Below, piece by piece: positions 1-64,000 of a stretch of DNA of 64,000 nucleotides. The position numbers were made by a program, and so were the translations under genes. Below the pieces are notes generated by a model. The model made no database searches, was not told the DNA's origin, and saw nothing but the letters and a program-made list of their open reading frames with translations. The stretch's first letter is position 1; every line of letters begins with the position of its first letter. Source of the stretch: Verrucomicrobiaceae bacterium (GTDB lineage: Bacteria > Verrucomicrobiota > Verrucomicrobiia > Verrucomicrobiales > Akkermansiaceae); assembly GCA_027484055.1 (NCBI GenBank), contig JAIXQH010000044.1, forward strand, positions 124,001 to 188,000, read 5' to 3'.

Positions 1-2
1 CT

Positions 3-1049
3 CTCGAAGCATTCCTCACCCAGCACCCGAACCATCCACGCGTTGCCGAAGCGCGACTCGCGGCCATCGAGGCCACTCTCATCAGCCCCGAGCCAGATGT
101 GACGTTTGCCACGAGGCAGCTTCAGTTACTGGCCGATAGTGCACCTGCCGCCACCACTCTTGCGCCCGCCAGAATTGCCTTCGCCCGGCTCCAGCTCGCG
201 GATTTCGCCAAAGATTCGGCAAAAACCATCGCCCTCGCCCAGTCGATCATGGCGGACTACCCAGCCGATCCCGTAGCGAGCGACGCCGCACTGATCCTCG
301 GCCGCACACTGTTCCAATCTCAGAGCTACAACGACGCCAGACTTATTCTGGAAAAACTCGCCGCCACTGACACGGACCCGGTCCGCGCGCAAGCCGCTTG
401 GCTGCTCGCTGCCAACTCAGCCGCCCTCGGCGGCACTCAGCAATCCAAGGACGCCGCCCTCATTCTTTTCGACAAGGCCATCCTGCTGAAAGGCAACCTG
501 AGTACCATCGCCACCCTCCAGAAAGCCGAGCAACTCATCGATATGAAACGCTTCGCAGAAGCCTCCACTTTTCTAGAAAAATACACCAAGTCCCTTCCTG
601 CCAAGGACCCCACGTTTCTCCCCGCTGGCATGCTGCTCGGAAAAGCGCTCTATGCCCAAGGTGCCAGCAACCCCGCATCACTCGTTCAGGCCCTAGCCAT
701 CTACGACCAACTCGTCACCCAAATCACCGATCAACCCATTTGGCTCAATCGCCTGCAATACCTCAGAGGCCTCACCTTAGAACAGCTCCCCGACGAGAAA
801 GACCCGACTCAAAAACAACAGGGCAAAGCCTTACAAGCCTACCTCTCCGTCATGGAAATCACCGGCCAACCCCTCGAATGGGAATACTTCGAGCAGTGTG
901 GATTCCGCGCACTCGCCATCCTTGTGGAATCGGAACGCTGGCAAGCTGCCATCTCCGTTGCGAAAAAAATCGCCTCTTTCAAAGGGCCACATGCCGAAGA
1001 TGCTGCGCTACGTGCCAGTGATCTAGAACTCAAACATCCGAACTGGTAA
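3..1049 (+). CDS. TPR-type repeat protein, C-terminal part (5' end outside window)
   Basis: Frame is open from base 3 through the listed ORF; helical A/L-rich repeats resembling TPR. Confidence 0.6.
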   Translation, partial: LEAFLTQHPNHPRVAEARLAAIEATLISPEPDVTFATRQLQLLADSAPAATTLAPARIAFARLQLADFAKDSAKTIALAQSIMADYPADPVASDAALILGRTLFQSQSYNDARLILEKLAATDTDPVRAQAAWLLAANSAALGGTQQSKDAALILFDKAILLKGNLSTIATLQKAEQLIDMKRFAEASTFLEKYTKSLPAKDPTFLPAGMLLGKALYAQGASNPASLVQALAIYDQLVTQITDQPIWLNRLQYLRGLTLEQLPDEKDPTQKQQGKALQAYLSVMEITGQPLEWEYFEQCGFRALAILVESERWQAAISVAKKIASFKGPHAEDAALRASDLELKHPNW

Positions 1050-1079
1050 ATCCCACTCATTCACCCCCACCCTTCTCAC

Positions 1080-1814
1080 ATGCTATCACTACTCGTTACC
1101 GGAGTCTCCGGCCGTATGGGCCAAGCCGTGGTTCAAGCCGCAGGCGAAGCCGATGTCCAGATCGCCGCGACTCATGACGCAGGTCAAGACCTCGCTGCCG
1201 CCATGGCACAAGCCACCTGCGCCATCGACTTCACCGTCCATTCCTTCACCTCTACCGTCATCGAGACCGCTTTAAAATACGGCACCCACCTCGTCATCGG
1301 CACCACCGGCCACACTGACGCCGAGCGCGCCCTGATCCACGAGGCGGCGAAATCCCTCCGCATCGTCTATTCCGCAAATTATTCCGTCGGGGTGAACACC
1401 CTGTTCTGGCTCACTCGCCAAGCTGCACGCGTTTTGTCTCAGGATCGCTTCGATATCGAGGTCACCGAAATGCACCACAAGCACAAGATCGACGCCCCGT
1501 CCGGCACCGCGCGCCGCTTGCTGGAAATCCTTAACGAAGAAACCGGCACCTCCTACCAGGACGACGTCGCCCATGGCCGCTTCGGCAACATCGGCCCGCG
1601 CAAGCTACGTGAAATCGGCATGCATACCCTCCGTGGTGGCGATGTCGTGGGTGACCACACCGTGCTTTTCGCCGCAGATGGCGAACGCATCGAGCTCACG
1701 CACAAGGCTTCCTCGCGTCTGACCTTCGCCGCAGGAGCCGTCCGCGCTGCAGCTTGGCTAGAAGACAAACCGGTCGGTCTCTACGACATGCAAGACGTTC
1801 TTGGTCTTCGCTAA
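1080..1814 (+). CDS. dapB: 4-hydroxy-tetrahydrodipicolinate reductase
   Basis: N-terminal GVSGRMGQAV, VIGTTGHT, EMHHKHKIDAPSGTA motifs. Confidence 0.95.
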   Translation: MLSLLVTGVSGRMGQAVVQAAGEADVQIAATHDAGQDLAAAMAQATCAIDFTVHSFTSTVIETALKYGTHLVIGTTGHTDAERALIHEAAKSLRIVYSANYSVGVNTLFWLTRQAARVLSQDRFDIEVTEMHHKHKIDAPSGTARRLLEILNEETGTSYQDDVAHGRFGNIGPRKLREIGMHTLRGGDVVGDHTVLFAADGERIELTHKASSRLTFAAGAVRAAAWLEDKPVGLYDMQDVLGLR

Positions 1815-1849
1815 GCCTTGGGTCCACCCCATTTTCACACCTCATCCTC

Positions 1850-3367
1850 ATGCGCCCATTGCTCGCCCTATCTGTGCTGCTCACGCTAAGTGGGTGTGAT
1901 TCTCAAAAACCCGCGCCCACTGCCGCCACTGCGCCGAGCGTCGAAAAGACGGTCCAGCCAGACCTCACCACCTCCGTGCTACGGGTGAACTCGACCCAGC
2001 AATCTTGGAGCCCCGGCCAGCCATGGGAAAAAAAACCTCCTTCCCTCCGACATGCCCTCGCTGCCATCGTAGGGCCGCAGCAAGTTCTCACCACCTCGGA
2101 GCTAGTGGCAGATGCGACGTTTCTTGAGTTTGAAACCCCAGACGGCAATCACCTCGCGCAAGCAAAAGTCATCGCCGTGGACTACGAGGCAAATCTCGCC
2201 CTGCTTGGACCCGTCTCGGAGTCAGAAGGAAAGCTCCTCTTTCAGCACACCACGCCGCTTGCCATCGCCCCACCGTCTAGGATCGGTGATTCGGTCGAAA
2301 TCTTGCAAATCGAGGACAACGGCCACCCACTCATCACGGCGGGGAGTCTCCAATCCATCGACGTCACCTCCAATTTCCTCCCCGGCCACGAGTTCCTCAC
2401 CTATTTCGTGAAGGCTTCCATGCAGAGCGCCGCGAGTAGCTACTCCCTTCCCGTGCTCTCCTCAGACACCCTCGCCGGCATCCTTACCAGTTACGATAGC
2501 GACGACCAACTCTGCCACGTCGTCCCCGTTGAAATCATCCAACATTTCCTCAAAGGAAGCGCCCTCAACCCCTACCCCGGCTTTCCCAGCATCGGCATTT
2601 CCATCACCCGCACCGAAGACCCCTCCTTCCGGGAGTGGCTGAAGCTCAGCCCAGAGCAGGGCGGCCTGTACGTCCGCCAAGTCCGCAAGGATGGCGCCGC
2701 CGCGCGTGCTGGCATTCAAGTTGGAGACGTCATCCTCACCGTGGACGGCTACCCCATCGACCGCCGAGGCTACTATGAGCATCCTCACTACGGTCGGCTT
2801 TTCTGGGGACACCTGGTGCGTGGCTCGAAGTCCACGGGTGAAACCTTGGCTTTGGAGCTCCTGCGAGATGGTAAAGCGCTCCGCGTTTCCGCCACCCTGA
2901 CTCGAGAAGACGTGAATGCCCGGCTCATCCCCGCTTACCAATTCGACCAAGCCCCGAACTACCTCGTCAAGGGCGGCCTGATCTTCCAGGAGCTGTCTCG
3001 CACCCTGCTCGAATCCTTCGGTGAAAGCTGGAGAAGCCGCGCACCGCTCAATTTCTTGGACGCCTTAGAGAATCCGGAAAAATACGAGGGTAAGGTAGAT
3101 CGCATCATTTTCCTCAGCGCTGCCATCCCCACCCCTGCCACCGTGGGTTATGAAAACCTGCGGAACCTCATCGTCCGCAAGGTGAACGGTCAGGACGTCA
3201 AAGACATGCAGAGCCTCAGAAGCGCCTTCAGCAAGAACTCCTCAAAGCTGCACAGCATCGAGTTCGACGAGGAAAACTTCACCGTCTATCTCGACGAGGC
3301 GGTCTCCGCCACGGTGGACGCCCAGCTGCTCAAGCGCGGCATCGCCCCGCTTTCACGAGCGAATTAA
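1850..3367 (+). CDS. PDZ-domain lipoprotein, degenerate HtrA/Deg-like protease
   Basis: Lipobox-like LLTLSGC after internal ATG; PDZ-like AAARAGIQVGDVILTVDG; no GNSGG motif. Confidence 0.7.
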   Translation: MRPLLALSVLLTLSGCDSQKPAPTAATAPSVEKTVQPDLTTSVLRVNSTQQSWSPGQPWEKKPPSLRHALAAIVGPQQVLTTSELVADATFLEFETPDGNHLAQAKVIAVDYEANLALLGPVSESEGKLLFQHTTPLAIAPPSRIGDSVEILQIEDNGHPLITAGSLQSIDVTSNFLPGHEFLTYFVKASMQSAASSYSLPVLSSDTLAGILTSYDSDDQLCHVVPVEIIQHFLKGSALNPYPGFPSIGISITRTEDPSFREWLKLSPEQGGLYVRQVRKDGAAARAGIQVGDVILTVDGYPIDRRGYYEHPHYGRLFWGHLVRGSKSTGETLALELLRDGKALRVSATLTREDVNARLIPAYQFDQAPNYLVKGGLIFQELSRTLLESFGESWRSRAPLNFLDALENPEKYEGKVDRIIFLSAAIPTPATVGYENLRNLIVRKVNGQDVKDMQSLRSAFSKNSSKLHSIEFDEENFTVYLDEAVSATVDAQLLKRGIAPLSRAN

Positions 3368-3458
3368 GCTCAGCCTTCTGGGGCTTTTTTCTTTTTCTAT
3401 GGCACCGAGGAAAGTGGGGCGAGCCATTGCCCGACTATCATTGGGAAGAGCTCAGCAA

Positions 3459-4418
3459 CTAGATATCCTGCACGGGTAAGTGCGACACTTCTTCACGCAC
3501 TTTTTCCGCGAGGGCGGTGGAGAGGTAGCGCTCGGTGGATGAGCAGCCGATGGTGACGATCCGTTTGCCTTTGAACTCGGGGCGCTTCGCGATCTGCATG
3601 GCGCACCAGACATTCGCCCCGGTGGAGATCCCTGCTGGGAGCCCTTCTTGCTGGGCGAGTGCTTGGGCGGTGGCGATAGCGTCCTCGTTGGAGACGAGGA
3701 GAACCTCGTCGATGACGGAGACGTTCAAGTTCTTCGGGATGAATCCAGCGCCAATGCCTTGGATCATGTGGGGACCTGGAGCACCACCGGAGATGACCGG
3801 GCTGGCGGCTGGCTCGACGGCGAAGATTTTGACATCGCGGCGGGATTTCAGGACTTCACCGACGCCGGTCAGGGTGCCGCCGGTGCCGACGCCGGAGACG
3901 AAGGCGTCCACTTGACCGTCGGTATCACGCCAGATTTCTTCGGCGGTGGTCTCGCGGTGGACTTGTGGGTTTGCGGGGTTGTCGAACTGTCCTGGACCGA
4001 AAGAGCCGGGATTCTCGGCGATGAGCTTTTTCGCCATGGCGATGGCTCCGTTCATGCCGCGAGCGCGTGGGGTGAGGACGATTTCTGCACCGAGAAGACG
4101 CAAGAGCACGCGGCGCTCTACGGACATGCTTTCTGGCATGGTGAGGATGCAGCGGTAGCCCTTGGACCGAGCGATGAAGGCGAGGGCGATGCCGGTGTTT
4201 CCAGAAGTCGGCTCAATGATGAGCCCACCAGGCTTGAGCGAGCCGTCCTTTTCTGCCGCCTCGATCATGGCCTTGCCAATACGGTCTTTGACGCTGAAGA
4301 GTGGGTTGAAAAACTCGGCTTTGACGCAGATTTCCGCCTCAAGGCCAGCGGTGATGTGGTTCAAGCGGATGAGCGGGGTATTGCCAACGGTGGCAACCAT
4401 GTTTTCGGCGATGTTCAT
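3459..4418 (-). CDS. cysK: cysteine synthase A
   Basis: VGNTPLIRL, SVKDRIG, EPTSGNTGIALA, GTGGTLTGV motifs. Confidence 0.95.
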   Translation of the reverse strand: MNIAENMVATVGNTPLIRLNHITAGLEAEICVKAEFFNPLFSVKDRIGKAMIEAAEKDGSLKPGGLIIEPTSGNTGIALAFIARSKGYRCILTMPESMSVERRVLLRLLGAEIVLTPRARGMNGAIAMAKKLIAENPGSFGPGQFDNPANPQVHRETTAEEIWRDTDGQVDAFVSGVGTGGTLTGVGEVLKSRRDVKIFAVEPAASPVISGGAPGPHMIQGIGAGFIPKNLNVSVIDEVLLVSNEDAIATAQALAQQEGLPAGISTGANVWCAMQIAKRPEFKGKRIVTIGCSSTERYLSTALAEKVREEVSHLPVQDI

Positions 4419-4451
4419 GATGGTGGGAATGTAGCTGGGGTTGGGTACAAT

Positions 4452-6191
4452 TTAAAGCTTTTTGTCGGTGACGGCACCCTCGCTGGCGGTGGAGACGAGC
4501 TTGGCATACTTCGCAAGAACGCCGCGCGTGTAGCGGGGTTCGGGCTGGGTCCAAGCGGCTTTGCGGGTGGCGATTTCTTCGGCGGAGATGTTGACGTCGA
4601 TGCGGTTGTTCACGGCGTCAATGGTGATTTCATCGCCATCTTTGAGAATACCAATTGTCCCGCCGCAGAACGCTTCTGGGGTGATGTGGCCGACGACGAA
4701 GCCGTGGCTGCCGCCGGAGAAGCGGCCGTCGGTGATGAGAGCCACGTCTTTTCCGAGGCCCATGCCCATGACGGCGCTAGTGGGGCCGAGCATTTCACGC
4801 ATGCCAGGGCCGCCCTTGGGGCCTTCGAGGCGGATGACGATGACGTCGCCCTTGGAGATTTGTTTGGCGAGGATGGCTTTCATGGCGTCGTCCTCGGAGT
4901 TATAAACACGGGCGGTGCCGGTGAAAAGCTCGCCTTCTTTACCCGAGATCTTGGCGACGGAGCCGCCTTCTGCGAGATTCCCATAAAGGATGCGGAGGTG
5001 GCTGTCTTTTTTGATGGGGTTGGAAAGCGGGCGGATGATTTGCTGGCCTTCGGGATAGGGAGTGGTGAATTTCGCGATGTTCTCTGCCATGGTGCGGCCG
5101 GTGACAGTCATGCAGTCACCATGGAGGAGCCCACCGTCGAGCAACATTTTCAGCAGTGGCATGGTGCCGCCGATGGCGACGAGGTCGGACATGGAGTATT
5201 TCCCGGAGGGCTTGAGATCAGCGAGGACGGGGACGTTTTTCCCGATGCGCTCGAAGTCGTCGATGGTGATTTCCACGCCGGCGGAGTGGGCGATGGCGGG
5301 GAGGTGAAGCACGGCATTGGTGGAGCCACCGAGGGCGATGAGGACGGTGATGGCGTTCTCGAAGGCTTGCTTGGTGAGGATGTCGCGTGGCTTGATGCCG
5401 AGCTTGATGAGATTGAGGACGGCGGCTCCGGAGTCGAAGCAATCGCGCATTTTATCATCGGAAATGGCGTTTTGGGCAGAGCCATTCGGCAGGGACATGC
5501 CGAGGGCTTCGATGGCGGAGGCCATGGTGTTGGCGGTATACATGCCGCCGCAGGAGCCTGCGCCGGGGATGGCGTTGGACTCGACGAGTTCGAGTTCTTC
5601 GTCGGTGAACTCACCATTGGCGTGTTTGCCGACGGCTTCGAAAACGGAGACCACATCGAGGTCCTTTTTCTCGCCCTTGATGGTGGCGCACCCGGGGAGG
5701 ATGGTGCCGCCGTAAACAAAGACGGAGGGGCGATTCATACGGGCCATGGCCATGAGGCAGCCGGGCATATTTTTATCACAGCCGCCGATGGCGACGAAGC
5801 CGTCCATGCCTTCGCAACCGACGACGGTCTCAATGGAGTCGGCGATGACTTCGCGGGAGACGAGGGAGTATTTCATGCCCTCGGTGCCCATGGAGATGCC
5901 GTCAGAGATGGTGATGGTATTGAAGATGATGCCTTTTCCGCCGGCGGCGTTGACTCCCTTGGAGGTCTCGATGGCGAGCTTGTCGATGTGGATGTTACAG
6001 GGGGTGACTTGGCTCCAGGTGGAGGCGACGCCGATCTGGGGCTTTGCGAAGTCGTCCTTCTTGAATCCGACGGCATAGAGCATGGCACGGCTGGGAGCGC
6101 GGTCTGGGCCGTCAACAATTTGGCTAGAAAATGGGCGTGTGGTATCATTCATCGCGGCGGAAGCATCTTGCGGATGCGGGGGCGTCGTCAA
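4452..6191 (-). CDS. ilvD: dihydroxy-acid dehydratase
   Basis: [39 protein letters not shown] motifs. Confidence 0.96.
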
Positions 6192-6254
6192 GGAGGGCGG
6201 AAGAATTTTTGATTTAGGATATCCTAGGAGCCGATTTTCCCGCAGCCTGGCGCG

Positions 6255-7397
6255 GTGGATTGGATGATTCAGGCGGCATTGGGTGCGTTGATCGGTGAAC
6301 TCATGATGGGGCGGCGGCTGGGAAACTGGGCGCTGGCATGGGGGGCGTTTTTCGGGATTTTACCGAATGCGGAGCGGTTGGTTTCACCTTTTTTGAGCCC
6401 GAGGGCGGATCTGGCATGGCTGGGTGGGATCAGTCACTCGCTCGGCCTGATGGCGTTAGTGAGCTACGGAATGAGCCACGTATTGGCCTGGTTGTGGCGA
6501 CGGGATCAAATCAATCGGAGGAGCGCGGGTGCCTTCGTCGCAGCCGCATGGACGGGACACTTACTCTTTGACTGCCTCACGGTGAAAGGAGCAGGGATTT
6601 TATGGCCCATCTTGACCAAACCCTTAGCGCTGGGGGTCTTGGATCCGAATGATGTCATCATCGCCTTGCCGTGGTTCGTCACGGTTGTCTGGATTCTCTG
6701 GGTGCGACCGGTGATTCCCAAAAAATCACGCTCTAAGAAGCCGAAACGTCAACCCAACCCGTTGCGGAAAAAACTCTGTCTGTGGGGTTTCGGCTTGAGC
6801 GCCTCTTACCTTCTATTGGGTGTGGGCATGAAGATGCTGGCGGCATCAGGATTTGAAGCTGACTTACTAAGACGTGGAGTGAAATTTAGTCGCAAACTGG
6901 AGGGGCCGATGCCTTACAATTGCCTGCTATGGCGCTCAGTCATTGATCGCGGAAACGAGCTGTGGGTAGGATACCGCTCAGCGTTTGATGGAGCGATCAC
7001 TCCAGTGCGATGGACCATCTATCCGAAAGGCGCAGATGCTCTAGCGCAGATACTCCATACCAAGGAGGCAGTCGCACTTGAACGTTTTACGGACTCTTGG
7101 TGGATCGCCCGGCCTAATGCGAAAGGCGCTTGGTTGGGCGATTTGCGATTTCCTGAATCAAGAACTTGGGGGGAACGAAAAACGATGGTCGATAGTCGCT
7201 TGACCCCAGCATGGGTGATTTACGCGAAAACCGCGACAGAGCCAATGAGGCAGATTCGAACCGATCAGCCAAGGGACAGCGATTTTTTGAAACGGATGGC
7301 AGCAAGGATTTTTGGATATCGAGAAAGTTGGGAGGCCAACCCTCGTTTGGCGGGCGTAGAAGGTCGATTACCAGAATTGCTAGGTGTCATTGACTAG
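6255..7397 (+). CDS. membrane-bound metal-dependent hydrolase (YdjM/DUF457-like)
   Basis: Multi-TM N-terminus with GGISHSLG and [12 protein letters not shown]. Confidence 0.65.
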
Positions 7398-7448
7398 ATT
7401 TACGAGATTCTCAGAAATTCTTCGCTTTCGTCGAGCTGTGAATCCGCT

Positions 7449-9341
7449 ATGAATCTCACAGTGAAATTCATTTTGATCTTTTGGGCAGGGGCGGTGATTG
7501 CCTCTGCTGCTGCGAGTGAACCGGGTGAAGCCGCAATCCACTTTCTTGAAAAAGTCCGCGCTGGAAGGATCGATCTCGAGCCTGGCGGGGATACCGCGAT
7601 TTCTGCAGAAGTAATCGGGCCGAAAAAACTGCAAATCGCCAATCGCTACGAGCGCCTGGCAGAAGAAATTGGAAACTCTGTCTTGGAAATCGCAGAGGTG
7701 AAACAAGACCTAGATTTCGCCGCAGTGCTAGTTAAGCAAATCAGTATTGCCGATCCGAGTCGCCTACAAATCATCCCTATGGCACTCGTGAAGCAAAACT
7801 CAGCGTGGCGAGTCGCGCCGGTGCCCGCATCGTTTGAAAATACGGAGGCTAGATTTCAGTCGTCATATAAACAACGGCTACTGGATTTGGAAAATTGGAT
7901 GCTCCGAGGACAAGTCACACAACTTGAAACCTTAAAACAGGAATCCGCAGCGCAGCTTCGACAAAAGATTCGCGAGTCAGTCAACGAGTCAGATTTACGC
8001 ACTAACACCCCAGAGGCTATTCTTCATCAATTTATCAAAGCCTGTGAAAACAAGCAAATCACAAGCATTCTTGCCTTACTCGGCGGCATTTCAAAAGAGC
8101 TGCCAGATGATTGGCAGCTTCGCCTAAACGCAGCCAATCAGGCGATATCGATTGTGCCTCCTACACTTAAATTTTGGGAACTATGGGTTTCAAAGAACAC
8201 TTTGAAAGTCGTCACTCCGCATAAAGATGAAGGACAATTCTCGATTGAGCTATTCAATCCAGTGGATTCCCGAGTCCGACTCCTGAAAATGGTCATCTCG
8301 AAAACGACCGATCATTATTGGCGAGTGGATCTACCCAATGAATTTTTTGAGAATTCACCCAGCCCATTAGAAACACAAACTAAAGATTTAGCCCTCAGTG
8401 AAAACTTTGGTAGTGAATTCGTTAAAAACTATCAAACCACACCCGAGCCGACTGCTGAACTAGCTTTTGATCGGTTTAACCAAACACTCAACAGCCGAAA
8501 CTTCCCCAGCCTTCTTCGACTTACTGATATAGTGAGTCATCCGGAAACATGTGTCGAGGCTGCTCAAGTCTGGAGATCATTCACGAAGCCCGATTCCATC
8601 GCTCGCTTTTCTTCGCAACTTTCACTAAAAAAAGGGGAGAAATCAGCCGTAGGAATCATCCAGATTTTTTCGACCCGCACCCCAGAAAAGCCAGACACTC
8701 AAGCGATTTTCCTTGAAGAAACTCCCACCGGGTGGCTCTGGCTAGCGAAGCCTAGCACTGCGGCACTGATTCCTTACCGCGAGTGGATCACTGCTGAAAC
8801 CAAGCTGAAAAGCCAGCAGTGGCAGGCAGATCTTCTTAAACTCATCCCTCAAATAACCGCAACAAATTCTGACCGCGTGCCCTCGCAAAATGAATGTGAA
8901 ACACTTGTCAAAAATTGGTTATCTGCCAAAGCGGAAAGCAATGTCGAAAAAATGATATTACAATCCGCACGGATCGATGACTCGAAAAGCATCTCGACTC
9001 TTTTACAAAACATCGGCTACGAAATCACAAATTCTAAGATTCATACCAACATCGCACCAAAAATAAAAATTTACCAAGGTGTTTACGGGGCCGCAGCAGG
9101 AATCCAAATCCAACAGGAAGTTAGTAAATCCAGTCATCCCTTTTACCCAATCGTCAACACCTCAAAAGGTCCAAAAATCCTTGCTGAAATTGATCTTTTT
9201 GTCTCAGAAAAAAATAGCCGGGAATTCCTAAATAGCGCCGCATTTGATCGACTCCAGAAGTCAACCTCACCCGAGGTGGTAGCAGAGCTCAAGAAGCTTT
9301 TTTTGGAGTTTAAAAACCACCTAACGAACCAACTGGAATGA
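7449..9341 (+). CDS. secreted hypothetical protein (630 aa)
   Basis: Long ORF with N-terminal signal peptide; no family recognised. Confidence 0.75.
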   Translation: MNLTVKFILIFWAGAVIASAAASEPGEAAIHFLEKVRAGRIDLEPGGDTAISAEVIGPKKLQIANRYERLAEEIGNSVLEIAEVKQDLDFAAVLVKQISIADPSRLQIIPMALVKQNSAWRVAPVPASFENTEARFQSSYKQRLLDLENWMLRGQVTQLETLKQESAAQLRQKIRESVNESDLRTNTPEAILHQFIKACENKQITSILALLGGISKELPDDWQLRLNAANQAISIVPPTLKFWELWVSKNTLKVVTPHKDEGQFSIELFNPVDSRVRLLKMVISKTTDHYWRVDLPNEFFENSPSPLETQTKDLALSENFGSEFVKNYQTTPEPTAELAFDRFNQTLNSRNFPSLLRLTDIVSHPETCVEAAQVWRSFTKPDSIARFSSQLSLKKGEKSAVGIIQIFSTRTPEKPDTQAIFLEETPTGWLWLAKPSTAALIPYREWITAETKLKSQQWQADLLKLIPQITATNSDRVPSQNECETLVKNWLSAKAESNVEKMILQSARIDDSKSISTLLQNIGYEITNSKIHTNIAPKIKIYQGVYGAAAGIQIQQEVSKSSHPFYPIVNTSKGPKILAEIDLFVSEKNSREFLNSAAFDRLQKSTSPEVVAELKKLFLEFKNHLTNQLE

Positions 9342-9377
9342 GCATTCACTCCCTCATCCAGATGATTTGAAAAATCT

Positions 9378-9947
9378 CTATTTCTGCCAGATTTGGCGGA
9401 TTTCATCTGGCCCTAATTTCTGCCAAGTCCCCGAAACAAGTCCCGCTCCCTGATACCGACCCATCGCCACGCGAATCAGTCTGAGCGTTGGGAAACCAAT
9501 CGCCGCTGTCATCCGTCGCACTTGTCGATTTTTGCCCTCGGTCAATTGAAGCTCGAGCCAGCTCGTCGGAATCGAAAGTCTCACCCGCACCGGAGGATCA
9601 CGAGGCTCCACCACCGGCTGGATCTCTAAAAGCCTCGCCGCACAAGGCAAGGTCCGGTGGCCTTGAATGACGATTCCTCCTCGCTTCAAACATTCTAGGG
9701 CCTCCACCGTAGGAACACCCTCGACTTGTGCATGGTAAGTCCTAGGATGCGCTGTTTTTGGATCTAAAAGGCGATGATTGAATCCGGGCTCGTCACTGAG
9801 TAACAGTAAACCTTCCGAATCCATATCAAGTCGCCCAACGGGATAGACACCTTTAGGAAAATCAAAATCAGCAAGTGTCCGCTGCCCTGGTTGATCAGGG
9901 GTAAACTGACATAAAACGCCGTATGGTTTGTGAAAGGCTAATACCAT
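9378..9947 (-). CDS. rluE: 23S rRNA pseudouridine synthase, RluE/RsuA family
   Basis: FHKPYGVL, PVGRLDMDSEGLLLLSD, EGKNRQVRRM. Confidence 0.85.
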   Translation of the reverse strand: MVLAFHKPYGVLCQFTPDQPGQRTLADFDFPKGVYPVGRLDMDSEGLLLLSDEPGFNHRLLDPKTAHPRTYHAQVEGVPTVEALECLKRGGIVIQGHRTLPCAARLLEIQPVVEPRDPPVRVRLSIPTSWLELQLTEGKNRQVRRMTAAIGFPTLRLIRVAMGRYQGAGLVSGTWQKLGPDEIRQIWQK

Positions 9948-10261
9948 TTATTTCGGGTCGCATAAGTCACGGACTCTGCATAGTTCGATGTAGTTTTCTC
10001 TCTGATGAATACCTCCGCATGAGGGATCTGTATCTGGGAAATAGGTCTATCGACCTCAAAGGCGGCTTGTATCGCCTTCACAATAGACACCCGCATTCCA
10101 AGGATCACCAATAGCGGCGTGCCAAATGGCTTCTCGAGTTGGACATAACCATCTCCAAAATCACTGACCGTGGATAGCCCGGCAGCCAACCCAAAAAGCG
10201 CCCCTGCGAGTGGCCAGCGCCACTTGCCGCTATGTTTTGTAGAATCCAAAAGAAATGTCAT
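9938..10261 (-). CDS. small hypothetical protein
   Basis: Short ORF starting MTFLLDSTKH; overlaps the rluE start by about 10 bp. Confidence 0.45.
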   Translation of the reverse strand: MTFLLDSTKHSGKWRWPLAGALFGLAAGLSTVSDFGDGYVQLEKPFGTPLLVILGMRVSIVKAIQAAFEVDRPISQIQIPHAEVFIREKTTSNYAESVTYATRNKWY

Positions 10262-10278
10262 GGATACGGTCCGCCGAA

Positions 10279-10557
10279 TCAAATGACCGCCACTTGAAAT
10301 CCTTTTCGGTGATAGATGCACTTGAACACCGGACCGGCATCATTCGGCTTCCAGCCATTCGCATTTCCAAAATCAATCGCCGCCGTCACCATGTCATAGC
10401 TCACAATCCGCGGCAGCTCCGCCGTCAAGACCTGTCCATTCACCGGCGCACTCGCCTCGATCACCAATTCATTCACTCCCCGCCGATTCTGCATGATCCA
10501 ACGATATTGGACATCTCGATGATTGATAACTTTGTAACCTTTTTGTGGAGGAGGCAT
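10279..10557 (-). CDS. small hypothetical protein
   Basis: ORF from MPPPQKGYKV; same strand as and just upstream of the previous ORF. Confidence 0.45.
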   Translation of the reverse strand: MPPPQKGYKVINHRDVQYRWIMQNRRGVNELVIEASAPVNGQVLTAELPRIVSYDMVTAAIDFGNANGWKPNDAGPVFKCIYHRKGFQVAVI

Positions 10558-10679
10558 GAGCGTTGAGGAAAAGTGACGGCGACGACGCATCTTTGTCGAG
10601 TCCCCAACCAATGAGAACGCTTAACTTGGAAATTTCACTTCCTTGCATCCCGGCCCGCCATCTGCTCACCTTAAATCCA

Positions 10680-11003
10680 ATGGGAAAAATCACCACACAC
10701 GTCCTCGACACCGCTTCAGGCAACCCCGCCGCCGGAGTCCGCATCCGCCTTACTCAATGCGGCCAAATCCTCGCAGATACCCTCACCAACAGCGATGGCC
10801 GCTGCGATTCCCCCCTCCTCGCCGATGCCACGCCCGGCCCCTACCAACTCATTTTCTCCATCGGCGATTACTTCCGAGCTCAAGGCACCCCCTCCCCCTT
10901 CCTCGAAGAAATCCCCATCCACTTCCTCGTCGAGCCTGGCCGGGACTACCACGTCCCCCTTGCCTGTTCGCCCTATGCCTACTCCACCTATCGCGGCAGC
11001 TAA
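10680..11003 (+). CDS. uraH: 5-hydroxyisourate hydrolase (transthyretin-related)
   Basis: N-terminal ITTHVLDTASGNPAAGV and C-terminal YSTYRGS signature. Confidence 0.95.
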   Translation: MGKITTHVLDTASGNPAAGVRIRLTQCGQILADTLTNSDGRCDSPLLADATPGPYQLIFSIGDYFRAQGTPSPFLEEIPIHFLVEPGRDYHVPLACSPYAYSTYRGS

Positions 11004-11016
11004 GCACTCCACACCC

Positions 11017-12237
11017 ATGCCCACACCCGTAGAAATCGCTCTCGCACGCCTCGAAGAACTTGGGGCCATCTCCGACGCCCCAAGCCACCTCGTCCGCACC
11101 TTCCTCTCCCCGGCTAATCGCGAAGCGGCCGAAAAAATCCTCTCTTGGATGGCCGCACTCGGCATGGAAACCAGCCAAGCCCCCGACGGCACCGTCCGTG
11201 GCATCCTCCCCGGGAAAAATCCAAGTCTCTCTCCTCTCCTCATCGGCTCACACTACGACACCGTCATCGACGCCGGGAAATACGACGGCTCCCTCGGCAT
11301 CATCGCCGCCCTCGCAGCGCTCGAATCCCTCAAACTCGAGACAATCACCCTTCCTTTCCCCGTCCACCTTCTCGCTTTTTCGGATGAAGAAGGCACCCGC
11401 TTTCAGACCACTTATCTCGGCAGTCGCAGCATCACCGCGCCGCTTGATTCTGAGACGCTGGCCGCTCAAGACGCCGCAGGTATCAGCATCGCCCGAGCCA
11501 TCGCGACAGAAAGTCCCACCGCCACCGCAGCACCCATTTTGTACCCAGCCGGCACCCCTCGCGGCTACGTCGAGCTTCACATCGAGCAAGGCCGCGTCCT
11601 CGAAGAAGCCCACGAACCCGCGTGTGTCGTCACCTCCATCGCGGGTCAATCCCGCCTGACCGTCACCCTCACTGGCCGCGCCGACCACGCGGGCACCACT
11701 CCCATGCCGCTCCGCCGCGACGCCCTCACCGGTGCCGCCGCCTGCATCCTCGCCGCAGAATCCCTCGCCCAATCCAGCCCTCCGCTCGTTATCACCGTTG
11801 GGAAAATCCAAGTTCACCCCGGTGCCTCGAACTCCATTCCCCAAACCGCGACCTTTACCATCGACCTCCGCCACCCCGACGACGAAATCCGCCAAAACTC
11901 TCTCACCCGCCTCCACGAATCCTACCTCCGCATCGCCGACGAGCGCCAACTCCACCTCCACTGGCTACCCATCCAAGACAACAACGCCACTCCCTGCGAC
12001 CCCACGCTCACCGCCAGCCTTCTCCAGTCCCTCACTGCCATCACCGGCTCCACCCTCACGCTCCCCAGCGGAGCCGGCCACGACGGTGTCGCCATTTCAA
12101 AAATCTGCCCCATCGCCATGCTATTCATCCGTTGCCGCGATGGCCTCAGCCACCACCCAGACGAATACGCCACACCCGCAGACATCGCCACCGGTATCCA
12201 GATCCTCACCCATTTCCTCAAATCCCACAACCCATGA
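11017..12237 (+). CDS. allC: allantoate amidohydrolase / M20 carbamoylase family
   Basis: IGSHYDTVIDAGKYDG, SDEEGTRF, ELHIEQGRVLE, GRADHAGTTPMPLRRDAL, GAGHDG. Confidence 0.88.
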   Translation: MPTPVEIALARLEELGAISDAPSHLVRTFLSPANREAAEKILSWMAALGMETSQAPDGTVRGILPGKNPSLSPLLIGSHYDTVIDAGKYDGSLGIIAALAALESLKLETITLPFPVHLLAFSDEEGTRFQTTYLGSRSITAPLDSETLAAQDAAGISIARAIATESPTATAAPILYPAGTPRGYVELHIEQGRVLEEAHEPACVVTSIAGQSRLTVTLTGRADHAGTTPMPLRRDALTGAAACILAAESLAQSSPPLVITVGKIQVHPGASNSIPQTATFTIDLRHPDDEIRQNSLTRLHESYLRIADERQLHLHWLPIQDNNATPCDPTLTASLLQSLTAITGSTLTLPSGAGHDGVAISKICPIAMLFIRCRDGLSHHPDEYATPADIATGIQILTHFLKSHNP

Positions 12238-13502
12238 GCGACCTCATCATCCACGGCCAGAATCTCGCCCTCGCCATTACCGACGGCCTCATCACCGCCG
12301 CCGCCCCCACCCTTTCAGGCACCGCGAAACAGGAAATCGACGCCCGCCACGCGCTCATCCTCCCCAGTTGGATCGATGCCCACGTCCATTTCAACGAACC
12401 CGGCCGCAGCCATTGGGAAGGCCTCACCACCGGCTCCCGCGCCCTCGCTGCCGGTGGCGGCACTGTCTTTTTCGATATGCCGCTGAACTCCAGCCCGCCC
12501 GTCATCACCCGCGCCGCCTTCGAGGAAAAACGTCGCCTCGCCGAGGAAAAATCCTGCATCGACTTCGCCCTCTGGGGTGGCCTCACCCCTGATTCCCTCC
12601 CCCACATGGAAGCCATGGCCGACGCCGGAGCCATCGGTTTCAAAGCCTTTATGTGCCCGTCCGGCATCGACGAATTCCAAGACGCCAATCCCTCCACTCT
12701 CCGCCATGGCATGGAAATCGCCGCTCGCCTCGGACTCCCCGTCGCCGTCCATGCAGAAGACCCCGAAGTCATCCGCCTTCACCAACTCGCCCACCCACCC
12801 ACCGCGACCGACATGCGTGCTTGGCTCGATTCCCGCCCCATCGAGGCCGAACTTTCCGCCATCCGCATCGCAATCGACCTCGCAGGAGAAACCGGCTGCC
12901 AACTCCACATCGTCCATGTCACTTGTCCGGAAGGCATCGACCTCGTCACCGCCGCGAAGCATCAAGGCGTCAACGTAACCGTCGAAACGTGTCCTCACTA
13001 TTTACTCCTCGACGACACCGCAGCCATCGCCATCGGCCCGTTTGCAAAATGCGCCCCCCCTATCCGCTCCGCCTCCACCGTCGCCGCCCTCTGGCAGAAA
13101 CTCCTCAACGGAGAAATCGACACTCTCGGCTCCGACCACTCACCTTCCCCGCTCGACCTCAAACAAGGTGACGACCTCTTCGCCATGTGGGGCGGCATCG
13201 CCGGCATCCAGCACGCCCTGCCTCTTCTCTTCAGCCATAATCAAGCCTTCATTCCCCAACTCTCCAGCAACGTCGCCACCCGCTTTCGCCTCCCGCAGAA
13301 AGGCTCCATAACACCCGGCCACGATGCCGACTTCATCCTCCTCGAAAACACCCCTAACACCATCGCCTCCAGCCAACTCCTCACCCGCCACCCTATTTCC
13401 CCCTACCTCGGCCTCACATCCACCCACACCATCGGCGTCACCTACCTCCGAGGCGAGATCGTCACATCAGACACCCGCGGAAAATTCCTCAGTCCCGGTT
13501 AA
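12234..13502 (+). CDS. allB: allantoinase (cyclic amidohydrolase)
   Basis: DAHVHFNEPGRSHWEG, VHAEDPEV, ETCPHYLLLDD, LGSDHSPSP; ATGA overlap with allC. Confidence 0.93.
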   Translation: MSDLIIHGQNLALAITDGLITAAAPTLSGTAKQEIDARHALILPSWIDAHVHFNEPGRSHWEGLTTGSRALAAGGGTVFFDMPLNSSPPVITRAAFEEKRRLAEEKSCIDFALWGGLTPDSLPHMEAMADAGAIGFKAFMCPSGIDEFQDANPSTLRHGMEIAARLGLPVAVHAEDPEVIRLHQLAHPPTATDMRAWLDSRPIEAELSAIRIAIDLAGETGCQLHIVHVTCPEGIDLVTAAKHQGVNVTVETCPHYLLLDDTAAIAIGPFAKCAPPIRSASTVAALWQKLLNGEIDTLGSDHSPSPLDLKQGDDLFAMWGGIAGIQHALPLLFSHNQAFIPQLSSNVATRFRLPQKGSITPGHDADFILLENTPNTIASSQLLTRHPISPYLGLTSTHTIGVTYLRGEIVTSDTRGKFLSPG

Positions 13503-13560
13503 GCATCACCGAAAATTTCTCACTCCCCACGCCTTCCTTAAAACGATACAACGCTAAAAA

Positions 13561-14292
13561 ATGTTCGGCCACACTCGCACCACCCTCGCCCACCGCCACG
13601 CCCTAATCGCTCCAGACGGTCATGTCCCCTCGACGTTCCCCGGTTGGAGCGACGCCACTGCCTTCGTCATCATTTCCCCCGCCATGGGGGCGGATCTCTC
13701 ACAGATTCTCATCACCTTCGAGCCTAGCGGCGGCAGCGCCTATTTCCCTGCCGACGAACACGAACATGTCATCTACGTCGAGACCGGCACCTGTGAAGTC
13801 CACCTTGCCGATCAAGTCATCCCCCTCGCCACCACTGGCTTCGCATTCATCCCGCCAGAAACCGCGTTCACCCTACAAGGCACGGCAGCCACCCGTCTCA
13901 CGGTTTTCCGGAAAATTTACGAGTTCCACCTCGACCTCGATCTCCCGCCACTCCTCCACGGTCTGGCTTCCGCCATCCCTGGCGAGCCCTTCCTCGGCAA
14001 TCCCCGCGCCCTCCTCCAGACCCTCCTACCCATCGATCCGCGTTACGACATGGCCGTCAACATTTTCACTTACCAACCCGGCGCGACCCTCCCTTTTGTC
14101 GAGACCCACATCATGGAACACGGCCTGCTAATGCTTTCCGGGGACGGCATCTACCGACTCGAAAATTCCTACTACCCTGTCACCGCTGGCGATGCGATCT
14201 GGATGGCACCCTATTGCCCGCAATGGTTCGCCGCCATTGGCGACACACCTGCCAGCTACCTCTACTACAAAGATGTCCATCGCCTGCCCTGA
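13561..14292 (+). CDS. allE: (S)-ureidoglycine aminohydrolase, bicupin
   Basis: Two cupin modules (ADEHEHVIYVETG; ETHIMEHGLLMLSGDGIY), YLYYKDVHR end; purine cluster context. Confidence 0.88.
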   Translation: MFGHTRTTLAHRHALIAPDGHVPSTFPGWSDATAFVIISPAMGADLSQILITFEPSGGSAYFPADEHEHVIYVETGTCEVHLADQVIPLATTGFAFIPPETAFTLQGTAATRLTVFRKIYEFHLDLDLPPLLHGLASAIPGEPFLGNPRALLQTLLPIDPRYDMAVNIFTYQPGATLPFVETHIMEHGLLMLSGDGIYRLENSYYPVTAGDAIWMAPYCPQWFAAIGDTPASYLYYKDVHRLP

Positions 14293-17200
14293 AATCATCG
14301 TCATCAATGGCACCCCCACCGACGTCACCGGGGTCCCCATCCACACCAGCATCCTCGACCACCTCCGCCACACCGGCCACACCGGGCCAAAAGTAGGCTG
14401 CAATGAAGGCGACTGCGGAGCCTGCACCCTCTTGATCTTAGAACCCGACGGCAGCACCCGCGCCATCAACGGCTGCCTCGCCCTCGTCCCCTCACTCGTC
14501 GGCAGGGAAATCATCACCGCCGAGGGTCTCGCCCAAAACGGCCAACTCCACCCGGTCCAGACCGCCATGATCGAGCGAAATGGCTCCCAATGCGGCTACT
14601 GCACCCCCGGCTTCATCTGCTCCATGGCCGAGGCCCACCAACGCCAACTCACCGATCCCGCTGCCATCGCCGACCAACTCTGCGGTAACCTCTGCCGCTG
14701 CACTGGCTACCGCCCCATCCGCGAGGCCATGGCCCAGTCCATCACGGAACAGGCTCCCACCTACCTCCCTGCCACCATCCAGGCCGCCCCCACCACCTCT
14801 TCAGATTCCCTCGCCACCTGGCACCGCCCCAACACTGTCCAAGAAGCCCTCACCCTCAAGTCCCAAAACCCTGACGCCCCTTTCATCGCCGGAGCCACCG
14901 AACTCGCCGTCCTCATCAACAAGCGCCACACTCGCTACCCTGCGCTGATCTCCTTAGAACACATCTCATCGCTCCAGGAAATCACCTCCACCCCCACCCA
15001 TTGGCACATCGGAGCGGCCGCAGCCCTCACCGACATTGAAAAAACCCTCGCTGGCGAATTCCCCATCCTCGACCAAGTCCTCTGGCTCTTTGCCTCCCGC
15101 CAAATCCGCCACCGCGCCACCCTCGGCGGTAACCTCGTCACCGCCTCACCCATCGGCGATACCGCCCCCGTCCTCCTCGCCCTCGACGCCTCAGTCACCC
15201 TCGCCTCCGCCCACGCCGAGCGCACCCTTCCTCTCGCCGACTTCTTCACCGGCTACCGCCAAACCGTCCTCCGCCCCGACGAAATTCTCACCACCATCCA
15301 CCTTCCACGCCACCTTCCCGGCCGCGCCCAATTTTACAAAGTCTCCAAGCGCCGGGAAATGGACATCTCCACCGTCTCTGCCGCCTTCCGCATCGTTACG
15401 GACGCCACCACCGGCCTCGTCACCGATGCCCGCCTCGCCTACGGCGGAGTCGCCGCCACTCCCGCCCGCGCCCTTAAAACCGAAGCAGCCCTCATCGGAA
15501 CCCCCTTAGCCGCCACCGAAGAAATCCTCGCCCTACTCGCCAGCGAATTCACCCCCCTCACCGACCTCCGAGGCAGCGCCACCTACCGCTCATCCCTCAT
15601 CCTCTCCCTCTTCCAAAAATTCATAGCGGCCCCCGCTTACTCTTCATCTTCCATCCCCGATCCCCAATCCCCTATCTCCTATCCTCCCTCCCCCCCCCAC
15701 GAATCCGCCACCGGCCACGTCACCGGCTCCGCCCTCTATGTCCACGACACCGCCCTCCGCCGTGGCACCCTCAGCGTCTGGCTCGTCCGCTCCACCCACG
15801 CCCACGCAACCCTGACCAAGCTCGACGTCAGCCACGCCCGCACCCAGCCCGGCATCCACGCCATCCTCACCGCCGCCGATATCCCCGGCCTCAACAACAC
15901 CGGCCCCGCCCGCCATGACGAGCCCCTCTTCGCCACCGATACCGTCCACTTCCACGGCCAAGTCATCGCCGCCGTCATCGGCACATCCACCCAAGCCTGC
16001 CGCCTCGCCGCCGATCTGATCGAAATCGATTACTCCCCCCTCCCGCCCATCCTCGGCATCACCCAAGCCATCGCAGAAAATTCCTACCACACCGATCCCC
16101 ACTTACTCGTCCGTGGTGAAATCGAGTCCGCCCTAGCAGCCAGCCCCCACCTACTAGAAGGCCAGTTTCACATCGGCGGCCAAGATCATTTCTACCTGGA
16201 AACCCAAGCCGCCTGGGCCGAACCCGATGGCGAAGGCGGCGTCCTCGTTGCCAGCTCCACCCAGCACCCCTCCGAAGTCCAGACCATCGTCGCCGAAATC
16301 CTCGGCCTGCCGAAACACCGCGTCGTCATCGAAGCCCCCCGCATGGGCGGCGGCTTTGGTGGCAAGGAAACCCAAGGAAACTTCATCGCCGCCATCTGCG
16401 CCCTCGCCGCCACGGTCACCGGGAAATCCGTCGCCCTCCAGCTCGACCGCGACCACGACATGGAATCCACCGGCAAGCGCCACCCCTTTTTCGCGAAATA
16501 CAAAATCGGCTACCACCCCGACGGACGCCTCCACGCCGCCGATATCCAACTCACCTCCGACGGCGGCTGGTCCCTCGACCTCTCCCTCCCCGTCACCGAT
16601 CGCGCCCTGTTCCATCTCGACAATTCCTACTACATCCCACACGTCCGCTTCCAAGGCCGCGTCGCGAAAACCCACGTCACCTCCCACACCGCCTTCCGCG
16701 GCTTCGGCGGCCCCCAAGGCATGTTAGTCATCGAGGAAATCCTCGGCCGCATCGCCACCCGCCTCCAACTCCCGCCCGAGCAAGTCCGCCAACGAAATTT
16801 CTACCACAGCAGTGGCGAGACCAACACCACCCACTACGGTCAAGACGTCCAAGGCAACCGCCTCCAACGCATTTGGGATGAATTGTTAGAGCAGTCCGAC
16901 TACTCCACCCGCAGCCGCCAAATCGCCGAGTGGAACACCCAAAATCCCCACACTAAGCGCGGCCTCGCCATCACCCCCGTCAAGTTTGGCATCAGCTTCA
17001 CCCTCAAACACTACAATCAAGCAGGCTCACTCGTCCTCATCTACGCCGACGGCTCCGTGCAAGTGAACCACGGCGGCACCGAGATGGGCCAAGGCCTCCA
17101 CACCAAAATCCTCGGCATCGCCATGCGCGAGCTCGGCCTTCCCGCCAGCAGCATTCGCCTCATGCACACTCGCACCGACAAGGTGCCGAACACCTCCGCC

Positions 17201-17953
17201 ACCGCTGCCAGCTCCGGCTCTGACCTCAACGGCATGGCCGTGGCCGACGCCTGCCACCAGCTCCGCGCTCGCCTGATTCCCCTCGCCGCAGAAATCCTCA
17301 ACTGTTCCGAATCCGCCGTGAGCTTCGCCGATGGACAAGTGCAAGGCTCCGCTGGCATTTCCATCCCATTTTCGACCCTGACCAACCTCGCCTACACCCG
17401 CCGCATTCAGCTCTCCGCCGCCGGTTTCTACGCCACCCCCGATCTGGAATGGGACTGGAACGTCGGCAAGGGCCGCCCCTTCTTCTACTACGCCTTCGGT
17501 GCTGCTGTGAGTGAAGTCGAAATCGACGGCTACACCGGCATGACGCAAGTCCTCCGCACCGATATCCTCCACGACGTCGGCGATTCCCTCAACCCAAACA
17601 TCGACCGCGGCCAGATCGAAGGCGGCTTCGTGCAAGGCATGGGCTGGCTCACCTCCGAGGAGTTAAAATGGGATCAAACCGGCAAGCTCCTGACCCACAG
17701 TGCCAGCACCTACGCCATCCCCGCCTTCAGCGACGCCCCCCCCGACTTCCGCGTCCACCTCCTCACCGAGGCCCACCAACCCGGCACCATCCACGGCAGC
17801 AAAGCCGTCGGCGAGCCACCGCTCATGTTGGCCATTTCCGTCCGAGAAGCCATCCGGGATGCCGTGCTAGCCTTCAACCCGAATCACGATTTCATCCTGC
17901 CCTCGCCCTGCACGGGTGAGGCGGTGAAGGGTTTGATAGGAGATAGGAGATAG
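14273..17953 (+). CDS. single-chain xanthine dehydrogenase (2Fe-2S + FAD + molybdopterin domains fused)
   Basis: GCNEGDCGACT, CGYCTPGF, CGNLCRCTGYRPI; FAD domain ATLGGNLVTASPIGD; Mo domain MGGGFGGKE, AFRGFGGPQG. Confidence 0.93.
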   Translation: MSIACPEIIVINGTPTDVTGVPIHTSILDHLRHTGHTGPKVGCNEGDCGACTLLILEPDGSTRAINGCLALVPSLVGREIITAEGLAQNGQLHPVQTAMIERNGSQCGYCTPGFICSMAEAHQRQLTDPAAIADQLCGNLCRCTGYRPIREAMAQSITEQAPTYLPATIQAAPTTSSDSLATWHRPNTVQEALTLKSQNPDAPFIAGATELAVLINKRHTRYPALISLEHISSLQEITSTPTHWHIGAAAALTDIEKTLAGEFPILDQVLWLFASRQIRHRATLGGNLVTASPIGDTAPVLLALDASVTLASAHAERTLPLADFFTGYRQTVLRPDEILTTIHLPRHLPGRAQFYKVSKRREMDISTVSAAFRIVTDATTGLVTDARLAYGGVAATPARALKTEAALIGTPLAATEEILALLASEFTPLTDLRGSATYRSSLILSLFQKFIAAPAYSSSSIPDPQSPISYPPSPPHESATGHVTGSALYVHDTALRRGTLSVWLVRSTHAHATLTKLDVSHARTQPGIHAILTAADIPGLNNTGPARHDEPLFATDTVHFHGQVIAAVIGTSTQACRLAADLIEIDYSPLPPILGITQAIAENSYHTDPHLLVRGEIESALAASPHLLEGQFHIGGQDHFYLETQAAWAEPDGEGGVLVASSTQHPSEVQTIVAEILGLPKHRVVIEAPRMGGGFGGKETQGNFIAAICALAATVTGKSVALQLDRDHDMESTGKRHPFFAKYKIGYHPDGRLHAADIQLTSDGGWSLDLSLPVTDRALFHLDNSYYIPHVRFQGRVAKTHVTSHTAFRGFGGPQGMLVIEEILGRIATRLQLPPEQVRQRNFYHSSGETNTTHYGQDVQGNRLQRIWDELLEQSDYSTRSRQIAEWNTQNPHTKRGLAITPVKFGISFTLKHYNQAGSLVLIYADGSVQVNHGGTEMGQGLHTKILGIAMRELGLPASSIRLMHTRTDKVPNTSATAASSGSDLNGMAVADACHQLRARLIPLAAEILNCSESAVSFADGQVQGSAGISIPFSTLTNLAYTRRIQLSAAGFYATPDLEWDWNVGKGRPFFYYAFGAAVSEVEIDGYTGMTQVLRTDILHDVGDSLNPNIDRGQIEGGFVQGMGWLTSEELKWDQTGKLLTHSASTYAIPAFSDAPPDFRVHLLTEAHQPGTIHGSKAVGEPPLMLAISVREAIRDAVLAFNPNHDFILPSPCTGEAVKGLIGDRR
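15654..15695. repeat. inverse-orientation relative of the 17.9 kb repeat inside the xanthine dehydrogenase linker
   Basis: ccgatccccaatcccctatctcctatcctccc resembles the reverse complement of the right end of the heptamer array (gatctccaatcttttatcccctatcccctatctcctatc). Confidence 0.75.
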
Positions 17954-18043
17954 GAGATAGGAGATAGGAGATAGGAGATAGGAGATAGGAGATAGGAGAT
18001 AGGAGATAGGAGATAGGAGATAGGAGATAGGGGATAGGGGATA
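17935..18043. repeat. heptanucleotide tandem repeat (AGATAGG)n, 13 exact units plus degenerate ends
   Basis: Direct reading of consecutive agatagg units at 17941-18031, then ggatagg ggata. Confidence 0.98.
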
Positions 18044-18051
18044 AAAGATTG

Positions 18052-18170
18052 GAGATCAAAAAACCTCCGCGCGTCTCTCCGCGACCTCTCCGCCTCCGCG
18101 TTTCGATTCAATCACCTAACTCTCCTCAACATCCCTACGTGTCTTCTGCGCGTGCACTGCGGTTTTTATC
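18052..18170. repeat. non-coding low-complexity 'ctccgcg' repeat
   Basis: cctccgcgcgtctctccgcgacctctccgcctccgcgttt, abutting the 3' end of the DUF2971-like gene. Confidence 0.6.
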
Positions 18171-18171
18171 T

Positions 18172-18972
18172 TTAAATTTGAATTTCCGTCTCGGTCATAA
18201 TGAACCGCTCATAATCACAACCCATTTGTATAATTTTGGGAGCCGCGTTAAATTTTTTGACGGCTTTGATGACCTTGCTTTTAAACGCATGATCGATTTT
18301 TACCCCAAGCCGTATCTCCTTAATGCAATTCTTTGAAACTGGAAGAATTCGATTTTTATTTTTTGGGATCTCTCTAACTGGAATTCTATATTCTTCTTCG
18401 AATTCCCATTCCTTGACTTTTCGGCGAGCAAGATGGTCGCAAAACTGAGTAACATCCTCATTCACCGCATCAAGCACATCCAAAGGCTGGCTGGGATCTT
18501 CGTATATGACGCTCATGGCATTGTTGAATGGAGAAAAATCAGTGAGATAGCCGATACAGATTCCCCGATGGGAATCAGCATAGTATGCCCACATCCGATT
18601 TGATCGTGGATTACTAGTGCAACAGATGATTCCGGAATTGCTTTTGAGTGATTCGATCTCCTTCAAGAGTATTTCAGTAGTCCTTGCATCGAGAGCGTCT
18701 ACTTCTTGCTGTGCTTCGCATGATTTCATGCCAGCATTCAAAAAATACTGATACGCCTTTGATTTCAGTTTTTGGAGATCAACAAATAGTGGGGCATTAT
18801 ACTCAAAGGGGTCGTTCATGTCTTTTGGGGATGTGACATGAACTTCATGATTAGAAATTTCTCTAAGTGCCCATTCATTGGGGCGACGATAGCGATGCAG
18901 GATTTTTGGGGGATTGGCTTTTGCTAGCAAACGGCTGATAATCTTATGCTGGCGTTCTATCTCGGGGTCCAT
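18172..18972 (-). CDS. DUF2971-like protein
   Basis: LHRYRRPNEW, DMNDPFEYNAP, CCTSNPRSNRMWAYYADSHRGICIGY. Confidence 0.85.
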   Translation of the reverse strand: MDPEIERQHKIISRLLAKANPPKILHRYRRPNEWALREISNHEVHVTSPKDMNDPFEYNAPLFVDLQKLKSKAYQYFLNAGMKSCEAQQEVDALDARTTEILLKEIESLKSNSGIICCTSNPRSNRMWAYYADSHRGICIGYLTDFSPFNNAMSVIYEDPSQPLDVLDAVNEDVTQFCDHLARRKVKEWEFEEEYRIPVREIPKNKNRILPVSKNCIKEIRLGVKIDHAFKSKVIKAVKKFNAAPKIIQMGCDYERFIMTETEIQI

Positions 18973-19113
18973 ATTGAAAATACCGTCAGGTGCCTACTTA
19001 AATGGAGAACTTGCCCTCCGCCTCATGCGCTTTTCCCATCACCACCAGTGTTGATTAGTCTGACACCTTAATAAAACAGACTTCCAGTAATAATGGCATC
19101 TTACCATTCAGGC

Positions 19114-20955
19114 TTACTCCACGGTCACGCTTTTTGCCAAGTTCCGGGGCTGGTCGATTTCGCAGCCGCGCAGGCGGGCGACGTGGTAGGCGAAAAGCTG
19201 AAGCGCGACGACGGCGGGGATGGTGGCGACGAGCGGGTGGCAGCGCGGGATGGCGATGAAGTCGTCCATGCACTCGGCGGTCTCGTGGTCGCCTTCGGTG
19301 ACGATACCGAGGATGCGGGCACCGCGAGCGCGGCATTCTTCGATGTTGCCGAGAGTTTTGTCCTTACCAGCGATATCCACGGCGAGGGCGATGATGGGTG
19401 TGCCTTTTTCAAGCAGGGCGATGGGGCCGTGCTTGAGCTCAGCGGCGTGGTAACCCTCGGCATGGATGTAGGAAATCTCCTTGAGCTTGAGCGCCCCTTC
19501 TAACGCGACGGGATACATCGGCCCACGACCGATGAAAAAGGCGTGCTCGTTCGCGGTGTAGTCGGCGGCGATTTTCGCGATGTGGTCACTCTGGAGGATG
19601 ACCTTGGAAACAAGCGTCGGGATGGCTTCGATTTCCCGGGCGAGCTTGATGCCGTCTTCTCGGGAAAAGCGGCGGCCACGGCCGAGCTTGAGGGCCATCA
19701 TGAGGAGGACCGCGACTTGGCAGGTGAAGGCCTTGGTGGAGGCTACGGAAATTTCTGGTCCGGCGTGCAGATACACTCCCCTGCCCGTCTCGCGAGCGAT
19801 CGTGGAGCCGACGACGTTGCAGAGGCTCATGACGAAAGCGCCCTTTTGGTTCGCCTCGCGGACGGCAGCGAGCGTGTCGGCCGTTTCACCGGATTGGGAA
19901 ATGGCGACGACGAGATCGCGGTTGGCGAGAATGGGATTCCGATAGCGGAATTCGGCGGCTTGCTGAACCTCGGCATTAATGTCGGCAAGATCTTCGAAGG
20001 CATACTCACCGACGAGTCCGGCGTGCAGCGAGGTGCCACAACCGATGAGAACCACGCGGCTGAGCTCGGCGAGTTCGCGCGGGGACGTGCCCATGCCAGC
20101 GAGTACGGAGGAGCCGACATTGAAATCCAGCCGACCGCGGATGGCGTTGGCGAGGGCGTCTGGCTGCTCGTGGATTTCCTTGAGCATGAAATGGTCATAA
20201 CCACCCTTTTCCGTGGCGGCGGCATCAAGGCCGAGCTCGGCAATTTCCCGGGTGACGACGCAGTTGTTCAAGTCCCGGATATCGACCGAATCGGCGGTGA
20301 CGATGGCGATGTCGTTGTCGTCCAGATAAACGACGCGCTGGGTGTGGGCGAGGATGGCGGAGGCGTCTGAAGCAATGATGCTTTCGCCGTCGCCGATGCC
20401 GATGACGATGGGACTGCCGCGCCGGGCGGTGATGATTTTGTCCGGCTCGCGCGCCGAAAGCACGGCGATGCCGAAGGTGCCCTCGACCTGATGCAGGGCG
20501 TCGCAAACGGCTTGGAATAGATTCCCCTTGTCGCAGTCGCCGATGAGATGGGAAAGCACTTCGGTATCGGTCTCAGAGTAAAAGTGATGGCCCTTGCCTT
20601 CGAGCCGAGCGCGGAGTGCGCGGTAGTTTTCGATGATGCCGTTGTGCACCAGCGCGATGTCCCCGGACTGGTCGAGATGCGGGTGGGCGTTCACTTCCGT
20701 CGGTGGCCCGTGAGTCGCCCAACGCGTGTGGGCGATGCCGGTGGCGGCGCGGTGAAACAGCTCAGGCGACCAGTCGGTATGGGCGCGCTCGTTGAGCTTT
20801 GCGACTTTTCCGGGAGCCTTGGCCACGAGCACGCGGTCGCTGTCTAAAATGGCGACGCCTGCAGAGTCATAGCCCCGGTATTCGAGGCGGCGCAGTCCGT
20901 TGATGAGCACGGTGGCTGCATCTGCTTTTCCGATGTATCCGACGATTCCGCACAT
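19114..20955 (-). CDS. glmS: glutamine--fructose-6-phosphate transaminase (isomerizing)
   Basis: MCGIVGYIG, HTRWATHGPPTEVNAHPH, SQSGETADTLAA, C-terminal LAKSVTVE. Confidence 0.97.
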   Translation of the reverse strand: MCGIVGYIGKADAATVLINGLRRLEYRGYDSAGVAILDSDRVLVAKAPGKVAKLNERAHTDWSPELFHRAATGIAHTRWATHGPPTEVNAHPHLDQSGDIALVHNGIIENYRALRARLEGKGHHFYSETDTEVLSHLIGDCDKGNLFQAVCDALHQVEGTFGIAVLSAREPDKIITARRGSPIVIGIGDGESIIASDASAILAHTQRVVYLDDNDIAIVTADSVDIRDLNNCVVTREIAELGLDAAATEKGGYDHFMLKEIHEQPDALANAIRGRLDFNVGSSVLAGMGTSPRELAELSRVVLIGCGTSLHAGLVGEYAFEDLADINAEVQQAAEFRYRNPILANRDLVVAISQSGETADTLAAVREANQKGAFVMSLCNVVGSTIARETGRGVYLHAGPEISVASTKAFTCQVAVLLMMALKLGRGRRFSREDGIKLAREIEAIPTLVSKVILQSDHIAKIAADYTANEHAFFIGRGPMYPVALEGALKLKEISYIHAEGYHAAELKHGPIALLEKGTPIIALAVDIAGKDKTLGNIEECRARGARILGIVTEGDHETAECMDDFIAIPRCHPLVATIPAVVALQLFAYHVARLRGCEIDQPRNLAKSVTVE

Positions 20956-20976
20956 GGTAGATTTGAGAGTTAGAGG

Positions 20977-21654
20977 TTATTCGTTAAAAGTTAGAAGGTC
21001 GTGTTGCACGACTTCACCAGGGCGGGTGCTGGTGTGTGGCCCGAGCTTGCGGCCGGGGTAAATGGAGGTGTTGATGCCGGTGTGGGCGTGGTCGCCGATG
21101 ATGGTGCCAAACTTGCGGCGGCCGGTGTCGACGAGTTCTCCGTTTACCATGGAGCGGTGATTTTTGCCATCGTGGCGGAGATTCGCGGTGGTGGTGCCAG
21201 CACCGAGATTGACGTGCTCGCCGAGGATCGAGTCGCCGATGTAGGAGAGGTGGCCGACGTTGGTGTGGGAGAGGATGAGGCAGTTCTTGATCTCCACAGA
21301 CTGGCCGATATGGCAGTGATCGCCGATGCTGGTATTGCCGCGGATGTAGCAATTCGGGCCGATTTTACAGTTCGCGCCGATGACGACGTTGCCCTCGATG
21401 AAGACGCCGGGGAGGATGCGGGTGCCGGGGCCGATGTGGACGATGCCCTCAATCACGGCAGACGGATGAACCTCGCCTTGGATGAAATTTTCGGTCAAGG
21501 CAGAGACGTAGCGTTCATTCGCCGCGAGCAAATCCCATGGATACCGGATGGTCGGATGCTCAACGTGCTGGGAGAGCGGAAGATTCCCGATTGGGAAATC
21601 TTCACCGTTCCGGGTGAGGGAAAGCGGCCAGCAATCTGAGGGAACGGAGGACAT
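20977..21654 (-). CDS. left-handed beta-helix acetyltransferase resembling the GlmU C-terminal domain
   Basis: Hexapeptide repeats; GAGTTTANLRHDGKNH; lies between glmS and glmM. Confidence 0.8.
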   Translation of the reverse strand: MSSVPSDCWPLSLTRNGEDFPIGNLPLSQHVEHPTIRYPWDLLAANERYVSALTENFIQGEVHPSAVIEGIVHIGPGTRILPGVFIEGNVVIGANCKIGPNCYIRGNTSIGDHCHIGQSVEIKNCLILSHTNVGHLSYIGDSILGEHVNLGAGTTTANLRHDGKNHRSMVNGELVDTGRRKFGTIIGDHAHTGINTSIYPGRKLGPHTSTRPGEVVQHDLLTFNE

Positions 21655-21657
21655 GAT

Positions 21658-23004
21658 TCAGCGGATTTCCTCGTGGATGGCGGTGGTGAATTGTGCCGTC
21701 CATGACTGGACTTGGGCGAGTTCGCGGTGCTCGACGAGGACGCGGATTTTATTTTCCGTGCCGGAGTAGCGAATGAGGTGGCGGCCCAGAGTGCCGAACT
21801 CGGAGGTGGCTTGGAGCATGAGTTTTTGCAACTTCGGCAAGCTGGCGAGTGGAGGCTTCGAGGGCACGGGGAGATTCGCCAAATGGGTGGGATACTCGTG
21901 CATGAAGGCGGCCAACTCAGCAAGGGTGGCGGACTTTTCCTTCATCATGCGGAGCACTTGCAGGGCACTAAGGATGCCGTCACCCGTGGTCGAGTGCTCG
22001 CCAAAAATGAGGTGGCCGGAATTCTCCCCGCCGAAGGAATGGCCATTTTTCCTCATGCACTCGATGACACTGCGGTCACCGACGGCGGTGGCCTCGACGC
22101 GGATGCCGTGATGGGCCATGGCTTCGATGAGGCCGAGGTTGCTCATAACCGTGGCGACGAGGGTGGCATTTTTCAATTTCCCCTGCTCCTGTAGGCCGAT
22201 GGCGCATAGCCCGAGCACACGGTCGCCGGAGACGACTTGGCCGCTGGCATCGGTGAAAATGACGCGGTCGGCATCGCCGTCGAAGGAAATGCCGAGGTCC
22301 GCGCCATGCTGGAGCACTAGCGCGGCAGCCGTCTCTGGGTGCAGCGCGCCGCAGGACTCATTGATATTCAATCCGTCTGGTTGAATACCGGTGGTGATGA
22401 CTTCGGCACCAAGTTCTCGGAAAATGAGCGGAGCGATGTGGTAGGCCGCGCCGTGGCCACAATCGACCACGATTTTGGTGCCATGCAGCGAAATATTGTC
22501 CGCCGTTTGTTTGACGAACTCGATGTAGCGGCCACGAGCGTCGTCGATGCGCTGGGCCTTGCCAATTTCACGGGGTGGGAGCGGTATCGGCTCGGGTTCG
22601 TCGCCCATGATGTGGCGCTCGATCAGGGCTTCGAGGGCATCGGAGAGTTTAAATCCATCGGGTCCGAAGATTTTCATCCCGTTGTCCTCGTAGGGATTGT
22701 GGGAGGCGGTGATCATGATCCCGGCAACAGCCCCCATGGACTTGGTCAAGTGGGCGACGCCGGGTGTGGGAAGTGGGCCGACGAGTAGGACGTCCATACC
22801 CATGGACACCAAACCACTGGTGATCGCGGTCTCTAGCATGTAGCCAGAAATCCGGGTATCTTTCCCGACGAGGACTCGATTCCGCTGGGGGCCAGGACTG
22901 TTAAGGACGCTGGCCACGGCCTTGCCCATCCGCAGGGCGACTTCAGCGGTGATGGGGAATTCGTTGACACGGCCACGAATCCCGTCGGTTCCAAATAATT
23001 TCAT
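21658..23004 (-). CDS. glmM: phosphoglucosamine mutase
   Basis: KLFGTDGIRGRVN, TASHNPYEDNGMKIFGPDG, SFDGDADR. Confidence 0.96.
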   Translation of the reverse strand: MKLFGTDGIRGRVNEFPITAEVALRMGKAVASVLNSPGPQRNRVLVGKDTRISGYMLETAITSGLVSMGMDVLLVGPLPTPGVAHLTKSMGAVAGIMITASHNPYEDNGMKIFGPDGFKLSDALEALIERHIMGDEPEPIPLPPREIGKAQRIDDARGRYIEFVKQTADNISLHGTKIVVDCGHGAAYHIAPLIFRELGAEVITTGIQPDGLNINESCGALHPETAAALVLQHGADLGISFDGDADRVIFTDASGQVVSGDRVLGLCAIGLQEQGKLKNATLVATVMSNLGLIEAMAHHGIRVEATAVGDRSVIECMRKNGHSFGGENSGHLIFGEHSTTGDGILSALQVLRMMKEKSATLAELAAFMHEYPTHLANLPVPSKPPLASLPKLQKLMLQATSEFGTLGRHLIRYSGTENKIRVLVEHRELAQVQSWTAQFTTAIHEEIR

Positions 23005-23103
23005 GATGTCCTACGCTTTTCGGAAAAGCCGATCTGTTTGAAAAAAACCGGATCAAGCAAGACAAAATCTGCCTGCTAGCGGCGCGGCCGGGCACAGGAG
23101 AAC

Positions 23104-24600
23104 TCAGCTTACCACTTTCCCCTCGAACTTGATGAGTGCTGCTTGGATGAGTGGATCGTTGTAAAAGACGTCGTCGACCGGTACGATGGGGTCGGGGGGC
23201 TCGGGTGCTTTCACCTCGACTTTTTCCGGCTTCGGCGGGCTGGGGTCGGGGGTCGGGGGTAAATCACTCACCTCGGGGGCGGCTTCGATGAGCGAGTCGA
23301 AGCTGGCTAAGCCACTGACTTTCCGGGGAGAAGGACTCGCTTCTACGGGAGGAGCGACGACCGCCACGGGCTCAGGAATGACGGGTACCACATCGAGGGT
23401 AGGTGCAGGCTGGGCGACGGGGATCGATGCCGGCGCCGGCGCGATGGCCGCCGTTTGTGGGATGAAATCAGCGCCTTTGGTGAGGACCTTGATGACATCG
23501 GTGATGCGGACCTCGCCAAGGGACTGGATGGCTTTGATCACGCCAAGTTCGAAGTGGAGGCGCTTGTTGGTGGCCCATTTCATACGCCCTTCCGTCTCGG
23601 CAAAGACGTCGATGGCGGAAAGAATCCGGTCCGGCGGGTATTCGGCAGCGGCTCCGAGCAGGGCCGTCCAGAGCGCCGCAGGAATCCCTTCGCCATCGGC
23701 ACTGGGATCGAGCTTGGCAACTAGCAAGGCACGCAGGCAGCCGATGAGTTCGCCGAGGAGTTGTGAAAGTTCGCGTCCGCTTTCGGCTTCTTTCTGAATG
23801 AGGGATAGCGCGGCAGGATTGTCGCGAGCGAGCAGGGTCTGTGTCAGCGAAGCGACTTTCTCCCGGGAGGTGAAGCCAAAGACGTCTAGCACGTTCTCCT
23901 CGTGGATGGTATCGCCGCAGAAGGAAACCAATTGGTCTAGCATGGACTGGGCATCCCGCATCCCGCCGTCTGCTCCTTTGGCAATGGCCCACGCCGCGGT
24001 TTCTGCGAGGGTGATCCCCTCAAGACTCGCGATGTGGAGGAGATGCTGAGCGATCGTCTCGGTGGGAATCGGGCGGAGGTCGAAGCGCTGGCAGCGTGAC
24101 AAGATGGTGGGTAAAATTTTATTCGCCTCAGTGGTGGCGAAAATGAATTTCACATGCGGCGGCGGCTCCTCAAGGGTCTTGAGCAGGGCGTTGAATGCCG
24201 CGTTCGACAGCATGTGGACCTCGTCGATGTAGAATATTTTGAACTGTCCACGCGCTGGGGCGAAGCGGACAGATTCACGAAGATCGCGGATGTCGTCCAC
24301 CGAGTTGTTCGAGGCTCCGTCGATTTCCATCACATCGAGCGAGCGGCCCTCGGCGATTTCGATACAGACGTCCTCATCCGGGTCAAAGTCCGCCTTCGGA
24401 CCGTCTGTGCAATTCAGCGCCTTCGCCAGAATTCGGGCGGTCGAGGTTTTTCCTGTGCCGCGGGGTCCTACGAAGAGATAGGCATGGGCCAAGCGCTTCT
24501 GGGCGATGGCATTGCGGAGGGTCCTTACGACATGATCTTGTCCGAGAACGTCGTCGAAGGATTTGGGGCGGTATTTGCGGGCGAAGACCTGATAACTCAC
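23104..24600 (-). CDS. dnaX: DNA polymerase III subunit gamma/tau
   Basis: YQVFARKYRPKSFDDVLGQDHVVRTL, FVGPRGTGKTSTARI, IDEVHMLS; GTG start. Confidence 0.95.
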   Translation of the reverse strand: MSYQVFARKYRPKSFDDVLGQDHVVRTLRNAIAQKRLAHAYLFVGPRGTGKTSTARILAKALNCTDGPKADFDPDEDVCIEIAEGRSLDVMEIDGASNNSVDDIRDLRESVRFAPARGQFKIFYIDEVHMLSNAAFNALLKTLEEPPPHVKFIFATTEANKILPTILSRCQRFDLRPIPTETIAQHLLHIASLEGITLAETAAWAIAKGADGGMRDAQSMLDQLVSFCGDTIHEENVLDVFGFTSREKVASLTQTLLARDNPAALSLIQKEAESGRELSQLLGELIGCLRALLVAKLDPSADGEGIPAALWTALLGAAAEYPPDRILSAIDVFAETEGRMKWATNKRLHFELGVIKAIQSLGEVRITDVIKVLTKGADFIPQTAAIAPAPASIPVAQPAPTLDVVPVIPEPVAVVAPPVEASPSPRKVSGLASFDSLIEAAPEVSDLPPTPDPSPPKPEKVEVKAPEPPDPIVPVDDVFYNDPLIQAALIKFEGKVVS

Positions 24601-24735
24601 AGGCGCGACTGTAGTGATGCGGCTGCATTTGTCATGGCCGACTTTCCGGGAATGCGAAAAAGGCTGGTGGGAGAAGGCAAAAACTTTGTCGGACGAGGAT
24701 TGATGACCGCTCGGTTGGTGTTACGCTCACTTGGC

Positions 24736-26352
24736 ATGGACGCGAAGAAGACTCCAAAAAAACACTCCAAGAAGCTACTTACTTGGCTCGGTACGCCCAT
24801 TTTATTCATCGTCCTCTTTGCCGCCACCGTCTGCTTCACCGACTTTCCGGCCCGGATCAAGCTGGCAATAAAAGGGATACTCGTCTCACCTGCCAGCACC
24901 CGTCTCACCGACCCAGACGACATCTATCGCCAAGCTGCGGCTAAAATCCGCGCCGACCTTGAAGCCAACTACGAGCGGGAAATCGCGGTGCTGAAAAAAT
25001 CCCTTGCCGATGCCCAAGCACAGAACACCAGCCCGCCCGTCGCACCGCTCGATCCTGATTTAAATCGCATCACCGATGTCCGCAAGCTCCGCTCTGGCAT
25101 CCCTTTTAAAACGGAGGTCAACCTAGAAAAAGGCGGCATCGCCTCCCGGGAACGGCTCGACGACACCAGCTACACCGTCTCCTACAAGCTCTCACTCCGC
25201 GTCCCCAGTCCCGCGAAATCCATCGCCGAGCTCGAACTTTCCACCCCTGAACTCTCGAAAATCCTCCCCGGCCTACCCGCCATGCTAGAGAAATCGGAGC
25301 TCTCCCCCAGCTTTTCCAAGCTCTACAGCAACAAGACCACACGCATCAGCCGCGATGCCACCGCTCTGAATGAGATCCTCACCAAGCACAATCTCTACGA
25401 TTGCGAAACCATACTCCACCTCCGCAGTGCCAGTGGGCGGCGGGTTTTTCTCCTCCAAGCCGACATGGACGTCGTTTCCGATGGCTCAGACGGAGACCGC
25501 CTGCCCACCATGCCCATGGAAATTGTCAATTCCTCCAACTACCAACCGTTCACCAGTTACGGCTGGCCGAAAAAGTCACCGATCCCGAATCCCATGCTCG
25601 CGGGTTGGGAAAATCGGGTCATCGCCGCTCAGAAAGAGCTCGCCGCTGCCGCCACCCCCGCTGACCGCAAGTCGTGGCTTCGCGAGCGCATCCAATACCT
25701 CAAGACCGGCATCGCCGACTTGAAGTCCCGCAGCTTCCTCGTCGCAGACTACGATCCCTTCATCGTCATCCCAGTGGATATCCTATCTTCCTCAGACCCT
25801 TATGCGCCAAAGGTCGGGGACTACACGGTGGTGCTCTACGGCGGAAAGCTCTACCCCGCGATCGTCGGAGATGGCGGCCCTACCTTCAAGGTCGGAGAGG
25901 CCTCACTCCGCCTTTCCCGCGAGCTCAATCCCAAGGCCTCCTCCTACAGCCGACCCGTTTCGGACTTAAAGGTCAGCTACCTCGTTTTCCCGGGTAGTCG
26001 TGACTCGGTAAAAACCCCGCCCGACTATGAAAAGTGGCGTCAGCGTTGCCACGAGTTGCTCGGCGAAATCGGCGGCCTTGGCGAGGGCTACCAGCTTCAT
26101 GCCTGGCAAGACCTATTCCCCAAGCCACCGCCAGTCCCCGTCAGCCCTCCGTCTCCAGCATCCGACGCAACCGCTCCGCAGACAGCTCCCGGATCACCCG
26201 CACCAGCAGCAAGCACGCCACCAGCGTCACCGCCAGTTCGAGCAGCGGAGCCACTCCCCGCGGACGCTCGCCCATCAGGAACTTTAGGAAATCCGGCAAA
26301 TTCCCCAAGCCCCGCGCCGCCCCTAAAAGTGCCAGAATCCCGGCCCCAATGA
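24736..26352 (+). CDS. membrane-anchored hypothetical protein with Pro/Ala-rich C-terminal tail
   Basis: Single N-terminal TM after MDAKKTPKKHSKK; coherent long ORF; start chosen downstream of the dnaX antisense overlap. Confidence 0.7.
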   Translation: MDAKKTPKKHSKKLLTWLGTPILFIVLFAATVCFTDFPARIKLAIKGILVSPASTRLTDPDDIYRQAAAKIRADLEANYEREIAVLKKSLADAQAQNTSPPVAPLDPDLNRITDVRKLRSGIPFKTEVNLEKGGIASRERLDDTSYTVSYKLSLRVPSPAKSIAELELSTPELSKILPGLPAMLEKSELSPSFSKLYSNKTTRISRDATALNEILTKHNLYDCETILHLRSASGRRVFLLQADMDVVSDGSDGDRLPTMPMEIVNSSNYQPFTSYGWPKKSPIPNPMLAGWENRVIAAQKELAAAATPADRKSWLRERIQYLKTGIADLKSRSFLVADYDPFIVIPVDILSSSDPYAPKVGDYTVVLYGGKLYPAIVGDGGPTFKVGEASLRLSRELNPKASSYSRPVSDLKVSYLVFPGSRDSVKTPPDYEKWRQRCHELLGEIGGLGEGYQLHAWQDLFPKPPPVPVSPPSPASDATAPQTAPGSPAPAASTPPASPPVRAAEPLPADARPSGTLGNPANSPSPAPPLKVPESRPQ

Positions 26353-26521
26353 TCCCGTGCCATCTCATCTTGATCGAAAAAACTCCGCAAATGACCAGCC
26401 CACCGCCCAACGTCAGCGCCCCTTGAAGTAAACCCATCCCACCCGCCTTATCCAATAAGGACAGCCCCGCCGCACCGAGCGCCAAGATCGCCGCACCGCT
26501 GAGAAAAATGTAAAGTCGCAT
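26141..26521 (-). CDS. small polytopic membrane protein (126 aa)
   Basis: Several hydrophobic segments with interspersed charges; overlaps the 3' end of the + strand gene. Confidence 0.6.
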   Translation of the reverse strand: MRLYIFLSGAAILALGAAGLSLLDKAGGMGLLQGALTLGGGLVICGVFSIKMRWHGIIGAGILALLGAARGLGNLPDFLKFLMGERPRGVAPLLELAVTLVACLLLVRVIRELSAERLRRMLETEG

Positions 26522-26577
26522 GACGGGACGCTGCCATGCAATGCGCCCACCGCAAAGTCACAATCCATCCCCTGCTC

Positions 26578-27396
26578 ATGAATTCACTCTGGAAAAATGG
26601 CCACTGGTTCAGCCCCCAAGACTTCTCGCTCCCAGCTAGCGACCGCGGCTTGCTGCTTGGACTCGGCTTGTTCGAGACCTTTTTAGCGCTCGATGGACGG
26701 CCGATTTTCCTGCCCCGCCACCTCTCCCGGCTTCGGCAATCCTGCGAATCCCTGAACTGGCCGTTTCCTAACGACGATTTTCCAGAAATCGCCCGCGAGT
26801 TACTCTTCCGCAATTCGCTCAGCACGGGTGCGGCCCGCTGTCGGCTCACGCTCACTGCCGGCTCTGGGCCGCTCAATGATCTCAGCCACGGCGGTGATCT
26901 CAGTGTCTGGATGAGCGCCCAGCCGCTCGCGACTTTTCCTGAATCCGTCAGCGCCTGCCTAAGCCCATGGCCACGCAATGAGCACTCCCCACTGAGCGGC
27001 CACAAATGCACTTCCTACGCTGAAAACTCCCTCGCTCTGGATCACGCCCGCCGCCATGGCTTCGACCAGGCAATCTTCCTCAACACCCGTAGCGATCTCT
27101 GCGAAGCCGCCACCGCCAATCTTTTCTTGGTGAAAAATGGCGCTCTCCTCACGCCTCCCCTCCAAGCGGGCTGCCTCCCCGGCATCACCCGTGCACTCGT
27201 TCTTGAGCTGGCAGACGCCCGTTCCATTCCCTCCGGCGAATTACCGCTGACTCTCACGGATCTCGCCGGGGCTGATGAATGTTTCCTCACCTCTTCCCTG
27301 CACGGCATCCTCCCCATCACACGCTTACCAGACCGCGAGCTAGTCCGTGGCCCGCTCACCCGTCGGCTCCAGTTATTCTACGCTGGCATCCTGTAG
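26578..27396 (+). CDS. class IV aminotransferase (PabC/IlvE-like)
   Basis: SDRGLLLGLGLFETF, DQAIFLNTRSDLCEAATANLFLVKNG, PGITRALVLELA. Confidence 0.88.
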   Translation: MNSLWKNGHWFSPQDFSLPASDRGLLLGLGLFETFLALDGRPIFLPRHLSRLRQSCESLNWPFPNDDFPEIARELLFRNSLSTGAARCRLTLTAGSGPLNDLSHGGDLSVWMSAQPLATFPESVSACLSPWPRNEHSPLSGHKCTSYAENSLALDHARRHGFDQAIFLNTRSDLCEAATANLFLVKNGALLTPPLQAGCLPGITRALVLELADARSIPSGELPLTLTDLAGADECFLTSSLHGILPITRLPDRELVRGPLTRRLQLFYAGIL

Positions 27397-27485
27397 GCTC
27401 TGCATTCTCTGGGACCCGCTGGGCACGACCAAGTAATCGATTTTTCCTGTTGCAAGCGAGTCTCAATTGGCGATGTTTCTCACAC

Positions 27486-27740
27486 ATGCCACACGCCCAT
27501 GCAGCCGATTTGAAAATCGACAGCGCCATGACTTTGAACCAAGTCAGAGTCGGCTGTGATGTACAAATCCGCGTCCTCAGTGGACCGGGCTGCGACCGCC
27601 TGCGCGACCTTGGATTCTGTGAAGAACTGCAAGTCCGCAAGCTAGCCGGCGGGCGGAACCTCATCTGCTCCATCTGTGGGACTCGCATGGCCATCAGCCG
27701 CGAACTCGCTGAGCAGGTCATTGTTTCCCCGGTTCAGTAA
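27486..27740 (+). CDS. feoA: ferrous iron transport protein A
   Basis: SH3-like FeoA pattern (GCDRLRDLGFCEELQVRKL); immediately upstream of feoB. Confidence 0.85.
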   Translation: MPHAHAADLKIDSAMTLNQVRVGCDVQIRVLSGPGCDRLRDLGFCEELQVRKLAGGRNLICSICGTRMAISRELAEQVIVSPVQ

Positions 27741-27741
27741 G

Positions 27742-29634
27742 ATGTCAGCTACGCCAGATGGACCGTCGTTGATCGCCCTGATTGGAAATCCCAATGCAGG
27801 GAAGACCACACTTTTTAATGCCCTGACGGGTGCGAATCAACACGTCGGGAACTACGCTGGCGTCACCGTCGCGGTGAAATCAGGCCACACCTATACCCCC
27901 CACGGCCGGAAAGTGCGGGTCCTCGATTTACCCGGGTGCTACTCCCTGCGGGCGAATTCTCCGGATGAGAAAGTCGCGCTCGACGCCCTCCACGGCCAGC
28001 TTCCCGGCGAACCGGTCCCGGACCTCATCGTCTGCGTGGTGGATTCGTCAAATCTCGAACGCCACCTTCAACTCGTGCTCCAAGTCATCGAGCTCGGCCT
28101 GCCCTGCGTATTGGCGCTCAACATGATCGACGTCGCCGAGCGCAACGGACTCCGCCTAGACCCCGTCAAGCTTTCCGAAGAACTCGGAATCCCCGTGATC
28201 CCCATGCAAGCAAATGCGAAACGCGGCATCGTGGAACTCAAACAAGCGCTTCGACTCCCCCGCCCCATCGCGCCCGTGACGACATGGACTCACCTCCATG
28301 ACGATCCGGAAACGGGAAGACGGCTCTTCATCAATCAACTCTGCGAACTGGTGGCCCGACGGCCAAATGCTCACCAGCAGACCACCTCGGACCGACTGGA
28401 TGCCGTGCTGCTTCACCCGGTGTATGGCTGGCTGGCGCTGATCGGGATCTTTTTCACGGTTTTTTGGGCGATTTTCTCGTTCGCGGAAATCCCGATGCAC
28501 TGGATCGAGGCGGGGCAAGGAAGTTTCGGGAAATGGGTTGAGTCCCTAATGGTAGAAGGAGATTTCCGCTCACTACTGGTGGACGGTGTCATAGGCGGCG
28601 CCGGAGGAGTCATCGTGTTCCTGCCACAGATCGTGCTGCTATTTCTATTCATCGGCCTGTTGGAGAGCTCCGGCTACATGGCCCGGGCCGCTTACTTGAT
28701 GGACGGGGTGATGGCCAAGGCGGGCTTGAGCGGGAAGTCCTTTTTGCCGTTGTTTAGCTCCTATGCCTGCGCGATTCCTGGAGTCATGGCGGCTCGGACG
28801 ATTCATTCTTCCAAGGAGCGGTTGGTCACCATTTTCGTCGCTCCGTGGATGAGCTGCTCGGCGCGTTTACCCGTGTTTTTCCTGATCATCCCACTGCTGA
28901 TGCATGAAAACGAAGGCAGCTGGAAACAAGCGTTGACCCTGTTTGCGATCTACGGCCTGGGCACCGCCACAGCCTTCATCGTCGCGCGGATTCTGCGTGG
29001 GAGGCTGGGTGAGGACATCAGCCCCGGGCATTTCCTCCTAGAACTCCCCCCCTACCGGACTCCGCAATGGGGCTACATTTTCCGGCATGTGCTAGACCGG
29101 GCCATGTCGTTCGTCAAAAAGGCAGGCACCATCATTCTTGGACTGTCCATCCTACTTTGGGCACTGAGCACCTACCCCAAATCAAACTCCTCTGAGCCCG
29201 CGGAAGCCCTCGCTCACAGCGCCATGGGCCGGATCGGCGCAGTCATCGAGCCAGTGGTAAAGCCGCTGGGATTTGATGGCCGGATGGGGACGGCGATTCT
29301 GACCTCATTCGCGGCCCGGGAGGTATTCGTCTCGTCCATGGCGATTCTCTACCGGGTGGAAGAGGCCGAAAATGAAGAGCAAACCCGCAACCAACTCCGC
29401 GACAAGCTCTCCGCCGCGACATGGCCAGACGGTCGGCCCATCTTCACGCCTTTGTCCCTGATTTCGCTGCTGATTTTTTTCATCTACGCCCTACAATGCT
29501 TGCCGACCTCAGCAGTGGTCGCCCGTGAATCAGGCTCTTGGAAGTGGGCACTTGGGCAATTTTTGTTCATGACAGGATTTGCTTACGCCGCGTCCTTCCT
29601 CGTCTTCCAAGCGGGCAAACTCATCGGATTTTAA
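27742..29634 (+). CDS. feoB: ferrous iron transport protein B
   Basis: IALIGNPNAGKTTLFNALTGANQHVGNYAGVTV, DLPGCYSL, SYACAIPGVMAARTI. Confidence 0.97.
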   Translation: MSATPDGPSLIALIGNPNAGKTTLFNALTGANQHVGNYAGVTVAVKSGHTYTPHGRKVRVLDLPGCYSLRANSPDEKVALDALHGQLPGEPVPDLIVCVVDSSNLERHLQLVLQVIELGLPCVLALNMIDVAERNGLRLDPVKLSEELGIPVIPMQANAKRGIVELKQALRLPRPIAPVTTWTHLHDDPETGRRLFINQLCELVARRPNAHQQTTSDRLDAVLLHPVYGWLALIGIFFTVFWAIFSFAEIPMHWIEAGQGSFGKWVESLMVEGDFRSLLVDGVIGGAGGVIVFLPQIVLLFLFIGLLESSGYMARAAYLMDGVMAKAGLSGKSFLPLFSSYACAIPGVMAARTIHSSKERLVTIFVAPWMSCSARLPVFFLIIPLLMHENEGSWKQALTLFAIYGLGTATAFIVARILRGRLGEDISPGHFLLELPPYRTPQWGYIFRHVLDRAMSFVKKAGTIILGLSILLWALSTYPKSNSSEPAEALAHSAMGRIGAVIEPVVKPLGFDGRMGTAILTSFAAREVFVSSMAILYRVEEAENEEQTRNQLRDKLSAATWPDGRPIFTPLSLISLLIFFIYALQCLPTSAVVARESGSWKWALGQFLFMTGFAYAASFLVFQAGKLIGF

Positions 29635-29635
29635 C

Positions 29636-29767
29636 ATGAATCTTCATTGCCAAACTCTTCTCGCGCTGGCCATTGTGTCGATCACCCTTGGGATTTTCAC
29701 CGTCCGCCTGTTCATGCCCAAAAAGAAATCCGGCTGCGGAAAGGGCTGTGACTGCGGAAAATCTTAG
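29636..29767 (+). CDS. FeoB-associated Cys-rich membrane protein
   Basis: One TM followed by KKKSGCGKGCDCGKS; directly after feoB. Confidence 0.8.
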   Translation: MNLHCQTLLALAIVSITLGIFTVRLFMPKKKSGCGKGCDCGKS

Positions 29768-29815
29768 CCCCTCGCGAGGCTTGAATCGCTCATTCCCCCG
29801 AATTACGACTACCGA

Positions 29816-30763
29816 GTGCTCACCCTGAAACACTTGGACAACTTACCCACGCTGGATGCGCCGCTTCACTTGGCGCTCGGCGTGTTCGACGGGGTCCATG
29901 TAGGCCACCAAGAAGTCATTTCCCGCGCAGTGAATGCCGCAAACCGCGAGGGAGGTCTCGCGGGCGTGCTGACCTTCGACCCTCATCCCATCCGGGTAAT
30001 CGCTCCGAATAAAGCCCCCACCGCTCTCTTGGCGACTCTGGAAGACAAAGCCAAAGTGGTCTGTGAGCTAGGGGTGACCCTCTTTATCCCGATCCATTTC
30101 GACGCAGAATTCGCCAAGATGGAGGCCGTCGATTTCATCGCCAAGCTCACAGCAGCGAACGTGCGCACCATTTGTGTGGGTGAAGATTGGCGCTTCGGCC
30201 ACGACCGCAGTGGTGATGTGAAATTCCTGGAGCATCAAGCGTCCCTTGGCGGCTTCACCTTAGAAGCGGTGCCGCCCGTGATGCACGACGGCGAGCGCAT
30301 CAGCAGCACTCGCATCCGCCAAGCGATCCGAGATGGGAATTTAACCGCTGCCGAACAAATGCTCGGCCGCCCCTACACCTTGACCGGAACCGTCGTGGAA
30401 GGACAAAAACTCGGCCGAACTCTCGGATTTCCCACTGCAAATCTTGCAACCGCAGAGGCACAACTGCCACCCGATGGCGTCTGGGCCGTCCGGGCCACAC
30501 TCGCCGATGGCACAACTGCCTGCGGCGTGGCCAATCTTGGAATGCGCCCTACGGTCGGTGGGATTCATCGCGTTTTAGAAGTCCACCTGCTGGATTTCGA
30601 TGAGAATCTTTACGGACAAGTGCTGCAAATCCGCTTCGAAAAATCATTACGATCCGAAAAAAAATTCCCCTCCGTCGAGCTACTACGCCTCCAAATCCAA
30701 AGCGACGTCGAATCAGCGGCTGATTTCTTTGAGAAAATGCGCAATCATGATTCGCAGACTTGA
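29816..30763 (+). CDS. ribF: bifunctional riboflavin kinase/FAD synthetase
   Basis: ALGVFDGVHVGHQ, TFDPHP, GRPYTLTGTVVEGQKLGRTLGFPTANL; GTG start. Confidence 0.95.
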   Translation: MLTLKHLDNLPTLDAPLHLALGVFDGVHVGHQEVISRAVNAANREGGLAGVLTFDPHPIRVIAPNKAPTALLATLEDKAKVVCELGVTLFIPIHFDAEFAKMEAVDFIAKLTAANVRTICVGEDWRFGHDRSGDVKFLEHQASLGGFTLEAVPPVMHDGERISSTRIRQAIRDGNLTAAEQMLGRPYTLTGTVVEGQKLGRTLGFPTANLATAEAQLPPDGVWAVRATLADGTTACGVANLGMRPTVGGIHRVLEVHLLDFDENLYGQVLQIRFEKSLRSEKKFPSVELLRLQIQSDVESAADFFEKMRNHDSQT

Positions 30764-30997
30764 CGAATGAGGCAGTTCTTGCGAACACTCTTCTCATGAA
30801 CAGCATCCACCCGCTCCTGATCAAGGCTCGCAAGCTCATACTAGAGAAAATGACCCCATACTTTTCACCCCCCACTCCCCGCCGGAAGCGGCAGGAGGTG
30901 CAGTTGGAATTCCAATGGCGTGCAAAAAGATGATTTTTTCGGATTTTGCGCTTACCCTTGGAGTTTTAGCTCCCTAGGATGCCCAAGAACCCTTCGC

Positions 30998-33454
30998 ATG
31001 GAGACTTTCAAACCCTATACCTCGCCCACTTGCCGTGCCGCTCTATTGGCCACGGCCTGCCTCATCGCACAGTCATTCGGGGTGGAATCCGCCAAATCGG
31101 GATCTCTTGAATCACGACATCTTCAGGCCATCACAACCGCCATTGAAGAAGCCCAGCAACTCCTGAAAAAAGGAGATGAAGCCTATAATTCCTCGCGCTT
31201 TTCCGATGCCGTAACCGCCTACTCTGGTGCAAGAGATTTAATCCCAGACTCGCCGAATAGCGCCGCGCTGCGCACGGCCGCCACCCAACGTTTCGCCCAA
31301 GCCTCTGTCGAACAAGCGCACTCACTTTCAAAAAAAGGTGACATCGCTGCCGCTAAACGCGTCTTGGATAAAGTTCTCGACCCCTCAGTCGCACCAAATG
31401 ATCCCGCCGTATCAAAACTGAGAACCGAACTGGATGATGCCATCCGCACCAACCCCGCGCTTACTCCCGAGCACGTGGAAAACGTCAACTCGGTCAAAAA
31501 ACTCCTCATCACCGCAGAAGGCGCAGAAAATCTCGGTAACTACAAGCTCGCGAAATCAAACTTTGAAGAGGTTCTCCGAATAGACCCCACCAACACTGCC
31601 GCCCGGCGTGCTCTAGAAAAACTCGCCGCCAAAGGGGGATACCTCAGCGCTGCCTACGATCAAACAAGAGCAGAAATGCTCAGCGATGTGGAACAACAAT
31701 GGGAACTCACTGTGCCTCCAGCGGAACTCGAAGTCTCACCAAGCGGGACGGATCCTTCGCTCAACTCTTCCAATTTCATCTCGGTCAGAAATAAGCTCGA
31801 CCGCATCATCATTCCTAAATTTTCCCTCGACCAAGCCACGTTCAGTGAGGCCCTCGACCTCTTGCGGATCAAAGCCAGTGAAAACGACACCCTAGAACTC
31901 GATCCTGCGCGGAAGGGTGTAAATATCACGGCAAATTTAGGCTCTCCTGATTCACCGGCAGCGGCAAGAATCAAAGAGGTCCGCATCGACCTTCAGCTTA
32001 CACAAGTCCCTCTTGCTCAGATCCTCAAGTACATCACAGACATCAGTCAAACGACCTACCAGACGGATGATTTCGCGGTAACTATTTCAGCGGCCGGCGT
32101 ATCCTCCAAGGAACTAGTCACGCGTAACTACCGGGTGCCACCTGACTTCATCAGCAACCTGAGCAACGCTTCTTCGCCAGCGAGTAGCCAAGCACCAGAT
32201 CCCTTTGGATCCGCCCCGGCCGCCGGGCTCATCCCCACCCGTAAAGGTGCCAAAGAAGCTCTCATGAGCCAAGGAGTCACCTTCGCGGATGGGGCATCCG
32301 CAAGCTACTCCCCATCCAGCAACACACTCCGCGTCACAAATACTGAGTCCAACCAGGACATCATCTCACAAATTGTCCAAGCCCTGACGAAGACCGAGCC
32401 CATCGTGGTGAGCGTCAGCGTGACCATGATCCGAGTTGAGAAGTCACACCTCGAAGAACTTGGCTTTGACTGGATCCTAGATAATGCTGGCTTCGGCGGA
32501 GATAGCTGGGTTCCCGGCGAGAAGAGACTCAATCTGACTGGCGGAACTCAAGGAAATGGTGGCGACCTCAGCGATATCGCACTGCCTCAGGGAAGCATCA
32601 CTCGCAATCCCATCACTGCAGGCAACCGAAGCGGAGATGGTGCCATTCTCGGAAATAACATCGACCCGCTACTCACCGACGACACCAGAAGCCAAGCGAC
32701 AGCTCGTGCTCCGGGCGTCTTTGGCATTCGGGGAGCACTAGATGATACCAGTGTGCAAATGCTGATGAGGGGCCTCGATCAAAAAAAGGGAACCGATGTC
32801 ATGGCTAAACCCACCGTGAGCACCCGCAGCGGCCAAGCATCGTCGATTCATTTCGTCCGTGAATTCATCTACCCAACCGAGTATGAGCCACCGGAACTCC
32901 CACAGAACACAGCAGGGATTGCCACAATTACGATTGATCCACAAACAGGGCAAGTTCTCAACGCATCACAGCCGAACTCGAATGCCGTTACCCCTTCGAC
33001 ACCAACCGCATTTACCAAGCGCGATGTCGGAGTGACACTCGAAGTGCTTCCAGTCGTGGATGCCGACAAGCGCTTCGTGACTCTGACCTTGTCACCGACC
33101 TTTACGGACTTCGACGGCTTCGTAAATTATGGTAGCCCAATCAATTCCATCGAATCCGGCCCACTCGGACAAACGGCGGTCGAGTTGACCAAAAATGCGA
33201 TCTTGATGCCCGTTTTTAACACCAAGTCGTTCACTTCCAGTATCGATGTTGTTGACGGAGCCACCGTGGTGGCCGGTAGCTTGATTCAGGAGTCCGTCCA
33301 ATCGGTGGAAGACAAAACTCCCATACTCGGCGGCATTCCGATCATCGGTCGATTGTTTCAGTCAAAGGTAAAATTGCCCACATCAACGGCTGTAATTTTT
33401 CTTGTGAATACCCAGATCATGGACCCCACTGGGCAACCCTATCGTAACCGTTGA
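30998..33454 (+). CDS. secretin (GspD/PilQ type) with N-terminal TPR-like region; possibly Amuc_1098-like
   Basis: Signal peptide, TPR-like repeats, secretin C-terminus (VTLEVLPVVDADKRFVTLTLSPTFTDF ... TPILGGIPIIGRLFQSK). Confidence 0.88.
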   Translation: METFKPYTSPTCRAALLATACLIAQSFGVESAKSGSLESRHLQAITTAIEEAQQLLKKGDEAYNSSRFSDAVTAYSGARDLIPDSPNSAALRTAATQRFAQASVEQAHSLSKKGDIAAAKRVLDKVLDPSVAPNDPAVSKLRTELDDAIRTNPALTPEHVENVNSVKKLLITAEGAENLGNYKLAKSNFEEVLRIDPTNTAARRALEKLAAKGGYLSAAYDQTRAEMLSDVEQQWELTVPPAELEVSPSGTDPSLNSSNFISVRNKLDRIIIPKFSLDQATFSEALDLLRIKASENDTLELDPARKGVNITANLGSPDSPAAARIKEVRIDLQLTQVPLAQILKYITDISQTTYQTDDFAVTISAAGVSSKELVTRNYRVPPDFISNLSNASSPASSQAPDPFGSAPAAGLIPTRKGAKEALMSQGVTFADGASASYSPSSNTLRVTNTESNQDIISQIVQALTKTEPIVVSVSVTMIRVEKSHLEELGFDWILDNAGFGGDSWVPGEKRLNLTGGTQGNGGDLSDIALPQGSITRNPITAGNRSGDGAILGNNIDPLLTDDTRSQATARAPGVFGIRGALDDTSVQMLMRGLDQKKGTDVMAKPTVSTRSGQASSIHFVREFIYPTEYEPPELPQNTAGIATITIDPQTGQVLNASQPNSNAVTPSTPTAFTKRDVGVTLEVLPVVDADKRFVTLTLSPTFTDFDGFVNYGSPINSIESGPLGQTAVELTKNAILMPVFNTKSFTSSIDVVDGATVVAGSLIQESVQSVEDKTPILGGIPIIGRLFQSKVKLPTSTAVIFLVNTQIMDPTGQPYRNR

Positions 33455-33487
33455 TCCAATTTTCACTGCAATCCCCCCGCCCATAAG

Positions 33488-35017
33488 ATGTCCGCCGCCC
33501 CAAGCGAGCCTGAGAAATTCTCAATCGAAGAAATGTTGGAACGCTTGGATGGCGACAACTCGTCGGAACCACTTGATGGAGAACTAGTCACCCGATCTGA
33601 CGGAACCCAAGCCATACGGGTCAAAAAGCGTAAGCGCCGCACTGAGCAACCTCAAAAAGAAGCGGTCCGCAAAAAACAGCACCTCAGAAACTTCCAAATC
33701 GTGGCGATCATCATCACGATATTCGCCTTATCCATCTTGGTTGGCGGTGCCGTCATTTATTCGAACAGTAAGCCCTTCCGCGATGGCTTGATTGCAAAAA
33801 TCACAAAAACCACGGGAGCCTCAGTCGAGCTACGGCAGTTCCGGATCAATCCTGAAACCGCAAATGCAGCCACGGTTTCTCTCAGTTGGCCGCCTGGGAA
33901 CCTCATCAAAAGCCTGCTCCTCAACAAACTGCAGGCAGATGTTTCTCCAACTAGCTTTTTCGGCAGATCATTTACCGGCGAAGAAATCACCGCTGCTGAA
34001 GGCAAGATGGAGATCCAGTTACCAACGGCTAACAGTCCCCTTATCAAGTCAAGCGACGCCATCTCGCAAAAAGCAATTTCCTTTGATCGTTACCGCATTC
34101 CTAATTTTTCTGTGACCGTTGGTGATCCAGCGGATCCGATCATTCAACTCACGAAATCCGAAGCATCACTGGACCCTGTCAGCATCGGCAAACGCCCTCA
34201 ATTCAGCTTCTACAAAGGCCAACTGACCATGGCTGGCTGGCCCAATCTCCGACTTGACCGCGCACTTTTTGAACTACAGGGAAAAGAAGTCGAAATCATC
34301 GGGCTGAAAATGCTCAGCGAAACAGACAATCGAGGTGAATTCCATCTCGCGGGCACCGTAAGCCCCTTTAAATCAAGCAGCTTATCCACGCTTTCCGTCA
34401 CCCTGAATGCGTTCGATCTTTCCGCCATCCTTGGACCATCGCTTGGTCGGCTCATCTCGGGAAGGGTTGATACCCAGCCCTCGAGCAAATCAAATTTCTT
34501 CTCCTTTGTCCCAGACCAGTCCGCTTCTCCGATCCTCGACATCACCTTCCAAGCCGACCCATCCTCCACCATCGAGCTCGAAAAAATTCCATTCCTGTTT
34601 GCCTTATCTCGTATTTTTGAAGACCCGTGGTTCGAAAGTCCGACTTTTGAAGCGGATGCCAACGGCATCATTCATCGCGAAAACGGCACAACTACCCTCA
34701 AAAATCTCAATTTGGAAAGCAAAGCTCGAATGGCGATTCGGGGAACCATTTCCGCCAACTCTGACCAATCCATCTCTGGAACTCTCCAATTGGGTCTCGC
34801 TGAAGGGATCATCCACTCGTCAAGTTCAACTCGCCTCACCAAACTTTTTGGCCCCGTCAAAGATGGGTTCCGTTGGCTCAATCTTTCCCTAAGTGGCTCC
34901 GTTGGCGCATTGAACGACAATTTCGATGATTTATTTACTGCTCTCCAAAATGACGTTGCCGAGGATCCCGGCAAGAAAAACACCACCCCTTCCAGCTTTC
35001 GGGAATTGACAAAGTGA
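33488..35017 (+). CDS. single-TM AsmA/GspN-like hypothetical protein downstream of the secretin
   Basis: Lys/Arg-rich cytoplasmic N-terminus, one TM, long beta-rich periplasmic part. Confidence 0.6.
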   Translation: MSAAPSEPEKFSIEEMLERLDGDNSSEPLDGELVTRSDGTQAIRVKKRKRRTEQPQKEAVRKKQHLRNFQIVAIIITIFALSILVGGAVIYSNSKPFRDGLIAKITKTTGASVELRQFRINPETANAATVSLSWPPGNLIKSLLLNKLQADVSPTSFFGRSFTGEEITAAEGKMEIQLPTANSPLIKSSDAISQKAISFDRYRIPNFSVTVGDPADPIIQLTKSEASLDPVSIGKRPQFSFYKGQLTMAGWPNLRLDRALFELQGKEVEIIGLKMLSETDNRGEFHLAGTVSPFKSSSLSTLSVTLNAFDLSAILGPSLGRLISGRVDTQPSSKSNFFSFVPDQSASPILDITFQADPSSTIELEKIPFLFALSRIFEDPWFESPTFEADANGIIHRENGTTTLKNLNLESKARMAIRGTISANSDQSISGTLQLGLAEGIIHSSSSTRLTKLFGPVKDGFRWLNLSLSGSVGALNDNFDDLFTALQNDVAEDPGKKNTTPSSFRELTK

Positions 35018-35196
35018 TGTTCTAAGCCCCTTCCACTCAGATACTTGAGCGCAGCCGGTTGAGAATGATTTTTCCCGGGAGCCTGCGAAAAAATCTGAAG
35101 ATGGTCGTGGCGTTTCATCCAAATTTAGTGCATGGTGTCAGGTGCAATAGCGGTTAGAACCACTCTTGCCAAAATTAGTCCTAATCACAACGAACC

Positions 35197-35784
35197 ATGC
35201 AAACTGCCAACGTAAATCTACCGATCACCGTTACTGTTCGTCACGAACACGTCACCGACGCTCTACGCGATCATGCCCATAAAAAAATTGAGGGCCTGCA
35301 TTTAGACTATCCGCGAATCATTGAGGCCAAGGTCATTCTCGACGTTCAGAAAAATCGGCACATCGCCGAAATTATTCTCTTCTGCGCCAACCACATCACC
35401 ATCGAAGCCCACACTGAGGGTAAAGACATGTATGCCGCGCTTGACGAAACCATCGAAAAAATCGCCCGCCGGATGCGGAAGCACAAAACCCGTCTGCTCA
35501 AAAAGCACAGACCGCACCGCAACGAATCTATCCGGCATCTTGAAGAACGCTTTTTTAAAGAAGAGGTGCTCGACCATCCAGAAGACTCCGAACTGGATCC
35601 AGAACCCTTCATCATCCATCCGGAAAACTACACCATCCGGACCATGTTTAAGGAAGATGCCATCATGCAGCTTGAACTTAGCGAACGCCCATTCGTCCTC
35701 TATAAAAGCGCTCGCCGCGGCTGTCTAACCATTGTCTATCGTCGCAAAGACGGAGATTTTGCCGCTATGGACATCAAGGATTGA
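35197..35784 (+). CDS. hpf: ribosome hibernation promoting factor, long form
   Basis: S30AE-like N-terminus; C-terminal domain MQLELSERPFVLYKSARRGCLTIVYRRKDGDFAAMDI. Confidence 0.92.
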   Translation: MQTANVNLPITVTVRHEHVTDALRDHAHKKIEGLHLDYPRIIEAKVILDVQKNRHIAEIILFCANHITIEAHTEGKDMYAALDETIEKIARRMRKHKTRLLKKHRPHRNESIRHLEERFFKEEVLDHPEDSELDPEPFIIHPENYTIRTMFKEDAIMQLELSERPFVLYKSARRGCLTIVYRRKDGDFAAMDIKD

Positions 35785-35805
35785 TCCCAAGACATGTCAC
35801 ACTCG

Positions 35806-35841
35806 ATTCGTTCAGAGTTCGCTCTGAACGAATTTTTTTTT
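35806..35841 (+). terminator. intrinsic terminator after hpf
   Basis: 12-bp perfect stem attcgttcagag-ttcg-ctctgaacgaat followed by a T run. Confidence 0.93.
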
Positions 35842-36043
35842 CTCCGGACTTCCCATGGAAGCCTTACCGAAACAAGAGCTTTATCACGTTTTTTCCCGCA
35901 TTTACGTGATAGCATTCTAGCTTTGCCTTTGATACTTTTTCCACTTGAACGTATGCACTTTGCATTTACTTTGAATTCGTAAAACCCGCTTCTCCCCTCT
36001 TAACCCAAGGGAAACCCATTATCACCTACCGCCCAGCACTGCC

Positions 36044-36736
36044 ATGAGAGCATTTTCCATCCTCGGCCCACTTCGTCGGCGTTCCTCCACGACCCAGCCA
36101 CTTCGCCGTGGCTTCACGCTCATCGAGATGCTCGTCGTCATTGCAATCATCTCCATCCTCCTCACCGCCGCTGGCCCCGTCTTTGACAAGCTGACCTCCG
36201 GCCAGAGCCCCGCCGCCGTCGCCTCCGCTGTCGCTGGCCAACTCGACCGCGCTCGCACCCACGCCATTGCCAAGAACACCTACGTCTGGGTCCGCCTCGG
36301 CGCCATCGAAGAAGAGCCAAAGGACTTCTTCATCGGCGTTTACCAATCTCTCGACGGCACGGAAAAACCCGACGTCGCCAACTTCAGAGGCGTTTGGACC
36401 TCCCCTCGCTTCGAGAACTTCAAACTTAGCAACCAGCTCGACCCCTCATTTACCAGCACACTCCCAGAGCCAACCATCTCCCCTAACGCCAAACCCGACC
36501 AAGCCGTCTGGATTCGCTTCTCGCCTAGCGGTGAAGCACAAACCATCGACGCCATCCCCACCGAAAGCCGCATCAAAATGCGCCTCCCCTCCGGTCCCGT
36601 CGCCGACCTCACCTCTTGGATCGAACTCGGCCTCCAACCCACCCGCGGTGGCCAAGTCCCCGAATCCGCTAAAAAAGACGTCGCCGCCGTCCGGATCGCC
36701 GGACTCACCGGGCAGACCCTCCAATTCACCCGCTAA
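36044..36736 (+). CDS. prepilin-type protein; Verru_Chthon cassette protein D-like (GspH-like)
   Basis: RRGFTLIEMLVVIAIISILL type IV prepilin/pseudopilin signal; first in operon. Confidence 0.82.
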   Translation: MRAFSILGPLRRRSSTTQPLRRGFTLIEMLVVIAIISILLTAAGPVFDKLTSGQSPAAVASAVAGQLDRARTHAIAKNTYVWVRLGAIEEEPKDFFIGVYQSLDGTEKPDVANFRGVWTSPRFENFKLSNQLDPSFTSTLPEPTISPNAKPDQAVWIRFSPSGEAQTIDAIPTESRIKMRLPSGPVADLTSWIELGLQPTRGGQVPESAKKDVAAVRIAGLTGQTLQFTR

Positions 36737-36763
36737 AACGAATCCCCTTCCGGCCCTAACGCC

Positions 36764-37240
36764 ATGAAACCCATCCACCACCCCGCGCACAAGCGGCCAA
36801 GCTCCGGCTTCACCCTCACCGAAGTCATCATCGCCCTCGGCTTGTTTATTTTCGCCATCACCGCGCTCATGGGAGTCATCCCCTACGGCATGAACCAAGT
36901 CCAGACAGCCTCTAACGAAAGCCGCTCCCTCGCCGTCCTCGAAGCCATGCGGGACGACATCAAGCTCGGCCTCAAGCTTCAATCCAACCAAACACTCATC
37001 TACGAAATCGGCCTGCCTAACGGCTCCAACAACGTCACCATCGACCAAAGAATCTCCGAAACCGGTGCCCGCGCCACCGCCAGCCAAGCTGCCCTTTTCC
37101 GCGTCCAAGGCAGCCTCACCAGACCCGCCGCCGCCTCCGCAGACCCCATCCACCTCAACCTCCGCGCCACCTGGCCCGCCAACGCTCCCATCGGGAAAGA
37201 AACCGGTTCTGTCGATCTCGTCGCCGCCTTCAAACCATGA
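36764..37240 (+). CDS. prepilin-type protein; Verru_Chthon cassette protein B-like (GspI-like)
   Basis: SSGFTLTEVIIALGLFIFAITALMG prepilin signal. Confidence 0.82.
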   Translation: MKPIHHPAHKRPSSGFTLTEVIIALGLFIFAITALMGVIPYGMNQVQTASNESRSLAVLEAMRDDIKLGLKLQSNQTLIYEIGLPNGSNNVTIDQRISETGARATASQAALFRVQGSLTRPAAASADPIHLNLRATWPANAPIGKETGSVDLVAAFKP

Positions 37241-38103
37241 AAACCTCTCGCCAAAGCCACCAGCAGCCCCACGGCTTCACTCTCATCGAGCTCATCGTCA
37301 CCATGAGCATCCTCAGTGTCATCCTGCTGATGGCGCTTCAAGTCACCGAGTCCACTCGGCGCTCCATTCGTGTTTCCGAAGCCAAATCGATCAACGACGC
37401 CATCGCCCGCCGCGCATTCGACCAAATCTCCCGCGATTTTGCCCAAATGGTCGTCCGCGACGACGCCCGTATCGAATTCAAATCCAATTCCGGTAACGAC
37501 ACCTTCCAATTCTACACCAACACCCGCGGCCTTACCACCGGCGGCAACGTCGCCGAGCGCGGTGTCACCCTCGTCAGCTATACCACTCCTTACGACAACG
37601 AGCGCGGCTACGAACTCACCCGTGGCACTCTCGGACACGACTTCAACCAAGTCGCCGGCTCCGCCCTCAACCTCAACTTTGACCCCAACAACCCGAACAA
37701 CAACAACACCTTCCCAACCATCTCCGCCAGCAACCTCCAATCCCTCTCCAACAACATTTTCCGCTTCGAGGTCCAATACCTCTACGAAGATCCCGCCGCC
37801 GCCAGCAACCCACAAATCACCCGCGAAATCCGCGAGCCCAACTCCACCACCAACTTCGCTCAGAAAACCCTCCGTGGCGTTACCATCACCCTAGCCACCC
37901 TTGATGACCGCAGTCGCCGCGCCGTCCAGATCAGTCGCCTAGAAACCCTCGCCAACCTCTTCCCAGACGCCACCGCCAACGCCGACACCCTCGCCACTTG
38001 GACCACCGAGCGCGACCGCCTTGCCCTCGTCGGTGCCGACAGCCTGCCGAAAGACGCCCTCCAATCCATCCGTTGCTACCAACGCACCTTCCTCATCCCA
38101 TGA
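37237..38103 (+). CDS. prepilin-type protein; Verru_Chthon cassette protein C-like (GspJ-like)
   Basis: HGFTLIELIVTMSILSVILLMAL prepilin signal; ATGA overlap with upstream gene. Confidence 0.82.
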   Translation: MKTSRQSHQQPHGFTLIELIVTMSILSVILLMALQVTESTRRSIRVSEAKSINDAIARRAFDQISRDFAQMVVRDDARIEFKSNSGNDTFQFYTNTRGLTTGGNVAERGVTLVSYTTPYDNERGYELTRGTLGHDFNQVAGSALNLNFDPNNPNNNNTFPTISASNLQSLSNNIFRFEVQYLYEDPAAASNPQITREIREPNSTTNFAQKTLRGVTITLATLDDRSRRAVQISRLETLANLFPDATANADTLATWTTERDRLALVGADSLPKDALQSIRCYQRTFLIP

Positions 38104-41100
38104 AAACCCAGCCACTTTCCCACCCTCGCGCTGCACTCCGCGCCGCCCACCAACCCGGGCTCGCTATCGTCGTCGTCGTCTCTCTCATGGCGCTGCTCAT
38201 GCTGCTGGTCCTGGCCTTCCTCCTCACCAGCTCCACCAACCGCAACATCTCCAGCACCGACGTCGCCATCCGCCAAGCCGACAGCGTCGCCGAGCTCGCC
38301 AAAGAAACCTTTGTCAGCGACCTCCTCGCTGAAATGAAAGACGGCTCACAAAACATTCAACAAAACGCCGACGGCAGCTACGCTTTCAGCATCGACACCC
38401 CGCGGAACATGGTCCCCAGCCGCGCCGTCAGGAGCAACATCGGCTCAGACCCCATCTACCGCAACATCGTCAAACAAAGTGCCGACGGAGTCACCACCCA
38501 CAGCCTTGGTCGCAGCGGCGTGCAGCGCGCCTCCAGCGTCTCCACCTCCCAGCCAGACCTAGACGGACGCAGCATCGCCCCCAAGCGCTGGAGCGCCCCG
38601 AAACTCCTCGCCCCCGGTCAAGAACTCACCACCAACCAAGTCCCCGACTGGATCTACACCACCCGCAGTGGCACCAACCCCACCCGCTTCAGTCAAAACA
38701 ACAGCCAATCCACCGACCCGACAGGAGCCGTCAACCCCGACTACATCGTCGGTCGCTACGCCTACCAAGTTTATGATGTCTCCGGCCTGCTCGACGCCAA
38801 CGTCGTCGGCAACGACTCCCAGAACCCACCCGCTGGCGTCCCTAGCCGCAAAGGCTCCCTCGTCTGGGCCGACCTAAGCGTCCTCCCCAACTACAACTCC
38901 AACCCTGGTGCCCTCGGCGACTGGCGGCGCATCAGCAGTAAAAACTGGCCCAAAGGCATCAGCGCCTCCAGCGTCGAAGACTTCATCCGCGAGTGGGGCC
39001 AAGTCAACGGCTGGATGAAAACCCCCGTCGTCAACAACAACTCAGACAATCTCTTCCTCACCCGGAAGGATCTTATCGCCTACCAAAAAGCCAACCCCAA
39101 CGTCATCCCCGAGAGCGCCCTCCCCTATTTCACCACCAATAGCCTCGCCCTTAATCGCCCCTCTTGGGCACCCACGTCGAGTGCAGGAGGGGGGTTTGAC
39201 TATAAAGGCCGTAAGGACGACCCAACCTCACCGAACCGCCGCATCGCAGGTGTCTTGGTGAAGAGTGGCTTTACACGTCGTGATGGAACCACCGCAAAGC
39301 CTGGCGAACCATTGATCATCAGTCCTTTTCCACTCAGTAAAATCAATGCTTTCACCACAAACAATATGGCAGACATCGCCAAATATTTCGGCCTCGTGCG
39401 GGGTTCGAGTGCAGGCACATGGATCTACACCAATTTCTCCAATAGTAGAATACGAACTCTTGAAGAACTCGCCGCTCTTAGCCCACCTCGCGAGCCTGAC
39501 TTTTTTGAAATGCTCAAGGCGGGTCTTCTAAACGGCTCACTTGCAGTCGCCAATAGGTCCGACGGTTTCTTCAAAGACACGATCCGCGACGGGAATGAAG
39601 CCTATCAAATTTTGCGCATCGGCGCGAGCATCATAGACCAGTGGGACACCGACGACGATCCTACCGTCATTGAATTTGGCGTCGGTAATCCTCTAACCGG
39701 CGTCCGTACTGAAGACGTTGCCGGAGTAGAAAACCTCCCATATTTCCACTTCCTAACTGAGTCTCGCTTCCGTCGCCGCGATGCGGAACCTCCCAATGAC
39801 CCGATTGCCTGCACCTATATCAATTTCCAACTGTGGAACCCTCACCGGAATCCTATACTCGGAAAATGCGCATCGGGGGCGATCCGGATTGCCTTCGCAG
39901 GCACCAGCTACATGGCTTGGAATACCAGCTCCTCCAACCAAGAAGCAGGCTACACGCCCTACGCCCGAAATTCTGAGAAACGAACTGCGACATTCGATCA
40001 AGACTTTATCGAATTCACCATCGGAACTGGCACCTCAAGTTTTTCAACCCCCGTTTACCTCAAGCCTGGAATCGCTGGTGCTAGGGCATCAAGGCCTGGT
40101 GATTCCACTACAGTGGGTGAAGCACCTGTCATCGGCTACAAAGTCGGAGAGATTAATGCCCCGTATGCTGATGCCCCGGCAGGTCATACAGTTCGATATA
40201 GTTCCAACGGACTCTTCTCCAGATACGAGCCCTCCATGAGCTTCGCCTTGCAAAAAAATGTCAGAGGCGTTTGGGTGAACTACCAGATCATTCCTGAGTG
40301 GACCCTGACTCATGGATTTGTCATAGGCTCACTAAACGATAACACTACAAGACTCTATGCAGCCAAAGGCGACTATGCGAATCTTCACGGTATGCTCATC
40401 GACCCACGTACAACCCGGCACGGAATTTCCTCCACAACAAATGCACAGTTAGCGATTGGAAAAACCACTGGCGGTCGTTCATACGACAATAAGTTTTTCC
40501 CACCTGCCAACTGGATCACTCCCGGAAACCGGGTGCCGGAGCAGTATCAATCAAATTCTCCTGGTGGTAGATCCGTCATGTTCAACCGCGACGGGACACG
40601 CTGGCCGAGCGATGGAGGAGAGCCGTTCAGCATGACCGATCCGAATCAACGCCCGGAAATTCTCAACCGTCCGTTCCAAAGCGTAGTTGAAATGGGCATG
40701 GCCTTCCGCGACCAGCCTTGGACCTCACTCAACTTCTTCGGAGATTCTGACGATTTGACCAATCCTGGTGACGGTGCGCTTTTGGACCTCTTCAGCCTCA
40801 CAGAAACTCCAACCCGAGGAGGTGTGCTCAACCCGAATGCGGCTCCAGCGGACGTGCTCCAAACACTCCTCAGCCAAGCCTCGGTTCACGAAGGCGGTAT
40901 CACCCTATCCAACGATCTGGCCAAGAGCTACGCCACTGCCATCCGTACCCAACTTGATTCTAATCCGATTGTCAGTCTGGGTGAACTTACCACACTCACA
41001 AGCACCGTTATTAAGTCATCCAAGGTGACTGGCGAATTGAATTACAAGGCACGCGAAGTAATCGGTCGGGCCTTGAGCGACGTGTCGAATGTCCGCACTT

Positions 41101-41267
41101 GGAATTTCCTAATCGACATCATCGCGCAAAGTGGGAAAATCTCCCCATCGGCGAGCTCGCTTGAAAGTTTCGTCACCCAAGGAGAACGCCGCCTATGGTA
41201 TAATATTGCAATCGATCGCGTGACAGGAGAGGTTATCAGCGCAAAACGCGAAACTATTTTTGAATAA
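38100..41267 (+). CDS. large prepilin-like protein; Verru_Chthon cassette protein A-like (GspK/PilX-like N-terminus, about 1055 aa)
   Basis: QPGLAIVVVVSLMALLMLLVLAFLLTSS N-terminus without Glu+5; ATGA overlap with upstream gene. Confidence 0.82.
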   Translation: MKTQPLSHPRAALRAAHQPGLAIVVVVSLMALLMLLVLAFLLTSSTNRNISSTDVAIRQADSVAELAKETFVSDLLAEMKDGSQNIQQNADGSYAFSIDTPRNMVPSRAVRSNIGSDPIYRNIVKQSADGVTTHSLGRSGVQRASSVSTSQPDLDGRSIAPKRWSAPKLLAPGQELTTNQVPDWIYTTRSGTNPTRFSQNNSQSTDPTGAVNPDYIVGRYAYQVYDVSGLLDANVVGNDSQNPPAGVPSRKGSLVWADLSVLPNYNSNPGALGDWRRISSKNWPKGISASSVEDFIREWGQVNGWMKTPVVNNNSDNLFLTRKDLIAYQKANPNVIPESALPYFTTNSLALNRPSWAPTSSAGGGFDYKGRKDDPTSPNRRIAGVLVKSGFTRRDGTTAKPGEPLIISPFPLSKINAFTTNNMADIAKYFGLVRGSSAGTWIYTNFSNSRIRTLEELAALSPPREPDFFEMLKAGLLNGSLAVANRSDGFFKDTIRDGNEAYQILRIGASIIDQWDTDDDPTVIEFGVGNPLTGVRTEDVAGVENLPYFHFLTESRFRRRDAEPPNDPIACTYINFQLWNPHRNPILGKCASGAIRIAFAGTSYMAWNTSSSNQEAGYTPYARNSEKRTATFDQDFIEFTIGTGTSSFSTPVYLKPGIAGARASRPGDSTTVGEAPVIGYKVGEINAPYADAPAGHTVRYSSNGLFSRYEPSMSFALQKNVRGVWVNYQIIPEWTLTHGFVIGSLNDNTTRLYAAKGDYANLHGMLIDPRTTRHGISSTTNAQLAIGKTTGGRSYDNKFFPPANWITPGNRVPEQYQSNSPGGRSVMFNRDGTRWPSDGGEPFSMTDPNQRPEILNRPFQSVVEMGMAFRDQPWTSLNFFGDSDDLTNPGDGALLDLFSLTETPTRGGVLNPNAAPADVLQTLLSQASVHEGGITLSNDLAKSYATAIRTQLDSNPIVSLGELTTLTSTVIKSSKVTGELNYKAREVIGRALSDVSNVRTWNFLIDIIAQSGKISPSASSLESFVTQGERRLWYNIAIDRVTGEVISAKRETIFE

Positions 41268-41293
41268 ACGCCCAGAGACCACACCCCCACTTC

Positions 41294-42091
41294 ATGAATC
41301 TTTCTCGTCCAATTTTACCGATTTTTATTCTCTCGGTCTCCGGTTCGCTTCACAGCCATTCACAAACTCCGCCAGCGGCACCTGTTGTCGCGCCTGCGGC
41401 ACCAAAGATTTTACTCTCCCCTCCCGCCGATAAAGTAGCTTGGAACATTCGTTACACTTACAAGAAAAGTCGCGAGGCTGTGGCAGACGAGAAAAAGGGT
41501 GACTTGGCCTCAAAAGCGCTTGAGCCCACAGACTTGGCTCGTCCTGAGAAGATCGACTATATCATCAAAGCTCCCGTTTCGAGTGCGATCACCCATTACG
41601 AAGGCGGGCCGAAAGAGGAGGCCTATTACTTCGGGAATTTCGAGTTCAAAAAAACCCTGCGCCAAAAAGCGGTTCTGATGTCGGACCTCGATAGTTACCC
41701 GACGGCGGAGCAACTATTCCGCAAGCGTTTCCCCGGTGTCCACTGGGTTTTTCCGAAACATTTCGTCAGAGTGGAAGTGGCCTATGGAGAGCCCTGCGCT
41801 TACTTCAAAGACGTGGCGGCGGTCCGGCCAAAAGACACCGATAAAATGGATGATCTTTTGGACGAATCAAAGTATGGCGGACGAGAGGCTTGGTTCAGCG
41901 TTGCGACGGGTTTACCTGTTGCTTTCAAAACCGAGGATGCAACAGGCCGCTACAACTTCGAAGCCCCACCTACGACTCCCGTGACCATACCGCCTGATGT
42001 GCGGGAAAGCATTGCAAAGCAAGCGAAGTATCTAGCCTATTTACAACAACGTGCAGCGCTCACCGAGCCTCAAGCAAAGAAAAAACCTTAA
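41294..42091 (+). CDS. secreted hypothetical protein at the end of the pseudopilin operon
   Basis: Signal peptide MNLSRPILPIFILSVSGSLHSHSQ; 26 bp after the GspK-like gene. Confidence 0.7.
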   Translation: MNLSRPILPIFILSVSGSLHSHSQTPPAAPVVAPAAPKILLSPPADKVAWNIRYTYKKSREAVADEKKGDLASKALEPTDLARPEKIDYIIKAPVSSAITHYEGGPKEEAYYFGNFEFKKTLRQKAVLMSDLDSYPTAEQLFRKRFPGVHWVFPKHFVRVEVAYGEPCAYFKDVAAVRPKDTDKMDDLLDESKYGGREAWFSVATGLPVAFKTEDATGRYNFEAPPTTPVTIPPDVRESIAKQAKYLAYLQQRAALTEPQAKKKP

Positions 42092-42169
42092 TACGGGAAC
42101 CATCAAGGATCGCCTCCGTGCTTGAGGCGGAGGATGGAGGAACCTCCCGCCTCCCTATCCGGGGCTAGC

Positions 42170-43288
42170 TCACCACTCCACGCCCAGTCCGTGCCTTCCA
42201 GCGAGCTCGAGCAGATCCTCACGCATGGGCCATTCGTCGGGGCGTTCGCTGGTTAGGTGACGTTTACTGGCTCCTTTGAGGGTCATGCAGCCGGTGTTGT
42301 CGCCGATTTGGCGGATTGATTCGACTTCCTCGGCGGTGAAGCGGACATCTGGCATGAGACCGAACTCGCGGATTTTATCCTCGATGCGACGGGCGCTTTC
42401 CCCGGCTTCTTGGATGAAGGTGGGCACGACGGACTCCACGGCCGGGTGGCTGAGGTTCCAGATGCAAGCGAACTGGAGTAGGCTCAGATTGTATTTCTCG
42501 GCGAGGGGGCGCATGCGGTTGGCCTTTTCCATGCCGTGCTGGACCCAGCCTTCTGGGCGATAGGTGCGGTGATCGCCGGGTTTGAAGGAATGGTCAGGGC
42601 CGCCGACGTCGTCGTGGAAGACGCCGCCGTAATCGACGACGCGGGTCATGACCTTGATGCCGTGCGCCTCACAAAGCGGGAGCGTGAGGCCGACGGGCCA
42701 AGGTTCGAGAGGGTTTAAAATGAGCATCGACCAGTCGATGAGTTCGCCGAATTTTTCAAAGCAGCCGACGAGATCGAGGGAAAAGCCATTGGCGGGACCG
42801 GGCGCGATGCCGAGGCGGTGAGCGAGTCCTTCCGCTTTCACGGTGGCGAGTGCTTGCCAGAGGGGTTCGCTGGTGTAGCCGAGTTCGTCTGGGTTGTGGA
42901 GCATGAGCAGGTCGAAGTGGTCGCTGCCGCAGCGCTCAAGTTCTTTGGCGCAGGCCATGCGGATGAAGTCGAGGTAGCCGTCTGGACCGCGCAGGGCGGG
43001 GCTGGTGAAGCGGGGGTAGCCCTTGCTGCCCTCACGCTGGCCTTCATAAAAATCATGGCCGATCATGCCGACGAGCGAGAAGGTGCTACGGTCGATTCCT
43101 TTTAAAGCACGGCCAAGCAGCTCGTCCGCCTTGCCATTTCCGTAAACATCCGAGGTGACGAAGGTGCGGATGCCCGCTTGGTAGGCGGTCTCGATGCAGC
43201 CGATGAAGCGCTCTTCAGATAAGGTCTCGCCAAAATGCATGAAGCGGCCGCCGCTCCAAGTTCCGTATGCCGTTGTCGTGGGTTCCAT
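42170..43288 (-). CDS. aldo/keto reductase family protein
   Basis: TSDVYGNGKADELLGRAL, DHFDLLMLHNPDE; ATG at MEPTTTAYG. Confidence 0.85.
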   Translation of the reverse strand: MEPTTTAYGTWSGGRFMHFGETLSEERFIGCIETAYQAGIRTFVTSDVYGNGKADELLGRALKGIDRSTFSLVGMIGHDFYEGQREGSKGYPRFTSPALRGPDGYLDFIRMACAKELERCGSDHFDLLMLHNPDELGYTSEPLWQALATVKAEGLAHRLGIAPGPANGFSLDLVGCFEKFGELIDWSMLILNPLEPWPVGLTLPLCEAHGIKVMTRVVDYGGVFHDDVGGPDHSFKPGDHRTYRPEGWVQHGMEKANRMRPLAEKYNLSLLQFACIWNLSHPAVESVVPTFIQEAGESARRIEDKIREFGLMPDVRFTAEEVESIRQIGDNTGCMTLKGASKRHLTSERPDEWPMREDLLELAGRHGLGVEW

Positions 43289-43433
43289 GGTGGTAAAAAG
43301 GTCTCTCGGCCACTGAGTAATCCCGCAGAGTGTGCCGGTCAACGCAAAGGAGGCGTGTGGTGTTCTGAAAAATTGAGCAGATCTTGCGCTTCCGCTTTGC
43401 AGTGCGCGTGCTGGCTGCTGGACTGCGTGCCAG

Positions 43434-44141
43434 ATGCGCTTGGATCGATTTCTCACCCACCGGACTGATTTACCCCGGCGGGAAATCTTGAGGCTGCTAG
43501 CGGAGGGCCAGTTGGCGGTGGACGGAGCGATCGAATCCAGCGGCTTGAGGAAAATCGGCCCATTTACCAAAGTGGAGCTGGCTGGGGAAATCCTGCAAGC
43601 GCGGGAAGCGGTTTACCTCATGCTGCACAAGCCAGCAGGCTATCTGAGCGCGACTCAAGACTTGCTCCATCCCACGGTGCTGGAACTCATCGATCATCCA
43701 CTGCGAGACGAATTGCACCTAGCGGGGCGGCTGGACCGGGCGAGCACCGGGCTGATTTTGCTGACGAATGACGGTCGCTGGTCCAAGCGCGTGACCGAGC
43801 CGGAGGAGGAAATCCCAAAGGTTTACCGAGTGACGACGCGGGACATCATCGCGGAAGAGACGGCCGCACACTTCACCCAGGGGATTTATTTCGCCTACGA
43901 AGATCTGACCACTCGGCCAGCGATTTTAGAAATCCTCAGTGAGCGTGAGGCACTTTTAACGATCCATGAAGGACGCTACCATCAGGTGAAACGCATGTTT
44001 CACGCGGTTGGGAATCAGGTGCTGAGCCTGCATCGGGAGAGAATCGGTGCCTTATCCATGGACCATGGCCTAGCACCAGGCGAGTGGCGGCACCTCAGTT
44101 CCGCAGAGGTGGGGTATTTCATTCCCACAAGCGGCTTGTGA
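43434..44141 (+). CDS. rsuA: 16S rRNA pseudouridine synthase, RsuA family
   Basis: S4-like N-terminus; LMLHKPAGYLSAT, LAGRLDRASTGLILLTND, GRYHQVKRMFHAVGN. Confidence 0.88.
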   Translation: MRLDRFLTHRTDLPRREILRLLAEGQLAVDGAIESSGLRKIGPFTKVELAGEILQAREAVYLMLHKPAGYLSATQDLLHPTVLELIDHPLRDELHLAGRLDRASTGLILLTNDGRWSKRVTEPEEEIPKVYRVTTRDIIAEETAAHFTQGIYFAYEDLTTRPAILEILSEREALLTIHEGRYHQVKRMFHAVGNQVLSLHRERIGALSMDHGLAPGEWRHLSSAEVGYFIPTSGL

Positions 44142-44185
44142 TTGCGGTGATCTCGGTATGTTGCCTGCTTAGATTCTAATGACTT

Positions 44186-45415
44186 ATGGAGACTGAAATT
44201 GCGGGTTGGTTGAGTGTGGTTTTTCGCCTGGTACACGTGGTGGCAGCCATCATGTGGATTGGTAACTCGCTGCTCTTCACTTGGATGGAGCTGAACCTGA
44301 TCCCAGCGCCCCCTAAAAAGGACGGGGAGGAAAATGAGCTACTCGGCCACTTGGACATGCTTCATGGCGGAGGAGTCTTCCATTTACAAAAAAAGATCAT
44401 CAATCCGGCAGCGATCCCTGTGCCCTTGCATTGGTTCATGTGGCAGTCCTACACCACTTGGCTGAGCGGGGTGTTATTACTGATTTCAGTATTCTACGTC
44501 GGTGGCGGCTCGGCGATGCTGGATGCCACCAAGACCGCGCTGTCCGGTAGCACCGCCATCGGCCTGAGCGTGGCTGGGATCTTGGGTGGCTGGCTGATCT
44601 ACGACACCCTCTGGAAAACAGGGCTGAAGGATCGCAAGTGGGTGATAGTGCCGCTGTCGTTCGCACTGATCCTTGCGACGGCCTATGGCTACAATCAGGT
44701 CTTCAACGGTCGCATGGTCTATCTACAAATTGGCCTCATGATGGCGACATGCATGTCCGCGAATGTATTTTTCCATATCATTCAAAATCAGAAAAAGTTC
44801 ATGGCCTCTTTGCTGGCAGGACTGCCCCACGATTTGAAGTATGGCAAGCAAGCGAAGCTGCGCTCGATGCATAATCACTACATGACCTTCCCGGTGATTT
44901 TCATGATGCTCAGCGCCCACTCACCGCAAGTGACGAGTGCTGGGCAAAATGTGCCGATTCTTGGGGTGATCATCGCGACTCTAATGGGCATTAAATTGTT
45001 AATGAATTCGCGCTACCATTTCAAACATTGGCTGGCCACGGCGGTGGCGGTATTCACGCTGGCTTGCATCCTCATCAGCGTCTTGCTGGCCGTGCCGACG
45101 CGACAAGAATCAAGTGCTGCTACTGGTGTCGTGGCTGGAGGAAAACGCTTCGTCAGTCTCGGCTGCGCGGCCTGCCATCAAGTGGGTGCCGCACAAATCG
45201 CCCCAAATCTGGTAGGGGTTTACAACGCTCCACAACCGCTGGCAGATGGCTCGACCATCTTGGCCGATGAGGCCTACCTCCGCGAGTCCATCCTTCATCC
45301 ACAGTTGAAAGTCGTGAAAGGCTATGCGGCCGCCATGCCGTCGTATGCGCATTTACCCGCGAATGAAATCGACGAACTTCTGGCCTACATCAAATCCCTC
45401 ACTTCGACTCCGTGA
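44186..45415 (+). CDS. puuD: membrane urate oxidase PuuD-like protein with C-terminal cytochrome c domain
   Basis: Polytopic RLVHVVAAIMWIGNSLLFTWMELNL; C-terminal haem motif CAACH. Confidence 0.85.
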   Translation: METEIAGWLSVVFRLVHVVAAIMWIGNSLLFTWMELNLIPAPPKKDGEENELLGHLDMLHGGGVFHLQKKIINPAAIPVPLHWFMWQSYTTWLSGVLLLISVFYVGGGSAMLDATKTALSGSTAIGLSVAGILGGWLIYDTLWKTGLKDRKWVIVPLSFALILATAYGYNQVFNGRMVYLQIGLMMATCMSANVFFHIIQNQKKFMASLLAGLPHDLKYGKQAKLRSMHNHYMTFPVIFMMLSAHSPQVTSAGQNVPILGVIIATLMGIKLLMNSRYHFKHWLATAVAVFTLACILISVLLAVPTRQESSAATGVVAGGKRFVSLGCAACHQVGAAQIAPNLVGVYNAPQPLADGSTILADEAYLRESILHPQLKVVKGYAAAMPSYAHLPANEIDELLAYIKSLTSTP

Positions 45416-47222
45416 GACTTTTTCCGTGTCTTGCGAGGTTCAGCTGCCAGGCGCGTATGTTATAACGGCCACGGCCACGGGTTTTGAGCTGGGTGAGTAG
45501 CGTGTCTAATTCCGCAATAGCCGCCGTGCAGCCAGCCGCATCTGGAGGAAATCCCCCAAAAACACTCCCGCTGAGATGTTTGTAATCCGCGAGGTAATCT
45601 CGCGCGAGCCCTTGGTAGGTGCCGAGCAGCGCTTCGTCTTTGGCCAATTCTGCATCAGCGACGGCTTGAAAAAATGGAGCGGCCTCGTTGAGAAGTCCTT
45701 GATCCCAATTTTTCATTCCCGCCAGCATCCAGCCCATCACCCGGGAGGCGTCCTTCGCCGAGGTATCGAGATTCTTTGCCGGAATCGCAGGAATCGCTTG
45801 GACTTGTTTTAAAAGAGCCAGCAGATATTCACCCAGACGTGATTCAGCAGGAACTGATTCACAATGAGTTACCGCAGCCGCGGCCAAGGATCTTGCCGCC
45901 TCGGATTGACCGTCCATGAAGCTTACCAAAACGGCTTCCACGCCTGCCCAGCTCCGAGTGGGTTCTTGCAAATCCGGGTTTGCCACCAGTTTCCTAAATC
46001 CCTCAGCCGCTTTCGAGAAATCACGAGACTCCACCGCAGCTCGTGCTTCTCGATAGCTCCTTGCGATATCGATCGCCGCAGATGGATCTGACTCTGGAAG
46101 AACAGGCGCACTGGCAACAACCGTGGGTGAAACCACTGGCGGCACGACCTCACGAGTGAACCACCAACCAGCCAACCCAAGCACTGCCAAGGATACGAGA
46201 CAAGCGGCAGCGACTCGAATGGTGGTTTGTTGCTTCTTCTTCGCACTTCGCCTCGCAGATTTCGTAACCGTCTCTGAACGATCCCCCCCGGTCGACAAGT
46301 GCTTTAGCGCCAGCTCCAGCTTGGAAATCATCTCATCATAAGACGAAAACCTCGCCTGTGGTTGATACGCCATCGCCCGTTCAACAATCCGGCAAGTCTC
46401 AAGAGTCAGTTGCGGGTTCACCGTGCTGAGTGACACCACACGCTGCTTCGCCAGCCGCAGAGCGGTGGTGTCCATCGTTTCTTCACCACAAGACGGCACC
46501 CCTGCTAGGGCATGGTAGAGAGTCGCGCCGAAGGCATAAATATCCGCACGGAAGTCCTCGGGCGCGCCTTCGATGGTCTCAGGCGGCACATAATACGGAG
46601 TCGCCCAGACCTCGGTGGCCTGTGCCTGCCCTCCCTGGGTCACTAGCGCCAAGCCGAAGTCCACCAACTTTGCATGGCCCTCGGCATCGAGTAAGATATT
46701 TCCCGGTTTCACATCGCGGTGGATCAGTCCGGCGGCTTGCGCAGCTCTGAGACCCTGGGCGATCTCGATGGCGAGCGGGAGCATTTCCAGTTCCGGGATT
46801 TTCCCACGCTCACGGATTTGATGCTCGAAATGCCCGCCTGGCACCAACTCCATCGCGATGTAAAGGCGATCAAACGCCTTGCCCGTTCGCAACACTCGCA
46901 CGACATGCGGGTGACTGAAGGAGGCCGTGATTCTCGCCTCTTCCTCAAATGCGATGATCCGCCGCTCATCCGCAGAAAACTCCTCACTGAGGATTTTCAA
47001 AGCCACTTCCCGGTTCAAGGTCTTGTCCTTGGCGACGAAAACCATGCTCATGCCTCCAACCGCATGCCGGCTGACCAAGGTGTAAGGGCCAAATTCTCGT
47101 TTCACCCGTGTCTCTGCCTGACAGGCTGGGCAGACCACCCGGGAAAACGGAGCCACCGCAGAAACATCCATCGCACTTTCACAAGAATCACAATAGGCGA
47201 TGGTCTCTGAGCACTCTGGCAT
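45399..47222 (-). CDS. serine/threonine protein kinase with N-terminal zinc-ribbon and C-terminal TM/sensor region
   Basis: CDSC...CPAC, HRDVKPGNILL, KLVDFGLA, single TM then helical region. Confidence 0.92.
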   Translation of the reverse strand: MPECSETIAYCDSCESAMDVSAVAPFSRVVCPACQAETRVKREFGPYTLVSRHAVGGMSMVFVAKDKTLNREVALKILSEEFSADERRIIAFEEEARITASFSHPHVVRVLRTGKAFDRLYIAMELVPGGHFEHQIRERGKIPELEMLPLAIEIAQGLRAAQAAGLIHRDVKPGNILLDAEGHAKLVDFGLALVTQGGQAQATEVWATPYYVPPETIEGAPEDFRADIYAFGATLYHALAGVPSCGEETMDTTALRLAKQRVVSLSTVNPQLTLETCRIVERAMAYQPQARFSSYDEMISKLELALKHLSTGGDRSETVTKSARRSAKKKQQTTIRVAAACLVSLAVLGLAGWWFTREVVPPVVSPTVVASAPVLPESDPSAAIDIARSYREARAAVESRDFSKAAEGFRKLVANPDLQEPTRSWAGVEAVLVSFMDGQSEAARSLAAAAVTHCESVPAESRLGEYLLALLKQVQAIPAIPAKNLDTSAKDASRVMGWMLAGMKNWDQGLLNEAAPFFQAVADAELAKDEALLGTYQGLARDYLADYKHLSGSVFGGFPPDAAGCTAAIAELDTLLTQLKTRGRGRYNIRAWQLNLARHGKSLTESK

Positions 47223-47299
47223 GAGCCAGTTCTATCCATCTCAAGAGCTCCTGCAAACTTGAAACTTGCTGCAATGGCTCATCCGGTGAGAATTAGCGC

Positions 47300-48229
47300 G
47301 TGGAAATCCTTGTTGAAGAATGTCCGGGCGAGCGCATCGACGCTTTTCTCGCAGCCCGTCTCGCGGACTTGTCGCGCTCTCGTATTCAGGCACTCATCCG
47401 TGAGCAATACATCCAAATCAACGGCCACCCCGCCAAGCCACGCGACGGGGTAAAAATCGGGGATCGTATCACCGTCATCCTGCCCGAAGCCGTACCGCTT
47501 AATGCGGAAGCCCAAGACATCCCGCTGGAAATCCTTTTCGAAGATGATGACATGGTCGTGCTGAATAAAGCCCACGGCATCGTGGTTCACCCGGCACCGG
47601 GAAATCCAGACGGCACCCTCGTGAATGCTCTCTTGCACCACTGCCAGGGGAAACTCTCTGGGATCGGCGGCGTCGAACGACCCGGGATCGTCCATCGCTT
47701 GGATAAAGACACGTCGGGCTGCATTGTCGTGGCGAAATCTGACGTCGCCCACCAATCACTCGTCGGGCAATTCGCGGGACGGACCATGGAAAAACTCTAC
47801 CTCGCCGTCACTCAGGGCATTCCAAAACCCGAGAAAGATACGATTTTCACCCACATCGGTCGGCACCCGGTGAATCGCCAGAAAATGGCCGTCGTCAATC
47901 CACCTGGCGGTAAATCTGCCATCACCGACTACGAAATCCTCGCCGCAGACGCCGCCACCCTCACCTCACTCGTGCTCTGCCACTTGCACACCGGACGCAC
48001 CCATCAAATCCGGGTCCACCTCCACCACAAAGGCACGCCGCTCGTCGGGGATCCGATCTATGGCAAACCCAGCAAAACATCCGAGCAAACCGGACGCTTG
48101 ATGCTCCATGCCTGGCGCCTCACGCTGGATCATCCCGTTTCCCATGAGCGGCTTCACTTTGAAGCGCCGATCCCCCAAGAATACCTGCACTGGCTCAGCC
48201 TTCCCACCTCCAAGCCACTCCCCATTTAA
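47300..48229 (+). CDS. rluD: 23S rRNA pseudouridine synthase RluD family
   Basis: S4-like domain, IVHRLDKDTSGCIVVAKSD, HTGRTHQIRVHL; GTG start. Confidence 0.93.
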   Translation: MEILVEECPGERIDAFLAARLADLSRSRIQALIREQYIQINGHPAKPRDGVKIGDRITVILPEAVPLNAEAQDIPLEILFEDDDMVVLNKAHGIVVHPAPGNPDGTLVNALLHHCQGKLSGIGGVERPGIVHRLDKDTSGCIVVAKSDVAHQSLVGQFAGRTMEKLYLAVTQGIPKPEKDTIFTHIGRHPVNRQKMAVVNPPGGKSAITDYEILAADAATLTSLVLCHLHTGRTHQIRVHLHHKGTPLVGDPIYGKPSKTSEQTGRLMLHAWRLTLDHPVSHERLHFEAPIPQEYLHWLSLPTSKPLPI

Positions 48230-48245
48230 CTCCATTTCACCCACC

Positions 48246-48500
48246 ATGACCGACGACCTTCTGCCCGATCTCATCGCCGCTGTAGAGCAGCAACTCCTCT
48301 CCCCAGAGACGCCTTACGTGGCCAAGACCTTTGACCGCCTCTGCCAAGTCGGTCTCGATCCCACCGAAGCGAAAACCCAGATCGCCCTCTGCCTCGGTGA
48401 GGAAATGGACAAAATTCTAAGCACCCGGAAACCCTTCGACGAAAAATCCTACCGCAGCGCCTTAGACTCCTTGCCTCTTCCCGACGAGGAAGCCGTCTAA
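48246..48500 (+). CDS. small acidic hypothetical protein
   Basis: 84-aa ORF from ATG, 16 bp after rluD. Confidence 0.55.
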   Translation: MTDDLLPDLIAAVEQQLLSPETPYVAKTFDRLCQVGLDPTEAKTQIALCLGEEMDKILSTRKPFDEKSYRSALDSLPLPDEEAV

Positions 48501-48563
48501 TGCGAAAAGCGCCATGGACCTCTCGATCCATGACGCTATGTGAGTGTCGATTTCGCGAATGGT

Positions 48564-48995
48564 TTACGCCACTTGAGTCTCGCCGTTCGGGCCTTGTGAG
48601 ACCTGCACGATGCGCAGCGGCAGGCGAACCAGAATCTCGCCATCGCAACCGATGTCGATGGAGTAAATACCAGCTTCTTCAAAGCGGAGGCCCTGCAAGT
48701 TCATGATGATATTGCGGGTCAGGAAGGGCACATTTTTCGGAAGTTGCACGTCGAACTCAGGCTCGATCGGCATGTTGTTCGGGTCGAGCGACTCGCCGTC
48801 CTCGTTGATGATATTGATCGAGAGCTTGTGGCGGCCAGCGTCCTCGGGCGTGAAGCAGAAACGCATCGCCAACGAGCATGAGGGATGCACCACTGGCACA
48901 GCGCGTGCAGCCAGCGTGTCGAAAGTTCCGGAAATGACGAGCTTGCCGTTATAATCAGCCGCGAAGTCACAGAGAGTAGCGATTTGAATGTCCAT
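48564..48995 (-). CDS. DUF6941-like hypothetical protein
   Basis: MDIQIATLCDFAADYNGKLVISGTFDTL start and beta-rich composition. Confidence 0.65.
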   Translation of the reverse strand: MDIQIATLCDFAADYNGKLVISGTFDTLAARAVPVVHPSCSLAMRFCFTPEDAGRHKLSINIINEDGESLDPNNMPIEPEFDVQLPKNVPFLTRNIIMNLQGLRFEEAGIYSIDIGCDGEILVRLPLRIVQVSQGPNGETQVA

Positions 48996-49234
48996 GGTGG
49001 GATTTGTGGGATGGATAGATGCCTGACACACCCATTGGTGCGACAAGGGCGTCTTGTCTGAACGGAAGACGAGCGAGCGTAAAGCTCAAAGAATCGACTC
49101 GATTTCACCACTCGCTGGAATCCGCCCCCGGCGCGCTAAACGCTTCGTGTCCATAATTTCCACTTTTTTTTGCGGGAATCGTCTCACCCCTTGATTTTTA
49201 AGGCACATAGAACGGTGAAAATTCACTTTTCCCC

Positions 49235-49564
49235 AAGTTATTCACATCGGGATTCTTAACTAGTTCACAGAATACTCATGCCAAGACTCATGGAGAAAAT
49301 CAGGGAACAATGACCCCAAATCTCCTGAAAACTCCTTGTGAATAACTTGGCTATAACCCATCACTCAGGATCGAAATTTTCATAAGTGACTATTTAGCAA
49401 CGACTTAAAACCAATCGATCGTTTAAAGCCATAAAATAAATGCTCACAACTTCCATCGAGTCCCCGCGAAGCGATTCTTAAAAATCAGATCCTTGTGTGA
49501 CAAGACCCCTCACCCGACTGTGACAAAACCAAGGACTTGCGGTGATTCTCACAAGTTATTCACA
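49235..49564. promoter_or_regulatory. cluster of three identical DnaA-box-like 12-mers AAGTTATTCACA
   Basis: 49235-49246 (+), 49337-49348 (-), 49553-49564 (+), all in one intergenic region of about 690 bp. Confidence 0.7.
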
Positions 49565-49672
49565 AACCCCTGACAGCTGAGGCAACTTTGCGTGATTGAC
49601 CAAAAATTTGGCGAAGCAATTGCTTTTGACCACCCGTTACCAATGCCCTACACGCTCTGGCGCATCCAATAA

Positions 49673-51910
<2,238 letters not shown>

Positions 51911-51942
51911 TTTTGTAGGGGCTTTCCTACCTGTCTTTCATG

Positions 51943-51981
51943 ACCCACCCGATCCCCGTGATCCGGTGGGTTTTCTTTTTC
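51943..51981 (+). terminator. intrinsic terminator after icd
   Basis: acccacc-c-gatc-cccgt-gatc-c-ggtgggt hairpin followed by ttttcttttt. Confidence 0.85.
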
Positions 51982-52044
51982 AAGATCCCTACCTACCAAA
52001 GGTTCTGGGTTGAACATTTAGGAAATCCAAAGTATCGGTGACCA

Positions 52045-53465
52045 ATGCATCCTCTCATGAGACAGACAGCGGGCGCTGGATTCGCGGCACTGCTCGGAAT
52101 TTCGCTCACCGCTTGTCAGAAACGCGGGAAGGAAACCGCCAAGGCTGACCTTCTCGAAGCGGGCTATCAATTCACCCAAGCCGACTGGTTCCGAGCCGCC
52201 CACCAGAATGACGTGCTGGCGCTCAAGAAGTTCACCGCAGGGAAATTCCCAGCAGACACCCGTCAGGCTAACGGGGACTCAGCCCTTCACGAAAGCGCCA
52301 CCAGCGGCGCCGAAGCCGCTGCCGACTATTTGCTCAAGTGCGGACTCCCCATCGACTCACTCGGAGCGGACGACTCCACCCCTCTCATGAGTGCCATCGC
52401 CAAGGTGCGAATCCGAAATTGAAAAATCGCCAAGGATTCAGCCCACTCATGCTCGCCGTGCAACAAGGCCACCCCGGCTCTGTCACCGAGCTGGCCGCCC
52501 ACACCCGTGAAGACCTCGATCCTGCGCTCCTGCTCGCCGCGCTCGTCGGTAAGGCCGCCGTCATCGACTCGCTCACCAATTTCGGAGCCTCCATCCACAC
52601 CCGCATGCAAGACGGTCGCACCCCACTCATGATCGCTGCGGAAAATGGCCATACCGAGTGTGTCACCCTGCTGCTCGACATCGGCTCCAGCCGCCTCGCG
52701 ACGGATTCCAGCGGACGCACGGCGGCCGACATCGCCACCGCTGCCGGGTTTCCAGAGATCGCGGCCCAACTCAATCGCGAGCCACTCCCCAGCGAACTCG
52801 CCCTGGAATCCCCTGCGGAAATCGCCACCACCATGGAGCACCTCGTGGACGCAGCGAGCGAACCCACCGCCCCACCAAGAGTGAGACCTAGCCCCGCCCG
52901 AAGCCTTGCCGGCGTCACGCTGAGCAAGTCCAACACGGTGCCAAAATCAGCCAGCAGCCCCAGCACTGCCGCTGAAGAATTCACATCCCCGCCGCTCATC
53001 ATGCGCAGCTACCGCGAGCGAGAAGTCCCTCTCCAAGTCAAGTCCGTGCAGGGCGAAACGGCCACCCTCAGCCTCCCTGGCAAATCCGCGCGCCAGATCA
53101 CCGTTCACGCCGGAGACACCATTCCCGGTTCCATACTCACCGTCGTGCGAGTCCACCGACGCATGGAAATCAGCAAGGTCAACCCAGACGGCAGCGCAGA
53201 AATTTCCACCGTGCAAGTCCGCGACACCCGCAGCGGCCAGACTCGCGAGTGGATCGCCGGTGTGCCCTCGACCGCGCATGACCCCAGCGCCCTTGTCGAG
53301 GACGCCACGACCGGGCAACGCTACATCGCCTCACCCGGCCAACATTTCAAAGGCGCGGATGGAGCCGAGTATTTCATTTCCGATGTCCGCCCGAATCAGC
53401 TCGTCATTCAAGAAATGGCGAGCGGTGCCGTTCAGACGATCCCCTTGCGTGGACCACGTGGTTAA
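52045..53465 (+). pseudogene. ankyrin-repeat lipoprotein, frame-disrupted
   Basis: ORF 52045-52422 and ORF 52338-53465 are consecutive parts of one ankyrin protein in different frames; one repeat lacks about 14 residues at the junction. Confidence 0.8.
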
Positions 53466-53480
53466 GATACGGCTCTGCTT

Positions 53481-53939
53481 ATGGATTCTGCTACCCTGAC
53501 TGAGCACGGCGAGCCCGTTCGCCAATTTTCTGTGATGCTGCCCAACCGTGCAGGCGCTCTAGCCGCCATGGTGAAACTGCTGCGGACGTCCGCCATCGAG
53601 GTCATCGGCCTGAGTGTCCAGGACTCACGAGACGCCACCGTCGCGCGACTCGTCGTCTCAGACCCGGAAACGACCGAGCATCTCTTCATGGAAAAAGGCA
53701 TCCCCTACACCAGTTGTGAGTTGGTCGTCATCGCCATGCGCGAGGCCGGCCCAGGGCTGCTCCAGTGCCTAGATTCCCTCATGGTCGCGGAGACGAATAT
53801 CGATTTCGCCTACGCCCTGATGCCCAGCCCCGAAGGCCAGTCGATGCTCGCCATGCATGTCGAAGACTATGAATTCGCGCTCAGTGTGCTGCATCAGAGT
53901 GGTTTCAAGCTCATGTTTCAAGAAGACCTCAGCCGCTAG
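53481..53939 (+). CDS. ACT-domain protein
   Basis: QFSVMLPNRAGALAAMVKLLRTSAIEVIGLSV. Confidence 0.75.
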   Translation: MDSATLTEHGEPVRQFSVMLPNRAGALAAMVKLLRTSAIEVIGLSVQDSRDATVARLVVSDPETTEHLFMEKGIPYTSCELVVIAMREAGPGLLQCLDSLMVAETNIDFAYALMPSPEGQSMLAMHVEDYEFALSVLHQSGFKLMFQEDLSR

Positions 53940-53951
53940 ACAAGACAGGGA

Positions 53952-55079
53952 TTGCGCCCACCCGGCGGGACCGCTACCCCTTGGCGCAGCTCACCCCATA
54001 TTTTGGAAACACCTGCACCCGCCACTCCTGCTGCCACTTGGCTCATTCGCATTTCTGAAGTCTTCGCCGACATCGCCGGAGACATCCTCCAAGATCTAGG
54101 CGGTAAACTCTCCAAAAAGCTCGGCAGCGAGTATTACTTGATTCAGAGTCCGCAGTCCCCTGCCCTACGCAATTCACCAGCCGGGAAATTCATCCGCTGG
54201 AATCTTCCCGTCGAGCATGCATGGCCCTGCAACCCGGAAACGATGGAGGGCTTCGTCGAAAAAGCCGCGCAGGCCATGTTCAAGAAATTCGCCGCCCGCG
54301 AGCCACAGGCCCTTTTCATCGGCCAGCTCGATCCCAGCTCCACCGCCCGTTATTACAAAGCCCTCGCCTCTAACCTCCGCGGCCGCACCCTCCAACTCTT
54401 CCCCGCCAGCGTCGCCGCGCTGAAAGACGTCGAAGCCCAGCACAGCGAGCGCCCCACCCTCTTCTGCCTCGTCGGGAAAGAAGGCCTCTTCTGCGGCATG
54501 CACAGCCCACGCGCGGCGAACGGCTTCTACCCCGGCGGCACTAAATACATCAGCCAAAATTCCCCCGACACCATCAGCCGCGCCGGAGCCAAGGCTGCGG
54601 AAGCGCTGCACTATCTGCTCATGCATCACGCACCCCTCCGGAAAAAATCCCACTGGCTCGAACTCGGAGCCTGCCCCGGCGGCATGACCTCCGAACTCCT
54701 CAGCCGTGGCTACCAAGTCACCGCCATCGACCGCGCCCCGCTCGACAAACGCCTCGACGCCCACCCCGCACTTCAATTCGCCCTGCTCGACGTCGCCGCC
54801 TTCAAGCCGAACTCGCGCATGACCTACGACGCCATCCTCTGCGACATGAATGGCGACACCCACGACTCCATCTCCCAAGTCGCCCGCCTCGCCAAGCACC
54901 TCAGCCCCGGTGGCCTCGTCATTTTCACCCTAAAAACCGCAGGCGTCACCACCTACCCCGCGCTCAACGAACTCTATCAAAACGCCCTCGCCACCGCAGA
55001 GTCCGCAGGACTAAACCACCTCGCCACCACTCACCTCACCTACAACCGGCATGAGCTGACGGTGTTTTTCGTGAGGTGA
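53952..55079 (+). CDS. RlmM/FtsJ-like SAM-dependent methyltransferase
   Basis: LELGACPGGMTSELLSRGYQVTAIDRAPLD, YDAILCDMNGD; start codon uncertain. Confidence 0.8.
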   Translation: MRPPGGTATPWRSSPHILETPAPATPAATWLIRISEVFADIAGDILQDLGGKLSKKLGSEYYLIQSPQSPALRNSPAGKFIRWNLPVEHAWPCNPETMEGFVEKAAQAMFKKFAAREPQALFIGQLDPSSTARYYKALASNLRGRTLQLFPASVAALKDVEAQHSERPTLFCLVGKEGLFCGMHSPRAANGFYPGGTKYISQNSPDTISRAGAKAAEALHYLLMHHAPLRKKSHWLELGACPGGMTSELLSRGYQVTAIDRAPLDKRLDAHPALQFALLDVAAFKPNSRMTYDAILCDMNGDTHDSISQVARLAKHLSPGGLVIFTLKTAGVTTYPALNELYQNALATAESAGLNHLATTHLTYNRHELTVFFVR

Positions 55080-55160
55080 ATAACGAGAAGGGAATTTCAT
55101 TTCCTTTCTTCAAAACCCAAGCCTGCTGTGACAAAGAAAGGGGGTGCAATCCCCTTCTCC

Positions 55161-55412
55161 TTAGCCATCCATATGTTTGCAGTTGGATGCCAGATCACCC
55201 AGACCGCTGCTAGCCATGCCACACAAATCCGCGCTCTTTTCATAGAGACTCAGCGGAGTTTTGGAGGCCGCAGTTTTGAGTTTTTCCTTCAGGGCCTCAC
55301 GCAACAAGGCGGAGCGGCTGGTGTGCTTCGCGCGGTCCACCGCGGGAAGCCGTCTAAGCCGAGTTGAAAATCCCTCTTTCGCATCGCACGGACCTTTGGT
55401 AGGCTCCGCCAT
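55161..55412 (-). CDS. CopG/ribbon-helix-helix antitoxin-like ORF, possibly degenerate
   Basis: SRSALLREALKEKL plus SLYEKSADLCGMASSGLGDLASN typical of a CopG antitoxin family; N-terminus atypical. Confidence 0.55.
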   Translation of the reverse strand: MAEPTKGPCDAKEGFSTRLRRLPAVDRAKHTSRSALLREALKEKLKTAASKTPLSLYEKSADLCGMASSGLGDLASNCKHMDG

Positions 55413-55629
55413 GGTCTGTTTTGCAGATATCAAGAAACAAACCGCAGCGTTGCCGATCGAACAGAGAGCTTCACTGGCCAGTTTCTTGCTTCACTCGCTG
55501 CCCGAGCCGGATTACGACGTTTCGGACGAGGAAGTTGCTGAAAGGCTCCGGCAGCTGAAATCGGGCGAAGTCAGCACGATTTCCATGACACAGTTGCGCG
55601 ATGGTGTTTTTTCCGACCGGGGACGCTGA
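55411..55629 (+). CDS. putative addiction-module antitoxin
   Basis: MVCFADIKKQTAALPIEQRASLASFLLHSLPEPDYDVSDEEV; 1-nt overlap with toxin start. Confidence 0.75.
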   Translation: MVCFADIKKQTAALPIEQRASLASFLLHSLPEPDYDVSDEEVAERLRQLKSGEVSTISMTQLRDGVFSDRGR

Positions 55630-55916
55630 TGCTGTGTTTTCACCCACAGGTCCGGCGCGACGTGAGCACCGCGATCCGCCACTACGACTCGATCAGCGAT
55701 GCGCTCGGTGACGATTTTTGGTCGAAATTCGAGCAGGCCTGCCTTCAAGTGGAAACTCATCCCGAGCGTTTCCACTTTGATCCCAGCGGCTGGCGACGCG
55801 CCAATCTCGAAAAATTTCCCTATCAGCTGCTGTTTTAAGAAGAACTCGACGGTGTGCGGATCATGACGCTGCGCCATGACCGCCGTAACCCTCGCTTCGG
55901 CCTGAAGCGAAAATAG
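55629..55916 (+). pseudogene. RelE/ParE-family toxin interrupted by in-frame TAA at 55836-55838
   Basis: Continuous toxin-like translation ...YQLLF*EELDGVRIMTLRHDRRNPRFGLKRK. Confidence 0.8.
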
Positions 55917-56118
55917 AACATTTATTTAAACGGCACCTCGCCTCCAAAACGGACCCTGAGATTCTGCTCACCAACTCGTCGGGAACTTTCAGGAAAATCG
56001 TCGTCATGATTGGCTGGTAATACCGATGGAGCTTTCAACCTCGGAAAAAGCGCTGGAAAGAAATCACGTTTTCACCTAAACATCTGCCCTGGTCGGCAAG
56101 ACTCGATCTTACCAACGC

Positions 56119-56331
56119 TTGGAAGACGAAGCTCTCCATCTCCCGCATACGGACCGTTCCCAACTCGCCAGTCGCCTGCTCGAAAGTCTGGAGGAGGAAC
56201 ATGAATTAAGTCCCGAGTGGCGGGAAGAATTGCAACGGCGGGTCGCGAGCATCGACACAGGCGAGGCGAAACTCATCCCTGCCGAAGACCTCTGGAGAGA
56301 AATCGGCCAACGTTTCGGCGCTGCTCTCTAA
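56119..56331 (+). CDS. putative addiction-module component (antitoxin)
   Basis: EALHLPHTDRSQLASRLLESLE ... LIPAEDLWREI; non-ATG start or N-terminal truncation. Confidence 0.7.
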   Translation: MEDEALHLPHTDRSQLASRLLESLEEEHELSPEWREELQRRVASIDTGEAKLIPAEDLWREIGQRFGAAL

Positions 56332-56367
56332 TACCAAAATCCCTTCGCTTTCAGACTATTTTCGCTC

Positions 56368-56420
56368 TCTTCATCTGCGTTAATCCCGTTCATCTGCGGT
56401 TAAAAAATCTAAATTCTAAG
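56368..56420. repeat. 'catctgcgtTAA...catctgcggttaaaaaa' intergenic repeat between antitoxin and toxin
   Basis: ttcatctgcgttaatcccgttcatctgcggttaaaaaatctaaatt, internal repeat of catctgcg(g)tta. Confidence 0.65.
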
Positions 56421-56437
56421 TTACTTTGGTCTAAGTC

Positions 56438-56739
56438 ATGCCAGTGAAGTATGACGACGCCGCCCGAGCAGAAGGACTCGAAGCCGCCTCGTGGTATGGG
56501 GAACAACAAGGTGGCCTCCAAACCCGCTTTCTAGAAAAGTGGAAAGATGCCGAAAATCGCATCGCAGCCAGTCTGGAAATTCATCGTTGTTTCGAAGGAA
56601 ACCTGCGTAAATGCCGTTCGAGGTTTTTCCCTACGCCCTGATATTCCGCATCCGGGACGACGAACTACAAGTGATCGCCGTCATGCAAATGAGCCGTCGG
56701 CCAGGCTACTGGAAAGCGCGAGACCAGAGCTGGAAATAG
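56438..56739 (+). pseudogene. RelE/ParE-family toxin, frameshifted near 56604-56611
   Basis: MPVKYDDAARAEGLEAASWYGEQQ...EIHRCFEGNLRK then in another frame MPFEVFPYALIFRIRDDELQVIAVMQMSRRPGYWKARD. Confidence 0.8.
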
Positions 56740-57102
56740 CCGCCTCCGAACTCAAAGCCCTCCGCCGCAGCAAAGGCGGATTCCACCCACCGCAGACGTA
56801 TCGCTATGTCGGGAGCGAGGAGTTGGGGAAGCTGATGAATTGCATTGTTGAAACTCTGTGAGCGTCGATGTGCTTTGAATCAGAGAGACTCCCCCCACGA
56901 CTCCGGCGAGGCGAGCTGGATGTTTCAAGGCGGGAACCTACCCCAGAGACCTACCCCAGAACCTGCCTTACCGGAGCGTCAAGCTTCTCCGCATCCACAT
57001 GTGTCATGCGAGCAGATTCGTTGGTATTGGAAATGAGGATCTTGCTCTAAATCGGTGTTGAGACTGTTATCCAGCGACGCATTCCTACAAGGCATCAGGT
57101 GG

Positions 57103-59931
57103 TTATTCCCCGGTCTTGGTAGAGAGCCGCATGAAGATTGAGGGGTATTGGCCGGCAGGCAGTTTGAAGACGCGCGTCGCGCCCACGCCCGTATTTGGGA
57201 CTGGGGTCCACGATCCCGGCTTCAAAGTTGTGCTGCTTTCCGCTCCGTAGGTGATGCCTTCGATCATGATGGGCGGTAAAAAGCTGAATCCAGGTGTGTC
57301 ATCGATCATTTGGAGTTGTGGCAATTGGCTCGTCCGGGCGGTTCTGGGATCCTGATCCATTCCCAAGAACGCATACACCTGAAGATTCGAGACGCCCGTG
57401 TTGAACGGATCGGCTAGGTTTTCCGCATATCCCGCATTTTCTGGCGAGCCGAACCACTTCTGTCTCCATGTCTCCAGTTGACTTAGGCGCCTCACTGCCA
57501 ATGAATGTAGCTTGGTGGAAACTCCATTCTGAGCGGTGACCGAAACGTTGATGAAATTCATCCCCACATTCAGCGGGACAGTCCCACTAACAGAACCAGT
57601 GGTAACTATCCCTCCGTTGATGCTTGCAGAAGCGGTGTTCCACGCTGTGGTCGCCGTAATGGAGAGCTGGGTCACTCCGTGGGAGACAATGGCGGAATAA
57701 TTTGCAATGGCCGGGTTGAAGGGCGGCGTAAGCACCGAGGGATTCGTCGTTAGGGCGGACAGATTAGCATTGTCGCTGAGGGTGGCAAATGTAAGGGGGG
57801 GGCTGTAAGCTGTACCCTTGCTGTTCGTGGCGTATGCCCTGAACGTAAAGCTTGTTCCCGGCGCAAGTGATATAAGGCTTTTGGATAGCATTCCGGTGGT
57901 CCCAGTCACGGTTTGATTCGTTACGTTCGCTCCACCGATCGCCGGATTGCCGTTGTCTGCCGTTCTGGCGAACACGATCCCTCGGCTCGTAATGGTTGCG
58001 CCGCCGTCGTCGGTGACATTCGCGTTCACAGTAGCGGTGGTATCCGTCACGCTGTTCGCGCTCGGAGAAGCTACAGTCGCCAGCGAGAGCGGGAGCGTGT
58101 GGATATATTCGGCAGCCGTGTAGGAAGTGCCCTTCGCGTTCCTCGCATAGGCCCGGAATAGGTAATCCGTATTCGCGGTCAGTCCCGTGATGTTGGCCGT
58201 GTAGGTGCCTGTGGTTCCGGAAACGGTCATCGTGGTAACCCCCGCTCCGCCCGGTTTCGGATCGGAATTGGCAGATGCATTCGCATAAACAATGCCGCGT
58301 TCGAGGATCGCCGAGTTTCCATCATTCACTACGTTGCCGCCCAGAGTCGCGGTGCTCCGGGTGATGGAGGACGACGTCAGGCCGGAAATCGCCGGTATGG
58401 CGGGCGTAGGAAGCGCCACATTCACCGGGGTGGACGGCACGCCCTGCACCACTACGGTAACGGTGGCCATGCCGAGCGGGAAGCTGGTGACCGGCAGGGA
58501 GGTGAATCCGGTGGAAGTGAAACCGACGGCCGGATCAGGCACTAGGTAAGTATCCGTAGAACTACCCGCGAGGCGAAGGATGACGATGGGATACCCGGTG
58601 GATGAATCTTTCGTTGAGCCGTCCGAACTGCCGAAGGTTCCGCGGAAATTACCCCCAGTGATGACCAGTTTTCCAGCGGAATTGAAGGCCGCCGTCGTGA
58701 TAGTGGGGCGAGCCGATTCAAGGACTGCGGCAGAGGATTCATAGATTTCCGCCGTATCGTAGGTAGTTGAATCCGTATAGCCACCGGCGACTAGGATTTT
58801 TCCATTGGGAAGAATGGTGGCCGTGTGACTGCTCTTTTCTCTGACAAAATTTGCAGCACCGCTCCAGCCACCCGTTGAAGGAGAGTAGATGTAGGCCGCC
58901 TTACTTGCCTGGTTCACGTTTCCTGGTATGGCTCCACCAGCCACCAGTAGTCGGCCGTCAACCAGCGGAGTGACGCTGTGTCCCGTCATACCGGCGGGGA
59001 TCGCCACCTGTGCAGCCCAAGTATTGGTAATTGGGTCATAGAGCTGTGAAGTCAGAAGAAAGACCCCGGTTGACGAGTAGCCACCGATCACCAGTACCTT
59101 ACCATTCCTGAGGAGCGTCGCCGAGTGTTCTCCCCTTTTGATCGCCAAGGATGCACCTGAGCTCCAAGAGTTCGTCGAGGGATTGTAAATCTGGACACTC
59201 GAGAGATAATCGCTGGTACCAAACCCACCGACCAGCAGTACATTGCCGTTTGGAAGCAGAGTGGCGGTGTGGCCAGCCTGACGCAAAGTGCTTAGTGATC
59301 CGGCCGAAGTCCATGCCCCCGTTGCCGGGTTATACAATTCGGCGCTTGAGAGGCCGCCGTTTACATTTTGTCCGCCGACTACCAATACTTTCCCGGTGTT
59401 GAGCATCGTGGCTGTCGCATAGCGCCTTGCCGTGGCTAGGGAACCTGTGGCGCTCCAGTTGTCGCTTTCCGGATTGTACAATAAGCAGGTCGCTAGGCTA
59501 CCCGCATTTCCATAACCGCCCACCAGAAGCACCTTTCCGGAATTGAGCATCACCGCGTTATGGTCGTACCTCCCCGATGAAGGGGCTGTGGCCGGCTCCC
59601 AAGTGCCTGAGGCCGGGTTGTAGAGTTCGGCGGTCGCCTGCCCGGTGGTCGATCTCGTGACTGCCAAGACCCTGCCGGTGTGTAGCAAGGTGGTGGTGTG
59701 GCCGTAATAGCTGGCATGTAACGACCCGGTTTGGGTGAAGGTGTCCGCCGCCCTCGCGAGTTGGCAAGCCAAGGCGAGGAGGAGGCACAATAAACCGGAG
59801 ATTTTTCCGGTCGCGGAGGAAAAGCCAGCCCAAGAGGGGGAGTGCTCGGAAATTAGGGCTTTCCTACTCGTAGGTTGAGGTGTACGGTGCGTGACGAGTC
59901 CGGCATGTGAATGCAATTTTATTGTTTTCAT
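57103..59931 (-). CDS. secreted kelch-repeat protein with Fn3-like and cadherin-like C-terminal modules (942 aa)
   Basis: Signal peptide; repeated GHTATLLPNGNVLLVGG...YNPATGAW; GTTGTYTANITGLTANTDYLFRAYARN modules. Confidence 0.88.
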   Translation of the reverse strand: MKTIKLHSHAGLVTHRTPQPTSRKALISEHSPSWAGFSSATGKISGLLCLLLALACQLARAADTFTQTGSLHASYYGHTTTLLHTGRVLAVTRSTTGQATAELYNPASGTWEPATAPSSGRYDHNAVMLNSGKVLLVGGYGNAGSLATCLLYNPESDNWSATGSLATARRYATATMLNTGKVLVVGGQNVNGGLSSAELYNPATGAWTSAGSLSTLRQAGHTATLLPNGNVLLVGGFGTSDYLSSVQIYNPSTNSWSSGASLAIKRGEHSATLLRNGKVLVIGGYSSTGVFLLTSQLYDPITNTWAAQVAIPAGMTGHSVTPLVDGRLLVAGGAIPGNVNQASKAAYIYSPSTGGWSGAANFVREKSSHTATILPNGKILVAGGYTDSTTYDTAEIYESSAAVLESARPTITTAAFNSAGKLVITGGNFRGTFGSSDGSTKDSSTGYPIVILRLAGSSTDTYLVPDPAVGFTSTGFTSLPVTSFPLGMATVTVVVQGVPSTPVNVALPTPAIPAISGLTSSSITRSTATLGGNVVNDGNSAILERGIVYANASANSDPKPGGAGVTTMTVSGTTGTYTANITGLTANTDYLFRAYARNAKGTSYTAAEYIHTLPLSLATVASPSANSVTDTTATVNANVTDDGGATITSRGIVFARTADNGNPAIGGANVTNQTVTGTTGMLSKSLISLAPGTSFTFRAYATNSKGTAYSPPLTFATLSDNANLSALTTNPSVLTPPFNPAIANYSAIVSHGVTQLSITATTAWNTASASINGGIVTTGSVSGTVPLNVGMNFINVSVTAQNGVSTKLHSLAVRRLSQLETWRQKWFGSPENAGYAENLADPFNTGVSNLQVYAFLGMDQDPRTARTSQLPQLQMIDDTPGFSFLPPIMIEGITYGAESSTTLKPGSWTPVPNTGVGATRVFKLPAGQYPSIFMRLSTKTGE

Positions 59932-60023
59932 GTGTTTTGGTTCTAGCGTCCCAGCTAGGTGTGGCTCTTCGAAAACTAAGCCTAGCGGGACGCGTCTTTG
60001 ATATTTAGTCAGTCATTGTTCCA

Positions 60024-60067
60024 AAGAAGGGGAAGGGGAAGGGGAAGGGGAAGGGGAAGGGGAAGGG
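60024..60067. repeat. hexanucleotide microsatellite (GGGGAA)n, about 7 units
   Basis: gaaggggaaggggaagggg... read directly. Confidence 0.95.
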
Positions 60068-60337
60068 TGCAGGGGGCTGCTTGCCTATCAAGCTCCGACT
60101 ATCGCTTGAAAATCCAAATTAGCCAGCCAAAAATTCATTTGCTTGGCGGAATATGGAATGTGTGGCAGGCGGTGTGAATTTCATCACATAAGGTGGGCGC
60201 AGTGTTGTTTTGAATTGCCTTGTGTGTTATTTGGTGGAATTTATTCGAATCCACAGTTGTTGACATGTATCCGTTAAGATGTTAGCCGATGCTCATGAAT
60301 AAGACTTCTGCTTCCGAAGTAAACCTTCCTTAATAAT

Positions 60338-61507
60338 ATGGTCAAAAAATCAGCCGAAGATTCTGCGCACAAGCCGGAGAGCGATGCGATGTTGAACGCC
60401 AAGAGACTCGCGAAGGAGCACAAGCGCGAAAAGCGGACCGCAGCCGACGCGAAGGAAGAGTTCCTTAGGGCGCTGGTGGCCGTTCGCTATCCTCTCAATA
60501 AGGATGGCCTATGGACTGAAGACGTAACAAATTCCGAACTCGTCAATCAACTGGAACTTGACAACCCGATGCAGCTCAAGCGGCTCATCAACAAGGCTAG
60601 GGAGAGCGGCTACGTAAAATTGAGCTTCGGTAACATTCCACCTTCTCAAAAAAATGATCCACTACGGGATATGTTGGTTCTGGCGTCCGTACCAAGCGAA
60701 CCGGACTACAAGCAGCTTCTTCCCAAGATTGGTCAACTCGCGGCACGGGAATTCGACAGGATATATACCGAAGAACACCCGAAGCGCTTTGCGATCGGTG
60801 CCGGGGCGTCGATGCGGCAATTCGTGAACCACATGGAGAAGCGGTCGCGGTCGCTTGTCATCACCCCTACTAACTTGGCAATCCGCACTCCAGTGGCCGA
60901 GGTTTACGACAGTTCCTATCTAGCGGCGGTCGTTCATTGGAACTGCCCCGAACTGAGTACGGCCTATACTTGTAGCCTACCTCCCTTCCCGGAAGATCCG
61001 GGAAATCCGAAAGCCGCCCAGAAGGACGCCGCAGAAATGCACATGGATCTGATGAAGAGGAACAAGACGGTGAGGGATGTTTTCAAGCAAAGCATGTCCC
61101 CGGACGTCGCTTTTCTTGGCGCGGTGCATTTTCATGAGAATTCCCAAACGCTTGACCGCGTTTACAAAAAAGTGGGCCTCACCTATGACAAGATCGCGGA
61201 GTTCGGCGCGATCGGTGACATGAATTTCTGTCTGTTCGACTCCGAAGGAAACGATCTAACTCCCGCCATCGCGGAAAAGCATCTAGGCATCAAGACCCCG
61301 TCGGAGCACCCCTGTCATCCGTTCATCGCAGGCCTGAGCCTCGCTCACTTCAAGGGGCTGGTCCAGGCGGGCAAAAAGGTGATCCTAGTGTGCGGGGGAG
61401 ATCACAAGGTTCCTGTAATGAAGGCCCTGATCAAGGGGAAGGTCATCAATGGAATCATCACCGACGATGGTTCATTGGCCCGATTGCGTGCGGAGTTAAG
61501 CGAATGA
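60338..61507 (+). CDS. SorC-like sugar-binding transcriptional regulator
   Basis: Effector-domain-like RFAIGAGASMRQFVNHM and GGDHKVPVMKALIKGKVINGIITDDGSLARL. Confidence 0.65.
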   Translation: MVKKSAEDSAHKPESDAMLNAKRLAKEHKREKRTAADAKEEFLRALVAVRYPLNKDGLWTEDVTNSELVNQLELDNPMQLKRLINKARESGYVKLSFGNIPPSQKNDPLRDMLVLASVPSEPDYKQLLPKIGQLAAREFDRIYTEEHPKRFAIGAGASMRQFVNHMEKRSRSLVITPTNLAIRTPVAEVYDSSYLAAVVHWNCPELSTAYTCSLPPFPEDPGNPKAAQKDAAEMHMDLMKRNKTVRDVFKQSMSPDVAFLGAVHFHENSQTLDRVYKKVGLTYDKIAEFGAIGDMNFCLFDSEGNDLTPAIAEKHLGIKTPSEHPCHPFIAGLSLAHFKGLVQAGKKVILVCGGDHKVPVMKALIKGKVINGIITDDGSLARLRAELSE

Positions 61508-61686
61508 TGCTTCGGGGTACCTGAGGTTAGTTGGTTTTGTCCTCCGTCTTCCTCTTCATAGATTGCCGAGAGGGTCGCGGAGCTTGCGACGATCAGTCGA
61601 TGATCCTCGAACCATTGAGCGACTTTTCTTTGCTCCAGTTCCGGAAGACGCTCGATAGCTTTTTCGATTTCAAGCGCGGTTGTCAT
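61402..61686 (-). CDS. antitoxin-like ORF running antisense into the SorC-like gene, possibly degenerate
   Basis: MTTALEIEKAIERLPELEQRKVAQWFEDHR ... SAIYEEEDGG; remainder antisense to the 3' end of the SorC-like gene. Confidence 0.5.
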   Translation of the reverse strand: MTTALEIEKAIERLPELEQRKVAQWFEDHRLIVASSATLSAIYEEEDGGQNQLTSGTPKHHSLNSARNRANEPSSVMIPLMTFPLIRAFITGTL

Positions 61687-61821
61687 GGGTGATTACTTAC
61701 AAGTTCGATGACGATTTGTCCCGCCAGTTTTTCGGTTGGTTCACGGAAGTGGCCGGGGGTGGCATCGACAAAGGCGGCGTGGAGGCGCTTGGAGTCGCGA
61801 ATGAGGGTGCTGATGGGGAAG

Positions 61822-62436
61822 TCAAACTTGCAAGGTGTGGACATAGCAGTGCTCAGTTGGGGGACTTTGGGGATATGGGGGAAGTCGTAGGATGAACTGT
61901 TCCACCCATGACCAAGGCGTCTTGGATGATCCTGATAGACTATCTAGCGAATAGTGGGAGCGGGGCTTTGAAAGGTGGGAGGAATTGGCTAGATAATTGA
62001 GGGTGAGAGGGATACGCGGGTGAAATTTTTCCGGCTTCAATTTGAAACGAACTGCGGGGACTTGAGAAGCGGCTGCCGACGGCTGAACATCGCTTTTGCT
62101 TGGGTGGAAGAAAGAGGCGAGACGCCTCTGCAACAGTCTGGTGCGAGACGCACTAGCCACTCTGAAAAGCTTTTGGCTGCTTGAGCGGTAGGAGTCCTTC
62201 CGGTGGCGAATGCGGGTGACACGGACGATTCGGATTTCGTCGGCAATTTCGTAGATGACACGATAGTTTCCAACACGGATCCGCCAGTCGTTTTCTGAGC
62301 CAACGAGTTTCCTGCATCCGGGCGGTCGAGGATCTTCGGCGAGTGATCGGATTGCGTCCGCCAATTTCGGCCTGATTTCAGAGGCAATCCGCTTAAGATC
62401 TTTTTCCGCCGAACGCTCTACAAGGATCTGAAACAT
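61822..62436 (-). CDS. RelE/ParE-family toxin with long repeat-encoded C-terminal extension
   Basis: MFQILVERSAEKDLKRIASEIRPKLADAI...DWRIRVGNYRVIYEI...RIRHRKDSYR followed by about 110 aa of repeat-derived sequence. Confidence 0.8.
   Translation of the reverse strand: MFQILVERSAEKDLKRIASEIRPKLADAIRSLAEDPRPPGCRKLVGSENDWRIRVGNYRVIYEIADEIRIVRVTRIRHRKDSYRSSSQKLFRVASASRTRLLQRRLASFFHPSKSDVQPSAAASQVPAVRFKLKPEKFHPRIPLTLNYLANSSHLSKPRSHYSLDSLSGSSKTPWSWVEQFILRLPPYPQSPPTEHCYVHTLQV
61903..62162. repeat. composite dispersed repeat, copy A (short internal array)
   Basis: cccatgaccaaggc...aggtgggaggaattggctagat...gaaatttttccggctt...gaggcgagacgcctctgcaac...gtgcgagacgcac, shared with copy B. Confidence 0.9.
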
Positions 62437-62440
62437 GGAT

Positions 62441-62638
62441 TTAAATCCCGAGGTCTACCAACACATCTTCGAGATTGCGGAAAGACTGTGGCTTTTTCCG
62501 AGCTTTCTTGAGCCAGGCAATGTCATCGGCATCTTCCAGTCGTTCGAGCATTTCTTGGTATATCTCAATGGGGAGAATGACCGAGACGGCTTTCCCTTTG
62601 CGTGTGATGATTTCCGGTTCGGGCAATTTCGTTTTCAT
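62441..62638 (-). CDS. Phd/YefM-type antitoxin
   Basis: MKTKLPEPEIITRKGKAVSVILPIEIYQEMLERLED; directly upstream of the RelE-like toxin. Confidence 0.78.
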   Translation of the reverse strand: MKTKLPEPEIITRKGKAVSVILPIEIYQEMLERLEDADDIAWLKKARKKPQSFRNLEDVLVDLGI

Positions 62639-62717
62639 GGCCGCAGGATACGCGAAGGGCGATTTTAGTAAAACATTGAATATCGCCGCTCGGGGGAGTC
62701 GCATGGGGCATGATTCT

Positions 62718-63207
62718 GCCCATGACCAAGGCACGGTGCACGATACTGATAGGCTAGCGATCTAAAAAGTGGGGAGCGGAGCTCTGAAAGGTGGGAGGAA
62801 TTGGCTAGATGATTGAGGGTTAGAGGGATACGGGGTGAAATTTTTCCGGCTTCTGTTCGAAACGGACTGCGGGGACTTGGGAACCAGCTGCCGACACTTG
62901 GGATCTTTCTACCGACGCTTGGGAACTTCCTACCGACGCTTGGAAATCAGTTGCCGACACTTGGGATTTTCCTGCCGCTGTCTGGGAACATTCAACCGAC
63001 ACCGGGGATCGAATTGCCGATACTGGGTATTTTACAGCCGTCGCTGGGTCTCCTGCTGCCGACACTTGGGAAATGTGTGCCGGGGGTGAGTGATGAGCTG
63101 CCGCTGGCTGGGATGTTTGGACCGGGGGCTGGGGAGTGGTTGTTGCTTGGGGGAAGAGAGAGGCGAGACGCCTCTGCAACGGTCTAGTGCGAGACGCACC
63201 AGCCACT
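62718..63207. repeat. composite dispersed repeat, copy B (expanded internal array)
   Basis: Same left and right flanks as copy A, with a 12-unit 21-bp array between them. Confidence 0.9.
62879..63130. repeat. 21-bp tandem repeat, 12 contiguous diverged units
   Basis: 12 units of GGG NNN NNN YTG CCG NNN NNN read without a single phase change. Confidence 0.95.
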
Positions 63208-63281
63208 ATTATTTCCAGTTTTGGTGCGAGACGTGCCAGCTACTGACTGCGAGCAGGCGCTGGGAACTATGGGCTAGCTCC

Positions 63282-64000
63282 TCAATTCACCTCACCCTTC
63301 GCGGGTAGCTTCCCAAATAGCTCCTTGAGATAGCCCGACGTGAGAACCTCCGGGGTGACCACCGGTGCTTGTCCCGGGCTGATTAGCACGTTCACCGGGA
63401 TGGCACTGCGGCCGAGTTCTTGGAGCTTGGCCTCGATCTTGGGATCGGGATTGGTCTTGTCGCCTTTGAGCGCGACCACGCCCTTTGATTTCATGAGGGC
63501 GATGACCTCCTTGGAATACGCCGTGCGCTTGTTCACCTGGCAGGTGGCGCACCACTGGGCGGTGAAATCGATGAACACCGGTGTGCCGGCAGCTGTAAGC
63601 TCGTCCACGCGTTCCTGTGACCAATGCTCCCAGACGAGCGGAGACTTTTCCGGAGGCTTGGCCATGAGAAAGCCACCCACGGCGAAAAACAAACTCAGCG
63701 CGATGGCCGCCCACTGCGTCGTGCGCGTAAGGTGCGGAAGATTCCATCGCCCATAAATCCACGCTGCAACCGCGATGCTGCTCAGCCCGAAGATGGGCCC
63801 CAACAGATTATCCAAACCGATTTGCCCCGCATACACCCACAGCAGGTAGCCGGCGGTGGCGAAGAGAAGGAAGGACATCGCCTGCTTGAAGCTCTCCATC
63901 CACGCGCCAGGTCGCGGCAGGTAGTCGATGAGTTTGGGGAAAATCGAGAGCACGAGATACGGCAGCGACAGCCCGATGGCCATGGCGGTAAACGCCGCGA
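63282..64000 (-). CDS. dsbD: DsbD-like thiol:disulfide interchange protein, C-terminal part (continues beyond window)
   Basis: TM segments then thioredoxin-like VFIDFTAQWCATCQVNK; frame open to the window edge. Confidence 0.88.
   Translation of the reverse strand, partial: AAFTAMAIGLSLPYLVLSIFPKLIDYLPRPGAWMESFKQAMSFLLFATAGYLLWVYAGQIGLDNLLGPIFGLSSIAVAAWIYGRWNLPHLTRTTQWAAIALSLFFAVGGFLMAKPPEKSPLVWEHWSQERVDELTAAGTPVFIDFTAQWCATCQVNKRTAYSKEVIALMKSKGVVALKGDKTNPDPKIEAKLQELGRSAIPVNVLISPGQAPVVTPEVLTSGYLKELFGKLPAKGEVN

Follow-up and report, generated by a model that had tools for sequence, protein, structure and literature searches.

A 21-bp tandem array in a Verrucomicrobiaceae genome and related arrays of fixed period 5′ of orphan genes

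Repeat array and surrounding genes

The window analysed here is a stretch of 64,000 nucleotides from the genome of a Verrucomicrobiaceae bacterium. It contains an intergenic array of 21-bp units that lies between a ParE-type toxin gene with an antitoxin-like gene and the 3′ end of a DsbD/thioredoxin-like gene; a Sugar-bind protein is a further neighbour. The features are listed below.

61822–62436, − strand: ParE-type toxin gene (PF05016, E 4.9e-14, residues 6–83)
61905–62080, + strand: copy 1 of a duplicated segment (sequence comparison within the window)
62064–62104, + strand: contracted array of copy 1, consisting of one unit (62064–62084) and a partial trailing unit
62441–62638, − strand: antitoxin-like gene of Phd/YefM-RelB type (match below threshold), start facing the array
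62719–62895, + strand: left flank of the array in copy 2 of the duplicated segment (85% identity to 61905–62080)
62858–62878, + strand: degenerate flanking unit, in phase (phased reading)
62879–63130, + strand: 21-bp tandem array of 12 contiguous units (direct reading and TRF)
63131–63151, + strand: degenerate trailing unit, in phase and also kept in the duplicated copy (phased reading)
63143–63207, + strand: right flank of the array (92% identity to 62096–62161)
63282–63998, − strand: DsbD/thioredoxin-like gene, 3′ end, on the opposite side of the array

The array has the consensus GGGAACTTSCTGCCGACGCTT, with a GGGAAY anchor and an invariant CCG. A sequence-only reading had described 12 contiguous 21-bp units with CCG in all of them, a G-rich start in 11 and no indel, and direct rereading reproduced each of these points: every unit is exactly 21 bp long (12/12), the 252 bp are free of indels, CCG occupies unit positions 13–15 in 12/12 units, and G is the first base in 11/12 and the second in 12/12, with the full GGG in 8/12. 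The (C/T)T placed before CCG in that reading is present in most units and is looser than described (C/T at position 10 in 10/12, T at position 11 in 9/12). Some 30% of sites in the window units depart from the consensus. Shifted against itself, the array matches at 56% of positions for a lag of 21 bp and at 60% for one of 63 bp (background 26%), and TRF reports a 63-bp superperiod beside the 21-bp period, so that the units were multiplied partly in three-unit blocks. A Markov control sequence gave zero arrays at the identical threshold. An origin of the unit from a 7-bp repeat was rejected because the lag analysis gave no lag-7 signal, and in the search for a 10.5-bp wave of base composition inside the units the second harmonic was not clear. 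We conclude that the 12-unit array in the window is real and non-protein-coding.

The intergenic segment around the array is present twice in the window (61905–62080 with 62096–62161, and 62719–62895 with 63143–63207), and the toxin and antitoxin-like genes sit between the two copies. Copy 1 keeps one full and one partial unit, so the copies (about 1–2 versus 12 units) have come to differ by the gain or loss of approximately ten units. The right flank (63143–63207) contains the hairpins GAGGCG-AGA-CGCCTC (63160–63174) and GTGCG-AGA-CGCAC (63187–63199). Small hairpins of sequence GCGAGACGC adjoin both array copies (63160–63199, with a counterpart in 62096–62161); the hairpin sequence recurs at many loci in genomes of the same genus and has a REP-type appearance. 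The ParE frame (61822–62436) extends ~100 residues into copy 1, an extension predicted from the frame alone. Elsewhere in the window are a heptamer microsatellite, (GATAGGA)17.4, at 17935–18056 and a perfect hexamer repeat, (GAAGGG)7, between two genes at 60026–60067.

Known classes of repeat were also considered. The window has no match in Rfam to a known structured RNA, and folding of the sense (GGAA) strand gave no significant structure, so an RNA hairpin or CsrB-like element was rejected. A CRISPR or guide array was rejected since there is no constant partition into repeat and spacer and some arrays are nearly identical throughout. A plasmid iteron or partition site was not supported either, as no cognate Rep or ParR with an NTPase lies nearby: the window neighbours (ParE toxin, antitoxin, DsbD and Sugar-bind) include neither Rep nor Par. 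A search with the window array in phages, plasmids and viral contigs returned nothing.

Period and turnover of the arrays

A profile of three consecutive units, built from sequence only, was searched in 195 related genomes. It located a 17-unit array in a different genus (L026), which includes one 22-bp unit, and eight loci in genome G061. Further loci came from G012 and G039, and one more, in addition to the window array, from the genome of the window. A free-spacing pattern (three GGGAAY hexamers, 14–28 bp apart) recovered predominantly 21-bp spacing; besides this there were short microsatellites, a single 27-bp array and isolated irregular matches. GGGAA at 21-bp spacing forms at least five arrays in the genome of the window; that on contig C60 conserves almost nothing beyond GGGAA. 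An exact-pattern scan of 85,488 species gave six matches in unrelated taxa, against an estimated chance expectation of ~8.

A scan independent of any motif looked for ungapped tandem arrays of period 6–60 in 1.59 Mb of the genome of the window. This gave 42 arrays, 13 of which have a period of 21. Coding status was assigned by a simple and crude gene call from codon usage, which left ten of the period-21 arrays and two of period 42 as non-coding; the remaining non-coding periods above 12 are single arrays at 15, 18, 22 and 24. The excess has a binomial p of ~4e-12 on the assumption that periods 13–45 are equally likely; the scanned contigs were partly picked for known arrays, which inflates the density and should leave the period unaffected. 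Using TRF, which tolerates indels, ten of the 14 non-coding arrays with a period above 15 are multiples of 21. Eight arrays of this genome together contain 549 substitutions and zero indels, a count to be read with the preference of an ungapped scan for arrays lacking indels. The identical scan of 400 kb of G068, from the same genus, found zero non-coding 21-bp arrays; together with the empty Markov control, this marks the trait as lineage-specific rather than general. Other repeats were noted: a period-22 non-coding array (G000:C12:219797-219982), frequent non-coding 7-bp arrays (six of the seven found in the 1.59 Mb), and, at G060:C12:80216-81069 (L104), GGGAACGCCAACGTCCTCGTTGGCCCT arrays with a 27-bp unit that contain an internal palindrome and occur in both orientations.

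Unit sequences differ between the arrays of the genome, with only a weak SSAAY anchor recurring. The arrays share their period but not their unit sequence, which agrees with the earlier proposal that spacing is the conserved feature: at other loci the sequence of the unit is entirely different and the period is kept. Frequent phase-breaking indels, which would have spoken against that proposal, were sought; off-phase units proved rare (one of 20 bp and one of 22 bp, in two arrays), and there is one period-22 array besides.

The arrays grow and shrink by whole units without leaving register, as had been suggested from the window alone. At two orthologous loci of G061 and G039, the flanks of which are 96% and 93% identical, the arrays have 17 versus 4 and 18 versus 11 units by phased count, in exact multiples of 21 bp, and paralogous arrays likewise differ by whole units. 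Unit number thus differs between close relatives at one locus, as is characteristic of a VNTR or minisatellite. Array centres are homogeneous and edges degenerate, the pattern that slippage or in-register unequal exchange would leave.

The arrays are non-coding. A cryptic heptapeptide-repeat protein on either strand had been proposed, and a 21-bp period does keep frames open: the window has, for example, a 124-aa ORF on the + strand and a 128-aa ORF on the − strand. Stops fall in differing frames among arrays, however, and related arrays do not consistently keep any one frame open; many G061 units interrupt the frame that homologous units have in common. When substitutions were compared across copies by codon position, no position was consistently the most variable and a third-position excess was not consistent, so the signature of a coding tandem repeat (one open frame with third-position variation) was not seen. 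No protein-family match was found for the window array ORFs. The lack of a consistently open frame led us to reject the cryptic peptide, which we consider very improbable.

Arrays and orphan gene families

Five arrays of the genome are followed directly by orphan ORFs that have no Pfam domain. One orphan family, family A (~240 aa), was searched in relatives using C12:29194-29919 as the query. It has no match in Pfam, NCBIfam, PHROGs or the PDB, nothing above the cut-off against Rep or Par models, and no relatives in plasmids, phages or viral contigs; it is accessory, being present in four of the 390 genomes sampled from the phylum. All seven paralogs in the genome of the window have a 5′ 21-bp array of ~10–15 units, which ends at most ~130 bp before the start codon and has a unit sequence of its own. 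An array precedes the start in 6/785 background genes, for which 7/7 in family A has p ~1e-15. Across all genomes, 24 of the 32 family A genes with a readable 5′ side bear an array (23 of period 21 and one of 42/43), and an SSAAY-like anchor is present in most of these arrays when read in gene orientation.

A second orphan family, family D (C34:110739-111443), is preceded by 41/42-bp arrays in seven of the eight genes with a readable 5′ side. An hhalign comparison of families A and D (probability 11%) did not detect homology. The family D loci behind 41- or 42-bp arrays are as follows.

G000:C34:110321-110699 (L341), L344, L345, L349, L350, L351 and L353

Periods of 41 and 42 bp are both near four helical turns, and lend indirect support to the earlier suggestion that 21 bp represents two turns. 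As 41 is not a multiple of 3, the 41-bp arrays cannot encode an in-frame repeat, a further point against the heptapeptide. The family D member L353 (G102) has a C-terminal tail of more than 100 mostly serine residues. For a protein of a third family, family B (C48:140802), the search for relatives gave none of use.

The gap between array and start is commonly 22–86 nt, 22 nt being the shortest. For 16 of 18 gene-linked arrays the RNA of the sense strand folds into less structure than that of the antisense strand, mostly through a skew of C over G; the C-rich skew is absent from several gene-linked arrays (C12, G113 and C48b). About half of the arrays in the genome lie elsewhere than before a gene recognised as belonging to family A or D. 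One such array (C12:112409) lies upstream of a VapBC-like pair, as judged by eye from the translation. On checking the flanking genes, no family A or D relative was found adjoining the window array, which we therefore treat as a solo member of the class. It is most likely a relic or a mobile solo copy that now lies upstream of a toxin–antitoxin operon, and was possibly carried along with the duplicated segment.

Interpretation and relation to known systems

The arrays form a class with a period locked at two (or four) helical turns, usually located directly 5′ of certain orphan genes. The locked period and the place before specific genes suggest that they are probably control or binding platforms. 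We see roughly even chances that they are helically phased, in-register-evolving cis-acting elements and putative operators for a protein. In each array, a candidate DNA-binding protein would recognise sites that all point the same way, and a spacing of two turns would place them on one face of the helix. Recognition may use the short SSAAY-like anchor together with array-specific bases, the adjacent gene would be controlled by the array, and changes in unit number would tune this control without rotating the sites, leaving the face unchanged. Several observations count against this reading: a quarter of family A genes without an array, the half or so of the arrays that lie elsewhere, the short gap to some start codons and the zero count in 400 kb of G068. 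The binder is perhaps the adjacent orphan protein. It is possible, if doubtful, that a rapidly diverging orphan family and its own array together form a new sort of chromosomal module and that each paralog recognises only its cognate array; the pairs would then be orthogonal, with the two-/four-turn geometry dictated by assembly of the protein, in a logic comparable to that of plasmid incompatibility groups.

The main rival is a transcribed leader, in which the array is part of the 5′ untranslated RNA and serves as a tandem RNA element for protein or ribosome binding or Rho loading. The common gaps of 22–86 nt would suit it, since a gap of 22 bp leaves little room for a promoter and the array may therefore be transcribed, as would the lower structure of the sense RNA in 16/18 arrays. 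It is not obvious, however, why an RNA element should have a helical-turn period or, as in family D, arrays of 41/42 bp; several gene-linked arrays lack the C-rich skew and folding gave no structure signal. We regard the leader as rather unlikely. CsrB-type sponge RNAs likewise contain many GGA repeats, whereas the present arrays give no hairpin signal and do not retain GGA from one to the next. Functionless minisatellites, produced because slippage or unequal crossing-over prefers 21-bp steps, would account for the degenerate edges and homogeneous centres, the gain and loss of whole units, the multi-unit superperiods, the solo arrays (the window and G061 loci) and the frequency of period-7 arrays in the same genome. 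Mutation alone does not account for the constant location before families A and D (arrays co-located at 7/7 paralogs and 7/8 genes despite unrelated units), and the absence of arrays from 400 kb of G068 and the different period preferences of the gene families also argue against it, so that we judge it unlikely.

A recombination or cassette site, at which array and hairpins mark exchange points of accessory genes (toxin–antitoxin pairs and orphans), is quite improbable. The toxin–antitoxin pair between two copies of the array–hairpin segment, the array upstream of the pair identified by eye as VapBC-like and the eight dispersed copies in G061 are consistent with such a site, but neither an integrase nor a conserved core site was found, unit sequences vary between loci and family A is unmatched in plasmids, phages and viral contigs.

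Among known systems, promoter-proximal VNTRs (e.g. the 7-bp HMW repeats of Haemophilus) are also 5′ tandem arrays whose unit number varies among relatives; here, in contrast, the period is fixed at two or four turns, the ~10–16 units are up to 30% diverged and the unit sequences of paralogs are unrelated. Plasmid iterons and centromeres (Rep iterons, parC/ParR) share direct repeats about two turns apart by the gene of an adjacent protein, and a geometry that is kept while the sequence diverges between groups. The present arrays differ in being chromosomal and at many loci per genome, with no Rep or partition NTPase recognised and no plasmid or phage relatives found. TAACTGA heptamers occur as intergenic repeats in Beggiatoaceae, Cyanobacteria and Bacteroidetes, with one fixed 7-bp sequence and downstream genes of no functional class (PMC4679880). 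They resemble the arrays as abundant intergenic direct repeats, many near start codons and patchily distributed, whereas here the length is fixed, the sequence is free and specific orphan families are involved. None of these nearest kinds combines free sequence, a fixed two-/four-turn length and attachment to orphan families. A literature search for 21-bp intergenic arrays in Verrucomicrobia or in promoters gave no match, which is not proof of absence; we regard the class as previously unnoticed and its orphan-gene context as a new result.

Intergenic repeats in bacteria are as a rule grouped by their sequence; here the conserved trait is a length of two or four helical turns, with a nearly free sequence, at a set place before specific orphan genes. 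The arrays provide a natural series of unit sequence and number that is usable for studying helical phasing and copy number in control regions, and they offer an initial entry point to two orphan protein families.
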